Below, one piece after another: positions 1-64,000 of a stretch of DNA of 64,000 nucleotides. Numbering within the stretch: position 1 is the first letter of the stretch; the number at the start of each line of letters is the position of its first letter. The translations under genes and the position numbers were made by a program. Under the pieces are notes generated by a model that saw only the letters and a program-made list of their open reading frames with translations, did not search any database and was not told the origin of the DNA. This DNA comes from Acanthamoeba sp. SK_2022b (taxonomy: Eukaryota > Discosea > Longamoebia > Acanthamoebidae). The DNA lies in NCBI GenBank assembly GCA_027943245.1, contig JANDJZ010000277.1:1-64000 (forward strand). The letters are read 5' to 3'.

Positions 1-637
1 AACCGCGCGCGTGCGCAACGACTCTGGTGTGAGACAGGGCAGGTCTACACTCAAACTCGGTTGAGGGGTGTGGTGGGGCACCATGTGAGCCCCGGGGTAC
101 TGTCCGTACGCCGGCGCGGGCTTGGCCGTCAGTGCAGGCTCGGTCCATCCTGGCCAAGCCATCAACGCCATCAACGGTCAGAGCAATGCGTGAGCGAAGA
201 GAGGCACTCGACCCTCACAGGCAAGCTCGAGTAGTGCGTGTGCGTTTGTGTGTGTAGCTCCCAGAGGGGAGCGAGCTGCCTACCTGGCTGCTGGAGAGCG
301 AAGAGGTGGGGCGACGCTGCACCGGCGGCCTGTTGCTGCTGCTGGCGACGAGAGACGAACACCTGCGGAGCTGTGCTCGTTATCTGCGTCTGAATGTGTC
401 CGCCTGTGCAGAAAACAAGGAAGGCAAGAAGAACAAGAAGACCATTCACGATAAGTAACTAGAACGTCGTTCCATGGATCGGTGCGGTGTTTTGTGGATT
501 CGCATCTTCTTGGAAGATGCAAACGACAGAGCTAACGTCTCGCTATTCATACCCGAGGTGGAATAAAATAGAATCGGTTGCTGGGCCGCTGCTGGTCCAT
601 ACGAGACGCCGTAGCCACCTCCTGCAGGGGCGTGCAT
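1..637 (-). CDS. Q/P-rich protein, 5' part only (runs off the left edge)
   Basis: Three exons join in phase on the minus strand: 637-460, 403-284 and 149-49. They are bounded by GT/AG sites and the last donor lies at 48-47, so the gene continues beyond the window. The start is the ATG at 637. The visible ~133 residues open with a Gly/Ala/Tyr-rich stretch, include SSKKMRIH, a run of five Gln and a Pro/His/Gln-rich segment. They look largely disordered, as in many transcription or RNA-binding regulators, but no domain is recognisable. An upstream start cannot be excluded. The exon chain is supported mainly by frame continuity and residue composition, not by homology. Confidence 0.5.
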
Positions 638-986
638 CTTCTTGCCCCTGGCTCGATCTTTCTTGTGCGTGTCTCGCCTGTCTGTTGGCTGATGGACCTT
701 CACCAGGGAGATCGGTCGATTTCCGAGGCATCGCCACAAGAGTGGCAAACAATGCAAGGAATGTCCGCGTGCTTGGTCTCTGGTTGGCTGGCTCAAGCAG
801 AAGTTGGAATTGGAAAGCCAAGAAGGTTCTTACTCTGGTGAGGAGTGAGGGGAGCAAGGTTGATGAGGGATAGACAAGCTGCAGGGGGTTATTGGGAGGG
901 CTTAAACAAGTTGTTAACTCTTTTTTTCCTCCGGTCACTCAAACAAGAAGAGGCCATGTATGCATTCAACAAACGTTTTGGAGCGG
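638..986. other. Intergenic, between a minus-strand start and the next minus-strand stop
   Basis: About 350 bases separate the start of the Q/P-rich gene from the stop of the FAD oxidoreductase. It should hold the 3' end of the oxidoreductase transcript and the promoter of the Q/P-rich gene. I see no further coding signal or structural RNA. Confidence 0.5.
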
Positions 987-2515
987 TTAGACCGTGACGC
1001 CATGCGAGAGGCCCATGTAGGTGCGGAACTGCTTGGCCGCAAGTGGGTCGCGCTCGAAGAACGGATAGGGGGCGCCCACGCGGTGAGCTGCCGCAAGGCC
1101 CGAGATGACGGCGATCTCGTGCGTGTTGACGAGCGTGTAGCTGCCGCAGAACCAGCTCCGCCGGCGGCCCTGGACGAAGCGCATCCACGGCACGGTGAAG
1201 GCGTAGTGTCGCCACGTGTGGGCAAACTGCCGCCACCACTTGCGCAGCAGCACCTTGGCCGGGTCGATGGCGTCGATGGTCCACATGGGCGAGCACTTGT
1301 CGTCGAGGAAGATCGTCTGGAAGATCGTGTCGGCCTCGCGCCGGTCGCGCTTGGCCAGCTGCGGCTGGTACTGGCACAGGTTGAAGCTCATCTCTGTTCC
1401 AATGATCGGCAAGTCAGAACACGACAGGAGACACACACACACACACGGCACGCGCGCGTGTACAGGCACGAACCGATCTTTTCGGGATCGCGTTCGTCGG
1501 TGCGTGTGAAGTACTGGTCGCCGTCGGGCCCGAGGTTGAGCTGGTAGTGCTCACGCATGTAGGCGAGGTCGCTGTGCGTGACGGTGACGTCGTTGAAGAA
1601 CTCCACGTTGCCCAGCGCGAACCGCTCCATGCGCGTGGGCTCGGCAATCATCTTCAGGGCCTGCTCGGCGTCGCACGCGAAGACGATCTCGTCAAACTCG
1701 GCGCTGTGCCCGGCGTCGTCCTTAACGATCACCCTGTCCGGCAGCCGCTGAACCTCGGCCACCGTGCAGTTGTGTCTGAACTTGACCGACGCGCCGCGAT
1801 CGGCCGCTAGCTTCGACTCCATCGTGCGGTAGACCTGGCCGAGGCTGGGGAAGGCGTACATGAGGGGCTTCTGGCTGAGGAGCGTGTTCGGGTCGTATTC
1901 GAAGAGGCGAAGGTCATCGTCGAGGAAGACGCGCGCGATGATGGCGGCCGACACGTTGGGCGTCTGGTTGCCGGTCCCGAAGAAGACAGCCACGAGCGGG
2001 AAGACCATGCGGTTGCGGAAGTCGGCGCTGAAGCCGAGGACGCGCAGGACCAGCCTGATCGGGACGAACACGAACAGCGGCTCGAGCCGGTTGATCCACC
2101 GCAGCACGCGGCCGAAGCGCGCGATCTCGGGCTGCAGCCGCCGCACGAGCGGCGAGGCCGAGTAGTTGGTCCAGTGGTTGTCGCCCTTGCCAAAGGAGAT
2201 GGTGATGTGGAACGGGCTGCCGCTGAACCCGAACTCGCCCATCATCAGCAGCGCGTTGCGATAGGTGGGCGCCGCGGCCTGCACGCCGTCGTTGATGAAG
2301 CTGTCGTCCGGGATGGGCTCCGAGGTGGCGACCCCGCCGGGCTGGGCCATGCGGTCCCAGGCCTCGACCTCGAAGCGGTCGGGGAAGCGCGAGAGGCTCC
2401 ACACGGCGGCCATCCCGGCCGCACCAGTGCCCACCACGCACACGCGCTTGCGGCGCCCAGCAGGCGTGGGATAGGCGACGCTACTTCTCCCCTGCGGTGC
2501 CGACTCGTGAGCCAT
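987..2515 (-). CDS. FAD/NAD(P)-binding amine-oxidase-type oxidoreductase
   Basis: Two exons, 2515-1474 and 1393-987, are joined in phase across an 80-nt GT-AG intron containing a CA tract; the product is 482 residues. Near the N-terminus RVCVVGTGAAGM is the dinucleotide-binding GxGxxG loop, followed by a glycine-rich second motif around PGGVATSEP. The C-terminal half has the FDEIVFACDAEQAL segment seen in flavin-containing amine oxidoreductases and predicted NAD/FAD-binding proteins of the COG2907 type. The substrate cannot be deduced. An alternative 5' structure exists: an ATG at 2629 opens a 20-residue hydrophobic exon (2629-2570) that could splice in phase, through a GC donor at 2569-2568, to position 2491 and give a membrane-anchored form. 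The ATG at 2515 is the simpler start. Confidence 0.85.
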
Positions 2516-2807
2516 AATGAATTAACTTAATCGTAAGAGAGGAAGTAAATTGATTTGTGCGCTACATGCCTGCACAGCCCAGAGGCCTAAGAGGAAGACG
2601 AAGAGTGCGGTGATCGCGTAGAAGATCATTCGCTCAAGTTGGGGTTATGGGCGGTTCTTATGCCAGCCCTCACAAGCCCGCAGCCTCATGCGCGACCAAG
2701 CTCGGCATCTGTACCAAACAAATGGTCATCTTTACGGGTATGTTTGCCACAGGCCCAGCTTCGGTATGCGCGGAATGATAGTACAGCAGAACAAGCAACT
2801 CGTTGCT

Positions 2808-4415
2808 TCAACTTGTGAGGGAATTCATGAAGTGCTGCCGTCTGGCTCGCTGCACGAGGGTGACGCAGTCATCGTAGGCCCGACCCGCGAACCGCGGCAT
2901 CTCCTCGCTCAGCTTGGGCTCCGCACCGCGCTGTAGGAGCAGTTCGACGATGGCCAGCGCGCCCCGGCGCACTGCGCGGTCGAGCGGCGTTCGCTGGCCC
3001 GCCTGGCCGTTGGCGAACACGGCGGACGGTGTAGCGCCATAGTCCAGGAGCAGCTTGACCATGCCGATCCCCTTGGCCACGGCCTTGAAGAGCAATGGCT
3101 TGGCACGGTGGAGGGTCGTCGTGTTCGCGCTGGCGCCAGCGGGCAGCAGCACACTGGCCGCGTCGATGTCGTTTACGTCGACGGCTCTGATGAGGCGTCG
3201 GGCAAGGCAACTGTCATAGGCGGATTGGTCGATGTAGTGTCGCTCGAGCAGGAGGTCGAGCTTGGCGATCTTGAGGTAGTCGGTCAGCGTACACGCCAGG
3301 TCGAACGCCAGTTCGCGGTCCCTCAGGAGAGACTCTGGCGCCCGGTCGAGCACGAGCTGGGCCATCTCCAACGAGTCGCACTGGATGCCAAAGCTGAAGA
3401 GCTGCTCGCTCAACTCGGCCCCTCGGTCGAGCAGCAGTTCCATCACGTTGACGCGCCCCTTCCCACACGCGACCATAGCGGCCCTCCCCATCTGGCCGAG
3501 GAGGTCGATGGAGAAGGCTGGAAGCTCGGGGGCGAGCTCGCGAGGTATTGAAGAAGAGGCGCAGGACGAGTAGCGGGGCAGCACCATACCGCGGAGACTC
3601 TCGACTTCGGGGGGCAGCTGGCGTGGCGTCTGCACCATGAGGCGCTCGAGCTCCACGAGGCTCTGCTGGACCGGTTCGACGTAGCCCTCGGCGGCTGCCC
3701 ACAGCAGCCGCCTCTCCCACTTGGCCTTCTCTAGCCTCCAAAGCTCCTGCTCGCGTTCGATCACGTGGGCCCTGTCTTGCCGCGGCATCCACAGCAGCGG
3801 TCTCTGCAGCTCGATGATCGTCCCAGGCTCGCCCTCCGTCTCCTCTACTTCGTGTTCCTCCTCTTCTTTTGGAGGCTCGTCGGCCAAAGTGGCCCCTCTC
3901 CCGACGGCGTCGGGCTCAACCCCCAACCATCGTCGATAGAGGCGTTGCCATGGGGCAGGGTCCCGCGCCAGCTGTTGCCATCGCCTGCACACCAGCGGCA
4001 GTGCAGAGGCCAGGTCGTGAGGGGGCACCCAGCTCAGCACCTCCAGCATCACTTCATCCGGCAGGTCCATTAAGCCGCTTGACGCCCTGTCCTCTTCGTC
4101 GTCGTCGTCGTCGTCGTCGTTGCCTTGTTTGTGTCTCTTCACGGTCGAGCAGCACACGACATCCGCGTCGCCTCTGGCTCGCTTTTGGCCAGCGCATGAT
4201 GGCCTTGTAGAGGGCGAGGGAGATGCAGAAGAAGTTCTGGCAAGTGATGACGAAGGTAGCGCTATAGAGGTTGCGAGGAGGGGGGTGCGGGTGGCAGACG
4301 GACCAGCGGAACTCGAATGAACTTGAATCGAAAGGTGACTGCCTCCACCTTCCTCCACCACGGACAGCCGCAGATGCCATCCACCGACCTCGACTGCTCT
4401 CTCGTCTGCACCCAT
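2808..4415 (-). CDS. F-box and ankyrin-repeat protein
   Basis: Single exon, 535 residues. The frame extends upstream without an ATG, so the first ATG at 4415 is used. After a Ser/Thr/Pro-rich leader and a poly-Asp run (from a trinucleotide repeat near 4098-4124), residues ~115-163 form an F-box (LPDEVMLEVLSWVPPHDLAS, then VCRRW). The C-terminal half carries degenerate ankyrin repeats with typical LLLDRGA, LLLDYGA and IVELLLQRGA helices. F-box proteins recruit substrates to SCF ubiquitin ligases through Skp1, with the repeats as substrate-binding part; that role is inferred from architecture. F-box/ankyrin families are expanded in amoebae. The lack of introns contrasts with its neighbours. Confidence 0.88.
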   Translation of the reverse strand: MGADERAVEVGGWHLRLSVVEEGGGSHLSIQVHSSSAGPSATRTPLLATSIALPSSSLARTSSASPSPSTRPSCAGQKRARGDADVVCCSTVKRHKQGNDDDDDDDEEDRASSGLMDLPDEVMLEVLSWVPPHDLASALPLVCRRWQQLARDPAPWQRLYRRWLGVEPDAVGRGATLADEPPKEEEEHEVEETEGEPGTIIELQRPLLWMPRQDRAHVIEREQELWRLEKAKWERRLLWAAAEGYVEPVQQSLVELERLMVQTPRQLPPEVESLRGMVLPRYSSCASSSIPRELAPELPAFSIDLLGQMGRAAMVACGKGRVNVMELLLDRGAELSEQLFSFGIQCDSLEMAQLVLDRAPESLLRDRELAFDLACTLTDYLKIAKLDLLLERHYIDQSAYDSCLARRLIRAVDVNDIDAASVLLPAGASANTTTLHRAKPLLFKAVAKGIGMVKLLLDYGATPSAVFANGQAGQRTPLDRAVRRGALAIVELLLQRGAEPKLSEEMPRFAGRAYDDCVTLVQRARRQHFMNSLTS

Positions 4416-4778
4416 GCTGCTCCTTTGGTTGCACCCACCTAGCTTGGTGTGCTGGCCCTGCACTTCGCTCTTCTTTTTCTTGTTCTTTTTCTGAGCACGG
4501 GACAGGAAAAAGGTTGCTGCTACGTTGGATGAGGTCACCAAGGCCAGCTGGACTCGACGCTACACCAAGGGACACAACAACGTAACAAAATGGAGCATTG
4601 CTTGATGGGAAGGGCAGAACACACAATGCAAGAATAAGAGACCGTCATAATTATAAGTCATGAAAGTATGTCCAACTGTTGTTTCCTCCTTCGCAGCTGA
4701 GTGTAAACGAGCGCCTCCCAGGTCCCTCCTCTTCTCCCCAACAGGCTTCTCGTCCTTGGTGGTGTCGAACCCACCACA
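4416..4778. other. Intergenic between F-box gene start and Rab gene stop
   Basis: About 360 bases that should contain the F-box promoter and the Rab 3' UTR. No conserved coding signal is seen on either strand. Confidence 0.45.
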
Positions 4779-5984
4779 CTAGCAGCAGCCACCGTTGTCG
4801 CCGCCCACAGGGGTCGTGGGTCCGCTGAGGTCGACCCTCTTCTGGGTAGAAGCAGCAGGGGGAGGACCTGCACGAGCCACCAAAACAACAAATAGAGGTC
4901 AGCCTCAACGTCAAGGCACAAAGCCGCGCGTGCGGCTGAGTAGCGATGAAAGGCTTAAAGAGTGGAGGTTGAGTGTAGGCATACCCTGCTTGTTCTTGAT
5001 CTCCTTGGCCATCAGCAAGAAGGCCTGCTCGACGTTTGTGGAGTTCTTGGATGAAGTCTCAACGAAGGGAACGTTCAGCTCATCCGCCAGCTGGGAGGAG
5101 CAAGAGAAACGACCAACCGTCAGCAAAGCAGAGAACGCGCGCTTGGAAAAAGGAGATCTTCCAGCGTGATTTCTCAATGAGAAAAGAAAATAGAAAAGGA
5201 ACTTGAACAAAGATGGGCGACGTCGTACCTGCTGGCCTCTGGCCTTGTCCACCACACGCTTGCTCTCAAGATCGCACTTCGTTCCGACCAAAAGCTTGCG
5301 TACCTGTTCAGAGCGAAGACACCTTGAGATGGCCAATGAATTTTTCCATCAATGACCAGCAAATGGTGGCGTACGTTGTCTTGCGCATAGCGCTCAATCT
5401 CCTGGAACCATCCCCGCACGTGAGAGAACGAGGCCTCATCCGTAATGTCATAGGCGATGATGATGCCGTGGGCGCCGCGGTAGTAGGAAGAAGTGATCGT
5501 CCTGCACGAAAGCGTGGCACCCAATAAGCCATATGAAACGAGAAAGACAAGCACCTCTTGTCCTATCTCTCAAACAAATGAGCCTGGCGTCTGGTTCAGG
5601 TTATGAAGACGAACCTGAATTTCTCTGTAGACAAGGGTAAAGATTAGCACGAGTGGAGATGCTAAAAGATGCAACGCACAAAGGTACCCTGGCCAGCAGT
5701 GTCCCAAATCTGAAGCTTCACGCTCTTGTCGTCAATGTTGATCGTCCTGATCTTGAAGTCCACACCGATGGTGGAGATGTACGACTCGCTGTATTCATCG
5801 TCCGCAAAACGCAGCAGGAGCGCAGACTTACCCACGCCTGCAGGTGGGAGAGGAAAAGATGGAAGGACATCGTGGCATTAAAAAAAAGAAGACCTGAAGG
5901 AGTAGGCTCGCGCAGAAAGCCGAGGGTAAATAAAGTACCCGAGTCGCCAATGAGCAGAATCTTGAAGAGATAATCGTACTCCAT
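4779..5984 (-). CDS. Rab family small GTPase (Rab1/Rab8-like)
   Basis: Seven exons join in phase to 603 nt (200 residues): 5984-5939, 5837-5688, 5624-5615, 5501-5375, 5303-5229, 5090-4985 and 4867-4779. The third exon is only 10 nt and supplies the residues after WDTAGQ that complete switch II. Visible motifs are the P-loop GDSGVGKS, the switch I segment [14 protein letters not shown], a G4 motif reading TKCD (Thr in place of the usual Asn) and G5 ETSSK. The C-terminus is NGGCC, a double-cysteine geranylgeranylation signal. Rab GTPases of this group direct ER-Golgi or exocytic vesicle traffic. Exact subfamily is not certain; spacing and the RabF-like IGVDFK fit Rab1/8. Confidence 0.95.
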
Positions 5985-6422
5985 GTGTTGTTTGTTTGTC
6001 CTTCTGAAAAATGATGGTTGGATCAGAAGTCGATCCAGCCCCCTCGCCCCACTTTTAGCGCAACCCGAGAAAATCCCGGTTTTGTTCGCTGTTCAACTCC
6101 GGAACCGCCGGAATTTCGCTTGAGCTTACAAAGCATGCTGGCGTGCCGCCAGGATGAACAAGATTGAAGATGATTCGAGCCAACGGGTGGGATCAGTTGT
6201 ATACCTTTGTACCTGATGGCACCTCCTACGTCTGCCACGCTCTTGTTGATGAATGGGGTCCGTGTGTGCGTCCGGTGGGTCGTCGATTCTTGTAACACCG
6301 TTCTTGGACGCCTGTCGACCGTGCCGTTCGCGCGACAACTTCGTGTTGGCGCCTTTTATTTGTCTCGAATAAAAAAACATAACAAAAACAAGAAACACAA
6401 ATTAGATCTTTGGGAGGACAGC
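5985..6422. promoter_or_regulatory. Divergent promoter region, Rab (-) and SUZ protein (+)
   Basis: About 440 bases between two divergent start codons. It contains an AT-rich stretch near 6355-6400 with AATAAAAAA and TTTTATTTG elements. No experimental element can be assigned; the bidirectional promoter role is inferred from gene orientation. Confidence 0.45.
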
Positions 6423-7344
6423 ATGAGCGTGTGGGATGATGATGAAGACAACTGGGTAACTCAGCTTTTTACTTAATGTCCGTTTTATCGCGTTTTGTCG
6501 CATTAATTTGATTGCTTCGCCACATCTGAATCTCAGCCATCTCTTCAATCGGCAGCCCAAAAGCCTACCCCCAAGTACGTTCACGTTAATGTCGTGCGAC
6601 GCCATCTTTTGGTTTATTAATAATTTCATGTTTATTTGTTTGGCAGGTCCTCTGCCTGGGGTGCGGTAGAGCCTCCTCCACCGGACAACCTCAGGTCACA
6701 CCCTCTCCCTGGTTTGGTTTATGATTTTTTATCAATTTTATTTTTTTAAAAATCAAAAAATCCATTCGTTATTTAGTGACTGCCGCGCTCACAACCCTCG
6801 CTCTGTCTCTGGTCCGATGCAGGAGCGTGCACCCGTATTTTGCCGCCCAACCTACGGTGCGCATCCTCACGCGGCGTGACGCGCCGGCGCCCCTTGGCGG
6901 GGCCTCGTCGGGAGCGCCCTCTCCACCGCAGATACTGCAGCGCGCCAGCGGTACACGCCCATGCCCCACTTTGCCTGCCTTCGAAGCGCTCACAACGCAC
7001 GATCTGACACGGCCGACCGGTCTCCAGGAGGAGACACCACGTCGTCGTCAATGCCAGCGCCACCACAGCTCGAGGGCCGTCTGGCGATCGAGCCGCAGAA
7101 GCCACAGAAGAGCCTCGAAGAGCGAGAGCGGGAGTACGCGCTGGCCCGACAGAAGATCTTCAACGACAACAAGCAGGCGGCCGAGCGCGAGGACCGAGAA
7201 CGGAGGGAGCGGGACGACAGGAACACATCGCGAGCCCGACCATCGGGTGGCCGAGGAGACGATCCGCACGCCGGTGGTCACCGGGGCGGTGGCGGGCGAG
7301 GTAGAGGCCGGGGTGGCGGACGCGCCAGAGGGCACCACTACTAG
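6423..7344 (+). CDS. SUZ-domain RNA-binding protein with RGG tail (SZRD1-like)
   Basis: Five exons join in phase to 564 nt (187 residues): 6423-6455, 6537-6574, 6647-6694, 6823-6950 and 7028-7344. The start MSVWDDDEDNW is acidic. The middle contains the short PTVRILTRR / PPQILQR motif and, after a linker, SLEEREREYALARQKIF, the basic-acidic helix that defines the SUZ RNA-binding motif. The C-terminus is Arg/Gly-rich (RGGGGRGRGRGGG), a typical RGG box. This order matches the small animal protein SZRD1, although the RGG tail differs. A role in RNA binding or turnover is inferred. The gene is convergent with the Spt23/Mga2-like gene. Confidence 0.8.
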
Positions 7345-8034
7345 CAAGAGCACAAACTTTTTCATTGGCTGCCTCTTGCCCCCGCGAACCTGGTACTGAG
7401 GTATGCAAGCCAAGTAAATGAGCTCAGAACACCTACAGACCAGAGCCGTCTCAGCACCTCCCCAAAAACCGTCATCACAAGAGACTACTTGCTTCATTCT
7501 GCTCCGTGCCGAGACAAAACAAATGTAAACGTCACTCTGCACACCAACCGCACACGTTTCACCAACGCAAGACTACTACAACCCCATGGTACGCTTGCAT
7601 AACAAGACACTCAGTCGTCCTCAAAACCATCACAATCTTTATAAGGCCTGTTACGTGGCCAAACATTTCAAAGTTGCCCGTAAAAAGGACCGAGGAGTGT
7701 CCTTTCGCTGGGCCTTTGTTGCTCGCACCACCGTTTCTTGAATGACTGTACCACCTGCCTTGGCCATTTCAGCAAACGCGCAAAGCGCTCTGCGTCCACC
7801 AATCACACGAACGCAAAATGCCAAACAATACACAAACGCATGGTGTGAGACACGCAGGACAACGCTGGAACAACCATCGAGGGGAAGGGAGAGGTACGAT
7901 GAATGGCAGCCAGTGGGTCTCCAGCAGTCGTTCAGGAAACGGCGGTGCGGGCAACAAAGGCCCAGCGAAAGCGACACTCCTCGGCCACATACGCGATGCC
8001 GAGCATGCGCAAGGTTGCCGGCATCGAGTAACGC
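7345..8034. other. Convergent 3' regions with an inverted 60-bp element
   Basis: The 690 bases between two convergent stop codons contain no convincing gene. Two copies of a ~60-nt element lie here in opposite orientation (7690-7748 on +, 7925-7984 on -), so each sits in the sense strand of the 3' region of its nearer gene. Confidence 0.55.
7690..7984. repeat. Inverted repeat pair of ~60 nt
   Basis: The + strand at 7690-7748 and the reverse complement of 7925-7984 share a ~60-nt sequence beginning CCGAGGAGTGTC and ending in GACTG, with about four substitutions and a one-base deletion. The ~176-bp spacer would let a transcript spanning both copies fold into a hairpin. Confidence 0.8.
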
Positions 8035-8093
8035 TCAGTCGAGGGGGCCTTGCTTCTCGTCGAACCATTCTCCCATCATTTGGAAATAACCTG

Positions 8094-8140
<47 letters not shown>

Positions 8141-8722
8141 AGACATGAATACTTCTGGTCACCCACTTCATGCACATACCATCCAAGGTTGCAGGTTCAC
8201 CACTGACTTCGCGTGTCTGCTCTAGCGAGTCAACTGGCGCTCTTGTTGAACTACCAGCTGACTCGCCAGGGCGAACAGTGGAACCGATCGGCGGGTCAGA
8301 GCAGGCCGGTGGCGTCGCGTCTGACGGCGTGGGGACGAGTGACAGAAGCCATGGGGCTGGCCAACTCTGGCAGCGTACTGTGGCGGATGGGCGTGCGTTG
8401 CCGGTGGGGCTGGTTGGTGTTGACGCTGTGCGGCCAGGAGTCGGGGAGTTGCTGAGCTTCTGCTTCTTCTTCGCTGGGCCTTCTTTGCCCTGCCGATCCT
8501 TGCGAGCGAGCACCTTGCCCACTGAAGAGGAGCTGGGTTAGCTCTTAACTCTACGTGGCTTAGAAGAAGAGGAAACGTACAGGGATAGATGCCCTTGGCC
8601 ACGGTCCCCGTTTTAACAACGTCTTCAACCCACAGACATAGGGTGAAGTCCGCGTTGATCTTCTCCGTTATGGGCTTTTGGTGGTGGGAACAGCACGTGG
8701 TCTAAAAGCGTATTAGCCTAAT

Positions 8723-8757
<35 letters not shown>

Positions 8758-9275
8758 AGTGACCAACCTTGATGCGAAGCCAAACCTCGCCTGCACCTCG
8801 CGCCTTGCCAAGCCGGTCATGTGGAAAGTCCACGGCGTTGATGCGAAGCGGGTTATCGTGCTCTTTCAGTTTCTCTCTCCTTCTACACTTGGTACAGCTC
8901 TTAATCTTTATGAAAGACGGCTCAGCACAGGCAGCTAGGTGGGTCACCAGAGCAAGCAAGGAGAAAGGGCCGTACTACACCGAGGGACGTCATTAGTTCG
9001 CCTCTTAAAAAGTAGCTTGGGGAGGTACGAATAGCCTTATCATAGCCGTCTGTGCCCTGGTGGTAGTTGGTATCATGGATCACCATGGACTCAGACTTAA
9101 GTTCATTCCATAGGCTCTCTGGGAGGCCGATGCTGAAGCCCTGGTAGTCCATGCACGCCAGTCTTGGTTCTTTCATGCCTTCTGTGGGTTCCTGCCACGA
9201 CTGCTGGTTCTCAGGGCCCTGTTCAAGGCGTCTAAAAGTGAGCGGCAGCGTCTGCTTCGCGGTTTGGTTCTCCAT
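8035..9275 (-). CDS. Protein with a conserved domain resembling fungal Spt23/Mga2 transcription factors
   Basis: Five exons join in phase to 981 nt (326 residues): 9275-8981, 8934-8768, 8701-8581, 8521-8180 and 8090-8035. Residues ~98-190 contain IKIKSCTKCRRREKLKEH, then NAVDFPHDRLGKARGAGEVWLRI and CCSHHQKPITEKINADFTLCL. The CxxC-basic block, the aliphatic WLRI/CCSHH strand and the final valine-rich strand resemble the conserved region upstream of the IPT domain in fungal Spt23/Mga2-type regulators. The rest is Ser/Thr/Pro-rich. No IPT domain, ankyrin repeats or membrane helix follow, so this is much shorter than Spt23/Mga2. Assignment is by pattern only. The last intron carries a (CA)n tract directly against its acceptor. 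Confidence 0.55.
8096..8139. repeat. (TG)22 microsatellite, intronic
   Basis: Perfect dinucleotide tract in the last intron of the Spt23/Mga2-like gene. In the sense direction it is (CA)n running up to the CAACAG acceptor. Confidence 0.95.
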
Positions 9276-9507
9276 AGCGTAAACTCCCGCTTCGTCGCTC
9301 CTTGGCGCCTTTTATGAATGCGCAATACCTGTCGACTTTATGACAAAATCTTGGCCAATCACCTAGGCCTTTGCGCCCACCCACGATGATTGGCTGGTTG
9401 ATTACGCCCCAGGAGTGCCCCGGTCTACCTCCACGCCTAGTGGTGTGCATGGCAATTGAAAACTCTTACTCATACAGTCTATCGATTGTGCGGAACAGCC
9501 AAGGCCG

Positions 9508-10440
9508 CTAGTCCTTCTTGGCCTGCTTGGCGACCTCGAACGTGGCCTGCTTCTCCAACAGGCGTCGAATGTTGTCCCGCAGCGCGGCCGTCCACTGGGC
9601 GCCCTCCTCCGCCGACTCGCACTCGAACACGAACGTGTCTCGGGACGTGCTCAGCATGAACGTGGCCTCCGCCCTCCCTGCCACGTCGTCAGCGACACGT
9701 CGTCAGCGCGCCTGCAAAGGGCGGAGAGGGGCTTGGGGGGAGGGCGCCAACCTTTGGTGGAGGCGAGGGAGGAGGGAAGGGACAGGGTGAGGAGGGGCAA
9801 TCGGTGGCGGCACGTGCGCTCGACCCTCGGCGAGCCCCTCGACTGCTGCTCCGACAGCAACAGCAGCAGATCTGACGCGTTGATGGAATGGCGTCAGGCG
9901 CACGTGTTACGTTCATATTTCAACCAATCAGGAGAAGGCGAGCGCGGGAGGGGAGGAGCCACAACAACAACAACAACAACAACAACCGGGGAACGCGTAC
10001 CCGTGAACAGGTAGCACTGCACCTCCTCCGCACGCGGCGTCTTACCTTCGACGGAAAAGGACAGCTTGCCCCTGGGTCGTAAAATGGTGAGCGGTTCGAT
10101 CACAGCATTGCCTGTACCGTGTGTATGTGTGGTCGGCGCACCATTTGGTGAGGCGTCGATGCGGAGCGAGAAGCGGACCGGTGGCGATGGTGGCGATCTC
10201 GGCCGAGTCGACGGTGGCAAAGTCGTAGCCCCGGCTCAGCCCCTTGGTCTCGTTCTGGATGAGGAACATGTGGTTGAGCAGCTCGGCCTGCTTGTGCCGC
10301 TCGTCCACCATTTGGGCGACCTCGCACATGCGCTGCGTCGCTTTGGTGAGATTGGCAAAGTCGGGGTGCGTCTCGTTCGTGTGCTTGAGCAGGTCCTGCA
10401 TCGTGCGCGCACACAACGTCGTCGGTCATCTGCGTTACCG

Positions 10441-10510
<70 letters not shown>

Positions 10511-12414
10511 CGCGCGCTGAGGCTGTACCTTGAGCAGGAGGACGTAGCGGGGGAGGCGCTGCACGGGCTGGATGAGGTACGACGGCAGCGAGCGAAGGCC
10601 GCCCATGTCCGCGGCCGCTCGATTGCAGTCCTCCAGGAAGTGAGAGAACTTCTTGTTGGACTCGCACGCCGTGAGGGTCATCATCGCCGCCGAGTAGCCG
10701 TTGACGCACTCGGTGTACACCTTGTAGAACTCCATCTACAATCGCGTAAGGCATGGACACACTCACTGCTAATTTGATCTTAATCGATTAAATTCTAATT
10801 TATAATAAACATTAATTAAAATTTAATTAATAATTATTATAAGAACGCACCACGCTGAGGAAGATGTCGCCGATCGTCTGCTCGTGGTGCCACTTGGCCA
10901 GCCGCTCTTGAACGGTTTGCAGGAAGTGGTTGTTGAAGTTGTAGATGACCTCCGTCTGCCCCATTCGAATTGACCAATTCGAAGTGACACGTCAGCAACC
11001 CACGACGAGAAGTCGCGAAGGCAAGACAGGGACGCGCATGGTCATGCACTTACCTGGGAGAAGATGGTCTTGAGGTCCTGCATGGAGATCAGCGGCTTCT
11101 TGTCCTTGAGCCTCTCCTTGCCGCCAGGAGCGCTGCTGCTCAGCGGCTCCTTGATCTTCTTCTTCTTGAGCTTGGCCATTGTTGGGATGTTGAGCGACGC
11201 GTTGAGGTTGCGCAGGGCCGTCTGGAAGTAGGACTGCTCCGATGTGGTCACCACCCGGTCCGACGAGGCGGCCAACAGCATTGACGATCGCGCGCGCAGG
11301 GGCAGAAGGTAGCACTGGCCGCAGGCGAGCGCGATGGAAAGGGAGGAGTGGGGGTTGAGGGGGGGGGGGGTTCGAAGAGGTCAGCACACGTGGACATCTT
11401 GGCCATGCGATGTGAAGATGTTGTGGGGGGATGTACTGTCATCATCGTGTAGAGCGAGTGCACGTAGGTCTTCTCCGTGTCCACGATCTCCTTGACGATG
11501 CGTTGTCGCTTCTCTGTACGAGTAGTGCGAGTCTCGTTAATGATGTACTACTCGAGGTCGAGGTTTGTGGAGGCGTTAAAGCATGAGGACGCACTATGCG
11601 TGATGAGCTGCATGCGGGCTACTCGCCCGCGCCACAGCTTCTGCAGTAGCACTACGCTGGCTTCATCGTACTGTGGCTTCTTCTTGGCGAGCCCCAGCAG
11701 GCTCCTCACCTTGTGTCGCAGACCGCCCACCTCGTCGTCCTCCCTTCCCCTCCTCTTCTTACTCTTGTGTTTCTTCTCTTTCTTCTCTTCTTTGGACTTC
11801 TTTGTCTTCTTCACCTTCTTCGTCTTTCTCGGGCTTGCCTCTTGGCTTACGCTTTCTACTTCGCTGGAAGTCACTGCCCACTCCACGGACTCTGCCTTCT
11901 CTCGCTCACTGCCCTCGTTACAACGTTCGCCGTTCCTCTCATCTCCACCTTCCCCGCCATCGCTGGCCTCTGCATCGAACACTTGCGATGTTCGATGTGA
12001 AGCAAAAGATTGATTTTCTGTTGTAGGTTTGCGTTGTATAGCCGACCGAGCGAGGAAAAATATGACGATGGTGAGGTAGATGGCAACTATGGTCCACAGG
12101 AGGTGGGGGAATAGGTCTGCGTAGGAAGGAGGAAGGCAGGTCGAAGGAGAGGAGATGCAGGAGGCGACCTGTGAAGAGATGGAGGAATAGAACAGGCACA
12201 GTCGGTTCCAGGGAGAAGCATCTTCAACTCTCGGAAGCGTGGCAGAGAAAGAGGGAGAGGCAGAGGGTAGAGGTTGAGGGGTAGGCGTAGGGGCTGCGGA
12301 GGTAGACGAGGAAGATGAAGATGAGAAATGGGAATAAGAATGTGAGTAGGCCTCAAGGGCATAGGAGCAAAAAGATGATGCCACCGCTGCTGTTTGTTGC
12401 CATAAGTCGTTCAT
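9508..12414 (-). CDS. Membrane-anchored IQ-RhoGEF(DH)-PH protein
   Basis: Nine exons join in phase to 2109 nt (702 residues): 12414-11595, 11513-11437, 11314-11054, 10955-10851, 10735-10529, 10395-10118, 10071-10001, 9871-9752 and 9677-9508. The frame upstream has no earlier ATG. A Ser/Pro-rich N-terminus leads to one hydrophobic helix (LLWTIVAIYLTIVIFFLA, ~res 103-120), then a Lys-rich segment and an IQ-like motif (VVLLQKLWRGRVARMQ). The DH domain runs from IVKEIVDTEKTYVHSLY to LPSYLIQPVQRLPRYVLLLK, with its conserved last helix in DLLKHT. The PH domain includes EEVQCYLFTDLLLL and ends RDTFVFECES..AQWTAAL. It should activate Rho/Rac GTPases at a membrane, with calmodulin-type control through the IQ motif. 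Confidence 0.88.
10443..10517. repeat. (TG)n followed by (CG)n, intronic
   Basis: A 60-nt TG tract followed by ~15 nt of alternating CG, within an intron of the RhoGEF gene. Alternating purine-pyrimidine of this length can adopt Z-DNA. Confidence 0.95.
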
Positions 12415-12726
12415 CTGCAGCTGCTCAAACCAGAGCAGGTGGATCGTATGCGGGAAGGCCACGCAAACTTATTAATGTCTACAGAAATGCTAATAAATGT
12501 TTTATACTTTTTCGGCAGGGAGGTTTGCTGGCACGCTCTCGCAGAGCTTGAGCACAGAGGCTCAAACGCGCCTACCGCCGCATCTCGCCATAGTACTCAG
12601 GCACACCCACCCTACTTCTGTCGCTCAAGGGTCGCGCGTGCCGAGTTGGCGATCCTTGATTATCTTCTATTTCCGGTCACCCAAAGCTCCAATTTACTCA
12701 GCGCAAACTTTATTGTGCAGTGGCGT
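12415..12726. other. Spacer between RhoGEF start and secreted-protein stop
   Basis: About 310 bases holding the RhoGEF upstream region and the 3' UTR of the secreted-protein gene. No other gene is seen. Confidence 0.5.
12709..12714 (-). promoter_or_regulatory. Polyadenylation signal AATAAA
   Basis: AATAAA on the minus strand, about 15 nt after the stop codon of the small secreted protein. The short 3' UTR fits compact amoebal genes. Confidence 0.6.
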
Positions 12727-13260
12727 CTAGGACACGAAGATGTTCCAGCGGAAGGCGAACCACTGCTTCTGCACCGAGGTCTGGACGGCCTGCGACCAGA
12801 ACTTGACCTGCTTGGCCACACGGGTGACGTAGGTGAAGTCGAATACGATGGGGGTGAAGTCGCGGCATAGCATGGGCTTGCCGAGCGAGTAGCGTCCGCC
12901 GTGGTTGTCGATGACGGGGTTGACGCCCAGCGTGGTGTCCATCGTGATGTCGCCATTGGAGCGGGTGATGGTGAAGCTGTAGATGGACTGCGAGTAGCCC
13001 TTGGCATCGAGCTTGGCCAGCAGCTGGTCGATGACGCCCTGCTCGACAGTGGTGTTACCCAGGTCGACGTTGTGGGTGATCTGATAGAAGTAGTCCCTCA
13101 GCTCCTTGAACTGGGAGCGCTCCTGGTAGAAGCCAAGGATGTTGTTGAAGGCCGGCTGGGCGGGGTCGTATTGGCTGTCCTGGCAGAAGAACAGGGTGGC
13201 TTGCGCTGAGCCCACGACGAACAGGAGTGCCACTAAGCAGACGAGGACCGATGCGTTCAT
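12727..13260 (-). CDS. Small secreted protein, function unknown
   Basis: Single exon, 177 residues, with a clear ATG at 13260. Residues 1-21 (MNASVLVCLVALLFVVGSAQA) are a classical cleavable signal peptide. The mature part begins TLFFCQDSQYDPAQPAF and has a central segment with alternating strands (SIYSFTITRSNGDITMDTT..VIDNHGGRYSLG). There is no second hydrophobic helix and no retention signal, so secretion or lysosomal delivery is expected. Only two cysteines occur in the mature chain. I do not recognise the family. The absence of introns and an AATAAA just after the stop suggest a compact, possibly highly expressed gene. Confidence 0.8.
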   Translation of the reverse strand: MNASVLVCLVALLFVVGSAQATLFFCQDSQYDPAQPAFNNILGFYQERSQFKELRDYFYQITHNVDLGNTTVEQGVIDQLLAKLDAKGYSQSIYSFTITRSNGDITMDTTLGVNPVIDNHGGRYSLGKPMLCRDFTPIVFDFTYVTRVAKQVKFWSQAVQTSVQKQWFAFRWNIFVS

Positions 13261-13792
13261 GTTGGCGTTTGGTGTACGTTTATGTTTGCTGGGCTGCTGC
13301 TCGCACAGCCTTAAGTAGACGTTGTGCCAACGGTAGGTGGGGCTGACGCGCTCTTATGAGTCCACCCGAGGCGGCGCTATTGGCCCTCAACTTCATCTCC
13401 ATTTGGTTGCAAGGTACCTGCCTTACCTGAATTAGTCCCTGTCGCTGATTGGTTGATATAGAACTATTTTAGTCAATACAACTGGAAAAAGGTACCGCAA
13501 CTGCCCCGTGATCGCGCACCTCCATCCGAGACTTGCGTGCATCTGGACGATCCTTGTAGCCTTGGTACCAACCCTTGCGCCTCCCGTCTTCGAAACAAAG
13601 CAGCCTGCCCTGTGTTGTTAAGACTCGGCGTGCCTCATGTGATAGCCATTCCAGCATTTCCCTTTGATGAGCTGTGCAAGTAGGAGGGCACAGAAGAAGA
13701 AACGCATGGCGACATTGGTCGTTGAAGCCCAGCGCGTCAAGAGATAGGATCGCAAAGGATTGTAATTAACCGAGAAGGACCGCCGACTCAAA
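13261..13792. other. Spacer between secreted-protein start and fructokinase stop
   Basis: About 530 bases: promoter of the secreted protein and 3' region of the fructokinase. A minus frame with alternative starts crosses it, but it has no ATG-initiated conserved product. Confidence 0.5.
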
Positions 13793-15767
13793 CTATTGGG
13801 AGGAGGAAGCTGTGCTGTCGCGGAGGGCCAGCCGAGCGATCTCGCAGGCGCCCACGAGGCCGGCGTTGCCGCCGAACGGCGAGAGCGTGATGTACTGGCC
13901 GATGCCCGCCTCTGCATTCGACCACGACCAACGACAGACACGTTTTCAGTAACGTTGGCCGTTGGGGACAACAGGGAGCAGCGAGGAAGCCCCCTCTCGT
14001 ACCGCTGATGGCCGGCACCTTGATGTAGCCGTTGAGCAGCGCCAGCACGTGCTTGTGCACGAGCGGCAATATGGTGGGCTGAGCGCGGGCGCGCGGGCGC
14101 ACGAGGCAGAGTGGGCGTGAGCGTGTGTGGAGAGTGAGAATGAGGAGTGAGAGTGGGAGTGCTCACCCGCTGCATGATGCCGCCGCCCATGACGATGCGG
14201 TGGGGGGACACGGTCAGCACGAGTGCCGCGCACAGCTGGGCCAGGTAGTAGGCCACGTGGCTCCACTCCTCCCTGTCGTCGGCTGGCGTACCACGTCAGA
14301 ACACACGCACACGCACACGAAGGGTCGCCCGCTCCAACAGCAGAAGGGGGCATACCGACGTCGGACAGGTCGGTCCGCTCGACACCGAAGCGCTTGGCCA
14401 ACGCACGACTGTCGAATAGGAGCCAGACGATGTACGCAATCAGAGAGAGAGAGAGAGAGAGAGGACAGCGCGTAAGAAGCAACGCCGCCACTCCGCGTTA
14501 TCGCCATTATCGCCGCAGTGGGGGTGAGGCAGGGCGTGCCTGGCGACGAGCCCCTCCACGCAAGCGCCGTGGAAGGGACACGTTCCCTCGAAGTCGTCCC
14601 CCTTGGCCATTCGCACGCTTGAGAGTAAAGAGAAGTTCGTGAGGTCGAGATAGTAAAAATATAAAATAATAAATAAAATAATGATAAAAATGATAAAAAA
14701 TAAAATAAAAAAATCCAGAGGACGCGTACAAGATGTGGCCCATCTCGGGATGCAGGAGCCCGTGCACGGGCTTACCCTCCACGGCGATGCCCACGCCCAC
14801 GCCCGTGCCCACGGTGATGTACGCGCACGACCTGGTCGTCGTCGGTGTGCGGCACGAGAGAACGGGTGAGACCCCGGCGGGCCTCACGGGAGTGCCCGGA
14901 GAGAAGGGGGAGAGAGAGGGGGGGACGACGCACGAGTGACCGAACTGGGCGAGGTGCGCCACGGCAGGCGCGTTCACGTCCGTTTCGAACGCCTGAGCGC
15001 AGCGCGACAGAGATGGACGGCGAGTCAGCCGTGTTGCGTTGCGTTGCGCGTTGCGTTGGAGATGGGTGGGGGGTCGGGTTGGGTTGAGGGGCGCACCGTG
15101 GGGACCTTGAACTCGGAGAAGCGGCTGAGGACGTCCACGTTGCCCCAATCGGGCTTGGGCGTCGTGGTGATGTAGCCGTACCTGCGCCGCCGCCGCCCAA
15201 AAAAACGCAGACGCCACACGGGCAGGAGAGGTGAGCGGGTCGCCCTAGGGTGGTGGCCTACGGTTGTGCGCTCGTACGTGGGGCTCTGGCGGTCGAGGTC
15301 GACGGGGCCGAAGGAGGCCACGCCCAGTGCGTGGAAGGGCGTCTTTTCGTTCTGCTCCCGCAGCCAGGCCACCTGCAGCGCAGCGTGAGACCGCTCGGTG
15401 AGGTCCCACGCCAGGAGAAAGATGGTTGGGGGGGAGAGAGGGGGGGGGAGGAGGAGGGAGCGCTCGTACGACGCGGCTGATGGTCTCGTCGGGCGTGGTG
15501 GTGGGGAAGTTGGCCCGCGCGAAGATGCCCTGGGCGTTGCCCTTGGCCAGTCCCACCGAGAACGACGTGCCCCTGCGCGCGCCAACAAGTCAGCTGCGTC
15601 CAGTGACACCACTACACTGGATCAAAATAAACACTAATAAAATAAAATAAAAGTGTAAGTATGAGGATGTAGCAGCGCAAGTGATTTAATAAAGAAGGCC
15701 AAACGAGAAGGCGCTACCCAGCTTCCACGCCTGCAAAGACCAGCTCGCTCGTTGGTGTGGCGTCCAT
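13793..15767 (-). CDS. ROK-family fructokinase (bacterial type)
   Basis: Eleven exons join in phase to 936 nt (311 residues): 15767-15718, 15572-15470, 15372-15278, 15181-15097, 14992-14934, 14831-14730, 14617-14540, 14408-14356, 14282-14167, 14078-14003 and 13911-13793. The protein follows bacterial ROK fructokinases of the GmuE/YdhR kind: [16 protein letters not shown] (phosphate loop), [27 protein letters not shown] with the catalytic Asp, [10 protein letters not shown], the HPEMGHI and CPFHGAC zinc-site segments, and [11 protein letters not shown]. It should phosphorylate fructose with ATP in the cytosol. The seventh intron starts with GC (donor AG/GCACGC at 14539) and gives the best frame and homology. 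A bacterial origin followed by intron gain is inferred. Confidence 0.93.
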
Positions 15768-16710
15768 GGAGAGTAGCTACGAGGTGGGAGTGCAGCGCAA
15801 AAATTGAGCTGAGTTATGCCGGGATAGGGACATCCCGTTTCTCTTCTTTTCCTCCCAACCACAACAACCCACGAATTGTTGGCACGCGTTGCACGAAATT
15901 GTTGTGCAGGGAAGAAGCAAACAACAACTGCCCGCAGCACAACCAACAACTACAAGAACGAGAAGGAAAACAGCTAGAAGGTAGAGTTGGGGGGTATTCA
16001 TTTTTGCTATACATAAAAGCACAACAATTAAGGTTTTTTTTACGTTACGGGGGAGGTCCCTTGAGTGAGTGTGTCCTCCTTTCCTTCCTTCCGTTCCGCC
16101 GCGGCAGAGCGGGAGAGAGAATAAATAAAAACTAAAAGCACAAGACACCTCCTCGACTACCGGCTTGTCGAAAGATGATGAAGAGGATGATGAAGAGGAA
16201 GAAGCGGGTGGTGAAGATCGGTGCCGAGAGGAGAGATCGGAGCGGTTCCAAACATATGAATGGAAGAGAGAAGAGGACGCGGTGTCAGAGGCAGAGGTGT
16301 CGAATGGAGAGGAGGAGGAGAGTGGTCGAAGCAGGAGGCGAGACGTGTAGGGAGGATCTCACATCTCTCTCGCCTCCTCCTCTCGCTCTCGCGATGCGGT
16401 GGATGCGAACGAACGAACGAAGGGAGGTCACAGGGGGGTAGAAGCGGAGCGAAGAAAGGGACCTGGGATGAAGACGGTGGTGACGATGAAGAAGACGGCG
16501 ACGTGGAGAGGACCAAAAGAGAGCCGAGGAACAGCTGTGAGGATGGTGGGTAGGAGGTTATCGATATGATAAGCTTGCGCAGATCCAATCTTCGCAGTCG
16601 CTCAGTAGACCATGTGCTTGTTGCCTGTTTCACGAGGAGAAGACGATCATTGGTCAGTATTAACCAGCGCCAGACAATAGGTAAGCAGAGCGCGCGCCAC
16701 GCACGGCACG
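15768..16710. other. Long spacer between fructokinase promoter and Pumilio stop
   Basis: About 940 bases. The left part should be the fructokinase upstream region; the right part, pyrimidine-rich on the minus strand, should be Pumilio 3' UTR. A minus frame (16157-16714) contains an F-box-like string but no reliable gene context. Confidence 0.45.
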
Positions 16711-19694
16711 TCACATGCTATGTAGAAGAGAAGAGAGCTCACGTCTTGGGAATGACTGCGCTGCCGCACCGGGGTGGGAATGGCCTCCGGGCGAGCGCTT
16801 GTGCTGGTCGGGCTGCTGTCCGTCCTTCATGATCTTGTTCTGAATCCTCTTGCCGTAGGGCGTGTTCCTCAGGGCGAACAGGAAGGGCTTGATGCCCTCC
16901 ACCAGCTTGGCGTGCTGCGGGGGCTCGGCGACGGTCATCGCTGTCTGGATCACGTAATTGCCGAAGGGATCCTGTTGCACGTTTGGAAACCGTCGTGAGC
17001 TGCGGTGCTGCTTCCAAAGCAGGTGCGGACCGAAGCAGGCAGGCGTACCTGAATCAAGCCCTTGAGGTGCTCGGACTCGGTGAGCTCCTTGACCATCCAG
17101 GCCCTCGTGACGGGATCGCAAACATTCAGGCACTGCGTGGGGATGACGCGTTACGCTATGCCATGGAATGGAATGAAGCGAAGCTGAAGGCGAAGACGAC
17201 GCGCTCCCTTTTACCTTTTCTACAACGTTCGAGCTGAACTTCTGCGTCGAGAGCTCCGAGAGGTGGTTCTTGAACTGCAGGATCAAGTTCGCCAGCATGC
17301 GCGGGTAGGGCAGGTCCAGCACGTATTGTACAACATAGTTTCCGTAGGGGTCCTTCACGAGCGTAAGACCGTTCACCGTAATCTCGTTCACGAGTTGGAG
17401 CTGCGCGAGAACGACGCGTTGCGATTGGAAATGAGAACACGTGTACGCCTACCAGGACTCTGGCGGTGGTGCCGTACTTTCTGGGCCTCCGAGGCGTGGT
17501 CGATGCAGCGCTGAAGCACACAGCAACCGTGACGGTGAGTGGCCACCTCAACGCAGTGTCCGGCGACGGCATCGTAGATGAACTGGTTGTCCTGAGCGCT
17601 AAGGTGGTTGAGGCAGCGTTGCACGACGTGATTGCCGTTGAGGTCCTTGATGAGCGGGACGACAGCGGCCTTGAGACCGCGGGTGACGAGGCGAATCTAC
17701 AGCAGAGCAAACCCAGGGTTAACAGGCGCCAACGACAGATCCTTGGCAGGGGGACGCTTACCTCTGCGCCACTCTTCAGGCACTCGATCATCTTCTGCAC
17801 GGCCCGGGTACCGTGCATGTTCTGCGAGATGCGAACAAGGTCGTTCGCCACACTCTCGATGAGGAGCAGGCGCTGCTTCTCTTGGCAGTGCTCCAACAGC
17901 TTCTGGCACAAGTAGTTGCCGAATGGATCTGTTTGTGATACAATGCGGGTGAGCCAACACGCTCGTGGTCCACTAAAGCTGCGAAGCGGGCAAGGTAACA
18001 ACAACAGCATACCGGTCATCAGCTCGGCAAAGTGCGGGTAGACCTCGTTGAAGATGATATCGACGGTCTGGGTGTTCATTTCATCGAGCTTCTTTTGCAG
18101 GAAACGGCAACCGTGCTGGTCCTTGCACATGGGGTAGATCTGGCCGATCACTTGATCGATGCTGGTGTAGCGTCCAGCTGCAGGAATTGACCAGCGTTTC
18201 GGTGAGACACGAAGCTTTTCATCGGGAAGACAGAAGGGCTTGACGTACCCAAGGTGTTGGTGCCAATGACAAAGGACTGCGAGTTCGCTGCTCCACTGGC
18301 TCCAGCGCCTCCGCCAGCAGCACCTCCGCCGCCAGCTTGACCAGTAGTGACTCCGTTGGAAGACCTACGCTTGTGGGTCTGCGACTGGCCGCCCTTCTTA
18401 CCGCCCTTGCCTCCCGAACCCGGAGCCGGGACTGACACGGGCTGTGTAGCAGGAGGAGTAGCCGACCTCGCGGGCGTGCTGCTCGAGATAGCCGAAGGAC
18501 CACCAGAGGAAGCTGCGGGTAGAGAGTAAGAAGCTGGTAACATATTGGAATTGGTAGAAGAAGCTGGAAGCCGAGCGCATACCATCGGTGGGTTCAGTGT
18601 CTACATGGGCAAAGTTGCACCTGTCGCCCCTGCTGCAATAGCCCTGCGCGTAGTACCTGCAGGGGATGGTCGAAGAGTCGGTGGTGGCAGCCGCCTGAGC
18701 TCCTCTGCGAGGCTGCAAGTGGCGATAAGGGAACAAGCAGGTGGGGTTAGAACAAGCAAGATATTGTATGCACACGAGACCAAGGTAACCCTACCTCTCT
18801 CCTCCTCTGCAGAGGCACGTCGCCAGAAATCTCCAAGTCGTTCAGCGACTGCTCGACAGCAGAGACGCTCAGGCCAGGAGGAGGCTGAAGGCCACCATTT
18901 GACACGGGCGACTTGGGCGGAGGCGACGGTTCGTCGATAGGACTGGTGCGTCCGTTTTCTGCAGAGGAGAGAAGGTGTTGAGCTTTCACACATAAACCAA
19001 ACAAGGGCGAGCAACGCAAGAACGAGTTCTAGGAAATCCTACCTAGATTTTCCGCTTCCCAAAGGCGTGAGGCGGCAAATCGTTCGGCAAGCTTCTCGGC
19101 CATTGATTGGCCATTCATGAGGGCCATGTTGTGCACCAGTGATGAGATGTCATCGACGGAGGACGAAATGCTCTCAGAATCGCTGCTCAGATCCGGAATG
19201 AGCGAAGTCTCGTCCAGTGAGTAGTCCTCGAGCGATGAGATGCTCGCCACCCTGTGTGGCAGGGGCCTGGACCACCTAGGGCTTCCATCTCGGTCATCGT
19301 GATGGTAGGGCAGGAAGTTTCTCGCCATGGGGGGGCTCATTCCGGGAGAATATTGCTGATTGGAGAACCAAGCTTAAGTCTAAAACCGCCCCATGACTCG
19401 AAACGAAATGAACAGGTGGTGGCTTGCACGTACAAACTCCTCTTCAATTGAATCAAAGACCTGCCTCTCGATAGGAGGCGGAAGCTTGCTGGGGTCAGGA
19501 TGCGAGTTGTAGAAGTGGATGTAATCGTCATCGGCACGAATGTCTGCCGCGCCAGCGAACAGGCGAGCATAGTTATTGCCCATGGCGAACAGGGATTGCT
19601 CCTGCACCTCGAGAATGGGCGGTGCGGAGGAGGTCCTCTGTGGAATGTCCTCCCTCGAGGTGTAGAGATCGGAATCGGTTTCGCTATCACTCAT
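16711..19694 (-). CDS. Pumilio (PUF) RNA-binding protein with CCCH zinc finger
   Basis: Eleven exons join in phase to 2214 nt (737 residues): 19694-19434, 19355-19043, 18958-18795, 18712-18583, 18512-18249, 18177-18013, 17928-17762, 17696-17478, 17400-17215, 17132-17049 and 16971-16711. The N-terminal half is acidic and Ser/Pro-rich. A single CCCH finger (IPCRYYAQGYCSRGDRCNFAH, C-x7-C-x5-C-x3-H) lies at ~res 262-282. The C-terminal half is a PUF array beginning GRYTSIDQVIGQIYPMCKDQ with typical cores NYLCQKLLEHC, GTRAVQKMIE, NHVVQRCLNH, GCCVLQRCID, NYVVQYVLD, FSSNVVEKCL and NYVIQTAM. PUF proteins bind UGUA-type 3' UTR elements and repress translation or stability. The last exon could end at a donor near 16739, changing only the C-terminal tail. 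Confidence 0.93.
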
Positions 19695-20471
19695 CTTGCA
19701 AAATGCTGCTGTCGCGAAGGTGGATGCTCTATATATATATCTAGCTAACTAGCTTCTGCTTCGCATGTAACGAATGATGTATGGGTTTGCGTGAGAGCAG
19801 TTGAGGCAGAATTGCCGCTGTACTCTGATGCCGGAGGGAGAGAAGTAGAAGAAAGTGGAGAGAGGGAGCTGCTGCGCGCGAACGGCTTTCACACGTCCAC
19901 GACGCTTTCTCTCGATGCTGCGACTTTCCTCCTCTTACTCCTCGGAAATGTGATTCTGTACAGATGAGCTGGGAGGAGAGAGTACTTGCACACAATCCTT
20001 CCTCGATCTCCTTCTCTCGTGTACACCGCGAGTCGTAGCAGCGAGGAAGGAAGCACTGTTTTCCTGGCCTTGAGCCCTTTTCCCGCTTCGGCCTGTACGA
20101 CCCACCCCCCCATCTCCTTAAGGTGGCGCCAATCAACCACCCATCACACCCACGAATTTTCTCGAGTTTGGTGCAGGCCGCAGGCGAGAGTGGCCGTGCG
20201 GGGCGTGGTGGGCTGCTGAAAACTCGACGGGGAGCTCCTTCTTCTCGCGAACATCGAGAAACACAGGTCGCCTTTGGCGCACAGGCATGGAAGAGGGAAG
20301 ATCAAGGGAGGTGTCAGGTAGAAGTAGGTTCTTTGGCTCGAATTGATGACCCCCGCAATGCATTATCTCGCAGGAGCACCGGACTACTCTTCATTGGGCT
20401 TTTCTTCCTGTTCTTCTTCTGTTCTGCCACACTACCGAACGTGTTTGTGAAAGGGAGGCAGCTCTGTTTCT
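19695..20471. other. Pumilio upstream region / coatomer zeta 3' flank
   Basis: About 780 bases without a supported gene. A TATATATATAT tract lies at ~19728-19741, 35-50 bases upstream of the Pumilio ATG on its sense strand, and could act in its promoter. Remaining frames are short and lack conserved features. Confidence 0.5.
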
Positions 20472-21455
20472 TCACACGCCCTGCGCCCTGAGATTGCCAA
20501 GACCCTTGACGACCATGTCCTTGGCGCTGTTGAGCGTCTTCATGGGCACTCCCATGATCGCGTCATCGCCCCTGCCATCTGGACCTTGCGCCCTCATGCT
20601 CACTCGGTCTGCGATCACCTGGGGCTCTGTCTCCATCAAGACTCTGATCAAACGTTGCCATGAGTCAGTTTTACCTTCGTACATGCCTGGTCTACGTAAC
20701 GAGCTGGCTGATGTACCCATCGTCCACCAGCTCATCCATGGCGAGCATCAGGAAGTCAAAGTTCTCTGATAGCGTCCTCTTGTCAACCTGATTCCTGCGC
20801 ACGATGGCCATCAGATGAGGTCGTGTTTTGTCGGCTCGAAGAGAGGAACGCACTTGAGTATGAGCGAGATGGTTTCGATGAAGGTCGTGAGCACAGACCA
20901 CAAAACAAGCTCGTTCTCATCGAGGCTCCCAATGACAAAGAAGTTCACATCAGCCACGGTTCGGAACACCTATTCAGCAACAGGTGGTTAATAGCTCCAT
21001 GTACAGGTAGGTACATGTGACTAGCAGGAATGTACGCCAATGATATTATCCAGCAGGACGACCTCAGCTGAACAGGCAAAGAGTTAACATGTCATCATGT
21101 ACAACCACGCATTAAAAGGCATTAGGGAGTGGTAATGAATGGCACATACCAGCGGGGTGAGCCTGGGCCTTGGCGAAGAGCGACTTCTCGAAGGCGAGTT
21201 GCTTATCCAACCCGGGCCACTCGTTGGAGTAGTACCGCGCTGCAAGGCGCTTGCCATCGCTGTCCAGTGTGATAAATGCCTTTGTTGTGTACAATGTGCC
21301 CTGGAACAATGCACATCATTGTTAGTGACGTAGGCAACTTGCTGACGGGGGGGGGAGATGAATAAGAGAAGATGGGGGATTGATCCTTTCGTTCGTGGCA
21401 GCCTAAGATAGAAATGTTGCTACGACGGGAAAAAGGGTTCATCTTTGCGTACCAT
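20472..21455 (-). CDS. Coatomer subunit zeta (COPI)
   Basis: Proposed exons 21455-21453, 21300-21150, 21067-21036, 20969-20854, 20794-20696 and 20643-20472 give 573 nt (190 residues) in phase. The first coding exon is just the ATG, followed at once by a donor (ATG/GTACGC). The next exon encodes GTLYTTKAFITLDSDGKRLAARYY, matching the longin-fold N-terminus of coatomer zeta, which in yeast and animals also starts a few residues before this point. Later segments ADVNFFVIGSLDENELVLWSVL, NFDFLMLAMDELVDDGYI and ETEPQVIADRVSMR are the conserved zeta signatures. The protein belongs to the COPI coat for Golgi-to-ER traffic and binds gamma-COP. The 5' end is the least certain part. Confidence 0.88.
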
Positions 21456-21737
21456 GCTGGAGATGTGGAGCTGACCTCTACCTCGGTGAAAGTGTAGACC
21501 CACGTCTGCGGCTCCTGGCTCAATAAGCCGACTTTCCTTTTTCATCAGGCATGCGCGGAATGAGAGAAAAAATTATTAAAAACTAAAAAAGAATTAATAC
21601 AATTAAAAACCTTGTTGCATAAATAAACAGATCAAGGGAAGGTCCTCGTCGCTTGCCTCTGGTTGCAGCAATTTGCTGCCGTAGCACGCGCTGCCACAAA
21701 TCTCGCCGAATCTTGACTTGTTCTGTTACTCGCCCGG

Positions 21738-23373
21738 ATGGAAGAGGAGCGATTGCGCGAGCAGGTGGCCCGCCTGGAACAGGAGGTGGCGAGTCTTCGC
21801 CGCAAGCGCGATGCCGACCGCGCTGGCCGCACTCGAGCGGAACGCGTACTCCGCCCCCGTCCCTCTTGTGCCACTCGAGCTCACACCACACGACACCGGC
21901 CACGCCACCGCCACCACATAATCGGTTCAGGAGTTGAGGCGCGTGCTCACCGAGAGGGCCACCACTGCCGCGTCGTCAGCGTGCGAGAACGAGACCGGGA
22001 ACGAGCGGGCCAGCCTCTTGGCGACACTCTCCGCGCCCATCAAGCCGATCGGGGTCGTGCGGTCGCCCTTCCCCTCGCGCATGGGCACGCCCCGGCAGGG
22101 CATGCTGGCGCCCGCCACGCGGGGCTGGATCCAGCTCGAGGGCAAGCTCAACCCCGCCGAAGCGCTCGACGGGCTCCAGCAGTTCTCGCACGTGTGGATC
22201 GTCTTCGTGTTCCATCAAAACACCAACGCCTCCAAGCACGCTCTCCCCCGCTCCACTCACGAGTCCACGTGTCCAATCGCCAACGCACAACTCTTACGCA
22301 CGCACGCACGCACGCACACGCACACATGCCCGCGCGCGCTGCAGGGCGATGCTCGGGGACAAGGGGCTCAAGGCCAAGGTGCGGCCGCCGCGACTGGGCG
22401 GGGCGCGCGTGGGGCTCTTTTCCACGCGCACGCCTCACCGACCCAACCCCATTGGTACCCCTCTGCACACAGCAACCACAACAATTGCAACCAATGGCAA
22501 CCGAATGGACATTCACCTACTTGCGTTGCGATTGGTCTCGTCGTCGGCGTGTGCGTCAGGGCTGACCATCGCCAAGATCGACAAGCTGGAGCGGGGCATG
22601 CTCCACATTTCGGGCGTGGATCTGGTCGACGGCACGCCCGTGCTGGACATCAAGCCCTACCTCCCGCGCTACGACTCCCTGCCCCTCGCCACCGGTGAGC
22701 AGCCCCCCTCCTTCACCTCCCCGCTCCCTCCCCTTTCTCCCCCCCGGAGCCACTCACTCGCTCTACTCCGTGGGCTGCCCGCAGTGCCAGAGTGGATTGA
22801 CGACGAGGGCGCCACCGTGCGCGAGGACGCCGGCAAGGAGCTGCACACGGGCTCCATCCGGTCCGTGCACTGGGTCCGTGCCCCCCCCCCTCCCCTTCTC
22901 CCTCTTCTCCCTCTTCCTCTTGCCACTCTCCCGAAGGCCTCTCCACTCACGCAGTTGTGTGGACATCGGGGCAGTCGCGAGAGAGCGAGGAAGAGGCGGG
23001 GCGGCTGCTGGCCGACGGGGCCCTGCGGTTCTACGCCGCGGGGGAGGACGAGCACCTGCGACGGGCCATCGACCAAGTCCTGCGCCTCGACCCGCGCTCC
23101 GCCTTCCAGCGCTCGCTCTCGGCCGCGCGCCGGAGCGAAGCCACGGACAACGAGGCGGAGGCGTTCGCCTCGGCGGCAGGCGGGGCGGCGAGGCCACCGG
23201 CCGCCGCGTTCAAGGTGGCGTTCGACGGCGTGGAGGTCGAGTTCGCCTACCCGAGCCACGACGCCATCCAGGTCCTCGCCGTCCGTCCACGACCACCCTC
23301 CTCCCCCACCACGTCTGCAGAAGACATGGAAGCCGAGCAGCAAGGCGACCCACAAGACGCAGCAGAGCAATAA
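21738..23373 (+). CDS. TrmO/TsaA-type tRNA N6-methyltransferase
   Basis: Proposed exons 21738-21845, 21931-22235, 22345-22454, 22560-22694, 22785-22877 and 22955-23373 (389 residues). A short coiled-coil leader (EEERLREQVARLEQEVASL) is followed by the TsaA beta-barrel: [65 protein letters not shown] and DLVDGTPVLDIKPYLPRYD. In bacteria and animals this SAM-dependent enzyme methylates t6A37 in tRNA-Thr to m6t6A. The C-terminal part (RLLADGALRFYAAGE..LDPRSAFQR) matches the family tail. The second intron best fits a GC donor at 22236 (AA/GCACGC), which keeps the loop short as in human TRMO; a GT donor at 22269 would insert 11 residues. Confidence 0.9.
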
Positions 23374-23725
23374 GCAAAGCAAAGCAAAGCAAAGCAACCC
23401 GCGTCGAAGCCCAACCATATAAAGAAATCACATGTGTGTAACCACACCTTACGATCTCACAATCGGCGCCCCGTGAATACTCCATCGGTCACACTCTCCA
23501 GCCTCAATACTGGAGTGGGCTGCATCAACATCCACCTTCATGTCAATTCCCTAACGTAGAGAGCAGCAACCCTCTACAGCACTCCCTACACCAACTCCAA
23601 GGTTTGCTTCAAAGTACAAAGAATTGATTTGGTGACCTGACAGCAAGCAGTCAGTGCTTGGCGGCGGCGCAGCGTTGGTTCGCTTGGTTTGTTGTTGTTG
23701 TTGTTGGCGTTAGCAGCGTGGCTTG
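23374..23725. other. Convergent 3' spacer
   Basis: About 350 bases between the TrmO and RhoGAP stop codons, containing an (AAGCA)n tract at ~23372-23399. No gene is seen. Confidence 0.55.
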
Positions 23726-24369
23726 TCAGGAGAGGTTGACGATGAGCCCGTGCATAAAGTCCTGCTCGAACCGGGTGTTCTCCATGAGGTCCTGCGGGTT
23801 GTCCGACGGGCAGCGCAGGAAGGTGGGCGCGAAGATCATCGCCAGGTTGTTCACGTTCATCTTCGTCTTGACCTGATTCTCTGTGTCGTCGTCGTCGTCG
23901 TGTGCGTGTCGTATGATGTGCGGGCCGGTCAGCCATCATCATCATCATTGCCATCATCGAATGGGCACACGACGCCAGCGACGACCGGCGAGGGGAGGCG
24001 CACCGGGTTGCGCGAGGACTTGGATGAAGCGGATGACGTGGTGGATGACTTGCTGGTTGTTCTTGGGGCACTTGTCCACCACCTCGAGCACCCGTTTTGG
24101 GTCGTTTCTGCTCTTCAGCGCCTTGTCGCTGTCATCCCACGACCATCAGCAATAAATTAAAATAATAATAATAATAAAAAATAAACAATACAATCAACGA
24201 ATTAAAAAATAATTTGCGCGCGCTTCGTGGCTTGGTGTGGGGGAGCGTACTAGAGAGAATCAGGGATGAGCGGGTGGACAAGCTCGCGCATCCACAGCTT
24301 GAGGAGCGCCGCCGGCACGTTGGCGTCCTGCACCACACACCGATCGATGAGCTCGCGTGTCCGTGTGTG

Positions 24370-24425
<56 letters not shown>

Positions 24426-25889
24426 GCATGTGTGAGAGCAGAGCAACGAGGGAGGGACATGTACGCGGAAGTTGGAGATGTCAAAGTTGCCGCACTCGAT
24501 GTCGGCCTTGCTGGTGTAGATGCCCTCGGAGTCGCCCGGGATGCGGAAGAGGCCCTCGATGTTGCACCCGTTGAGGCGCATCACCGAGTCGCACAGAAAC
24601 TCGACGATGCGGGGCACCTGGGCCGACGGATTGAGCGAGCGCTCGTGGGCCATGATCTCCTCGAGGTCGGCGCCGAACGGCGAGAAGTGGAACGGCGCCG
24701 CGATGATCTTCTCGATCTCGCGCAACGACGGCACGCGACCTCGCGACGGCCCCTGCTTCTGGCACATCAGGTTCAGCTTCTTAAGGCAAAACCTGTTTTT
24801 TTTTTGAGTTTTTAATAATAAATAAATAAATAAATAAATATCATTAAATGTGTGTGGCATGTGAGTAATGCAAGTGGGACAGAGCAAGCAATGGGCGAGG
24901 GAGGGAGGTAGAATGGGGGGGGGGAGACCTGGCGTAGATGGCCTCCTTGCCCAGCGCATCGGAGCCCTTGGCGGGCCGGACGTGCTCCTCCAAATATCTG
25001 CGAAGGCGAATGGAGATGTGAGGGGTCAACGATAGGTCGCAGGAGGAGAAAGAGGGGGAGGGGGGCGCACTTGCGGAACCAGCCTTCGAGGTCTTGCGTG
25101 GGCGGGAATGTAAGGCAGCTCACCACCATCAGTTCCCAACCTCTGTACAGATACTCACTGCACGTCACCATATCACCTCGTCAGCGCGCGCGCACAGAAA
25201 TAGAGAGAGAGAGAGAGAGAGCGAGTACTCGTTTGGTGTGTAGCAGGTCTGCTTGCACAGCTGACAGAACAGCTGGTGTGAGGGGAGGAGAAAGAAGAAG
25301 AGTGAGTGCGCGAGTGTCGCGAAGACGCCGAGGCGGAACCGAACCTCGTCTCGGATTTGGCCCTCGGTGATGCCGTCGGCGGCGATCTGACGCGCGATGG
25401 CCAACGGCGACTCGTTGGTCTCCCGCTTGGTCACGCCCTGGTAGGCCAAGATCACTGCAAACCAGTTGGTTGTTGTTGTTGTTGTTGTTGGTTGTTGTTG
25501 TTGGTTGTTGTTGTTGTGGTTGAGTTTGTTCGTTGGCCCAGGTTGGTCTGATGAAGAGAGGGGGAGGGGGCGTGAGGAGGCGTACGTTTGAACAGATCGA
25601 GGGCCTTCTTCTGGAGCTCGGGCTTGTGGAAGTTGAGCAGCGACACCTCCAGCGGATGCTAATAATAAATAAAATAAAATAAATAAAATTAGAAAAATGC
25701 CACGACAATACGTGAGGGGGGAGCGCTCTGGCGAGTACGAGCGAGTGCGGCCTTACCTTTTGGAACATGAGCATCTCCTTGACGGGCGTCTTCTTGCGAG
25801 TGAACACGCCCTTCTTCTTCTGCGCGTTGAAGAACTTCCTGGCGTAGCCCTCCAGCTGGAATTTGTTGATGTCCACTGTTGTGGGGGTG

Positions 25890-25966
<77 letters not shown>

Positions 25967-27939
25967 TGTGATGTGTGTGCGGTACCGATGATGGACTTGG
26001 GCATGACCGGCTGCACGATGTCCGAGCCATCGCTGTCGAGGTCATCGGCCCGCGTGGAGATGATGTGGTTGCCGCTGTTGCTCAGCAGCGCGTGCGCGTC
26101 TCTTTCGCTCAGCGACGCGCTGCGGCTGCCGCCGCCGATCGAGTGCGTCTTCTTGTGCTTGCTCTCCTTGCCCTCCTTGCCAAAGATGGCCGTCTTGCGG
26201 AAGGCCAGCTTCTTCTTGCGCTCGCTCCCGCCCCGCTTCTCCTTGCCCTCCTTGCCGCCGCTCCCGCCGCTGCTCAGCGAGGGCGACGACGCGTGCGCGT
26301 CCAGGGGCAGAGCGAGCGTGGACGACGACGACGCCGGCGCGTGCGAGCCGCGCGGCGACACGATGGTGGCCAGCGACACGGCGGCGCCGGCGCCGCCCTG
26401 CGAATGGGACATCATCGACATGGGCGGGAGGGCCGGAGGCACGGAGGAGGAGGACGGTGACGATGACGTCGAGTCTCGCGAGTAGGGCGACCCGTAGCCG
26501 CCGCCCATCTGCTGCGGCAGGATGAAGGACGACGAGCGGACGCCGGGCGTGAAGGCGGGCGACCCCGCGGGGGTGATGGCCGAACCGCCGCGCAGCGGCG
26601 AACCGGCGGAGGAGGCCGGCGACGGCGGGAACATGGGTTGCATCGTCAAGCGGCGACCGGCCCCTGGAATGCGACGCCACCCCAGGCCACGTGGACGTGA
26701 ATGTGAGGCACGCAATAACAACGAGAGGGAGAGGAGAGGAGAGGAGAGGAGAGGAGAGGAGAGGAGAGGAGAGGAGAGGAGAGCGCACGAGGAGATGTGT
26801 TGATGTCGTCCTGGGTCTGAAGGACGGGCAGGGCGCCGGGGATGTTGCTGTTCTGCGCGAAGCTGCCGCCCTTGCCCAGCGTGACGGTGTGGCGGTTGGC
26901 CGACGAAACCGGTGAAGCGTTGTTGCGCACCATGATGCCTGATATCGGACCAATTATTATGCAGTTTTTAATATTTAATCAAATTCGATAATTTTTAATA
27001 TAGAATGAAAAAATTAAAATTATAATAAAGGTTGTGTGGCTGTCTTACTCTTTGGTCGGGGCGGCACGCTGACCTGCTGCTGTGAGGGTTCATCCACGGT
27101 GATCACCACTTGGCGGACGATAACAACAAAAGAGGGTGAGCTCGCGTGGGGGGGGCAGATCTCAGAGCCAAGGCGGAGAGGTACCCCGCGGGCGCGGAGG
27201 CACGACGGCCTGCGATTCTTCGGTCAGGGTCGGGGGAGGAGGCGTGGCCGCTGAAGAGAGCAGACAAAGAGCGTGAGCAGTGGTGGTGGTCCGTTGTGTG
27301 GTGAGCAGAGGACAGTAAAAGACGGGCGGGGGCACCTTGCTGGTTGCTCGAACCGGGCTTGTCCCACGAGCTCTGGCCGGTGGCGCAGTTCACGTAGTAG
27401 GTGCGCCCGCTCTTGTGGTCCACCACTTCGTTCCACTGGGCGCTGTTGCTGCTTGCCGTTCCTCCATTCTTGTCTTCGGGCACGATCACCAGCGGCGTAA
27501 CGCCTGAAAGGGAAATAAAAGAATTATAAAATAATAACATGAGTAAACGTAAGCAAGTCATAAAATATTTATTTTATTGTTGCTTCTTATTTTAAATAAA
27601 AATAATCAATTACGGTACCTGGTGGGGCTTCCCAGACGGTCTGTTGGGTTGTGGGGTTGTAGAAATAGGGTCGGCCGCGGCTGGCATCGAAGAGCTCCCA
27701 CCACTCATTCTTGGGTGTCGCGTGGCTGTATCAGGAACACACACATGCACACTCGCTGAGCGCTGCAGTGGCCGACACACTCACTCACAAAAATAGCACA
27801 CGTGCAACGCGCCGAGGAGGAAAGGCAGTACTGTTGAAGCTCGGGCGGCGTGGTCCAGGTCGTCTGTCCCGTGTGAGGGTTGTAGTAGTAGGCCTGTCCC
27901 GACTTCTCGTCCCTGAGTTCTTGCCAGCCCACTCCTTGG
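23726..27939 (-). CDS. WW-WW-WW-MyTH4-RhoGAP protein (ARHGAP39/Vilse-like); 5' end unresolved
   Basis: About 17 exons, ~860 residues. The first three supported exons (27939-27832, 27725-27619 and one starting at 27503) each encode a WW domain: WQELRDEKSGQAYYYNPHTG, WWELFDASRGRPYFYNPTTQ and WNEVVDHKSGRTYYVNCATG. A long Ser/Pro/Gly-rich exon (26662-25986) precedes the MyTH4 domain (~25877-24920: FFNAQKKKGVFTRKKTPVKE, LAYQGVTKRETNES, GWELMVVSCLTFPPT). The RhoGAP domain (~24795-23726) has NIEGLFRIPGDSEGI with the arginine finger, DANVPAALLKLWMRELVHPLI and KMNVNNLAMIFAPTFL. It should switch off Rho/Rac near actin, guided by proline-rich partners. The first exon enters in mid-codon, so an upstream start exon before 27939 is missing. 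Confidence 0.88.
24373..24424. repeat. (TG)n microsatellite, intronic
   Basis: Dinucleotide tract in an intron of the RhoGAP gene between the two halves of the RhoGAP domain; (CA)n in the sense direction. Confidence 0.95.
25892..25979. repeat. (TG)n microsatellite, intronic
   Basis: Nearly perfect TG tract of ~88 nt in the intron before the MyTH4 exon of the RhoGAP gene. Confidence 0.95.
26729..26783. repeat. (GAGAG)n pentanucleotide repeat, intronic
   Basis: About eleven tandem copies of a GAGAG/GGAGA pentamer in an intron of the RhoGAP gene; in the sense direction a pyrimidine-rich CTCTC tract before the acceptor. Confidence 0.9.
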
Positions 27940-28821
27940 CTACACGGCCAAGAGAAAAGGAGATAAAATTAACAATAATGCACAAGATAAAAATAAAAAT
28001 ATTAAGCCCGAAAAAGAAAATGCAATGCTCTCGTCCTGTTTTAGGTCTCTGGTGGTGAAAAAGAAATCTGACCCACCAAAACTACGCCGAGGCCTCTCTC
28101 CGGTACAAAAGGTTCAGCCCATGGGCCAGGGGGGGGGGGCGAGAAGCCAGAGAACGAAGGTTTAAAAAAAGAGACAAAAGAACGAAGACGCCACTCAATC
28201 GGAAGGTGTGGCCGAAACGGCGAAAAGGGGAAGACTTCCATACCTTGCCGGACCGCTCATAATTTTGGCTCCTCGTTCCGACAATGTGTTCACGCCAATC
28301 AAAGAATCTTTTCTTCCTTCCCCCGTGGCCGACCACGAAACTGAGGAGGCGCAACCGCGTGGTGGTTGGCGGCGTTGGATACCAATGGCCTTATGGCCAG
28401 GAGCTCCGCTCCCCACGCTTCGCCCATGGGGAGAATTCAAGTTATTCAAATGTTATTTTGCCAACCGACACTGCTCCACCTCCCCCAGCGAACCAGGTCT
28501 CCCTCTCCAGATGGCACACAGCGATGTGGCCGCCAGACGTTGTCGTATTGTGGCCTGTTCTTTGTCCTCGCCCCGTGGCTATCACCAAGGGCATGCATGG
28601 TCTAACGGGAGCACATAATAAAAATGCACAAGAAGCGAAAAGGCGACCACGCTTTCGCTTTTGCCCTTATTTTTTTGTTGTTTTTTGTTTTATTATAAAA
28701 GAAAACGCAACAGAGGTAGATGATCGCCAACGTCATAAGCACGGCGGTTGACATCTAAGGCTGCACTTCCTGCATCGATTATAATCGTGATAGATCGTCG
28801 TATCAAGGCGAGAATCGTAAA
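27940..28821. promoter_or_regulatory. Divergent intergenic region between RhoGAP (-) and SAC9-like (+) genes
   Basis: About 880 bases. The missing first exon of the RhoGAP gene must lie here. Candidate ATGs on the minus strand (for example at 28241) do not splice in phase with recognisable protein sequence. The rest is presumed promoter for both genes. Confidence 0.45.
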
Positions 28822-31047
28822 ATGCAAGGATTGCAAAATTTTCAATTTGGGAAGAAGGCATCGTTGATGAAGTCATCTCCCGCTACACTCTACAGCACCT
28901 CCACGAGCACAAGCACACAACCGCAGCCAAATTTAACAAATGGAGAAGCGAAGGCGGCACTGCACAATTCCTCCTCGAACATCTATGGCACATCTGGCAA
29001 GCCTCCCAGCAGCACAGCGGGAAGGAAGGGAGCGGACGACGACTTCTCCTCTTCATCTGGTGAATGGAACACAACCGCTGGGCGTCAGCGCACGGGCCTG
29101 GGCCATCTCATCGTCGAATCGGCCCAGAGCGAGTGGGTACTGACATCATTTACAGGCAGCGTGTGGTGTGATTTCTATGGATTATTTTTTGTTTAATTTA
29201 ATAATTTAATTCTCGCGAGCAGTTCATCGTCTCTACACTCTCCATGCGAAAGGACACTACGATCTTGACCATTCATCCGGAAACAGGTGCGCCAAGACGC
29301 TCGCGCACACATGCACACGCGCGCTTTCCTCACCTGCTCCCTCCGTATCAGGCGCGCTGCAGTTTGCGGGAGTGAAAGGCAAGGACATCTTCCTCAACGA
29401 GAGCGAGGCACTGGCCTACTTGAAGGCCAACTACCAGCTCAAGAGCGCTACGTACGTGCACACTCGCCCCGATCAACGCGAAAGACTCCTTTCTCTCCAG
29501 ATCCTGTTGTCCCAGGCCATCTGTTATCATCGCGCGCACACGATGCTCTATTTTTGTTTCCATCGTTATTTGCAATTTAATATTATTTACAATTTAATAT
29601 TTAAAAAATAGCTTGGGTCTGACTGATCAACGCCATCGTCTTGGGTGGTGGCCGCGCTGTACACCTGCAGGCGAGCTGAAGCGCTTCTGGGGTACGTGTG
29701 TCTGCAGTCTGTCGGCGCAGCCTGGCTGGTCGTGGCCACCAAGGTGCGGCGGGACATGAAGCTCCCCGGAGGCCACAGCGTATTCACGATCATGGAGGCC
29801 AAGTGGGTGAGGATGGACCTCAACTACCTGGGCTCGCCCAACAAGTGCGATCGCCCGACGTCTGGTTTGGCTCTGGTCGGAGCCACTCGACTGACCTTTC
29901 CATTCAATGGCTTTGGCCTCGATTCGCGCGTGGCAGAGTCGAAGCCAAGAACATGGAGATCATGCAGGACTTCCCGCTCGAGGGCCTGCACTTCTACTGC
30001 GACACCTTCGACATCACCAGACCCTACCCCTCGCCCTACGCCGTCGATCAGTGCGTCCACTTGCGCGTGCTTCTTTTGTAGTTTCATTCATTTATTATTT
30101 CTTTTTCATTTCTCTTGGTCTCGTCGTCGGTCTGGACTGATCCACCGCGTGAACGTCGTGCGTGCCCAGGTATTGTGAAGAGTATGTCTGGAATGAGTGG
30201 CTGGCTTCTCCCTTTCAGCGGTAATGGCCTCTCCACTTGCTCTGAGAGCTCTCCCCTTCTTCTGCCAGTCCTGAAGGTTCGTGTGTCCGTGCAGGGAGGG
30301 ACTCCGCATGTGGTGCGTGGTCATGCTCCAGGGCGTGGCCTTGACCAAGACCATCCCAGTCGCGCCTCACAAACCGATGCGTACATTCTTCCTCATTCAT
30401 TATTATTATTTCGTGTTTGTTCTTATTTGTTCTTATATTTATATTAATTTTTTGCCTGTCGTCTTTCTCATGTGTTCTCCAAACGGTCCAGTCCACCTCG
30501 GAGTGCTAACGCGGAAGAGCTGCATCAACGCCGGCACTCGATACTACGCTCGTGGCCTCAACAAAGCGGGAGGGCCCGGCAACGAATCCGAATGCGAACT
30601 GCTGATGTGGACCACCTCGCCGCACTCTGACCTGGTCCGGCGCCAAGCTCCCACTCTTGTTGGCCCTTGCGCCTGTTCTCGTGATCGTCGTCGTGGTTGT
30701 CGTCGTCGAAACTTAGTCCCCTTTCCCCTCACTAGATCAATTGGCGGGCGTTCCTGTGGCGACGAGGCACGGTGCCCATCTGGTGGCGATCCGAGATGAA
30801 ATCCGTACGCAGCTCCCCAGTCGTTCCGTTGCTGCTGCTGTTGCCACTCGCGATTGCGATCATCTGTTTGTGCGTAGTGGGCTCACACGCGCTTCCCCCT
30901 CGGTAAGGTGGGCGAATCGCGCGTGGTGATCGAAGCCGAGCATCCCTTCAAGGGCTCCGACAAATACTACGGCCGACTCCTGGAGAGGTGGGTTTACCCC
31001 CAATTGGGTTCTCGCGTCGCTGGCCTGCTCACGACGTGTGTTGTGTG

Positions 31048-31096
<49 letters not shown>

Positions 31097-31965
31097 TGGT
31101 GTGCCTCTGCAGATATGGTCCGCACTCGTTCACCATCTGCAACATGCTACGAATCGGCGCCATGCACGAAGAGTCCACTCTTACAGAGGTGAGCGAGCCT
31201 CCTCCCCTGTAATTTCTGCACATGCCCTTGTGGGTCGTCTTTCGCACTCAACACCACGCAACCCTGTTCTCTCCCCCCAGTTTTTTGAGCGATCCCTGGA
31301 TGAAGTGAAAAAATTCATGCCCCTGGATGTCAAGGTATATCCACCCCTTTACTTTTCAGGGTGTTTTGATTATTTCTTTTTATCTATTTTTTCCATGTAT
31401 TTCCTATTTATAGGAAAAAATAGCACAATAAAAACACTGAAAATAATCTTTAAATTCGTGGTTGAAGCGCAACACTTAACCATGGAGTCATACAACAACA
31501 GATGATCAAATTCGACTGGCACCACAACTTGAAGCAGATGGGTTCTCAAAAGGCCATCGAAACCCTGTGGGCGCTGCTGCGCTCCTCGGTGCAGAACGTG
31601 GGCCTGAGCTGCGGACAGATCAGGTAAACCGCGCGGCGTGCCCCCCCTCTCTGTCCTCGTCGCACGTAACCGCGCGGCACGCCGTGCTCTCGCACGCGAA
31701 TTCCAAACATTCCTTGTGCCCTTCCTCGCAGTCTGGTGGACGCGCGGGAGGGCGAGGGCGCGGACGACGATGGAGGCTCCGAGGAGGGAGAGCTGCACGG
31801 GTCGCGGGAGTTTGTCTCCGCGGCCTCCGATAGCGACGAGAGCCGGGGACGCATGTACTTCCGTTGGATGAAACGGCAGAAGGGGTTCATTCGCTTCAAC
31901 TGCGCCGACAGCCTCGACCGCACCAATGTCGCCACATTTTGTACGTGCCTCGAACTCAGAGTGGC

Positions 31966-32037
<72 letters not shown>

Positions 32038-35000
32038 GCTAACTGATGTGATGTTGTTGCACAGTCCATTCGTGGCAGGTGGTGGCCGAGATGTGTCGTC
32101 AGCTCGGCGTCTTTGATGACAAGGGCGGTCCCACGGAGGAGTGGGGCCACTACGACCTCGAACTGCCGCAGCTGGTGGCCCGGCTGCCCGCCGCCTTGCT
32201 CGGCTCGCTGACCGAATTCTTTGGTACACTCCACCGCGCGGAAGCTCCTTTACCCCCCCCCCCAAAGGGGACCAGTGTCTGATGGGCGCGCGGCCACACG
32301 TTGCGTGCAGTGTACATGGGCGACGTCATCTCAGTGCTCTACACCAACTCGCCGGCGATGCACAGCTCGCTGATGCGCGAATACTCGCCCAACGTCGCCG
32401 CCCCGCGATCGAATGCCATTATCGTATGTCACTCGCCGGCTGAGCCCTCGCGCATGTCGACCTCACGATCCCACCACATCCACCACACTACCACAGGCAA
32501 TACAGCGACGATACCAAAACGTGGTAAAGGACTCCACTCGTCAGTTGCAGTACAACATGATCCTGGGCCGTAAACTGTGCGTTCACAGCTCTCCCTCCTC
32601 GTTCTCTTATATGAGCAGTCCCTCACTTACCGCTCCCTGTTGCCCGCCCTCCCTTTCTCCCTTCCCAGTGCTGCCTCGTTTCCTTCGCTCGTGCCGAGCC
32701 AGTCTCGGTTCGAATGCGTGAGCAGCTACCCGGCGTTTTCGTTGAAGACCGTGCCATGCCTGTTCTCCGACCTAGAGCCAGAAAAGTGGCTTCTGGTACG
32801 GTTATTTATATTACCATTAATTTATAATATATTTTATTCAATTATTTTATTCAATTATTTGTTTTTGTGGAGTCTACTCGTTTTGCTGACGTGTCAACGT
32901 CGTTCATGCGTACACAGTCAGACAAGCTGACGAACGAGGCCTTCTCGTGGATCGCCCCCAGCGGGTGTGACGTTCTCGAGGTGTGTTGCCTCCTCTCTTC
33001 TTATGCGATTACTTCGCTTGCTCACACTCAATGGCGGTTCGCAGCTGTACATAGTGCTTCGGCGCAGCTGCGATCTCAAGGAGTTCGCGTTGACCGTGAC
33101 TGGCGGTGCCGGCGATGCGGCGTTCCCCGTCTACGTCGACCTATTTATTGGACCCTACCTCAACCGCCTGAGGTGTGACCCTTTGCTCCCCCTCCCCCCG
33201 AAGTCATCTGCTTGGCCGCTGCCCTGGCTGGCCACTCTTTCGTCCTAACCCCGCCGTCGCCTGCCCCCACCGCAGCATCGTGATGCAGGACCTCCTGATC
33301 CCTCGAGTGACTGCCGGCACCAAGCTCTACTACGAGGTGCCCGCGCACACGTGGACCGCCTACGAAGGGCCGTCCATCTACGATTTTGGAGGTATTTTAT
33401 TTCCACTTTCTTTCTTAATATTGATTTCAATCTTAATATTATTTTGTTTTGGCTTGATGTGCAGATGCGGGCGGCAAGCGACCCAAGACGAGGATCGTGC
33501 AGTTCCGCTTTCGTGGCCTCTCGTCGAACCACTACATGACCATCGGCAAGATCGAGCTGTACGGACAGGTTCCTCAGCCCCTGGCATCGCCCGAACTCGC
33601 CTACGTGCGCCCACCCTCTCTCCCTCTCTCCCTCTCTCCCCCTCGCTTCAGCGAGAGCCAACGAGAACGCGGGGCTGGCCTATGCATTCCTCACGTGCCA
33701 AACTGGTCATCGCGTTGCGTGTCTCTTTCTGTTCTTCGACTGATCGATCAATCATTGGCTCGAGCAGGAGAGCGTTGTCCAGCGGGAGACGCACAGCAAG
33801 GTCAAAGACATACTGGAGGCGCTCGGCGTCGGCGACGAGGAGAGGCGGCGGGGCGACGGGGAGTGGAGCAGCGAATCGGACGAGGACGAGGACGCGGAGC
33901 GCGGCGACGTCGGCCAATCGGCGACACGGGCGCGCGTGGGCAGCCTCGACTTCGCCATGGAGTCGACGCAGGACAAGAGCAGCTCAGACATGGTGCCATG
34001 TCTGCACGCACGCGGGAGGGGGGGCAACGTTCCAGCCCGCTGACTGCGTTCCTGTCATTCCAATTGGCGTCGCGCAGGTCGTGGACATGTTTGGGGTCAC
34101 GCCGGCGTTCCAAGGCGAGGAGGAGGACCTGCCGCGGTCTCGCTCGTCCTCCCTCGCGCTCTCCTCCATGAGCGAGATATCGCCCAGGTACCCCCCCCCC
34201 TCTCATATTCCGTTCATTCCGATTTGCTGTGATGGTGCTCGGCCTCAACTCCTCTCTCTCTCACTCTCTCTCAATGCAATGCAGGAATCCCTTCAAGAAC
34301 CCGAGGGAGTTCACCATCCTCGGCGACCGAGCCATCGTGCGAGAGATCGAAGAGAACGGAGTGGAAGGTGCGCGGCCCGCATGCACAACTTGATTCGTTT
34401 TCATCTATTTCATTTCAATTTTTCATTTCAATTTTTCATTTTCTTCTTTCAAATGGCTTATTTTTGATTCATCGCCCTTCAGAGGTCTACGCGGAAACGG
34501 TACGCAGCCTGCTGGTCACCAAAGGCGAAAAGGCGCTCGACTTCACCGACACGCTCGAGCTCGAGTACTTGCGGTACCATCACTCACTGCCGCCGCGTTT
34601 GTGCTGCGCCCCATCAATCCGCGTTGCTGGCTGTATTGCGTGTTGCATTGCGTATGTGTGTGTGATCATTTACCAATCGCCGGTTCTCTGGGACACATCA
34701 CACAGTCTGTCCCTCGGATTGACCGCAGCGCAGAGGGACCAGATCCTGCTCAAGCTGCACCAGAGCATCTTCTCCTACAACCCCTGCCGATTCGTGTTCC
34801 TTCACGACGAGAAGGCCGAAGATATCCTTCCACCCTTCCCCCTCCCTCCCCTCCTCCTTTTTGCGGCGGCGGTGGTGGTGGTGGCCGTGCGTCGATTCCT
34901 TGACTCGTGTGCACCTTCCATGCGCCGGGCAGCGAAGCACAAGTCGGCGAGCGTGTGCCACGCCTGCAAGTCGTCGTTGGGCTTCTTCTCGATCGGAGCG

Positions 35001-37711
35001 GCCCAGTGCTACTACTGCCACCACCGGTTCTGCTCCAGCTGCATCGGCTCCCCGACCAAGATCATCGAGTTCATGTGGGACAAGCCGCAGCCCGTCTGCA
35101 AGCGCTGCCAGGTCAAGCTCGTGCGCCAGGCCGAACTCCTCACCTACATCCAGTACGAGATCGGTACCTCTCCTCCGTCCCTCGCGTCGCACACCGGTGC
35201 TGCCGACTGTCAAATCTCACGCAACACACGCAACACGATACACACAACACACTACACGCACACGCACACGCAGGCAAACAAAAGAGCACCATGCCAAAGG
35301 AAGAGGAAGCTCGAGAAGAGGTATTCGCCTTCACCTTTGCATGACAGTGGCGCACATGCCCGTCTTTGCCTCACCTCGCGCATTTAATACTGATTAATTA
35401 TTCAATTTTCTCAAAAGCTCATACGTACGTTGCACGAGGCGCGACCGATGCCCCTGGTAGGCTCCGCTCCGGACCTTCACGTACGTTTATTATTTATTTA
35501 TTCATTTATTTATATATATAATTTCTGAGTATGATTATTACTATCTGCTCGATGTGGACCCCACTCTCCGCTCACCCTGCGTCGACGCATCGCAGGCGTT
35601 CTCCGATCTGCAAGCCCGGCTCGCCTACGCGTCGATGCCCACGGCCGTCTCGCTGGCTGACTACCCCTCTGCCTGTGTCCTTCTTGATGTGGTGCGTGCC
35701 CTCGTCGCTCCTCTCTTCAGACTTGGCTCTCTGAGCCCTTTGCTTACCCTGGGTCGCCACTGTTTTATAATTGCTTTTATTTTAATTATTTATTATCTTT
35801 ATTTTTTGTTCTCCATTTCTGACGCAGCCCACACGAGCCTTATCTGCTCCGATCGAAAGTGTTTTGGTTCCCGAGCACCTGCAGGTATCGTCCATCATCA
35901 GGGACCCGGTACCTCACCGCCACTGTTGGTTGGGCCTCTGGCATCTCAGGAATGCTGACGATTCTTCCTTTCTCGTCTTGTCGTGGGCATTGGGCGGCAG
36001 AGCTTTGCCGACTACTGGAGCGCGCCGGCGCGACAGGGGTGTGTGGAGATCAGGATCGCCCTCGCGGGGCCGTCCGTGGTCCGTTCCTTCTCCATCGTCG
36101 TCGACAAGCTCGGCTACTCGGAGAGCGACGCCCCGGTCGTCTCGCTGCTGGCCGGCCACACCATCTCCGACTGGCGCAACGTGGGGTCGTGGAACCTCGC
36201 CAACTTCACCCACCTCCTGCCCAACGTATATCGCCGACCGTCTTCGCTTTTGCTTTCGTCTTCGCTTTCGCTTTCGCTCTCTGCCCCCCCCCCCCCAAAT
36301 CTCACGTAGCGTGTGTGTGGGCGGAGCAGAGCAAGCGGGGGATACCGGCGGGGGAGCACCTAACCTTCGAGCTCGAGCAGCCGGAGGAGTGCCGCTTGCT
36401 GTCCTTCACGCTGCGACTCCCGCAGCAGACCTCGGCCTGCTCCCCGTACGCCGACGAGCGTCCCGACGCGGGCCACGGCGAGAACAGCGTCGACATAAAA
36501 TCGGCCGCGGGAGACGAGGCGGAGGTCGTCGTCGCGGCGAGGCGGGAGGCCCCGCGGGAGGAGGCCGGGGTCAAGGCGGCCGAGGTCTTCCTCCACCTGG
36601 GCCGACTGCGGGTCTACGGGGACGTGCTCGACATGTACAGGCTCGAGCAGCGGGAGCAGGAGAAGAGGGCCGCCAAGCGACGCAGCGCGCCGCTCGCCGT
36701 CGTCGAAGAGCTCAGCGCCGACGCGGTCCCCTCCCCCAAGGTGCTCCTCCTCCGCTTCGTGGGCGTGGGCGTGGGCGTGGGCGTGGGCGTGGGCGTGGGC
36801 TGACCAGCCGCGGGGGAGCAGGACTCGGCACCGGACGAGGACGCGGCCTCTGATGTGACTACCGGGCCGAGCGTGGCGGCGCAGGCGGCTGCGGCGAGCT
36901 CGGTGATGGCGGGCAGCAGCGTGGCGTCCTTCCTGGCCTCGCTGCCCACCTCCCTCTCCTCGCCGTTCACCTCGCCGTCGCCCTCGTCCATCCTCCCGCG
37001 CGACCTCCCGCTCACCGGCCACGAGAGAGTGATCTACGACCAGATCATGAGCACGCCCTCCCCTCGCGTACGCCCCCCCCCAAATCCAGAAAAATAAGGA
37101 AATATTTATTTTAATAATTGCTTATTTATAATTATTTTAAATTATAATATTTATTATTCCTGCAACTCACACACACACGAATGCAGAGCTACAACTTGAT
37201 CACGCCGGTGTGGGCTCAGTCGCGCAACGGGAAGCAGATGATCGACATCTGCATCGAGCCGAGCACGGTCACGGGCTTCGTCGCGCTCGTGCGGCACGGC
37301 GAGGAGGGCTACCTCTCGCAGGTCAAGCTCATCCGCGTGCTGGCCATCGTGACGGGCGAGTCCAAGGGCGAGATCGTCTCCTTCCGTCCCGTCGGCCGCT
37401 TCGTCCTCCCCAAGGCCCGACCACGCACCTACCTCTGCTTCGAATTCTCCTCCTCCTCCTCAAGCTCCTCCTCCTCCTCTTCATCACCGCCATCGTCATC
37501 TTCAGTCGCCGCGAAGCCATCGTCGCCCTCCCCGTCGTCATCGCCGCCCACGCCGTCGCCCCTGCGGGCCAACATTCTCACATTCCAGTTCCTCTCCAAC
37601 TACGGCGGGCGGGAGACGCAGCCGCCCAAGATCTACCTCTTCAACTCGACCAACACGGCCGCAGCTGCCGCCTCGGCGGAGAACGGGTGCCCGGCTCGAG
37701 CGAGTGGCTGA
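28822..37711 (+). CDS. Giant SAC9-type phosphoinositide phosphatase with FYVE-like finger
   Basis: Some two dozen exons encode well over 1,500 residues. After a Ser-rich leader the SAC domain begins around 29220 (FIVSTLSMRKDTTILTIHP) and includes LPGGHSVFTI, FYCDTFDITRPYPS and VNVGLSCGQ-like segments. The catalytic CX5R motif is FNCADSLDRTN at 31895-31927, with Ser at the second Cys position, exactly the form found in plant SAC9. GDVISVLYTNSPAMHSSLM and AIQRRYQNVVKDSTRQLQ also match SAC9 rather than Sac1. The long C-terminal region has beta-rich SAC9-like segments and, near 34937-35160, an eight-cysteine FYVE-like finger (CHAC, CYYCHHRFCSSC, CKRC). It should dephosphorylate phosphoinositides such as PI(4,5)P2 on membranes. 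Not every boundary was fixed. Confidence 0.85.
31050..31095. repeat. (TG)n microsatellite, intronic
   Basis: TG tract in a SAC9-like gene intron ending shortly before the acceptor for the YGPHSFTICNML exon. Confidence 0.95.
31968..32037. repeat. (TG)35 microsatellite, intronic
   Basis: TG tract of ~70 nt in the intron directly after the exon encoding the catalytic CX5R motif of the SAC9-like gene. Confidence 0.95.
36759..36800. repeat. (GTGGGC)n hexanucleotide repeat, intronic
   Basis: Six to seven tandem GTGGGC units in an intron near the 3' end of the SAC9-like gene. The repeat is open in frame, so unspliced reading would add a Gly-Val run, but the AAG/GTGCTC donor before it and the GCAG acceptor after it give a better fit. 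Confidence 0.85.
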
Positions 37712-38028
37712 GCGTCGCGAGGAAAGGGCGGAGGGCAAGAGATATAGAAGAGAGGGAGGGAGACCATGTGACCAGCCAAGCATTTATGTGGACTATTGGG
37801 ACAGAACATGCAGTGGGTGTCTCCACACTCAGTTCCCTCCACCTGCTATTTTGTCCAAGTCAACGCAGTCGCCAGTGGTTGGTGGACTGAAGAAGACGAA
37901 GCAAGACCGAAATGTCACCAACGACAATCTTTTGAAGATTAAAGCTCGCCTCTATTATAAAGTTAGATCAAGGAAGTCGGGTCGAGCAGGGCGGTAGGCG
38001 CTGCAGGCGGGCGAAGACCGGCGCAAAA
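37712..38028. other. Convergent 3' spacer
   Basis: About 320 bases between the SAC9-like stop and the first mini-zinc-protein stop. Nothing further is seen. Confidence 0.5.
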
Positions 38029-38460
38029 CTAGTCCCACTTGGCGCCGCAGCCCGAGCACAGCTTGGCCTTGCACTTGTTGCACGAGAAGTAGCCGCTGCC
38101 GGATTGCTTGTGCTTGCAGCTCGACGGGTTGCCGCTCACGCTGTTGGGGGTCTGGTTGCCGCAGCTGTAGCACTTGGCGTATCCCATGTTGCTGGTGGTT
38201 GCTGGTGTTGGTGGTACTGGTTGGTGGTTGAGGTTGGTGGTGGTTGTTGATTGAAAGCAACGCAAGCGAGCAAAGCTTTTATCTTGCCGGCAGCTCAAAT
38301 CATTGGTTGCTGTTGGGAGCTGCTGAAAAGTTGACAACATGAAAAAGAGCGGGAAGACCCAATCAGGTGGTTGCAATGTTGTCATCGTTGGTGGCACAGA
38401 CAGATTAATATGAAAATATCTGGAAGCGCCAATGAGACGGAGGCAAGTGTGCCCTAAGTC
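38023..38460. repeat. Tandem duplication, unit 1
   Basis: Bases 38023-38299 are identical to 39193-39469 and cover the whole mini-protein gene plus ~110 bases upstream. Further upstream similarity decays with indels but continues to ~38450, covering the promoter. Confidence 0.9.
38029..38187 (-). CDS. 52-residue zinc-binding mini-protein, copy 1
   Basis: Single exon with ATG at 38187 and stop at 38029-38031. The 52 residues have seven Cys and one His spaced as paired zinc ligands: C6-x2-C9, C24-x-H26, C36-x2-C39 and C44-x2-C47, enough for two zinc ions. The core reads YFSCNKCKAKLCSGCGAKWD at the C-terminus. No signal peptide or membrane helix is present. An ATAAAAGC element lies ~90 bases upstream on the sense strand and may be a TATA box. 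The coding sequence is identical to the copy at 39199-39357. I do not recognise the family; the ligand pattern suggests a treble-clef or ribbon-type fold. The gene is too small for most predictors, but exact duplication with conserved frame supports it. Confidence 0.75.
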   Translation of the reverse strand: MGYAKCYSCGNQTPNSVSGNPSSCKHKQSGSGYFSCNKCKAKLCSGCGAKWD

Positions 38461-39198
38461 TCGTGCCCTATCCGACCGTGGACCATGGCAGCGCATCAAC
38501 ATCGCGCCTGTGGCGTATCAACGTCTGATTTGTTGTTGTTGCGCCTATGTCAAATATATCAAGCCGCAAAGCTCACCTGACAACTGGCGACGATCAATCC
38601 TGAGGGGGAGGGACCTTTTCAGCTTGTGGCGCCTCGTCAGACGACACTTCCGACCAGGGAGATGTGAAGCTATTTGTGGAGAAGTACTGCGAAGTCTACT
38701 GCACATTTTCGGCTTCCAGTCGCAGAGATTGGCCCACTACAGCCTGATGAAGCGACCAGCCGCCGACTGGGCGACCAGCCGCTGCTTTAGTGGTTAAATA
38801 CCAACACGCCTTTTCTCATTTGGCGCCTTTGCCTTCGCTCGCTCTTTGCGAGCGCACCGCGACCCAGCCCTTAGGGTCGTCACTGAACAAAAGCTTCCTT
38901 CAAAAGATCTTGGCCACGCACCCACCCTATTGTTGACAGTTGGCGTTGAGCGCCAGTCACGAGCCGTCAGGAAAACGCCCTAGCGGTTGGTTGGAGGGCG
39001 ATTCCTACTGGCCGGCTCAGTTGCGGAACGCTGTTTGACTTTGGGCGGGCTAACCCGCTTTAAGACTTACCCAACTGCCCAAGTAACGACTACAACCGGT
39101 GGAAGATGAAATCTATGTATTGTTGAGGGTGTATGTCGAACATGACTTCACCGAGCAAAGTATGGCGTGGGCGCTGGTGGGGCGGATCGCGGGCAAAA
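38188..39198. other. Spacer between the two mini-protein copies
   Basis: About 1 kb: duplicated promoter sequence on the left, then unique sequence. The plus-strand frame at 38432-38797 has no recognisable features, and I see no RNA gene. Confidence 0.5.
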
Positions 39199-39630
39199 CT
39201 AGTCCCACTTGGCGCCGCAGCCCGAGCACAGCTTGGCCTTGCACTTGTTGCACGAGAAGTAGCCGCTGCCGGATTGCTTGTGCTTGCAGCTCGACGGGTT
39301 GCCGCTCACGCTGTTGGGGGTCTGGTTGCCGCAGCTGTAGCACTTGGCGTATCCCATGTTGCTGGTGGTTGCTGGTGTTGGTGGTACTGGTTGGTGGTTG
39401 AGGTTGGTGGTGGTTGTTGATTGAAAGCAACGCAAGCGAGCAAAGCTTTTATCTTGCCGGCAGCTCAAATTGCGGGTTGTGCTCATTGGTCGCTGCTGGG
39501 AGCTGCTGAAAGGCAACTTGAAAAAGAGTGGGAAGACCCAATGAGGTGGTTGCCAAGTTGTCACCATTGGTCGCGCAGATATGAAAAAAATAGGGAAGCT
39601 CCGGTGAGGGGGCTGGGGGACCCAGGAGGC
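39193..39630. repeat. Tandem duplication, unit 2
   Basis: Direct repeat of 38023-38460, offset by 1,170 bases. The first ~277 bases are identical; the promoter-distal part is diverged. Confidence 0.9.
39199..39357 (-). CDS. 52-residue zinc-binding mini-protein, copy 2
   Basis: Single exon with ATG at 39357 and stop at 39199-39201. It is base-for-base identical in its coding region to copy 1 at 38029-38187, with the same C-x2-C, C-x-H, C-x2-C, C-x2-C ligand pattern. The leader and the upstream TATA-like ATAAAAGC element are also identical, but beyond ~39469 the promoter carries a 13-base insertion and several substitutions compared with copy 1. Both copies therefore make the same protein from slightly different promoters. 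Recent duplication or gene conversion explains the identity. Confidence 0.75.
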   Translation of the reverse strand: MGYAKCYSCGNQTPNSVSGNPSSCKHKQSGSGYFSCNKCKAKLCSGCGAKWD

Positions 39631-40321
39631 GGGCTCCTGGGTCTCGTGCCCTATCCGACCACAGGCTCTGCCAAGCCTGTGCCAGCCATACCAAGCCCGC
39701 ACACAACACTCACCAGACTCCAACGAGAACAACAATGACAAACCGGGAGACGAGGAGACAGAGCTTGAGCTTGTTGTGCCTCAGCTCTCTAGAGGGGGGA
39801 GGGGGCGCCTGCTCGCTCACATGCTTCGAGTGACACCACTTCATGAGGCAGCGCTTGCCGCCCACTTCCCCAGATGCTGGAAGCGTAAGGCCTTGCAAGT
39901 CGACTTGCCCCCAGCTCTGGGCCCATATATTCCTGGAGCACCGCAGGTCCACGTAAAAGTGGATTATAGCTAACCAATATCTTCCGTTGTTTAGGGCATA
40001 AGGGCATAATAGAAAAAACCAGGAAAATTACCGTTGGTAGTTACCATGCAACATATACCGCGCTTTCCATATTGGCAGGTGTACGTTAAACAAGCAAGTT
40101 CGAAAAAATAATCGACTTTAAAAGATAAAGGAAAAACAAGCCTCAAACAAAAAGCCAGAATCATCTGTGCGGAAACAACTTCCCTGTGGCCTTCCGGTAC
40201 ACCGTTATTTACACTTTCGTTGTGTGTAATCCCCAAGATCAATCGCTTTTATTGCTAAGCATATCAATATGGTTGTCTTCGATTTACATGTATGTATTTA
40301 TATGATGCGGGTGGAATAAAG
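39358..40321. promoter_or_regulatory. Divergent region: mini-protein copy 2 (-) and CH-LRR gene (+)
   Basis: About 960 bases with the duplicated promoter of the mini-protein on the left and AT-rich sequence (40040-40310) just before the CH-LRR start. No further gene is supported. Confidence 0.45.
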
Positions 40322-43300
40322 ATGGAGGCATCTGGAGGAACAGACCGGTCACCGGAGGAGCAACACATGGAGGGCATGGACAAAGAACTCATACGACGCC
40401 TCTCCTCGCGCGACTTTGCAAAGGGTCAGCGCCTCGCCAAGGAACGCCGCTGGGAGGCCGTACAGATCAAGGTGCAGCTCATCCCGCACCTGACCGTATG
40501 GAGCTAATCATGTTGTCCGATGGTGCATGTACAGACGTTTAAGGCGTGGATCAACTTCCACCTGGCCCCACGTGGCATCATTGTGAAAGACCTCGACGTC
40601 GACCTAAAGTGCCCGCCTTCTCCTGCATCGCCAGACAAGCTGATATGGTTGTGCTAAGATGTTCATGTATGCGCGGTGGCTCATAAGATCGGGAGTGGTG
40701 TTGGTGAACCTGCTGGAGGTGCTCACCGGGCATAAGGTAGCCCGCCGCGACCGCGATTTCAAGCACGACCTCGTCCGCGAGATCGAAGTGCCCTTCTCCC
40801 TCGCCGTAAGCACTCCTCCCTTTCGCTTCTCTCCTCTTCGCAGTCCCTCTAAATTCTTTCACTTACCATGAGCAAGAACCTGCGCGTCGCGCTCGACTTC
40901 ATCGAACAAAACATCGGCCTGCGCCTGGTCAACTGCTCGGCCGAGGGTACGCCACATGTGTATGGAATTGGTAAACTAAAAAATTTGCTGATGGTCTCGC
41001 TCACGCGATTGTCGGTGAACAAACGCGCATTAGAGATCGTGAAGGGCAACATCAAGATCACACTTGCCGTGCTGTGGGTCCTGATTCGCAAGTTCCACAT
41101 CGTCGACCCCGTGCTCCGCAACGCTGCAGCCGGGGTGAGTGATTCTTCGGAGCTGCAGGGTGCGGCCGAGAGGCACCTGATGGCGTGGGTGCGCGAAAAG
41201 ACTGCGGGTCTGGTCGAGGTTACCAACTTTACCAGCAGGTATCGCATCTCGCTATCTCTACTTCGGAGGAGTATTCTTTTAGCCTCATCTCAATGGGTGG
41301 CACAGCTTTCAGAACGGCCTCGCCTTCTGTGCGCTCTTGCATCGGTACAGGCCGGATCTCATCGACTTTGACCAGCTGACCGACGACCCTAAAGCGAACT
41401 TGGAGCTGGCCTTTGCCGTCGCCCAGTCGCACTACGGCGTCGCGCGGTACGACCAATGCATTGTTGCCCTTCCGCTCTCGTTACGTTGGACCTCATGACT
41501 AATCTCACGCAAGGTTGCTGGATCCGGATGACGTCATCGCCTATCCGGAGGACATGTGCATACTTATCTACGTTTCCTCCTTGTACCAAGGCATGTCCCT
41601 TCCACTACCCTCCGCGTCGAGTCATTTTAACATTCAGTCGCGTCCTGTACGCAGAATTGGAGAAGGACAACGAGAAGAGGAGGATCCTGCCACGAATATC
41701 TGCAGCTTTCAAGAACCCCTTGAAGGTACATCTGCCTATCACTCACCACATCACAACAGTGTAACTGGACGATGGATCGCAGGCGCTGGTAAAGGACTCC
41801 AGCAAGAAATCCTCCGAGCCGGCAAAGAAGCTGAGCCTGTCCAACGGGAGCCTCACCACGAATAGCGGCAGCGGCAGCGGCGGTGCCTCATCGTCGAGTA
41901 ACATCAGCACCAGCTCCGGCGGCGTCCCGCTCCCCAAGCGCAAGACAAGCAAGGGCTTCTTCTTTATGGGACGCGACCGCGACAGCTCCGGCGACGAGAA
42001 GGAGAGCGGAGGTGGCGAGGTCAAGGAGCGGTCCGACAGCAGCGAGAAGAAGCAGTCCAACCGCGTCTCTTTCTCTCCTCGAAACAGCGGAGAGATCAGC
42101 CGAATCGATCGCAGAGACAGCGGCGGTAGCAACAGCATGGCCAGCACAACGACCACCTCCACCGCTGCGGGAGCGAGCCACAACACCAACAGCCACGGTA
42201 ACGGACTGGGTCATGGCGGTAACGGTGGTGGCGGAGCTGCCGGGCAGGACCAGTCAGTCAAGACAAAGACGCGCATGTGGGCGCAGTGGCGCTCGCGCGA
42301 CGAATTCGAGCCCGGGCAGGCCCACAGCTATCACGGGCTCCAGCAGGGGCCATCGGGCAGCGATGCCCGAGACGCGTTCGTCGCCAGCGCCGATGGTGAG
42401 AACCACAGGTGGAAGGCTGCTGAGCGTCTGTTCGGCCCCACCAAGCGCTTCGGCTGGTTCAACCTGGGCAGCAGCCACAGTGATGATGACCTCGGCCTTC
42501 GCCGGTCCAAGAGCGGGTCCTTCGAGAGCAAGCAACGCGAGCGAGAACGAGAGAAGGAGCGCGAGAGGGAACGCGAACGCGAGAAGCGGGCGATAGCCGC
42601 TGGGTCAGGGTCTCTGAGCGGGGCCAGGGAGACTATAAGCAACAATCACACATACAGCGGGCAGCCGAGTCGTGGCCACATCCTGCGGCGAGTGTCGCTT
42701 ACCAATTTGCGCAAGCGACGCAGCGCGAGCCTGGTCGAGCGCTCGGAGCGTGAGCGTGTGGATAGGGAGAACCGGCTGCTTGCCTTCTCAGCATCGCTGC
42801 CAGTAATCTCGGCGGACTCGCCCGCCGTCGTTGTCGAAGGCGCTGTTGCTTCCTTTTCCCGGGAGCTGCACCCAAAGGACGAAAGCGAAGGCGTCGGGCC
42901 CAGCTGGCTCTGGTCGTCGACGCCGCCGCGACAGGGCGATCCTGAAGGCCCCGGTATCGTTCTGTCGCCGCGCCAGAGGGAGGTGGCTGCCACCCCTGCC
43001 CACTCAACCGAAACCACTGTCGGCGCGCACGCCTCGCTGGCCAGCGCAGCCGCCGACTCCGAGCGGCAACAGCCAATCAGACTAGAGGAGCCGAGGGACC
43101 GTGCAGACAGCGACAGCCCCTCCGACACCGAGAATTCGGGCATCTTTGACGCCTTCGAGGCACTCGAGAAGGCCTACGCCACCATCTCACATCAAGGTAC
43201 ACGTGTCTGCGAGCGACCACGCGTGGAGATGGATTGAAATGTTTGGCTGACCTCTGGTTGTGGTATCAGACAAATTACTGAGCGAGGCGTTAATGATGAA

Positions 43301-44192
43301 GCTGGAGGAAACCAAGAAGCTGCTCTCCTCGACGGGGGGTGGCCGCCCGGGCGGATCGCCTGTCCCACACCGCTCGCGCTCGCGCTCGCGTCCTCAGCCG
43401 GAGAACGCGCAGGTCGGCGATGCCGTGAGCGAGCAGGTCAAGCGGCACAGGGGCGCAAGCGACGGCGAGACCCGCTCACCCCAGCGCAGCCGCGCGCTTG
43501 TCGAGGCCAACGGCTACGAGCTCCCTGCAGTCGAATCTCGAAGAGACTCAGTGGAGACCACTTCGTCGTCGTCCTCGTCTTTGTCTTCATCTTCGAGCCC
43601 ATCTCACACCAACTCGGTTTCCTCGCCGCCGCTGCACGCGTCGACGCCGATGCGACATGGGACTGGCGGAGGCTCGGCGGCTGCCCCTGCGGCTCAGCAG
43701 CATTTACCGCAGCAGTTGCTGCATGGGAGCGTGGCGGGAACCGAGGAGGAGGAGGTGGAAGTGAGCTGTCTGGGTGCAAAAATTCGAGGAGAGCTTACCG
43801 AACGTGGCGCAGAGAAGCTCAAGTTGGCCATCGACGCTCACCACACCCACAGTAATATCCACCACATCCGTCGAAAAGATCTGCACGCACGCACGCACGC
43901 ACGCACTCTCTCTCTCTCTGTCTCTCCACACTCACAATCTCGATAATAGGTGACCCAAAGAAAAAAGATAAGCGAAGACTGGAGCAAGATCTGGCGGTGA
44001 CGATCACGGGCGACCTCAACGATAAGTCCCTGGCCGCGCTGGCTCTGGTCGGTGGTACGCGCAACGACGCCCCTCCCAAGATGATCGTCCTTGAGGACAC
44101 GACCCACTGACCTTCTCCGTCTTAGGCGAGCTCAAGCGGCTGTGCATTGGCGATAACGAAGAATTCACAGGTACACCAATACACCACACACA

Positions 44193-44256
<64 letters not shown>

Positions 44257-45772
44257 CACAGCTCACCTGCTATGGCTACACGCAGAGCTGGAGGAGTTGG
44301 TAGCGGCGGTGCCTTACTTGACTGAGCTGACGCTGGAGCGATGCCCACTCCTGGCCAATCTCTCTCCGCTGACGACCCTCCAACAGCTAGTCTGTTTGGG
44401 CCTCGACGACCTGCCCTCGGTGGCCGACCTCACCCTCCTCTCCTCCCTCAGGTGCTCTCCTCACGTATGGCCGTGTCGGTGTAAGTTACGCAACTTATCA
44501 CGCGTGTTTGGGGTGCAGAGATCTGGAGGAGCTGAACGTGCGCGCGTGCAGTCTGTCCTCGTTGTCGTCGTCGGCCTTCTCGCCCGCGCCTACCCTCTCG
44601 CCCTCCTCAGCCTTCTTCGAGCCGAGTGCGTCGCCCTTCTCGCTCTCCTTTTTGTCGTCGCTCCACGGCCTGCGCGTTCTGCGGTTCACGGGTGCCGACC
44701 TCGACGACCGGTCGTCGGCCGAACTGCGGCCGCTCGAGAACCTCACCCGGCTCGAGACTCTCAGCCTGCGCCGATCGTCCGTGCGTTCGCTGGAGGGCCT
44801 GCGTCGGTGCCGGCGCCTGCGCGAGCTCGACCTCCACTCCAGCCCACTCGTCAACATCTCCACGCTCTCTTCGCTCACAGCCCTAGAACGCCTCTGCCTG
44901 GCCGGTATGTGGCATACTTGTTCGCTTGCTCTCAAGTGTGCGCGAGTGAGTGTTGCTGATCGAAGGACGTGGTGCGATGACTACTCGCAGGGACGTGGTG
45001 CGATGACTACTCGCAGCTGCGACGTCTGCGCGGGCTGGTCGATCTCGATCTGAACATGTCGGCGTTCACGCAGCTAGAGGTTATCGAATCTCTGCCCCAG
45101 CTGCGCACGCTCGGCCTAGCACGCTGCCCGGTCACACGGGCCAAGTGGGTCTATCTTGGGCAGGCCCAAAACCTACGCGAGCTCAACGTGGCCCACACGT
45201 CCTTTACCGACTGCACAGTCCTCTCCGGCCATGGCTCCGAGGTCACTGACACCGACAAGAACGTGGACAGTGGTGATGTGGGCAGTGGGACCGGCGAGGC
45301 GATCCCGACCACGCGGATTATCGTGACCGAAGCCTACATAGACCATTCTGCGGATGTGGACGGCAGCCGATCGCAGCAGACGCTCGCGGTTGAGGAGGGG
45401 CCGGTCTTCCTTGCCCGGCGAGGGAGGACACTCACACAGCTGGAGAGGCTTGACCTGGACGGGTGTGACATTCGCGAGAAGGGATTGGACGGCATCAAAG
45501 ACCTGCCTAACCTCAGTTACCTCTCCATACGACAGGTGATCTCCTATTCTCGCTTTGGATACACATATAAGTTTATATTTGATCACTCAACCATACCTTT
45601 TTATATATTGATCATGGTTCTGCAGGTGCGAAGCATTGGTGATCTGTCTGCTGTGGCGGGCTGTGGGGGGCTGCGGTATCTGTTCCTGGACCAGGATCAG
45701 GTGCCATCGCATCAGCTCCACCACCTCCACTCCCTCCTGCCCAAGCTCACCATACACATCTCGCCTTCCTGA
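40322..45772 (+). CDS. Tandem calponin-homology domain, leucine-rich-repeat protein
   Basis: Multi-exon gene of roughly 1,300 residues. The start is placed at ATG 40322; an in-frame ATG at 40292 would add ten residues. CH1 includes TFKAWINFHLAPRGI, SGVVLVNLLEVLTGHKV, NLRVALDFIEQNIGL and KITLAVLWVLIRKFHI. CH2 includes ERHLMAWVREKT, FQNGLAFCALLHRYRPDLIDF and DMCILIYVSSLYQ. The order matches tandem actin-binding pairs of the alpha-actinin type. A long Ser/Arg-rich middle exon (to ~43237) follows, with an RE-repeat coiled segment. The C-terminus is leucine-rich repeats (LTELTLERCPLLANLSPL, LETLSLRRSSVRSLEGL, LERLDLDGCDI). It probably links F-actin to a partner bound by the repeats. A (CA)n tract sits in an intron at ~44181-44254. 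Confidence 0.87.
44181..44254. repeat. (CA)n microsatellite, intronic
   Basis: CA tract of ~70 nt inside an intron of the CH-LRR gene, between donor GGTACACC and the exon beginning with ELEELVAAVPYL. Confidence 0.95.
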
Positions 45773-46262
45773 TCTGCGGGTGCCGACCAACCACGCTGTA
45801 TTTTTAACAATACAAGAATTTTCCTGGTGCCACACTCCGGGTCCCACAATGGGTTGGTGGTGGCTGGCGCACGGGATACATGAGGGGCTCCGGCGGCGCA
45901 TCGAGAGCAAGCGGTGGTGTGACTTGACTGCCCCGTCGCCCTTTGTGGGCGATAAGGCAGCTCAGTAGGGCAGCCGTGTGGTGGAGGCGCTCGGATGAAT
46001 GATCTGCTTGCCCTCTAATCACTACTGCACCCGAAGCGCCCGCTGTCCTGAGGACCCAAGCGGGGCCTTCCTCGTGAGGGCCTCTGGTGGCGAGGGATGG
46101 CTGGGCGGGACCTGTGGGCCAGGTCCAAAATCTAAAAGCCGCTGCGGTCTCGCGGCCCACTTCTCCCCGCAGTGCTCTTCGCCGTCAACACGAGCGGGCC
46201 CGAGTCTAGCCACCACCGTGGTTTCATTTTTGCTTGCGGAACCTAGAAGAAATCCTAAAACA
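45773..46262. other. Spacer between CH-LRR stop and acyl-CoA oxidase start
   Basis: About 490 bases. No supported gene. It should hold the CH-LRR 3' UTR and the acyl-CoA oxidase promoter. Confidence 0.45.
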
Positions 46263-47678
46263 ATGTTGAGGAAATCAAAATCATTTTTATCAGTAATAAA
46301 CCCAAGTTTGGGTACTTGCGTTGACCCAAAAATGAATGAGGAGATGAGAACGATCGCCAAAGAGAGGGAGAGCTCTCCTTTCAATGTCCGCAAGCTGACT
46401 CATGCTCTCTACGGCGGCCCCCGCGCAGTAGCCCTCAAGGTTCACCCGAGTCACTTACCTTTTCACTACACTTGAAGTATTTTTATTGTTCTGCTGCGCA
46501 CACGGGGCAGGAGCGCATGGCCTTGGTCATTGAGCGGGACCCCGTACTCTTTGTGAAGAACTACTACGACATGAGTCGTCCAGAGGCCCGCCAAAAGTAC
46601 CGTCGTGAGTGACCTGTGCCTGGCCACGCACTGCGCGCTCACCGTCGGTGCCTCTGTGGCTGGGATCAGGTGCATGGCGCAGGTGCGTAGGGCCCTGCAG
46701 ATCAATCAGCAGCTCAAGCACAGTCCCGAGGAGCTTCGCGCCTTCTCGCACGTGGGTTCCTCTACTGTCTGTGTGCCTGTGTGGCTGTCCTCTCTTCTCT
46801 CGACGTAACTGATACAGTTCGTTGTGCTCGTGAGAAGGCCATCTCGTCGTATGACCGCACCCTGTCCATGCGCCTCTACGTTCACTGCACGCTCTTCAAG
46901 TATAGCCTCTCTTTGTCTTCTACACAAGTTTCATCAGTGTATTCTGCTGACCCGCCTCGCTCTTTCCGTGTAGGGAGTCCATCTACACGCACGGCACCAA
47001 AGAGCAGTGGCTCAAGTGGAAGGTTGCTCGTCCTTCAACTTTTTATTAATTGATTGATTTATAACATTAAACAAATTATAATTTGCTGTCGCCACAGGAT
47101 GACATTGAGTCGGCGCGCGTACTGGGCTGCTTCGCGATGACCGAGCTCGGCCACTCGTCGTTCCTGCGCGGCATCGAGACCACCGCCACGTTCGACAGAG
47201 CGACGGGGGAGTTCATCCTCTATTCGTGCGTTATCCTCTCCTCTCCGCGGGCGCGTGCACGATGGTGATTTGACTGTTGGTTGGTCCAATCGGCAAGGCC
47301 CACGCTTACCGCCTCCAAGTGGTGGATCGGCATGGCCGGCGAGACGGCGACTCACACCGTGGCCATCGCTCGCCTGATCGTCGATGGCAAGGACCTCGGC
47401 CTCAATTGGTTCATCGTTCAGCTACGCAGCCTGGTCGACGGCACGCTCATGCCTGGGGTCACCTGCGGAGACATTGGCGCCAAGATGGGCCGCGCCGGGT
47501 GCGTTTCCGGAGAGGCGCAATCATTCACCACCCATAGGAACGCGCGTTTGTTCATGCTCTCTGTTGTTCGTCGTCAGGCTCGACAACGGGTGGATTCAGT
47601 TCACTCAAGTGCGCATCCCGCTGGACAACATGCTCATGAAGTGGGCCCAGCTCTCGCGTGACGTACGCCCACCCACAC

Positions 47679-47745
<67 letters not shown>

Positions 47746-49669
47746 ACCCACCGCCAAGAGACGCACGTGTTGCGCATGAGGGCTGATGTCAGTTGAACAC
47801 AGGGGGTGTTCACGGCTGCGCCGAACCCGGCGATGGCCTACAACACGCTGATCGGCGAGCGTCTGGTGGTGGTCGACGACAGCGCCGATGTGGTGGGCCA
47901 CGCGGTCACCATCGCGATTCGCTACGGCGCCGTGCGGAGGCAGGGATCCAAGGACCAGCAGATCCTGGACTACCAGTCGCACCAGTACCACCTGATGCCA
48001 CTGCTGGCCGGCGTCTACGCGCTTCACTTCCTGTCGCGCAAGGTCGGCCACGACTGGTTCAAGGAGCTCGAGAACCAGGACGTCGACCAGAAGCGATTCC
48101 TCAGTCTCGTGCCCGACTACCACAACATTTCCGCCGGCTTTAAGGTGGCGTCTCGAAAATGGCTTGGTCGAATGTCGACGTTAAAGGGCCTAACCCGCAC
48201 GCACACACAGGCGTGGCTTGGTTGGTGGGCCAGCACGGCGCTCGAGACCTGTCGGCGTTGCATGGGCGGCCACGGTTCGTGACCTGCGCCAGTGGTCCTC
48301 TCTGGTTCCTTGTGCTGTGGACAGACACAAAGTCGAGTTTTTACGACTGACAACCGAGTGCGCCGCAGGCTACTCGGCGTACAACTCCATTCCGGGCCTC
48401 ATCATGGACCACGGCGTGATCACGACTGGAGGGGGAGACAACATCGTGCTGGCCCAGCAGAGCGCCAGACAGCTCATGGCGTCGCTGCAAAAGGTGACCT
48501 TCTCTCCCGCGAATGTCGTGGGACGCAGTGCATGGCTCACATTCTTGGCCGCGTTCTTGGCCACTCGCGTGCCCACACAGGCGGCGCGAGGCAAGCAGCT
48601 GTCGGGCTCGGTGGCCTACCTGTCCCAGGCCGAGCAGATCATCGCCAGGGCGCCCTGGAGGCCCGTCCTCGACGGGGACGTGCCCTCGGTCGAGTCTCTC
48701 GTGGCCGCCCTCCAGTGGCTCGCCGCCAAGCAGATCACCCACGTCGCCCAGCAGCTTCAGGTACTCCTCTCACTATGGCCTTCTGGACTACTCTTTACTA
48801 TGCACACGCACGCCACGCACCTTAACCCACGGCGCGCCTCGCCACCCTCCTCACAGGCTGATGTGGTGGCCGGCAAGGACATGGAAGAGGCGTGGAACGA
48901 CCACCTCATGGCCCTCGTCTCCTGCTCTAGGTACGTAGCGTGTTTCCTCTTTATTTTAAATATAAAAGAAATATTAATTTTTTATTTTTTTAAATACTTA
49001 GAATTAATTATTTACTTACGTTGGGCACGATGCCGCGACAGGGTGCACACGTGGTACTTTGTGGTGAACTTCTTCCATCAAGTTGTAGCGGAGCAGCGGC
49101 GCGCGAGCGACGCTGGCGAGGGTGTCGCACCGACGCTGCACCAGCTGTGCCTCCTCTTCGCTCTCGATCGAGTGCACGCCGAGGCCGCCCTGTTCCTCGA
49201 GTACGGCTACATCACAGGTAGACCCTGCCTCTCCGCCCTCTTCATCTACGAGCGGTTGAGTCGATCCTCACACGCCACCGGTGCCCAGGCGAGGAGGCTG
49301 CGCTGGTGCGCAGCGCGCACCTGAAGCTGTGTCGAGAGGTGCGCAAGGTGGCCGTGCTGTTGACCGACGCTCTCGCCATACCGGACTACGTGCTCAAGGC
49401 TCCCTTTGGCGCCTACGATGGCGACATCTACAGGAAGTACTTCGAGGTACTCTACCTCCTCTCTTGCTCTCTCCCCTGTCTTTTCTCCTTCTTCTTCTTC
49501 TTCAACGAACTCATCATCTGTTCTACTCGTTTACTCTCGCGGCCAGGCGGTCACCAACGCGCCGCAGACCAACGTGAACGGACGTCCCTTCTACTACGAG
49601 GAGAGCGTGGCCCCGCTCATTCGCGGCGTCGATCTGGGCGGTCGCGCCGACACGCCGGCCAAGCTCTGA
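46263..49669 (+). CDS. Peroxisomal acyl-CoA oxidase (PTS1)
   Basis: About 15 exons, ~690 residues. Exon 1 (46263-46439) encodes MLRKSKSF.. and [19 protein letters not shown], matching the acyl-CoA oxidase N-terminal domain. Later exons carry [24 protein letters not shown], the FAD/acyl-binding middle domain; [14 protein letters not shown] and [39 protein letters not shown]; and [23 protein letters not shown], the conserved second half. The C-terminal three residues are AKL, a peroxisomal type 1 targeting signal. The enzyme performs the first step of peroxisomal beta-oxidation, making trans-2-enoyl-CoA and H2O2. It pairs functionally with the ACX4-like enzyme at 61331-63584. A (CA)n tract lies in the intron at ~47691-47742. 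Some boundaries (46600-46990) are less certain. Confidence 0.92.
47691..47742. repeat. (CA)n microsatellite, intronic
   Basis: CA tract in an acyl-CoA oxidase intron after the exon ending KWAQLSRD. Confidence 0.95.
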
Positions 49670-50415
49670 AGAGGAGCGATAACGAGGGCAAGCCGCTCCC
49701 ATTTTGTAGTCGGACGCGACCGAACGTTTATCTTGGGTGACGTGGCCATGACCAAAAGCAGCGATGAACGTTTCTTGCACGGAACACAAATCAACAACGT
49801 GGAAACACAAATCTAGCAACGTGCAATATAAACTAGTTCGGAGGTGATTTCAGAAAGATATAATGGCTTGCGTGCTGTGCCGATTAGCTCGCGTTGCATG
49901 CGATGGGTACGATCGGCCAATATATAATTTCACAAATAAATGAATAAATATAGATAATACATTCCATAACGGTTCCACGCGTCAATCGTTCAAACGCAGG
50001 CAAGAGCCGTGCACACGATGTCGCACTCACGGATGGGCGCATCGCTGCTTTTACATGGACCGACGAAGAGGGCGGCCAAAGCAGCAACGCCGCCTCACGC
50101 CACCAGGTATCGCCACCCCCTCCCAACGTTACCTCTGTATCTTTGCTATGAGTCGTGGTGCGTTGGAGGAGCTCTGGGAGACCTGCCCCAACCCATTGGG
50201 CCTCTACTCCTCGTTCCTCGTCCTAGAACAATGAACTTGCCTCTCCTCCCTTCAAAGCGGGAGCTTGTGTGCAGTCTTTCCGCCCGCTCAGGCCTCATTT
50301 CCAACTCTGAGCGGGCAGACGCACAACACAACACAACACAACACAACACAACACAACACAACACAACACAACACACTAGTTAATCCTGATCTGCGTGGGA
50401 ACAGGCGTCACCAAC
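49670..50415. other. Spacer between acyl-CoA oxidase and PAS gene
   Basis: About 750 bases with no supported gene. AT-rich sequence at 49915-49965 is followed by GC-rich sequence and an ACAAC pentanucleotide repeat just before the PAS gene. Confidence 0.5.
50324..50373. repeat. (ACAAC)n pentanucleotide repeat upstream of the PAS gene
   Basis: About ten tandem ACAAC units, 40-90 bases upstream of the PAS-gene ATG, probably in its promoter or 5' UTR. Confidence 0.92.
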
Positions 50416-52771
50416 ATGCCAATCATCAAGCCACTCCCGTCCGGCGGGGCCGTTGCAGGCGCGGGCGCACCGGCCTCCGCGTCCATCTCCCTCCCCGGCT
50501 CCTCGTCCACCTCCTCCCCCACCGCGAGCGGCGGCGACCACCACTCGCCGTCCACGGCCTCGGTCGCCACCGCCGCCGCCACCACCACCGCCGCCCACTT
50601 CATGCACTCGCCGCCGGCGTCGTACGCGCCCACAGCAACCCTGCCCACCAGCGTCTACGGCCAGGGCGGCCCAGACAGCGGGGCTCCTGGTGGCATCAGC
50701 GCATCTTCCACGAATGTCTCCCGCGCCGCGGCCCCCGGCGGCGCGGCCGCGGTCAACGCGTCGGACCTGCTGCTGTCTTTCCTCACGCAGACCGTGCGCG
50801 AGATGAAGGAGAAGATCACGACGCTCGAGGACGACAACAGCCGGCTGCGCACGAAGCAACGCAAGATGAAGCGGCGGCTCAAGGAGGCCGACGGCCGGCT
50901 GGACCAGCTGTCCAGCACCGTCGCCAACTTGACCCACCAACACGGCGCCGTGCACGGCGCGACGCAGACATCGCCCTCGCCGGCCAACGCGTTCGCGTCT
51001 TTGTTCGGATCGTCGTCATCGTCATCATCATCGTCAACGTCGTCGTTCTTGTCTGCTTCTCCCTTCTACGGGGCGTCTGCCTACGCCTACCCGCTGCCGG
51101 CGACCACTTCGCGGGCAACCAAAGCGCACCAACAGCAGCAGCAGCAGCTGCAGGTGCATCAGCAGATGCCCCTGCAGGACTTCCTCGACCGCGCCGGCGC
51201 GCTCGTGGAGACGTCCGCCTCATACGGGCGAAGCGGCCCCCAGGGGCCCTCCCCGCCGCCCCGGCCCCACCACCAGCAACAGCAACCGCAGCTCTACGGC
51301 AACGACGTCGCCGACTATGCCGCGCCGCCCGTGTTCTCGCTCTCGGCAGCGTTCCAGCAGCACCAGCAGGGACAAGGACAAGGACAGGGACAGGGGCAGC
51401 AGCTGCCGATGCTGGACCTGACGTGGGACGGAGGCCTCGACCTGCCCTCGTACTCGGTCGACTCCATCGGCGACATCAAGCGACACTTTCCCTTCCTCGA
51501 CGAGAGTTACTTTGAGAAGTCGACATTTGTCATCGACGACCTCAGGTAAACACCGCCCTCCCTCCAGGCCGTGTGATGCACGCGGGAGGCGTGAACTGCC
51601 ACTCTACGACGCGTACTTGGCGTTTGCTCACACGTGCGGGCGACGACTCGCTCCGATAGGAAACCGTATCTGGTGATGCAGTTCGTGAGCATGGACTCGG
51701 CGGTGGTGACCGCGAGCGACGCCTACTGCTCGCTCTCTGGCTTCACCCTGGTACGCGCTCACGTTTTAGGTTTGCATTCTCTTATTTTTATTTTATTTTG
51801 ATATTTGATGAGTTATTTGTTTTTTAAAAAAAATATATTGAACAGCACGAAGTCTGCCACACGAAGAAGGTGGTTGCCCTGTTGCCGCGAAGCTACAAGA
51901 AGCGCATGATCACGATGTTCATTAACGCGTACGCCCTCTTCCCTAGACTCATTGATATAATTTATATAATTTTTTAAGAATATAATATTCTAATTGTATC
52001 CCTGAAGCAACGAGCCGAATACTACGGTCACTCTGGAGACCGCGGGGCAATTGGTTCGCAAGGACGGCCAGATCGTAACCCTCGACTACCAGATGCAATT
52101 CTTCTTCGATGACCAGGGCAAGGTACTGCTTCCCTTTCCCTTTCCCCTTCCTTCTCCCCGACTCCCCCGGCTCACTCGCTCTCTCTCTCTCTCTCTCTTG
52201 CAACAGGTGAAATGGCTGGTCGCGTCCATTGAGAAGTTGGTGAGCGTCGACAAATCGTTCCTTTGCAACAACTCCGACCAGAACGGTGCCCCCTCCTTTT
52301 TGTTTTTAATATTTATTTATTAAATTTTATATTTATTCCTTACTTATTTCCTTTCTGGCAGAGGAAGAGCGAGTCAGACTGCTCCGGGATCGCCTGCGCG
52401 ATCAGGAGAAGCAGGAGTGGGATGCTCTCATCCAGGAGTATTTGCGCTCCGCGTCGCTGCCAGTGCTCTCCCATAAGCCGTGCCCTTATCTTTCCGCCTC
52501 CTCCTCCGGCGTTTCATCTCCATCATCGTCGTCGTCGTCATCGTCATCGTCGCCATCATCGTCGTCGTCTACTTCGTCTCTCCCCTCCGAGGCCGACGGC
52601 CTGTCTACTCCGGCCACGGCCCTCCACTCGCCTGTCGTCCCGCTCTCCCCCATGACCTCGAGCTGGCTGGCCGAGATGCTCGCCACTCCGTCCACCGCCA
52701 CCGCCGCTACCACCACCACTCCCACCGCGCCATCGCCCCAGCAGAGCGCTGGCGGAATGAGCTACGACTGA
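50416..52771 (+). CDS. PAS-domain protein with coiled coil, probable signalling or transcription regulator
   Basis: Exon 1 runs 50416-51545 and the second starts at 51660; four or more exons give about 600 residues. The frame upstream of 50416 has no ATG. The first 110 residues are Ser/Thr/Pro/Ala-rich. A basic coiled coil follows (EMKEKITTLEDDNSRLRTKQRKMKRRLKEADGRL), resembling a leucine-zipper region. Gln- and Gly-Gln-rich stretches come next. A PAS-like fold begins in exon 2: VSMDSAVVTASDAYCSLSGFTLHEVCHTKK, then LVRKDGQIVTLDYQMQFFFDD. Such PAS segments bind small ligands or partners. The C-terminal tail is Ser-rich. The combination suggests a transcription regulator like fungal PAS factors, but no zinc cluster or bZIP basic region is evident. 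Confidence 0.72.
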
Positions 52772-52969
52772 CCAGCACCGTTTATTGCTTGTTCTATCCG
52801 GATCGAAATATGTATCTAGCACTAGGCCTGCCACTGACAAGGCAGGTTCACGAGTCCTCTTTCATGCCATACACTCCACTGGCTGCCGATTGAGGGCTCA
52901 CCTCCACACGTCATCTCATTCCCTTTTTTGATGATAACACTCTTATGTGCATAAGACTGGAGAGGTCGA

Positions 52970-52980
52970 TAAAAAGGCGT
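52970..52980 (+). promoter_or_regulatory. TATA-like element ATAAAAAGGCG
   Basis: Located ~40-50 bases upstream of the secreted-protein ATG. A near-identical ATAAAAGGCGCC lies ~30-40 bases upstream of the ATG of the Spt23/Mga2-like gene (minus strand, ~9304-9317), which supports it as a core promoter element. Confidence 0.5.
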
Positions 52981-53018
52981 CGAGGTTTCTCTTCCCGTCT
53001 ACGCTCCGCTTGCTGAAG

Positions 53019-53519
53019 ATGAAGTTCACTGCCCTCTTTGCTATCTTCGCTGCTCTCTTCCTGGTGTCCCAGCAGGTCTCTGGCCTCGAGTTTGCCCTTC
53101 AGATGACTGGCTCCTTCGACCCCAAGACATTCGTGATCTCCCTCAAGGGCAACTCGCAGATTGTGTCGACCGCGATCTCAGCCTCGACCGACGCTGTTAG
53201 CTTCTCTGTTTCCTCCACACTTGGCACATACGCCACCCTCGAGCTCACGCCCGGGGGCCAGAGCGGCCTCGGCGGCGGTAGCATGTCCTTCGGCACTCAC
53301 CTGGCTCGCAACCACACTCTCGACTTCCTGGCTGCCAACGCCAATCAGATACTCCAGACCCCTACCGTGAATGTTTTCGAGTTCTACAACGTCTACACCG
53401 TCCTAGGGGGCACTGGCGTCTTCGACAAGGCCACCGGGGTTATCACCTCAGCCTCCACCCTCCACGCGATGACTGGCGAGGTTACTGGCTTCGTGTACGG
53501 CAAAGTATTCACCAACTAG
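53019..53519 (+). CDS. Secreted protein, allene-oxide-cyclase/dirigent-like barrel (copy A)
   Basis: Single exon, 166 residues; start ATG at 53019. Residues 1-21 (KFTALFAIFAALFLVSQQVSG) form a cleavable signal peptide. The mature chain is made of short strands (LEFALQMTGS, FSVSSTLGTYATLEL, MSFGTHLARNHTLDF) and ends with LGGTGVFDKATGVITSAS..GEVTGFVYGKVF, reminiscent of the GGTGxF..A.G turn in allene oxide cyclase and dirigent beta-barrels; that fold link is a guess. A TATA-like ATAAAAAGGCG sits ~45 bases upstream. A divergent paralog lies at 60453-60950 on the other strand. Function unknown; secretion is likely. Confidence 0.8.
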   Translation: MKFTALFAIFAALFLVSQQVSGLEFALQMTGSFDPKTFVISLKGNSQIVSTAISASTDAVSFSVSSTLGTYATLELTPGGQSGLGGGSMSFGTHLARNHTLDFLAANANQILQTPTVNVFEFYNVYTVLGGTGVFDKATGVITSASTLHAMTGEVTGFVYGKVFTN

Positions 53520-53636
53520 GTGATGGACATAAATCCAAACACACCCGCGGTCGCCTGCACGTGTACCCTCCTTCATTCAACTGCGAGGTCAGTATCCGCA
53601 GTGAGGCGGTGGGTATACAAATTGCTATGTACGGAG

Positions 53637-55349
53637 TTAATTCGTTATTGGCTTCTCTAGTAGCGACCATCTTCTAGTGCGCACCGCACCATACCCTTTC
53701 CTCTGGTCTCCCATTTCTTGAAGATCTTGATGTGTGACAAGCGGCTGGTCGTACCCTGCCACATGATGTCCGGCTCGTGCTCCGAGTGGTTCCGATGCAA
53801 CCTTCTCCTGCGCGTATCTGTAAGTGGCAATTAACCGCAGTTGCAGCTGTCCTGTGGTTGCTCGTACGTCATCTAGGCAGGGAACCACTTGTTCCAGTGG
53901 TGTGTCCTCCGATTCTGCCTGTTTGTTGGCATGACAGTAGCTTGCGCACTTGCTGTAAAGCAGCATGATGAGCTCGTGCACCGCGCAGGCAAACGCTGCT
54001 GCGCCTCCGAGAGTACCTTGAGGGCAAATATCATGAGCTTTGTTTCCGTTCATTCGAGGAGTTGGAGAGAGAGAAAGAGAGATGCGGACAACGTGCCCAC
54101 AAGGGTAAGCCAGTCGTAACTCACAACCTGAGAGTTGCTTGTTATGGCAAAAGACGAGTAGGAGAAGGTGATGATTATCGTGTTCCTCGGGATGTCTGCA
54201 CGTATGCCGCATTCAGCAGTGAGCCGGTTCCAGAGGAAGGTGAAGAGCAGCACGTATACCGCCAGAATTGGAGGAAGAAGACGTGGAGGCGTAGAAGGAG
54301 ACCGCGGAAGATCCGCCTAGGTAATTGTCCTGCTCTTGAGATAATACGGCCCAGTAGGAGTTGTCTGTCACGACTAAGAAGTTGGGCGAGTCACTGGCTG
54401 GTGACTGTTACGACCCACACACTAGTCAGTCTAACACCACTGTTGCATAAGCACGTTGGCGTGAGAGCAACCTCAGGTTCGACAGGAGCCCGTGACGAGT
54501 AAAGCATCACCGCAAACGGGCGTCTCTGGTGCTGGGGTGCACCGAAGCGAGTCTGTGTCGAGTAGTGCATGATGCGACGAGATAACGGAGTGAGCAGATG
54601 GGGGGAGTTCAAGTTGGGTAAAGGTTGCCATGCCTCCATGAAACTGTGGTCCTCTACCACTGCATTGAGAATGTTGGATGGATCGCCATTGAAAAGAGCG
54701 CATTTGTGGTCTTTGAACCTGCCGTCAATTGGCTTCACGATCACAAACAGTAAGTGAAGGAAGCGGTAGCTGACCGACGACGAAGGTAGTACTGTGAAGC
54801 GCTCAGCGGAACAGTTGTGCGTTGTAGCCTGGGTGGAGTTGTACTGACGGCATTGCAAGTCGTCCACGCTATTTGAACAAGGATGAGCATAACTGATCAG
54901 CGTGCCTTGGTTGGCATAGTCGTACAAGGTTCCATTGTCGGTTTTTGCCATGGGACACACCAGCACCGCGGGGAAGGCCAACGACCGTTCAAATTGCACG
55001 CCCGCCGACCTGAGCCAAGGGATGGTGGGTGATGTGAGCAACTCGATCGGCCAGGAAGCCACATACAGCAAGAGGTAGGATGGAAGACCAGTCGGGATTT
55101 GTGTAGGAGATGTAGCAGAGGTAAACTTGGTATCCGGCGTAGGCCATGACACACAATAACGCCACCAACCACAGCACCTGGCCGCAACAGGTAGCCAAGC
55201 GCGTGCTGAGCGCTGGTCCAACAGCAAGCGGCAGGGGGCGTTGAAGGCGAGGGCACCTTGCTGAACCAACTGGCACTGCGCTGGTCGGCCGTGGTCTGGG
55301 CCACGTACATGATGTCCCCCACCGTGTATCCCACCGTCCACATAAACAT
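53637..55349 (-). CDS. DEG/ENaC-like ion channel subunit
   Basis: Six exons join in phase to 1371 nt (456 residues): 55349-55257, 55177-55089, 55009-54438, 54397-54260, 54195-54097 and 54016-53637. A short N-terminus with QTTADQRSASWFSK leads into helix 1 (VLWLVALLCVMAYAGYQVYL), then YISYTNPD and SLAFPAVLVCP, matching the post-TM1 FPAVTIC segment of DEG/ENaC channels. A ~250-residue Cys-containing ectodomain ends NTIIITFSYSSFAITSNSQ, SYDWLTLVGTLGGAAAF, and helix 2 continues ACAVHELIMLLY. This ectodomain strand, the LLSDxGG-like turn and helix 2 follow the DEG/ENaC pattern. The GxS selectivity tripeptide is replaced by ACAV. The fifth intron uses a GC donor (GG/GCACGT at 54096). A cytosolic tail of ~100 residues follows. 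Confidence 0.7.
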
Positions 55350-55461
55350 CGTTTACGAGACAATTTCGACCGTGACTTCAGATCTGGCTCTTCTGCAACG
55401 GCTGTATGGCGACCTTGCAAGCTACAGTCGCTGTCACTGTCTTCTGAGCCGGTGTCGGAAA
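55350..55461. promoter_or_regulatory. Compact bidirectional promoter, DEG/ENaC-like (-) and P450 (+)
   Basis: Only 112 bases separate the two start codons. This fixes both promoters in a very small region or within neighbouring coding sequence. No TATA box is obvious. Confidence 0.55.
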
Positions 55462-58326
55462 ATGGCGGAAAGCCTTAAAAAGCAGTCAAGTAATTATCGT
55501 TTTCTTTTTGTTTCGTCTTGTATCTGCTCTGTGATGTTCGCGTTGCTGGGCGGGGCGTCCCTTGTGGGCCTCGTCGTCTGCGGGCTCATGGGTGTGTTAT
55601 CGTACCTCTTCTTCATCGTACGTGTCCTTGTGTTGATATATAATTAAAATATCAAAATACTGTATAAATAACGCTAACAATAAAAGCTGGCAGTTGCGAG
55701 TGGAGCCGTGGCGTAGATACGGAGGGGCCATGGCACAGTTTCCAGGCCCGAAGCCTCATCCCCTACTTGGTCACAACCTCCTGGAGATGCAGGGCGCAGG
55801 CGAGGAGGTGCTTTAATTTTGTAATTATTTTCTTATTATTTATTTACGTCATTTCTTTTCGTTAGGGCAAGATACTGGAGAAGATACAGGAGTGGCGCGA
55901 CAAGTACGGGCCCGTGTTTCGGGTCTGGTATGAAAGGTACGCACGCTGCTCACCGCATTGTGTCGTTCTCGCCGAACTGAATTCTCCCGGCATCGTGTCA
56001 CCAGCACGACGCCGACGCTCTTCCTCACCGACCCCGATCTGGTCAAGAACCTGCTCAATGGCCAGACAGACGTCAACCACTACTGCAAGGCACGTGGCTA
56101 CCGTGATGGGCGCGAACGGGTCATTGCCTTTGGTGACCATGCGCGTTGGCCTCCCTGTGCAGGGCTACGACAAAGAGTTCAAGCCATTCCTCGGGAGCAG
56201 CATTCTGCTCAGCTATGGCGACGTTTGGCGGCGAAAAAGGTGTCGTTGCCCTTTCCTTTCCCTCGAGGCTACAAGCATCTTGTGCACGCCCGTCCAGCGA
56301 TGCTGACCAACTTGTGTGGTGTGCGTGGTTATCGTCGATGCCTTCCTAGGCGGCTGATGTCGCCCGCGTTCTATTCGAAGAATTTGAACGCGCTGTATCC
56401 GATCTTTGCTTCTGCGGCCGAGCGCTTGGTGGAGCGATGGAAGCGGAACGTGGACTCGACTGGGCCAGCCGCACGGTTCCACATCGAGGACCTCAGTCTC
56501 GAGCTGAAAAAGGTGAGTCGCCACATGTTTGTGTGTGTGTGTGTTATGTGTTGCGTGTTGTGTGTATTAACGTCAAATTCAAATCCAGACGTCGCTCGAC
56601 ATCATCGGGTTGTCTGCCTTTGGCTTTGGCTTCAACCCGGAGGGTACAGCTCACATGCACACATATGCACATGTGAAGCCAAATTGACCGCCCGTCCGCT
56701 TCAGGTGACTCCGAGAGCGATGAAGTGGTTGAAGCGTTCGAGTTTGTGTTGTCGGCCATCGAGCAGAGGTGAGCTCACGATCCTCCAGGCTTCGCTCCCA
56801 GAATTGCCACTTACGCTCATTGGGTGTGATACTGTATCACACGTCAGGTCATACGACTTTATCTCACTGCCCAATTGGTTCTACTGTCACTGCACCGCCA
56901 CAGGCACGTATGCGCCTTGCCCTTGCTTCGCGTACTGGCTTGAGATTTTACTTGATTTTTTCAAAAACATTATTTAATTACTTTAATAATTATTGTTTTC
57001 TTCACAGGGCGCAAGTTCACGGCCAACGTCGAGAAGCTGAAGGCGCTGGTGTACGGCATCATCGACAAGCGTCGGAAGCAAACACAGCGGGCAGCGCAGC
57101 AGCCCTGCGACCTGCGCGTCGACAATTGGCAGGAGGCCTCCGACCGACCGTCGCAGCAGCAGCGCGAACGTGATCTCCTCGATCTCCTGCTCGAGGCCAA
57201 GGACGACGAGGGGGACGGCGAGGGCTTCACCAACCAGCAGATCATGGAGGAGGTCATGACCTTCATGGTACCGCTCCCCATCCTCCCCTCAGCCAGTCAG
57301 TAACTCACCGACCATTCACCGCCCCCCCCCCACAAGTTTGCGGGGCACGAGACGACGAGCATCGCGCTGTCGTGGACCCTCTACCTGCTGGCCCAGCACG
57401 CGCGGGTCGAGGACAGGCTGCTGCAGGAGCTGGCCCAGGCCATGAGCGGAGCGGCGGTGCCCGCGAGGGACGACCTCCCCAAGCTGCAGTACCTTGACAT
57501 GGTGCTCTCCGAGGTACAGGCGCCGCCCTCCCTCCACTGCACTGTGTCGACACGGGGGGGGGGGAAGAGAGAGCGCGCGCGCTGACCGTGTGTCCTGGCG
57601 CCAGGCAATGCGGCTCTACCCGCCCCAGCCGGGCTTCGTGCGCCGCGCCCTGCAGGACAACCACGTCGGCCCACACTTCATACCCGAGGGGGTAGGGCCA
57701 CCCCCCCCCTCTCCCCCGAATCCCCGCAGCTCGTTCCCACCAAACGTTCGGTGATGTGCTGACCTGAGCGCGCTCTTGTCGTCGTCGTCACCGACTCGTT
57801 TGCGCGGGCCAAGACCGAGGTCACCGTGGTGCCGTACCTCATCCACAGGGACCCGGCGCTGTGGCCCGACCCGGAGAAGTTCGACCCGGAAAGGTTCACC
57901 AAGGAGAACTCCAAGGCCAGGCACGCCTTTGCCTACCTCCCCTTTAGCGGCGGCTTGAGAAGGTACGAGGATTCTACATATATATATATTATATATATAC
58001 ATTAATGTAAATAAAATTAGTCTGATAGTTGCTCGAATCTGATCATTACGCGTCGCTATGATCACAAACAGCTGTATTGGACGCAACTTTGCGCTGATGG
58101 AAGCTCGTGTGCTGCTCGCGGCGATAGTGCGCCACTTTGAAGGTACGGTGCCTGAAGACCACGTTTAACTTCATCAGAGCCGTTATCTCAACGTTGAACG
58201 TGGTTGATGGGCATCGATCCTGCGCGCGTGACAGTGCGTCTGGTCGAGGGCTCGCGAGTAGTGGCCGTTCCCGCCGTGACCCTCCGCCCGCACGGCATGG
58301 CCGTCACCATCGCCAATCGTGCCTGA
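55462..58326 (+). CDS. Cytochrome P450 monooxygenase (CYP4-like)
   Basis: About 13 exons, ~580 residues. Exon 1 (55462-55617) encodes a basic start and a long hydrophobic anchor (FLFVSSCICSVMFALLGGASL..). Exon 2 (55694-55807) has FPGPKPHPLLGHNLLEM, the proline hinge. Later exons carry WRRKRRLMSPAFYSKNL (C-helix), FMFAGHETTSIALSW (I-helix AGxxT), EAMRLYPPQ (ExxR), FDPERF and FSGGLRSCIGRNFALMEA, the heme motif, with Cys at 58073-58075 split from its Arg by an intron. One intron uses a GC donor (AAG/GCACGT at 56090). Such P450s hydroxylate fatty acids or sterols on the ER. Substrate is not known; the CYP4-like label rests on motif spelling. Confidence 0.93.
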
Positions 58327-58436
58327 TGTGCGTTGGCACAGAAAATTTTTATTCAATTGAAAAAGAACAGAAATTGTTTGTGTTCATTTATTCAATAAAA
58401 AAAAAAGAAAAAGGATAGATAAACGGTGTAAAGAAG

Positions 58437-60370
58437 ATGGGTAAGAGTGGAGGCTTCCTTACGCCCAAGGCCATTGCCAATCGTATCAAGGCAAAGGGTC
58501 TCCAGAAGCTGAGATGGTATTGCCAGATGTGCCAGAAGCAGTGCCGCGATGAGAATGGATTCAAGGTTCATTCGCCCCCTGCATCTTCTGCAACCATTCG
58601 TGGACTTGTTTTCTTACGCATGCACGTTTATTCAGTGCCACACGATGTCGGACTCGCACCAGCGCCAGATGGCGATCTTTTCAGACAACCCCAACAAGTT
58701 CCTCGATTCATTTTCGGAGGAGTTCGAGGATGCCTTCATTCGGCATCTTCGCCACAGGTACCCACTGTGCCATTTCTCAATTATTATTTTATTTTCTATA
58801 TGATTAATATTCCATTCAATGTTGATTATTGTTTTCTTTACCTCTCAGGCACGGCACGAAGAGGGTCCACGCCAATCTGGTGTACGCCGAGCTGATTCGC
58901 GACCGACACCACCTGCACATGAACGCCACCAAGTGGACCTCCCTCACCGAGTTCGTCAAGTACCTCGGACGCACCGGCAAGGCCACCGTCGACGAGACCC
59001 CCAAAGGTGCATCTCTCCGCCATTCTCCCGCCTACGTTGTCTCGTGCTGTGTGTGGGCTGTGTGGCGAGACAGAGGCTGACGCGCAAATCGCGTGTGTCG
59101 CTGCGTTGTGTGGTAGGCTGGTTCCTGGCGTACATCGACCGCGACCCGGAGACGCTCGCGCGGCAAAAGGCCCTCGAGCGGCGCAAGAAGTCGGACATCG
59201 ACGACGAGGAGCGCGAGCGCCTCCGCATCGAGAAGCAGCTCGAGGAGGCCCGGCGACAGCGCGAGGCGCTCGGGCTGGCCACCGGCGAGGTCAACGACGC
59301 CGAAGACGGCGACCACAGCGGGGACGCGCCCGGCGAGAAGGAGGGCGAGGAGGTCAACCTCGAGGGCGTGAAGATCGCGTTCTCGCTCGGCGGGCCCAAG
59401 AAGCCGCCGCCGCTGCTGTCGCTCAACAAGAGGGAGGGCGAGAGCGCCGGCAAGGACATGGAGGAGGGCGAGGAGGAAGGCGGGGAGACGCGCGCCGACG
59501 GCGAGCAGACGACCAGCGCAGCCGCCGATCGCGAGGGCAGGAAGCGCAAGCAGGAGGACGCGCGAGACGACGAGCGAAGCAGGAGCAGGAGCCGCGACCG
59601 AGAGCGAGAGAAGGAGGACGGCGACCGCGACCGCGACGCCAAGCGCCCGCGCTCCAGCCGTTGGGACGCCAAGTCGACATCAACGTCGGCGTCGGCGTTG
59701 GACAAAGAGGAGAGGGAGAGGGAGAGGCAACAGCGATCGCAGCCGGCGAGGCCCCTCACGGCCGTGGAGGAGATCATGCTCCAGGAGGAGAAGCGCAAGC
59801 AGAGTGAGCGGGAGCGGCTGGAGAAGGAGAAGAGGGAGCGAGAGGAGAGGGAGCGCAAGGAGAAGGAGATGAGGGCCAGCAGCAGCGAGAAGAAGCAGGG
59901 CGGCGGCGGCGGCGGGAGGACCGACTATTGGCTGGCGGACGACATCGTGGTCAAGGTCAAGCACAAGACGGTGGGCGGCGGCAAGTACTACAACCAGAAG
60001 GGCGTCATCGAGAAGGTCGAGGGCCGCTACGTGGGCCAGATCAAGATGCTCCAGTCCGGCGACGTGCTGCGGCTCGACCAGGATTTCCTCGAGACCGGTA
60101 CGCACGCTCTCGCTCGCGGTGACAGCTCTCTGCTGCGTGTTGCGCGCGTGTGCTCACCCCCCCCCCCTCTCTTCCCTCTCCACTGGGATTGCAGTGTTGC
60201 CGGCTCTCGAGGGCAAGGTTCTGGTGTTGAACGGCGCGCATCGGGGCGAGCGGGCGACGCTCAAGGCCATCGACGTGGACAAGTTCAGCGCGACCATCCA
60301 ACTGAGCAGCTCCGGCGAGGTGGTGGCGGGCGTGGCCTATGAGGACATCGCCAAGCTTCACCACGGCTGA
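58437..60370 (+). CDS. KIN17 DNA/RNA-binding protein
   Basis: Five exons join in phase to 1566 nt (521 residues): 58437-58565, 58636-58757, 58849-59006, 59117-60097 and 60195-60370. The N-terminus FLTPKAIANRIKAKGLQKLRWYCQMCQKQCRDENGFKCH.. is the characteristic KIN17 zinc finger, followed by the winged-helix-like EDAFIRHLRHRHGTKRVHANLVYAELI and KWTSLTEFVKYLGRTGK. A long charged middle (RD/RE/ER-rich) is expanded. The C-terminus has the two KOW-like segments WLADDIVVKVKHKTVGGGKYYNQKGV and LPALEGKVLVLNGAHRGERATL. KIN17 takes part in DNA repair, replication and pre-mRNA processing in the nucleus. Confidence 0.97.
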
Positions 60371-60452
60371 GCATCAGAGAGAATTCAACCATCAATGCTG
60401 TGGTGGGCTTCGGCTTGTTGTTGTTGTTAAACCAGCGCAAGCATCGATGGCT

Positions 60453-60950
60453 CTAGTTCGTGAACACTGTGCCGTACACGAAGCCACTAACCTCGTTGGA
60501 TGCGGTTTTGATGGCGAGGGCGGAGGTAACGACGCCGGTGGCCTGGGCGAAGGCGCCAGCGCCGCCCTGGACGTTGTAGACGTTGTAGAACATTATAACG
60601 GTCGAGGGTGATTGGTGGACGAGGGCTTGATCGGGATAGAGCGCCGCAAGGTTGAGGGTGTGGTTGTGGGCCAAGTGAGTGCCGAAGGACATGCTCCCGG
60701 CGCTAGGGAACCCTGGGTTGATTCCGAGTCGGAGGGTGGCGTAGGTGCCCAGAGAAGAGGAGACGGTGAAGTTGACAGCGTCAGTCGAAGCTGAGATTGA
60801 GGTCGACACAGTCTGTGAGTTGCCCTTGAGGGAGCACAAGTTGGTGGTGGGGGCGCAGGAGCCAGTCATCTGGAGGGCGAACTCGAGGCCAGAGACCTGA
60901 TGGGCCACCAGGAAGAGAGCAGCAAAGATAGCAAAGGCATCGACCTTCAT
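60453..60950 (-). CDS. Secreted protein, paralog of the 53.0-kb gene (copy B)
   Basis: Single exon, 165 residues; ATG at 60950. Residues 1-20 (KVDAFAIFAALFLVAHQVSG) form the signal peptide. The mature part LEFALQMTGS..CSLKGNSQTVSTSISASTDAVNFTVSSSLGTYATLRL and the end VQGGAGAFAQATGVVTSA..NEVSGFVYGTVFTN align throughout with the gene at 53019-53519 without large gaps, but identity is modest outside these blocks. It adds a Cys pair (SCAPTTNLC) absent from copy A. Opposite orientation, 7 kb apart, with three genes between. Function unknown; same beta-barrel guess as copy A. Confidence 0.8.
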   Translation of the reverse strand: MKVDAFAIFAALFLVAHQVSGLEFALQMTGSCAPTTNLCSLKGNSQTVSTSISASTDAVNFTVSSSLGTYATLRLGINPGFPSAGSMSFGTHLAHNHTLNLAALYPDQALVHQSPSTVIMFYNVYNVQGGAGAFAQATGVVTSALAIKTASNEVSGFVYGTVFTN

Positions 60951-61001
60951 CCTCAACTCGGGAAAAAGGTATCGCTTGGTCTGAACCTTCGTTGGCGAGA
61001 T

Positions 61002-61277
61002 TCAGTTTTCCATAATAGAGCTCTTCAGGAGAAGGAACCCGAGAACACCAGAAATACCTACATATGTCACTTTTAACAAATCTCTGTTGATGGCCTTCTT
61101 GATGATGTTAGTCCCTATGCAACACCCCAGCACTCTGTCCAGTACCATTATGGTCACCATTAGGGAAAAAGTGCTGTGGTTTTGTTGGCCAAGCGGCCTG
61201 GAACCTTCTTCTGCTGACCAGACCTTTAACAGCACGGGATTCGTCACGCCCTGCATCCCCTCATCAGCTGGTGTCAT
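61002..61277 (-). CDS. Possible small membrane protein, 91 residues
   Basis: Open frame with ATG at 61277 and stop at 61002, in the spacer between two minus-strand genes. Base composition is less GC-rich than nearby coding DNA. Two hydrophobic segments (LMVTIMVLDRVLGCCIGTNI and VTYVGISGVLGFLLLKSSI) would make a hairpin membrane protein. No family is recognised, and it overlaps the expected promoter of the secreted paralog, so this may be chance or an unrelated insertion. Confidence 0.3.
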   Translation of the reverse strand: MTPADEGMQGVTNPVLLKVWSAEEGSRPLGQQNHSTFSLMVTIMVLDRVLGCCIGTNIIKKAINRDLLKVTYVGISGVLGFLLLKSSIMEN

Positions 61278-61330
61278 TTATTTCGGCCAGCACACTCAAG
61301 TGCTTGTGTTGTCATGGTCGAAAGAGTCCG

Positions 61331-63584
61331 TTATTTGTTCTTGGGCGCCTTGAAGGCGGCGATGCCCGTGATCTCTCGGCCGCACACCCTGCGCACACGC
61401 ACGAAAATGAGGCCGCTTAAGCTACCCTTCCATGAACAAAAGAGAGCAGAGAAATGAGAGACGTACAGCGCGTTGACCTCGTAGGTGCCCTCATAGGTGT
61501 AGGCCGCCTCCATGTCGAGGAAGTGACGCGCCACGACGTTATCGTAGATGATGCCGTTCCCGCCAAGCACCTCCCGCGCCAACGCCACGCACTCACGCCC
61601 CTTCAGGGTGTTGTGCGCCTGCGTTCATATGCACCCGCGTAAATAGATTTGAATTAAATAAAAAAATATTCATAGCCGAAGAAATAGGAAAAAATGAATT
61701 AAAATAAAATAAACGAACCTTGACGAGTGAGGACTGGCCGCGAGTGACCTGACCGTGCTTGACAAAGAGCTCGGAGAGGCGCCACGACATGAGATACATG
61801 GCCTGGGCGTTGGCCAACATGCGCACGAGCTTCTCCTGCATCAGCTGGAACGCGGCGAGCGGGCTGCCAAACTGCTGGCGCTCCTTGAGGTGCTTGAGCG
61901 CCGCGTCGTAAGAACCCATCGCCAGACCGACCGGCAGCCAACCTAACGCACCCAAACGTTGTGTCACACCAGTGATCAAGTGATGCCTAGACACGCACAA
62001 CAAATAAACCTACCGACGAAGATTCGAGAAGCGGAGAGAATGCCGGCGGTGCCCTTCAGGAACGAGTCGGCGTTGGGGAAACGAGCGCTCTCCGGCACCA
62101 CGCAGTCCTCCAGGTAGATGTCCGCACTTGAATCAAAATAAACACACAAAATAATGAAAAGAGGATCACAAACAATTAAAATTTAAAACAAATATAATGA
62201 TCATATTCATAAATGATCGTAGAATGGGGCGTACTTCTGGACACAGCGGAAGCACATCTTGTTTTCGATCTTCTCGGTGCGGAGGCCCTTGGTGCCCTTC
62301 TCCACGAGGAAGCCGTTCACTTCGCCCGTCTCTTCATTGCGCGCCCAGATGATGATCACATCTGATTGGACAGAGCGAGGCGAGTTAGAATTCTGATCAT
62401 AAGCCCGCCCGTAATCCATTGGGCCTTGGGTCATCCGGATCACGCACCGGCAAAGGTGGCATTGCCGATCCACCGCTTCTGGCCGTTGAGACGCCAGCCG
62501 CCGGCGACCCTCTTGGCAGTCGTCTGCAGACCGCTGGCATCGCTGCCCGCTCCGGGTTCCGTCAGCCCAAACGAACCTAAACACAGCAGCAAGTCAACAC
62601 TGGAATTTGGGTAATAATAGTAATAATAATAATAATAATAATAAATGAAAATACCAGAATTAAAATATTGGTCCCCGTACCGACGGCGTCGGCGCTGGCG
62701 AGGCGAGGAAGCCACTTTTGCTTTTGCTCTTCGCTGCCGCACTGCTCGATGGAGAGCATGACCAGGTAGGTCACGATGATGAAGAACCCGGCAAACTCGG
62801 AATTGACCCGCGCCAGCTCCAGCACGACCATCGCCGCGCTCATGAACGACATGCCCTGGGTGGGGCGAGGCCTTGAGTCGTCTTTCACCGGCAAGGAGAG
62901 AGAAAAGGGGGAGAGAGGTACGGGGCAGCCGTAGCCCTTGATGGTGCCGCCCAGGATGCCGAGCTCCTTGAGCTTGGGCAGCAGCTCAAAGGGGAACTCG
63001 GCCTTCTCGTAGTACTTGTCGATCTGCGCGCGAACACGGGGGACACAGCTCCCTCAGCTCCTCGTTCGCCCGCATTCGTCGAGAGCGCGTTGACGACTGA
63101 AGGGAGGGAGGGAGGGAGAAGCAGACGCACGATGGGGGCGACGTGGTTTTGGGCAAAGGCGCGGGCCTTGTCGCGCCACTTACGCTCCTCAGGACCCAAC
63201 AGCTCCTCGAACCCGAGAAAGTCGGATGCTGGAGAAAGAATAATATATATATTATATACCAAATAATTGAGATAACTACTAACTTTTTTGTGCAACAAAT
63301 AAAATAAAATAAAATAAAATAAAATGTCTACAAGCGGAAGAATAATCGCCAATCGGGGAACTGACACAGACCCGAGCCCCGAGAAGGACACGTACGGGGA
63401 ACAGCGGATGAGCCGGCAGTGGGCACCACGGCGAGCTGGGCACCACCTGCGGCACCAGAGTTAATACTTCGTTAATTCGTCCTTTACAATCCACGTCCCA
63501 AACTTCTCATTGGGTAGAAGTACCGGCAGCGGCAAGGTGTCCGTGCAGTACAGCCAGGCGTTTGGAGATAGACGAGCGTGACAT
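61331..63584 (-). CDS. ACX4-type peroxisomal acyl-CoA oxidase/dehydrogenase with PTS2
   Basis: Eleven exons join in phase to 1290 nt (429 residues): 63584-63524, 63446-63396, 63228-63131, 63023-62922, 62855-62681, 62576-62448, 62361-62235, 62126-62014, 61942-61719, 61618-61467 and 61388-61331. The body follows plant ACX4 closely: [140 protein letters not shown]. Length (429) is like ACX4 (~436). Residues 9-17 read RLAVLHGHL, a PTS2 peroxisomal signal very like the one of thiolase; the C-terminus KNK is not a PTS1. It should oxidise short-chain acyl-CoA. Confidence 0.93.
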
Positions 63585-63780
63585 TGTGTGTGCTCGCGGT
63601 GCTTTGTGTTTTGGCCGCCGTCAGTTAGAGGCAGTAAAAAGACAAGAAACGCAAGATAGAATGTCCTTGACATTTCATCAAATTAGTGTAGACACACCTG
63701 ATGGCCAGCCAATGCTGTAAGCTTGGCGGCCAGAACGTCCACTTTTAGGAAAGGGGTGGGGATGGGTGGTGCCCAAGCTT

Positions 63781-64000
63781 ATGGTGGAAGTGTACACTTT
63801 GGCCAGCTTTTTGTCTGGGGAGCATACAATAAAAGCCAAAGCTTATGCAGTGGTGGCTTACTACAATCTCACCATGCAACTTACACAACACCAAGTTAGT
63901 CAATGTGTGGAGAAGAGGGTTCCTGCCAAGTCCTTCACTGCATCATTGCCTTTGATGTTGCCCAAGAGCCACCACTCTGGGGCATGTGCTGTGGCACACA
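63781..64000 (+). CDS. Open frame running off the right edge, unknown
   Basis: After a stop near 63717 the plus frame is open to the window end; the first ATG is at 63781. The residues (MVEVYTLASFLSGEHTIKAK, AYAVVAYYNLTMQLTQHQ, VPAKSFTASLPLMLPKS) show no domain I recognise. Codon choice is AT-richer than the flanking genes, which may indicate a mobile-element remnant or a non-coding frame. Confidence 0.3.
   Translation, partial: MVEVYTLASFLSGEHTIKAKAYAVVAYYNLTMQLTQHQVSQCVEKRVPAKSFTASLPLMLPKSHHSGACAVAH

Follow-up and report, generated by a model that had tools for sequence, protein, structure and literature searches.

A gene on the minus strand of a contig from Acanthamoeba sp. SK_2022b likely encodes a divergent, minimal homologue of the DEG/ENaC channels (Pfam family ASC), as one of three paralogous subunits of what is probably a trimeric cation channel. 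The parts of this reading, which is built on sequence comparison, differ in strength: homology to DEG/ENaC is very probable, ion conduction is somewhat favoured, and poor selectivity for Na+ is a tentative proposal. The gene lies in a 64,000-nucleotide stretch of contig JANDJZ010000277.1 (the window), where it runs from an ATG at 55349 to a stop codon at 53637 and comprises nine exons encoding 381 amino acids. Sequence evidence agrees with an Acanthamoeba host: an actophorin exon of this genome aligns with Acanthamoeba actophorin (1ahq) over 84 residues, four of which differ, and the named proteins of the channel family come from A. castellanii Neff.

Several relatives helped to define the gene. 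The same genome carries two paralogues, C810 (eight exons, a 329-residue model) and C132 (limited to N-terminal exons by the end of its contig). An earlier, sequence-only reading of this DNA had proposed looking for orthologues, and A. castellanii Neff supplied three counterparts, ACA1_241370, ACA1_329850 and ACA1_061000, all of them named uncharacterized proteins. The window gene pairs with ACA1_241370 (P0001; 69% identity over 203 aligned residues), C810 with P0004 (72% over 281), which equals ACA1_061000 except in one stretch, and C132 with P0002 (88% over 84), itself 99% identical to ACA1_329850 (P0003). P0002 appears to derive from spliced RNA, because its 386-residue frame lies on a 1,304-base contig and its genomic counterpart C132 has introns. 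The Neff proteins show the same motifs as the window gene where these are present, but two of the three Neff models are without TM1 exons. A near-identical C-terminal half occurs in tandem in P0001 (about 110–243, offset 135) and in P0003 (about 108–199, offset 92), with one copy in P0002; this may be an assembly or annotation artefact or a tandem exon duplication. That two Acanthamoeba genomes both retain three subunits would be in keeping with a heteromer. ACA1_061000 carries a precomputed PF00858 label, so the similarity is already in databases, under an uncharacterized name.

Protein searches aimed at more distant relatives yielded A. castellanii Neff proteins and two close relatives, and nothing beyond these. 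In these searches, 2 of 7,998, 5 of 7,992 and 1 of 14 scored candidates matched; shared five-residue words were required, so the outcome is no evidence of absence from other organisms. Contigs of viruses and of prokaryotes, each set searched with two N-terminal peptide patterns, gave no match. Four other candidates were rejected. C678 (E 0.06), which we take to be a proton-translocating transhydrogenase, was set aside as a chance match after its sequence was read, and C1106 (E 0.0032), C135 and C491 (E above 1) aligned with no more of P0002 than its acidic tail (residues 286–377).

Placing the exon chain by these homologues gave the following features:

55350–55461, no strand assigned: 112-bp upstream stretch common to the channel gene and a divergent plus-strand gene

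55257–55349, minus strand: exon 1, predicted cytosolic N terminus MFMWTVGYTVGDIMYVAQTTADQRSASWFSK, which matches P0002, P0004 and C810

55089–55177, minus strand: exon 2, TM1 (VLWLVALLCVMAYAGYQVYL) up to TNPDW, from hydropathy, the gene model and the profile comparison

54926–55009, minus strand: exon 3, post-TM1 strand SLAFPAVLVCP with Cys79, from the gene model, the profile comparison and the joint alignment

54793–54868, minus strand: exon 4, ectodomain part containing Cys95 and Cys108, its ends in agreement with P0001 and P0002

54634–54732, minus strand: exon 5, ectodomain part GRFKDHKCALFN containing Cys125, then a GC–AG intron at 54553–54633, from the gene model and the alignment

54472–54552, minus strand: exon 6, ectodomain strand PFAVMLYS, with intron 6 set by agreement with P0002 and by the C810 phase

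54260–54404, minus strand: exon 7, ectodomain SPASDSPNFLVVTDNSYWAVLSQEQDNY onward, from the gene model

54097–54195, minus strand: exon 8, with ITFSYSSF as the last ectodomain strand and SYDWLTLVG leading into TM2, then a GC–AG intron at 54017–54096, from the gene model and the C810 introns

53637–54016, minus strand: exon 9, TM2 GTLGGAAAFACAVHELIMLLYSK and a predicted cytosolic tail, the frame of the tail being uncertain by the GC3 values given below

The eight introns measure 57 to 81 bases, six of them GT–AG and two (introns 5 and 8) GC–AG. At the columns and phases of both GC–AG introns, C810 has GT–AG introns. C810 has seven introns in all, six of which match the window gene in column and phase; the seventh shares the phase of the revised window intron 6 and lies within about three residues of it, in a gapped stretch that was judged by eye. 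P0002 supports exon 1 and the exon that carries TM1, as well as the junctions within the ectodomain, and P0001 supports the junctions at NGSFVTDL and TLVGTLGG. GC3 is 0.693 over codons 1–283 and 0.465 in the tail (overall GC of the introns, 0.538), so the C-terminal tail after about residue 283 may be wrong.

Two other versions of the model were discarded. The f2 read-through N terminus was dropped because P0002 shows the MWTVGYTVGD start, and a 383-residue version with a different intron 6 was replaced by the 381-residue model, preferred for its new intron 6, which has the C810 phase and gives the P0002 length. The sequence-only reading had given six exons and 456 residues between 53637 and 55349. 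These outer coordinates stood, but the exon chain gave way to the nine exons and 381 residues indicated by the homologues. Judging by its length, the 456-residue chain, for which exon ends were not given, retained introns 3, 4 and 5 (57, 60 and 81 bases), which are open in frame and without counterpart in P0001 and P0002.

Neighbouring genes lie close on both sides. A divergent plus-strand frame beginning at ATG 55462 probably leads into and belongs to a cytochrome P450 gene, as a downstream piece has a P450 Pfam match. Just 3′ of the channel gene, positions 53019–53519 of the plus strand encode a 166-residue protein with a start that, by eye, resembles a signal peptide; it had no Pfam match up to E 0.01.

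Comparison with Pfam, which the sequence-only reading had suggested as a check, placed the 381-residue protein above the curated cut-off of the ASC family (PF00858; E 2.7e-11, 43.6 bits; cut-off 23.6). None of ten controls, made from the first 310 residues of the 383-residue model by reversal (one) or local shuffling (nine), matched ASC. The cut-off was passed by five of seven family proteins, namely the 383-residue version (44.3 bits), C810 (28.3), P0002 (41.2), P0004 (31.3) and P0005 (34.1); P0001 and P0003, which are without TM1 exons, fell below it (19.3 and 19.2 bits). These two Neff models matched ASC at profile positions 396–439 and 395–442, with E values of 0.00064 and 0.00067, and in P0001 the unrelated DUF3586 (E 0.00041) ranks over ASC. 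The first 100 residues of the window protein alone gave an ASC match with E 2.5e-8. From Cys79 on, ASC was the sole Pfam match (E 0.0051), at positions 391–438 of 455, the C-terminal end of the profile. No Pfam match was obtained with two short pieces of TM2, taken from P0002 and P0004.

A six-frame PF00858 search of the 44.9-Mb genome (1,129 contigs) returned nothing; the genome was read exon by exon in this search, and the exons are short. Among its control genomes, that of the bacterium Thermotoga maritima exceeded the cut-off, with what may be either a true relative or a spurious match. The P2X profile (PF00864) did not match the 381-residue protein among Pfam results up to E 1. Elsewhere in the same genome, an exon at C203:2610–2786 matched the P2X receptor above the cut-off, with 31.6 bits.

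In a sequence search of the PDB, the best match was ASIC5, with E 0.00056 for the family profile and 0.0041 for the window protein alone; P0002 alone reached ASIC5 with E 0.057, with chance matches close behind. Hydropathy of the window protein peaks at about residues 25–55 and 252–279 (383-residue numbering), and P0002 has a further, weaker peak at 146–166.

Two profiles were also compared, one built from four amoeba sequences and the other from chicken ASIC1 together with the alpha, gamma and delta subunits of human ENaC. In the whole-profile hhalign comparison, the match covered TM1 and the FPAVxxC strand (E 0.00057), at a modest probability of 29.5. As a separate segment, this N-terminal part scored 32.4 (E 3.3e-5), the best of 200 column shuffles scoring 20.4 and none being as good. 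The ectodomain scored 29.5 over 101 columns (E 0.0014), compared with 26.0 for the best of 300 shuffles (again none as good) and 17.0 for a reversed template, at a probability of 17.3 that is also modest. The TM2 segment alone scored 11.5; because 10 of 60 shuffles did as well, it adds nothing by profile comparison. Across TM1 and the first strand, amoeba–animal pairs are 21–39% identical and the three animal sequences 28–37% identical among themselves.

In the joint alignment, amoeba Cys79, Cys108 and Cys125 fall on ASIC1 C94, C180 and C195. The program left Cys95 unaligned to C173, and the likeness of CRQYN to CRFNQ of ENaC alpha suggests that the two are equivalent. These four are the only ectodomain cysteines common to the four amoeba sequences. 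The likeness to ASIC1 and ASIC5 covers TM1, the FPAVxxC strand, CSxE and C..FN in the ectodomain, and GG at TM2. That to ENaC alpha and gamma covers the TM1 strand (21–31% identity) and, with alpha, gamma and delta compared, a common pattern of palm and ball cysteines. Much of what the sequence-only reading had described was borne out: hydropathy agrees with TM1 and TM2, SLAFPAVLVCP follows TM1, cysteines lie in the ectodomain, and SYDWLTLVGTLGGAAAF forms the turn into TM2. Its assignment to DEG/ENaC is supported by the Pfam match, the shuffles, the profile–profile comparison with ASIC1 and ENaC, and the conserved cysteine positions.

The protein differs from animal channels in what is missing or replaced. 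Between two invariant positions, the FP proline and the TM2 glycine, there are 185 residues, compared with 346 in ASIC1. The ectodomain is about half as long, and the joint alignment has gaps where ASIC1 has its finger helices and thumb, given our assumed assignment of ASIC1 stretches to these domains. ASIC1 has ten cysteines from C291 to C366 (counted by eye in the same alignment), and for each of them an amoeba counterpart is missing. A finger, a cysteine-rich thumb, an HG motif and a GAS belt, all present in ASIC1, are missing from the four aligned amoeba proteins; the absence of HG and G/SxS also sets these proteins apart from ENaC. No histidine occurs in the first 31 residues of any of the four amoeba sequences. 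The sequence-only reading had already noted a replaced selectivity tripeptide, and the joint alignment agrees: TM2 reads GGAAAFACAVHEL, and no G/SxS occurs within the 14 residues from GG on in any of the four. The absence of HG, the missing finger and thumb stretches and the existing PF00858 label on an A. castellanii paralogue had escaped that reading.

In place of these motifs, an invariant His-Glu follows GG in TM2 of all four sequences. Aligned without a gap, the histidine falls at the place of the filter serine; with a deletion of 5–6 residues, the glutamate falls on E451 of chicken ASIC1. Also conserved is the N-terminal segment MWTVGYTVGD...AQTTADQ, in which 17 of 21 residues (3–23) are invariant in the window gene, P0002, P0004 and C810; by analogy with the re-entrant loop of ASIC1, it may line the lower pore.

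According to the available parts of two papers, HG and GAS are highly conserved across the DEG/ENaC family (PMC7308080; PMC8536179). The latter describes CeDEGT-1d as lacking HG and, in that context, also mentions a threonine replacing the filter serine. Also reduced, centipede PDPNaC1 is short (421 residues) and conducts without HG and the knuckle, and its GAS mutants retain selectivity; it differs from the amoeba proteins in retaining the finger, thumb, palm, ball and GAS motif (PMC12714832, in its accessible text). The window protein scores above the profile cut-off, but the pore motifs and two ectodomain domains are absent, and we therefore do not file it as a canonical DEG/ENaC channel.

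As a channel subunit, the protein would have two membrane passes and cytosolic N and C termini. It would keep a beta-rich palm and ball core, closed by equivalents of C94–C195 and C173–C180, which we take to be the disulfide pairings of ASIC1, and the helical finger and thumb would be gone from the fold. In a homo- or heterotrimer, the TM2 helices would line a voltage-independent cation pore. This pore would probably be less Na+-selective than that of ENaC, because it has neither the G/SxS belt nor its buttress, HG, and an invariant His-Glu stands in for them; PDPNaC1 serves as a warning that selectivity can sit elsewhere (PMC12714832, in the part available). The domains of ASICs, finger and thumb included, have been described, and these two border the acidic pocket (PMC10148893, from the text at hand), which makes ASIC-style proton gating unlikely for the amoeba protein. 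The channel might be constitutively active, or its gate might respond to stretch, to a ligand or lipid, or to pH through the TM2 histidine.

Several other explanations were weighed against that of a channel subunit. The loss of both HG and G/SxS and the different spelling of TM2 would suit a DEG/ENaC homologue without channel function, such as a membrane receptor, a scaffold or a trafficking protein. We regard this as unlikely, as the segment before TM1 and the His-Glu of TM2 are among the most conserved parts, as expected of a pore lining, and PDPNaC1 conducts despite its own lack of HG and knuckle (PMC12714832, available portion). A recent transfer from an animal or another eukaryote, or contamination, would fit the patchy distribution reported among protists in the accessible parts of PMC10507113 and PMC9822975. 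It is nonetheless very unlikely, given the eight introns, three paralogues that share intron positions, the counterparts in a second Acanthamoeba genome, and a distance from ASIC and from ENaC that equals the one between those two.

Still less probable is membership of some other two-TM family that resembles DEG/ENaC only through a hydrophobic TM1 and motifs that agree by chance. Such a family would suit the absence of the pore motifs and the lack of significance of TM2 alone in the profile comparison, but the Pfam score is well above the cut-off with no match in the ten controls, the ectodomain match extends beyond TM1, and three cysteines align. P2X, the other trimeric two-TM family considered, does not match the protein, and a separate exon of the genome is a candidate for it. 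Least probable of all is that the window gene is a decaying copy. The two GC–AG introns and the uncertain tail could be read as signs of a pseudogene; against this, the frame is open through eight introns, GC3 is raised in the core, and the gene is 69% identical to its Neff counterpart over 203 aligned residues. A divergent DEG/ENaC homologue that forms a channel therefore remains the preferred explanation.

The literature mostly places this family in animals. In the available text of PMC10507113 and PMC9822975, DEG/ENaC channels are animal proteins, with heterokonts and filasterean relatives as exceptions and one alveolate candidate. The former survey included Amoebozoa among the groups searched, and its candidates come from holozoans and from a single species each of alveolate and stramenopile; its authors call the search not exhaustive. 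Its members or candidates from Tunicaraptor, Cafeteria and Symbiodinium likewise lie outside animals. For choanoflagellates the sources disagree in the parts available, PMC10770216 giving them DEG/ENaC homologues whereas PMC10507113 found none there. No amoebozoan member is reported in the accessible portions of the two surveys, and none from Acanthamoeba appears in the titles and abstract openings among the matches listed, in a search that mostly left subscription journals aside. Gene loss and lateral transfer are discussed as causes of the patchiness (PMC10507113, same portion).

If the assignment is true, the DEG/ENaC family extends to another branch of single-celled life. With three amoebozoan paralogues in hand, an older origin with losses and a separate transfer become directly testable alternatives. 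A more far-reaching and tentative picture is that the family predates animals and occurs in Amoebozoa too, where heteromeric channels without finger and thumb would use a His-Glu pore without G/SxS and the HG buttress, and that a palm core and two helices may be the minimal working channel. A form lacking the finger, thumb, HG and G/SxS raises the question of which parts of ASIC and ENaC a channel needs.
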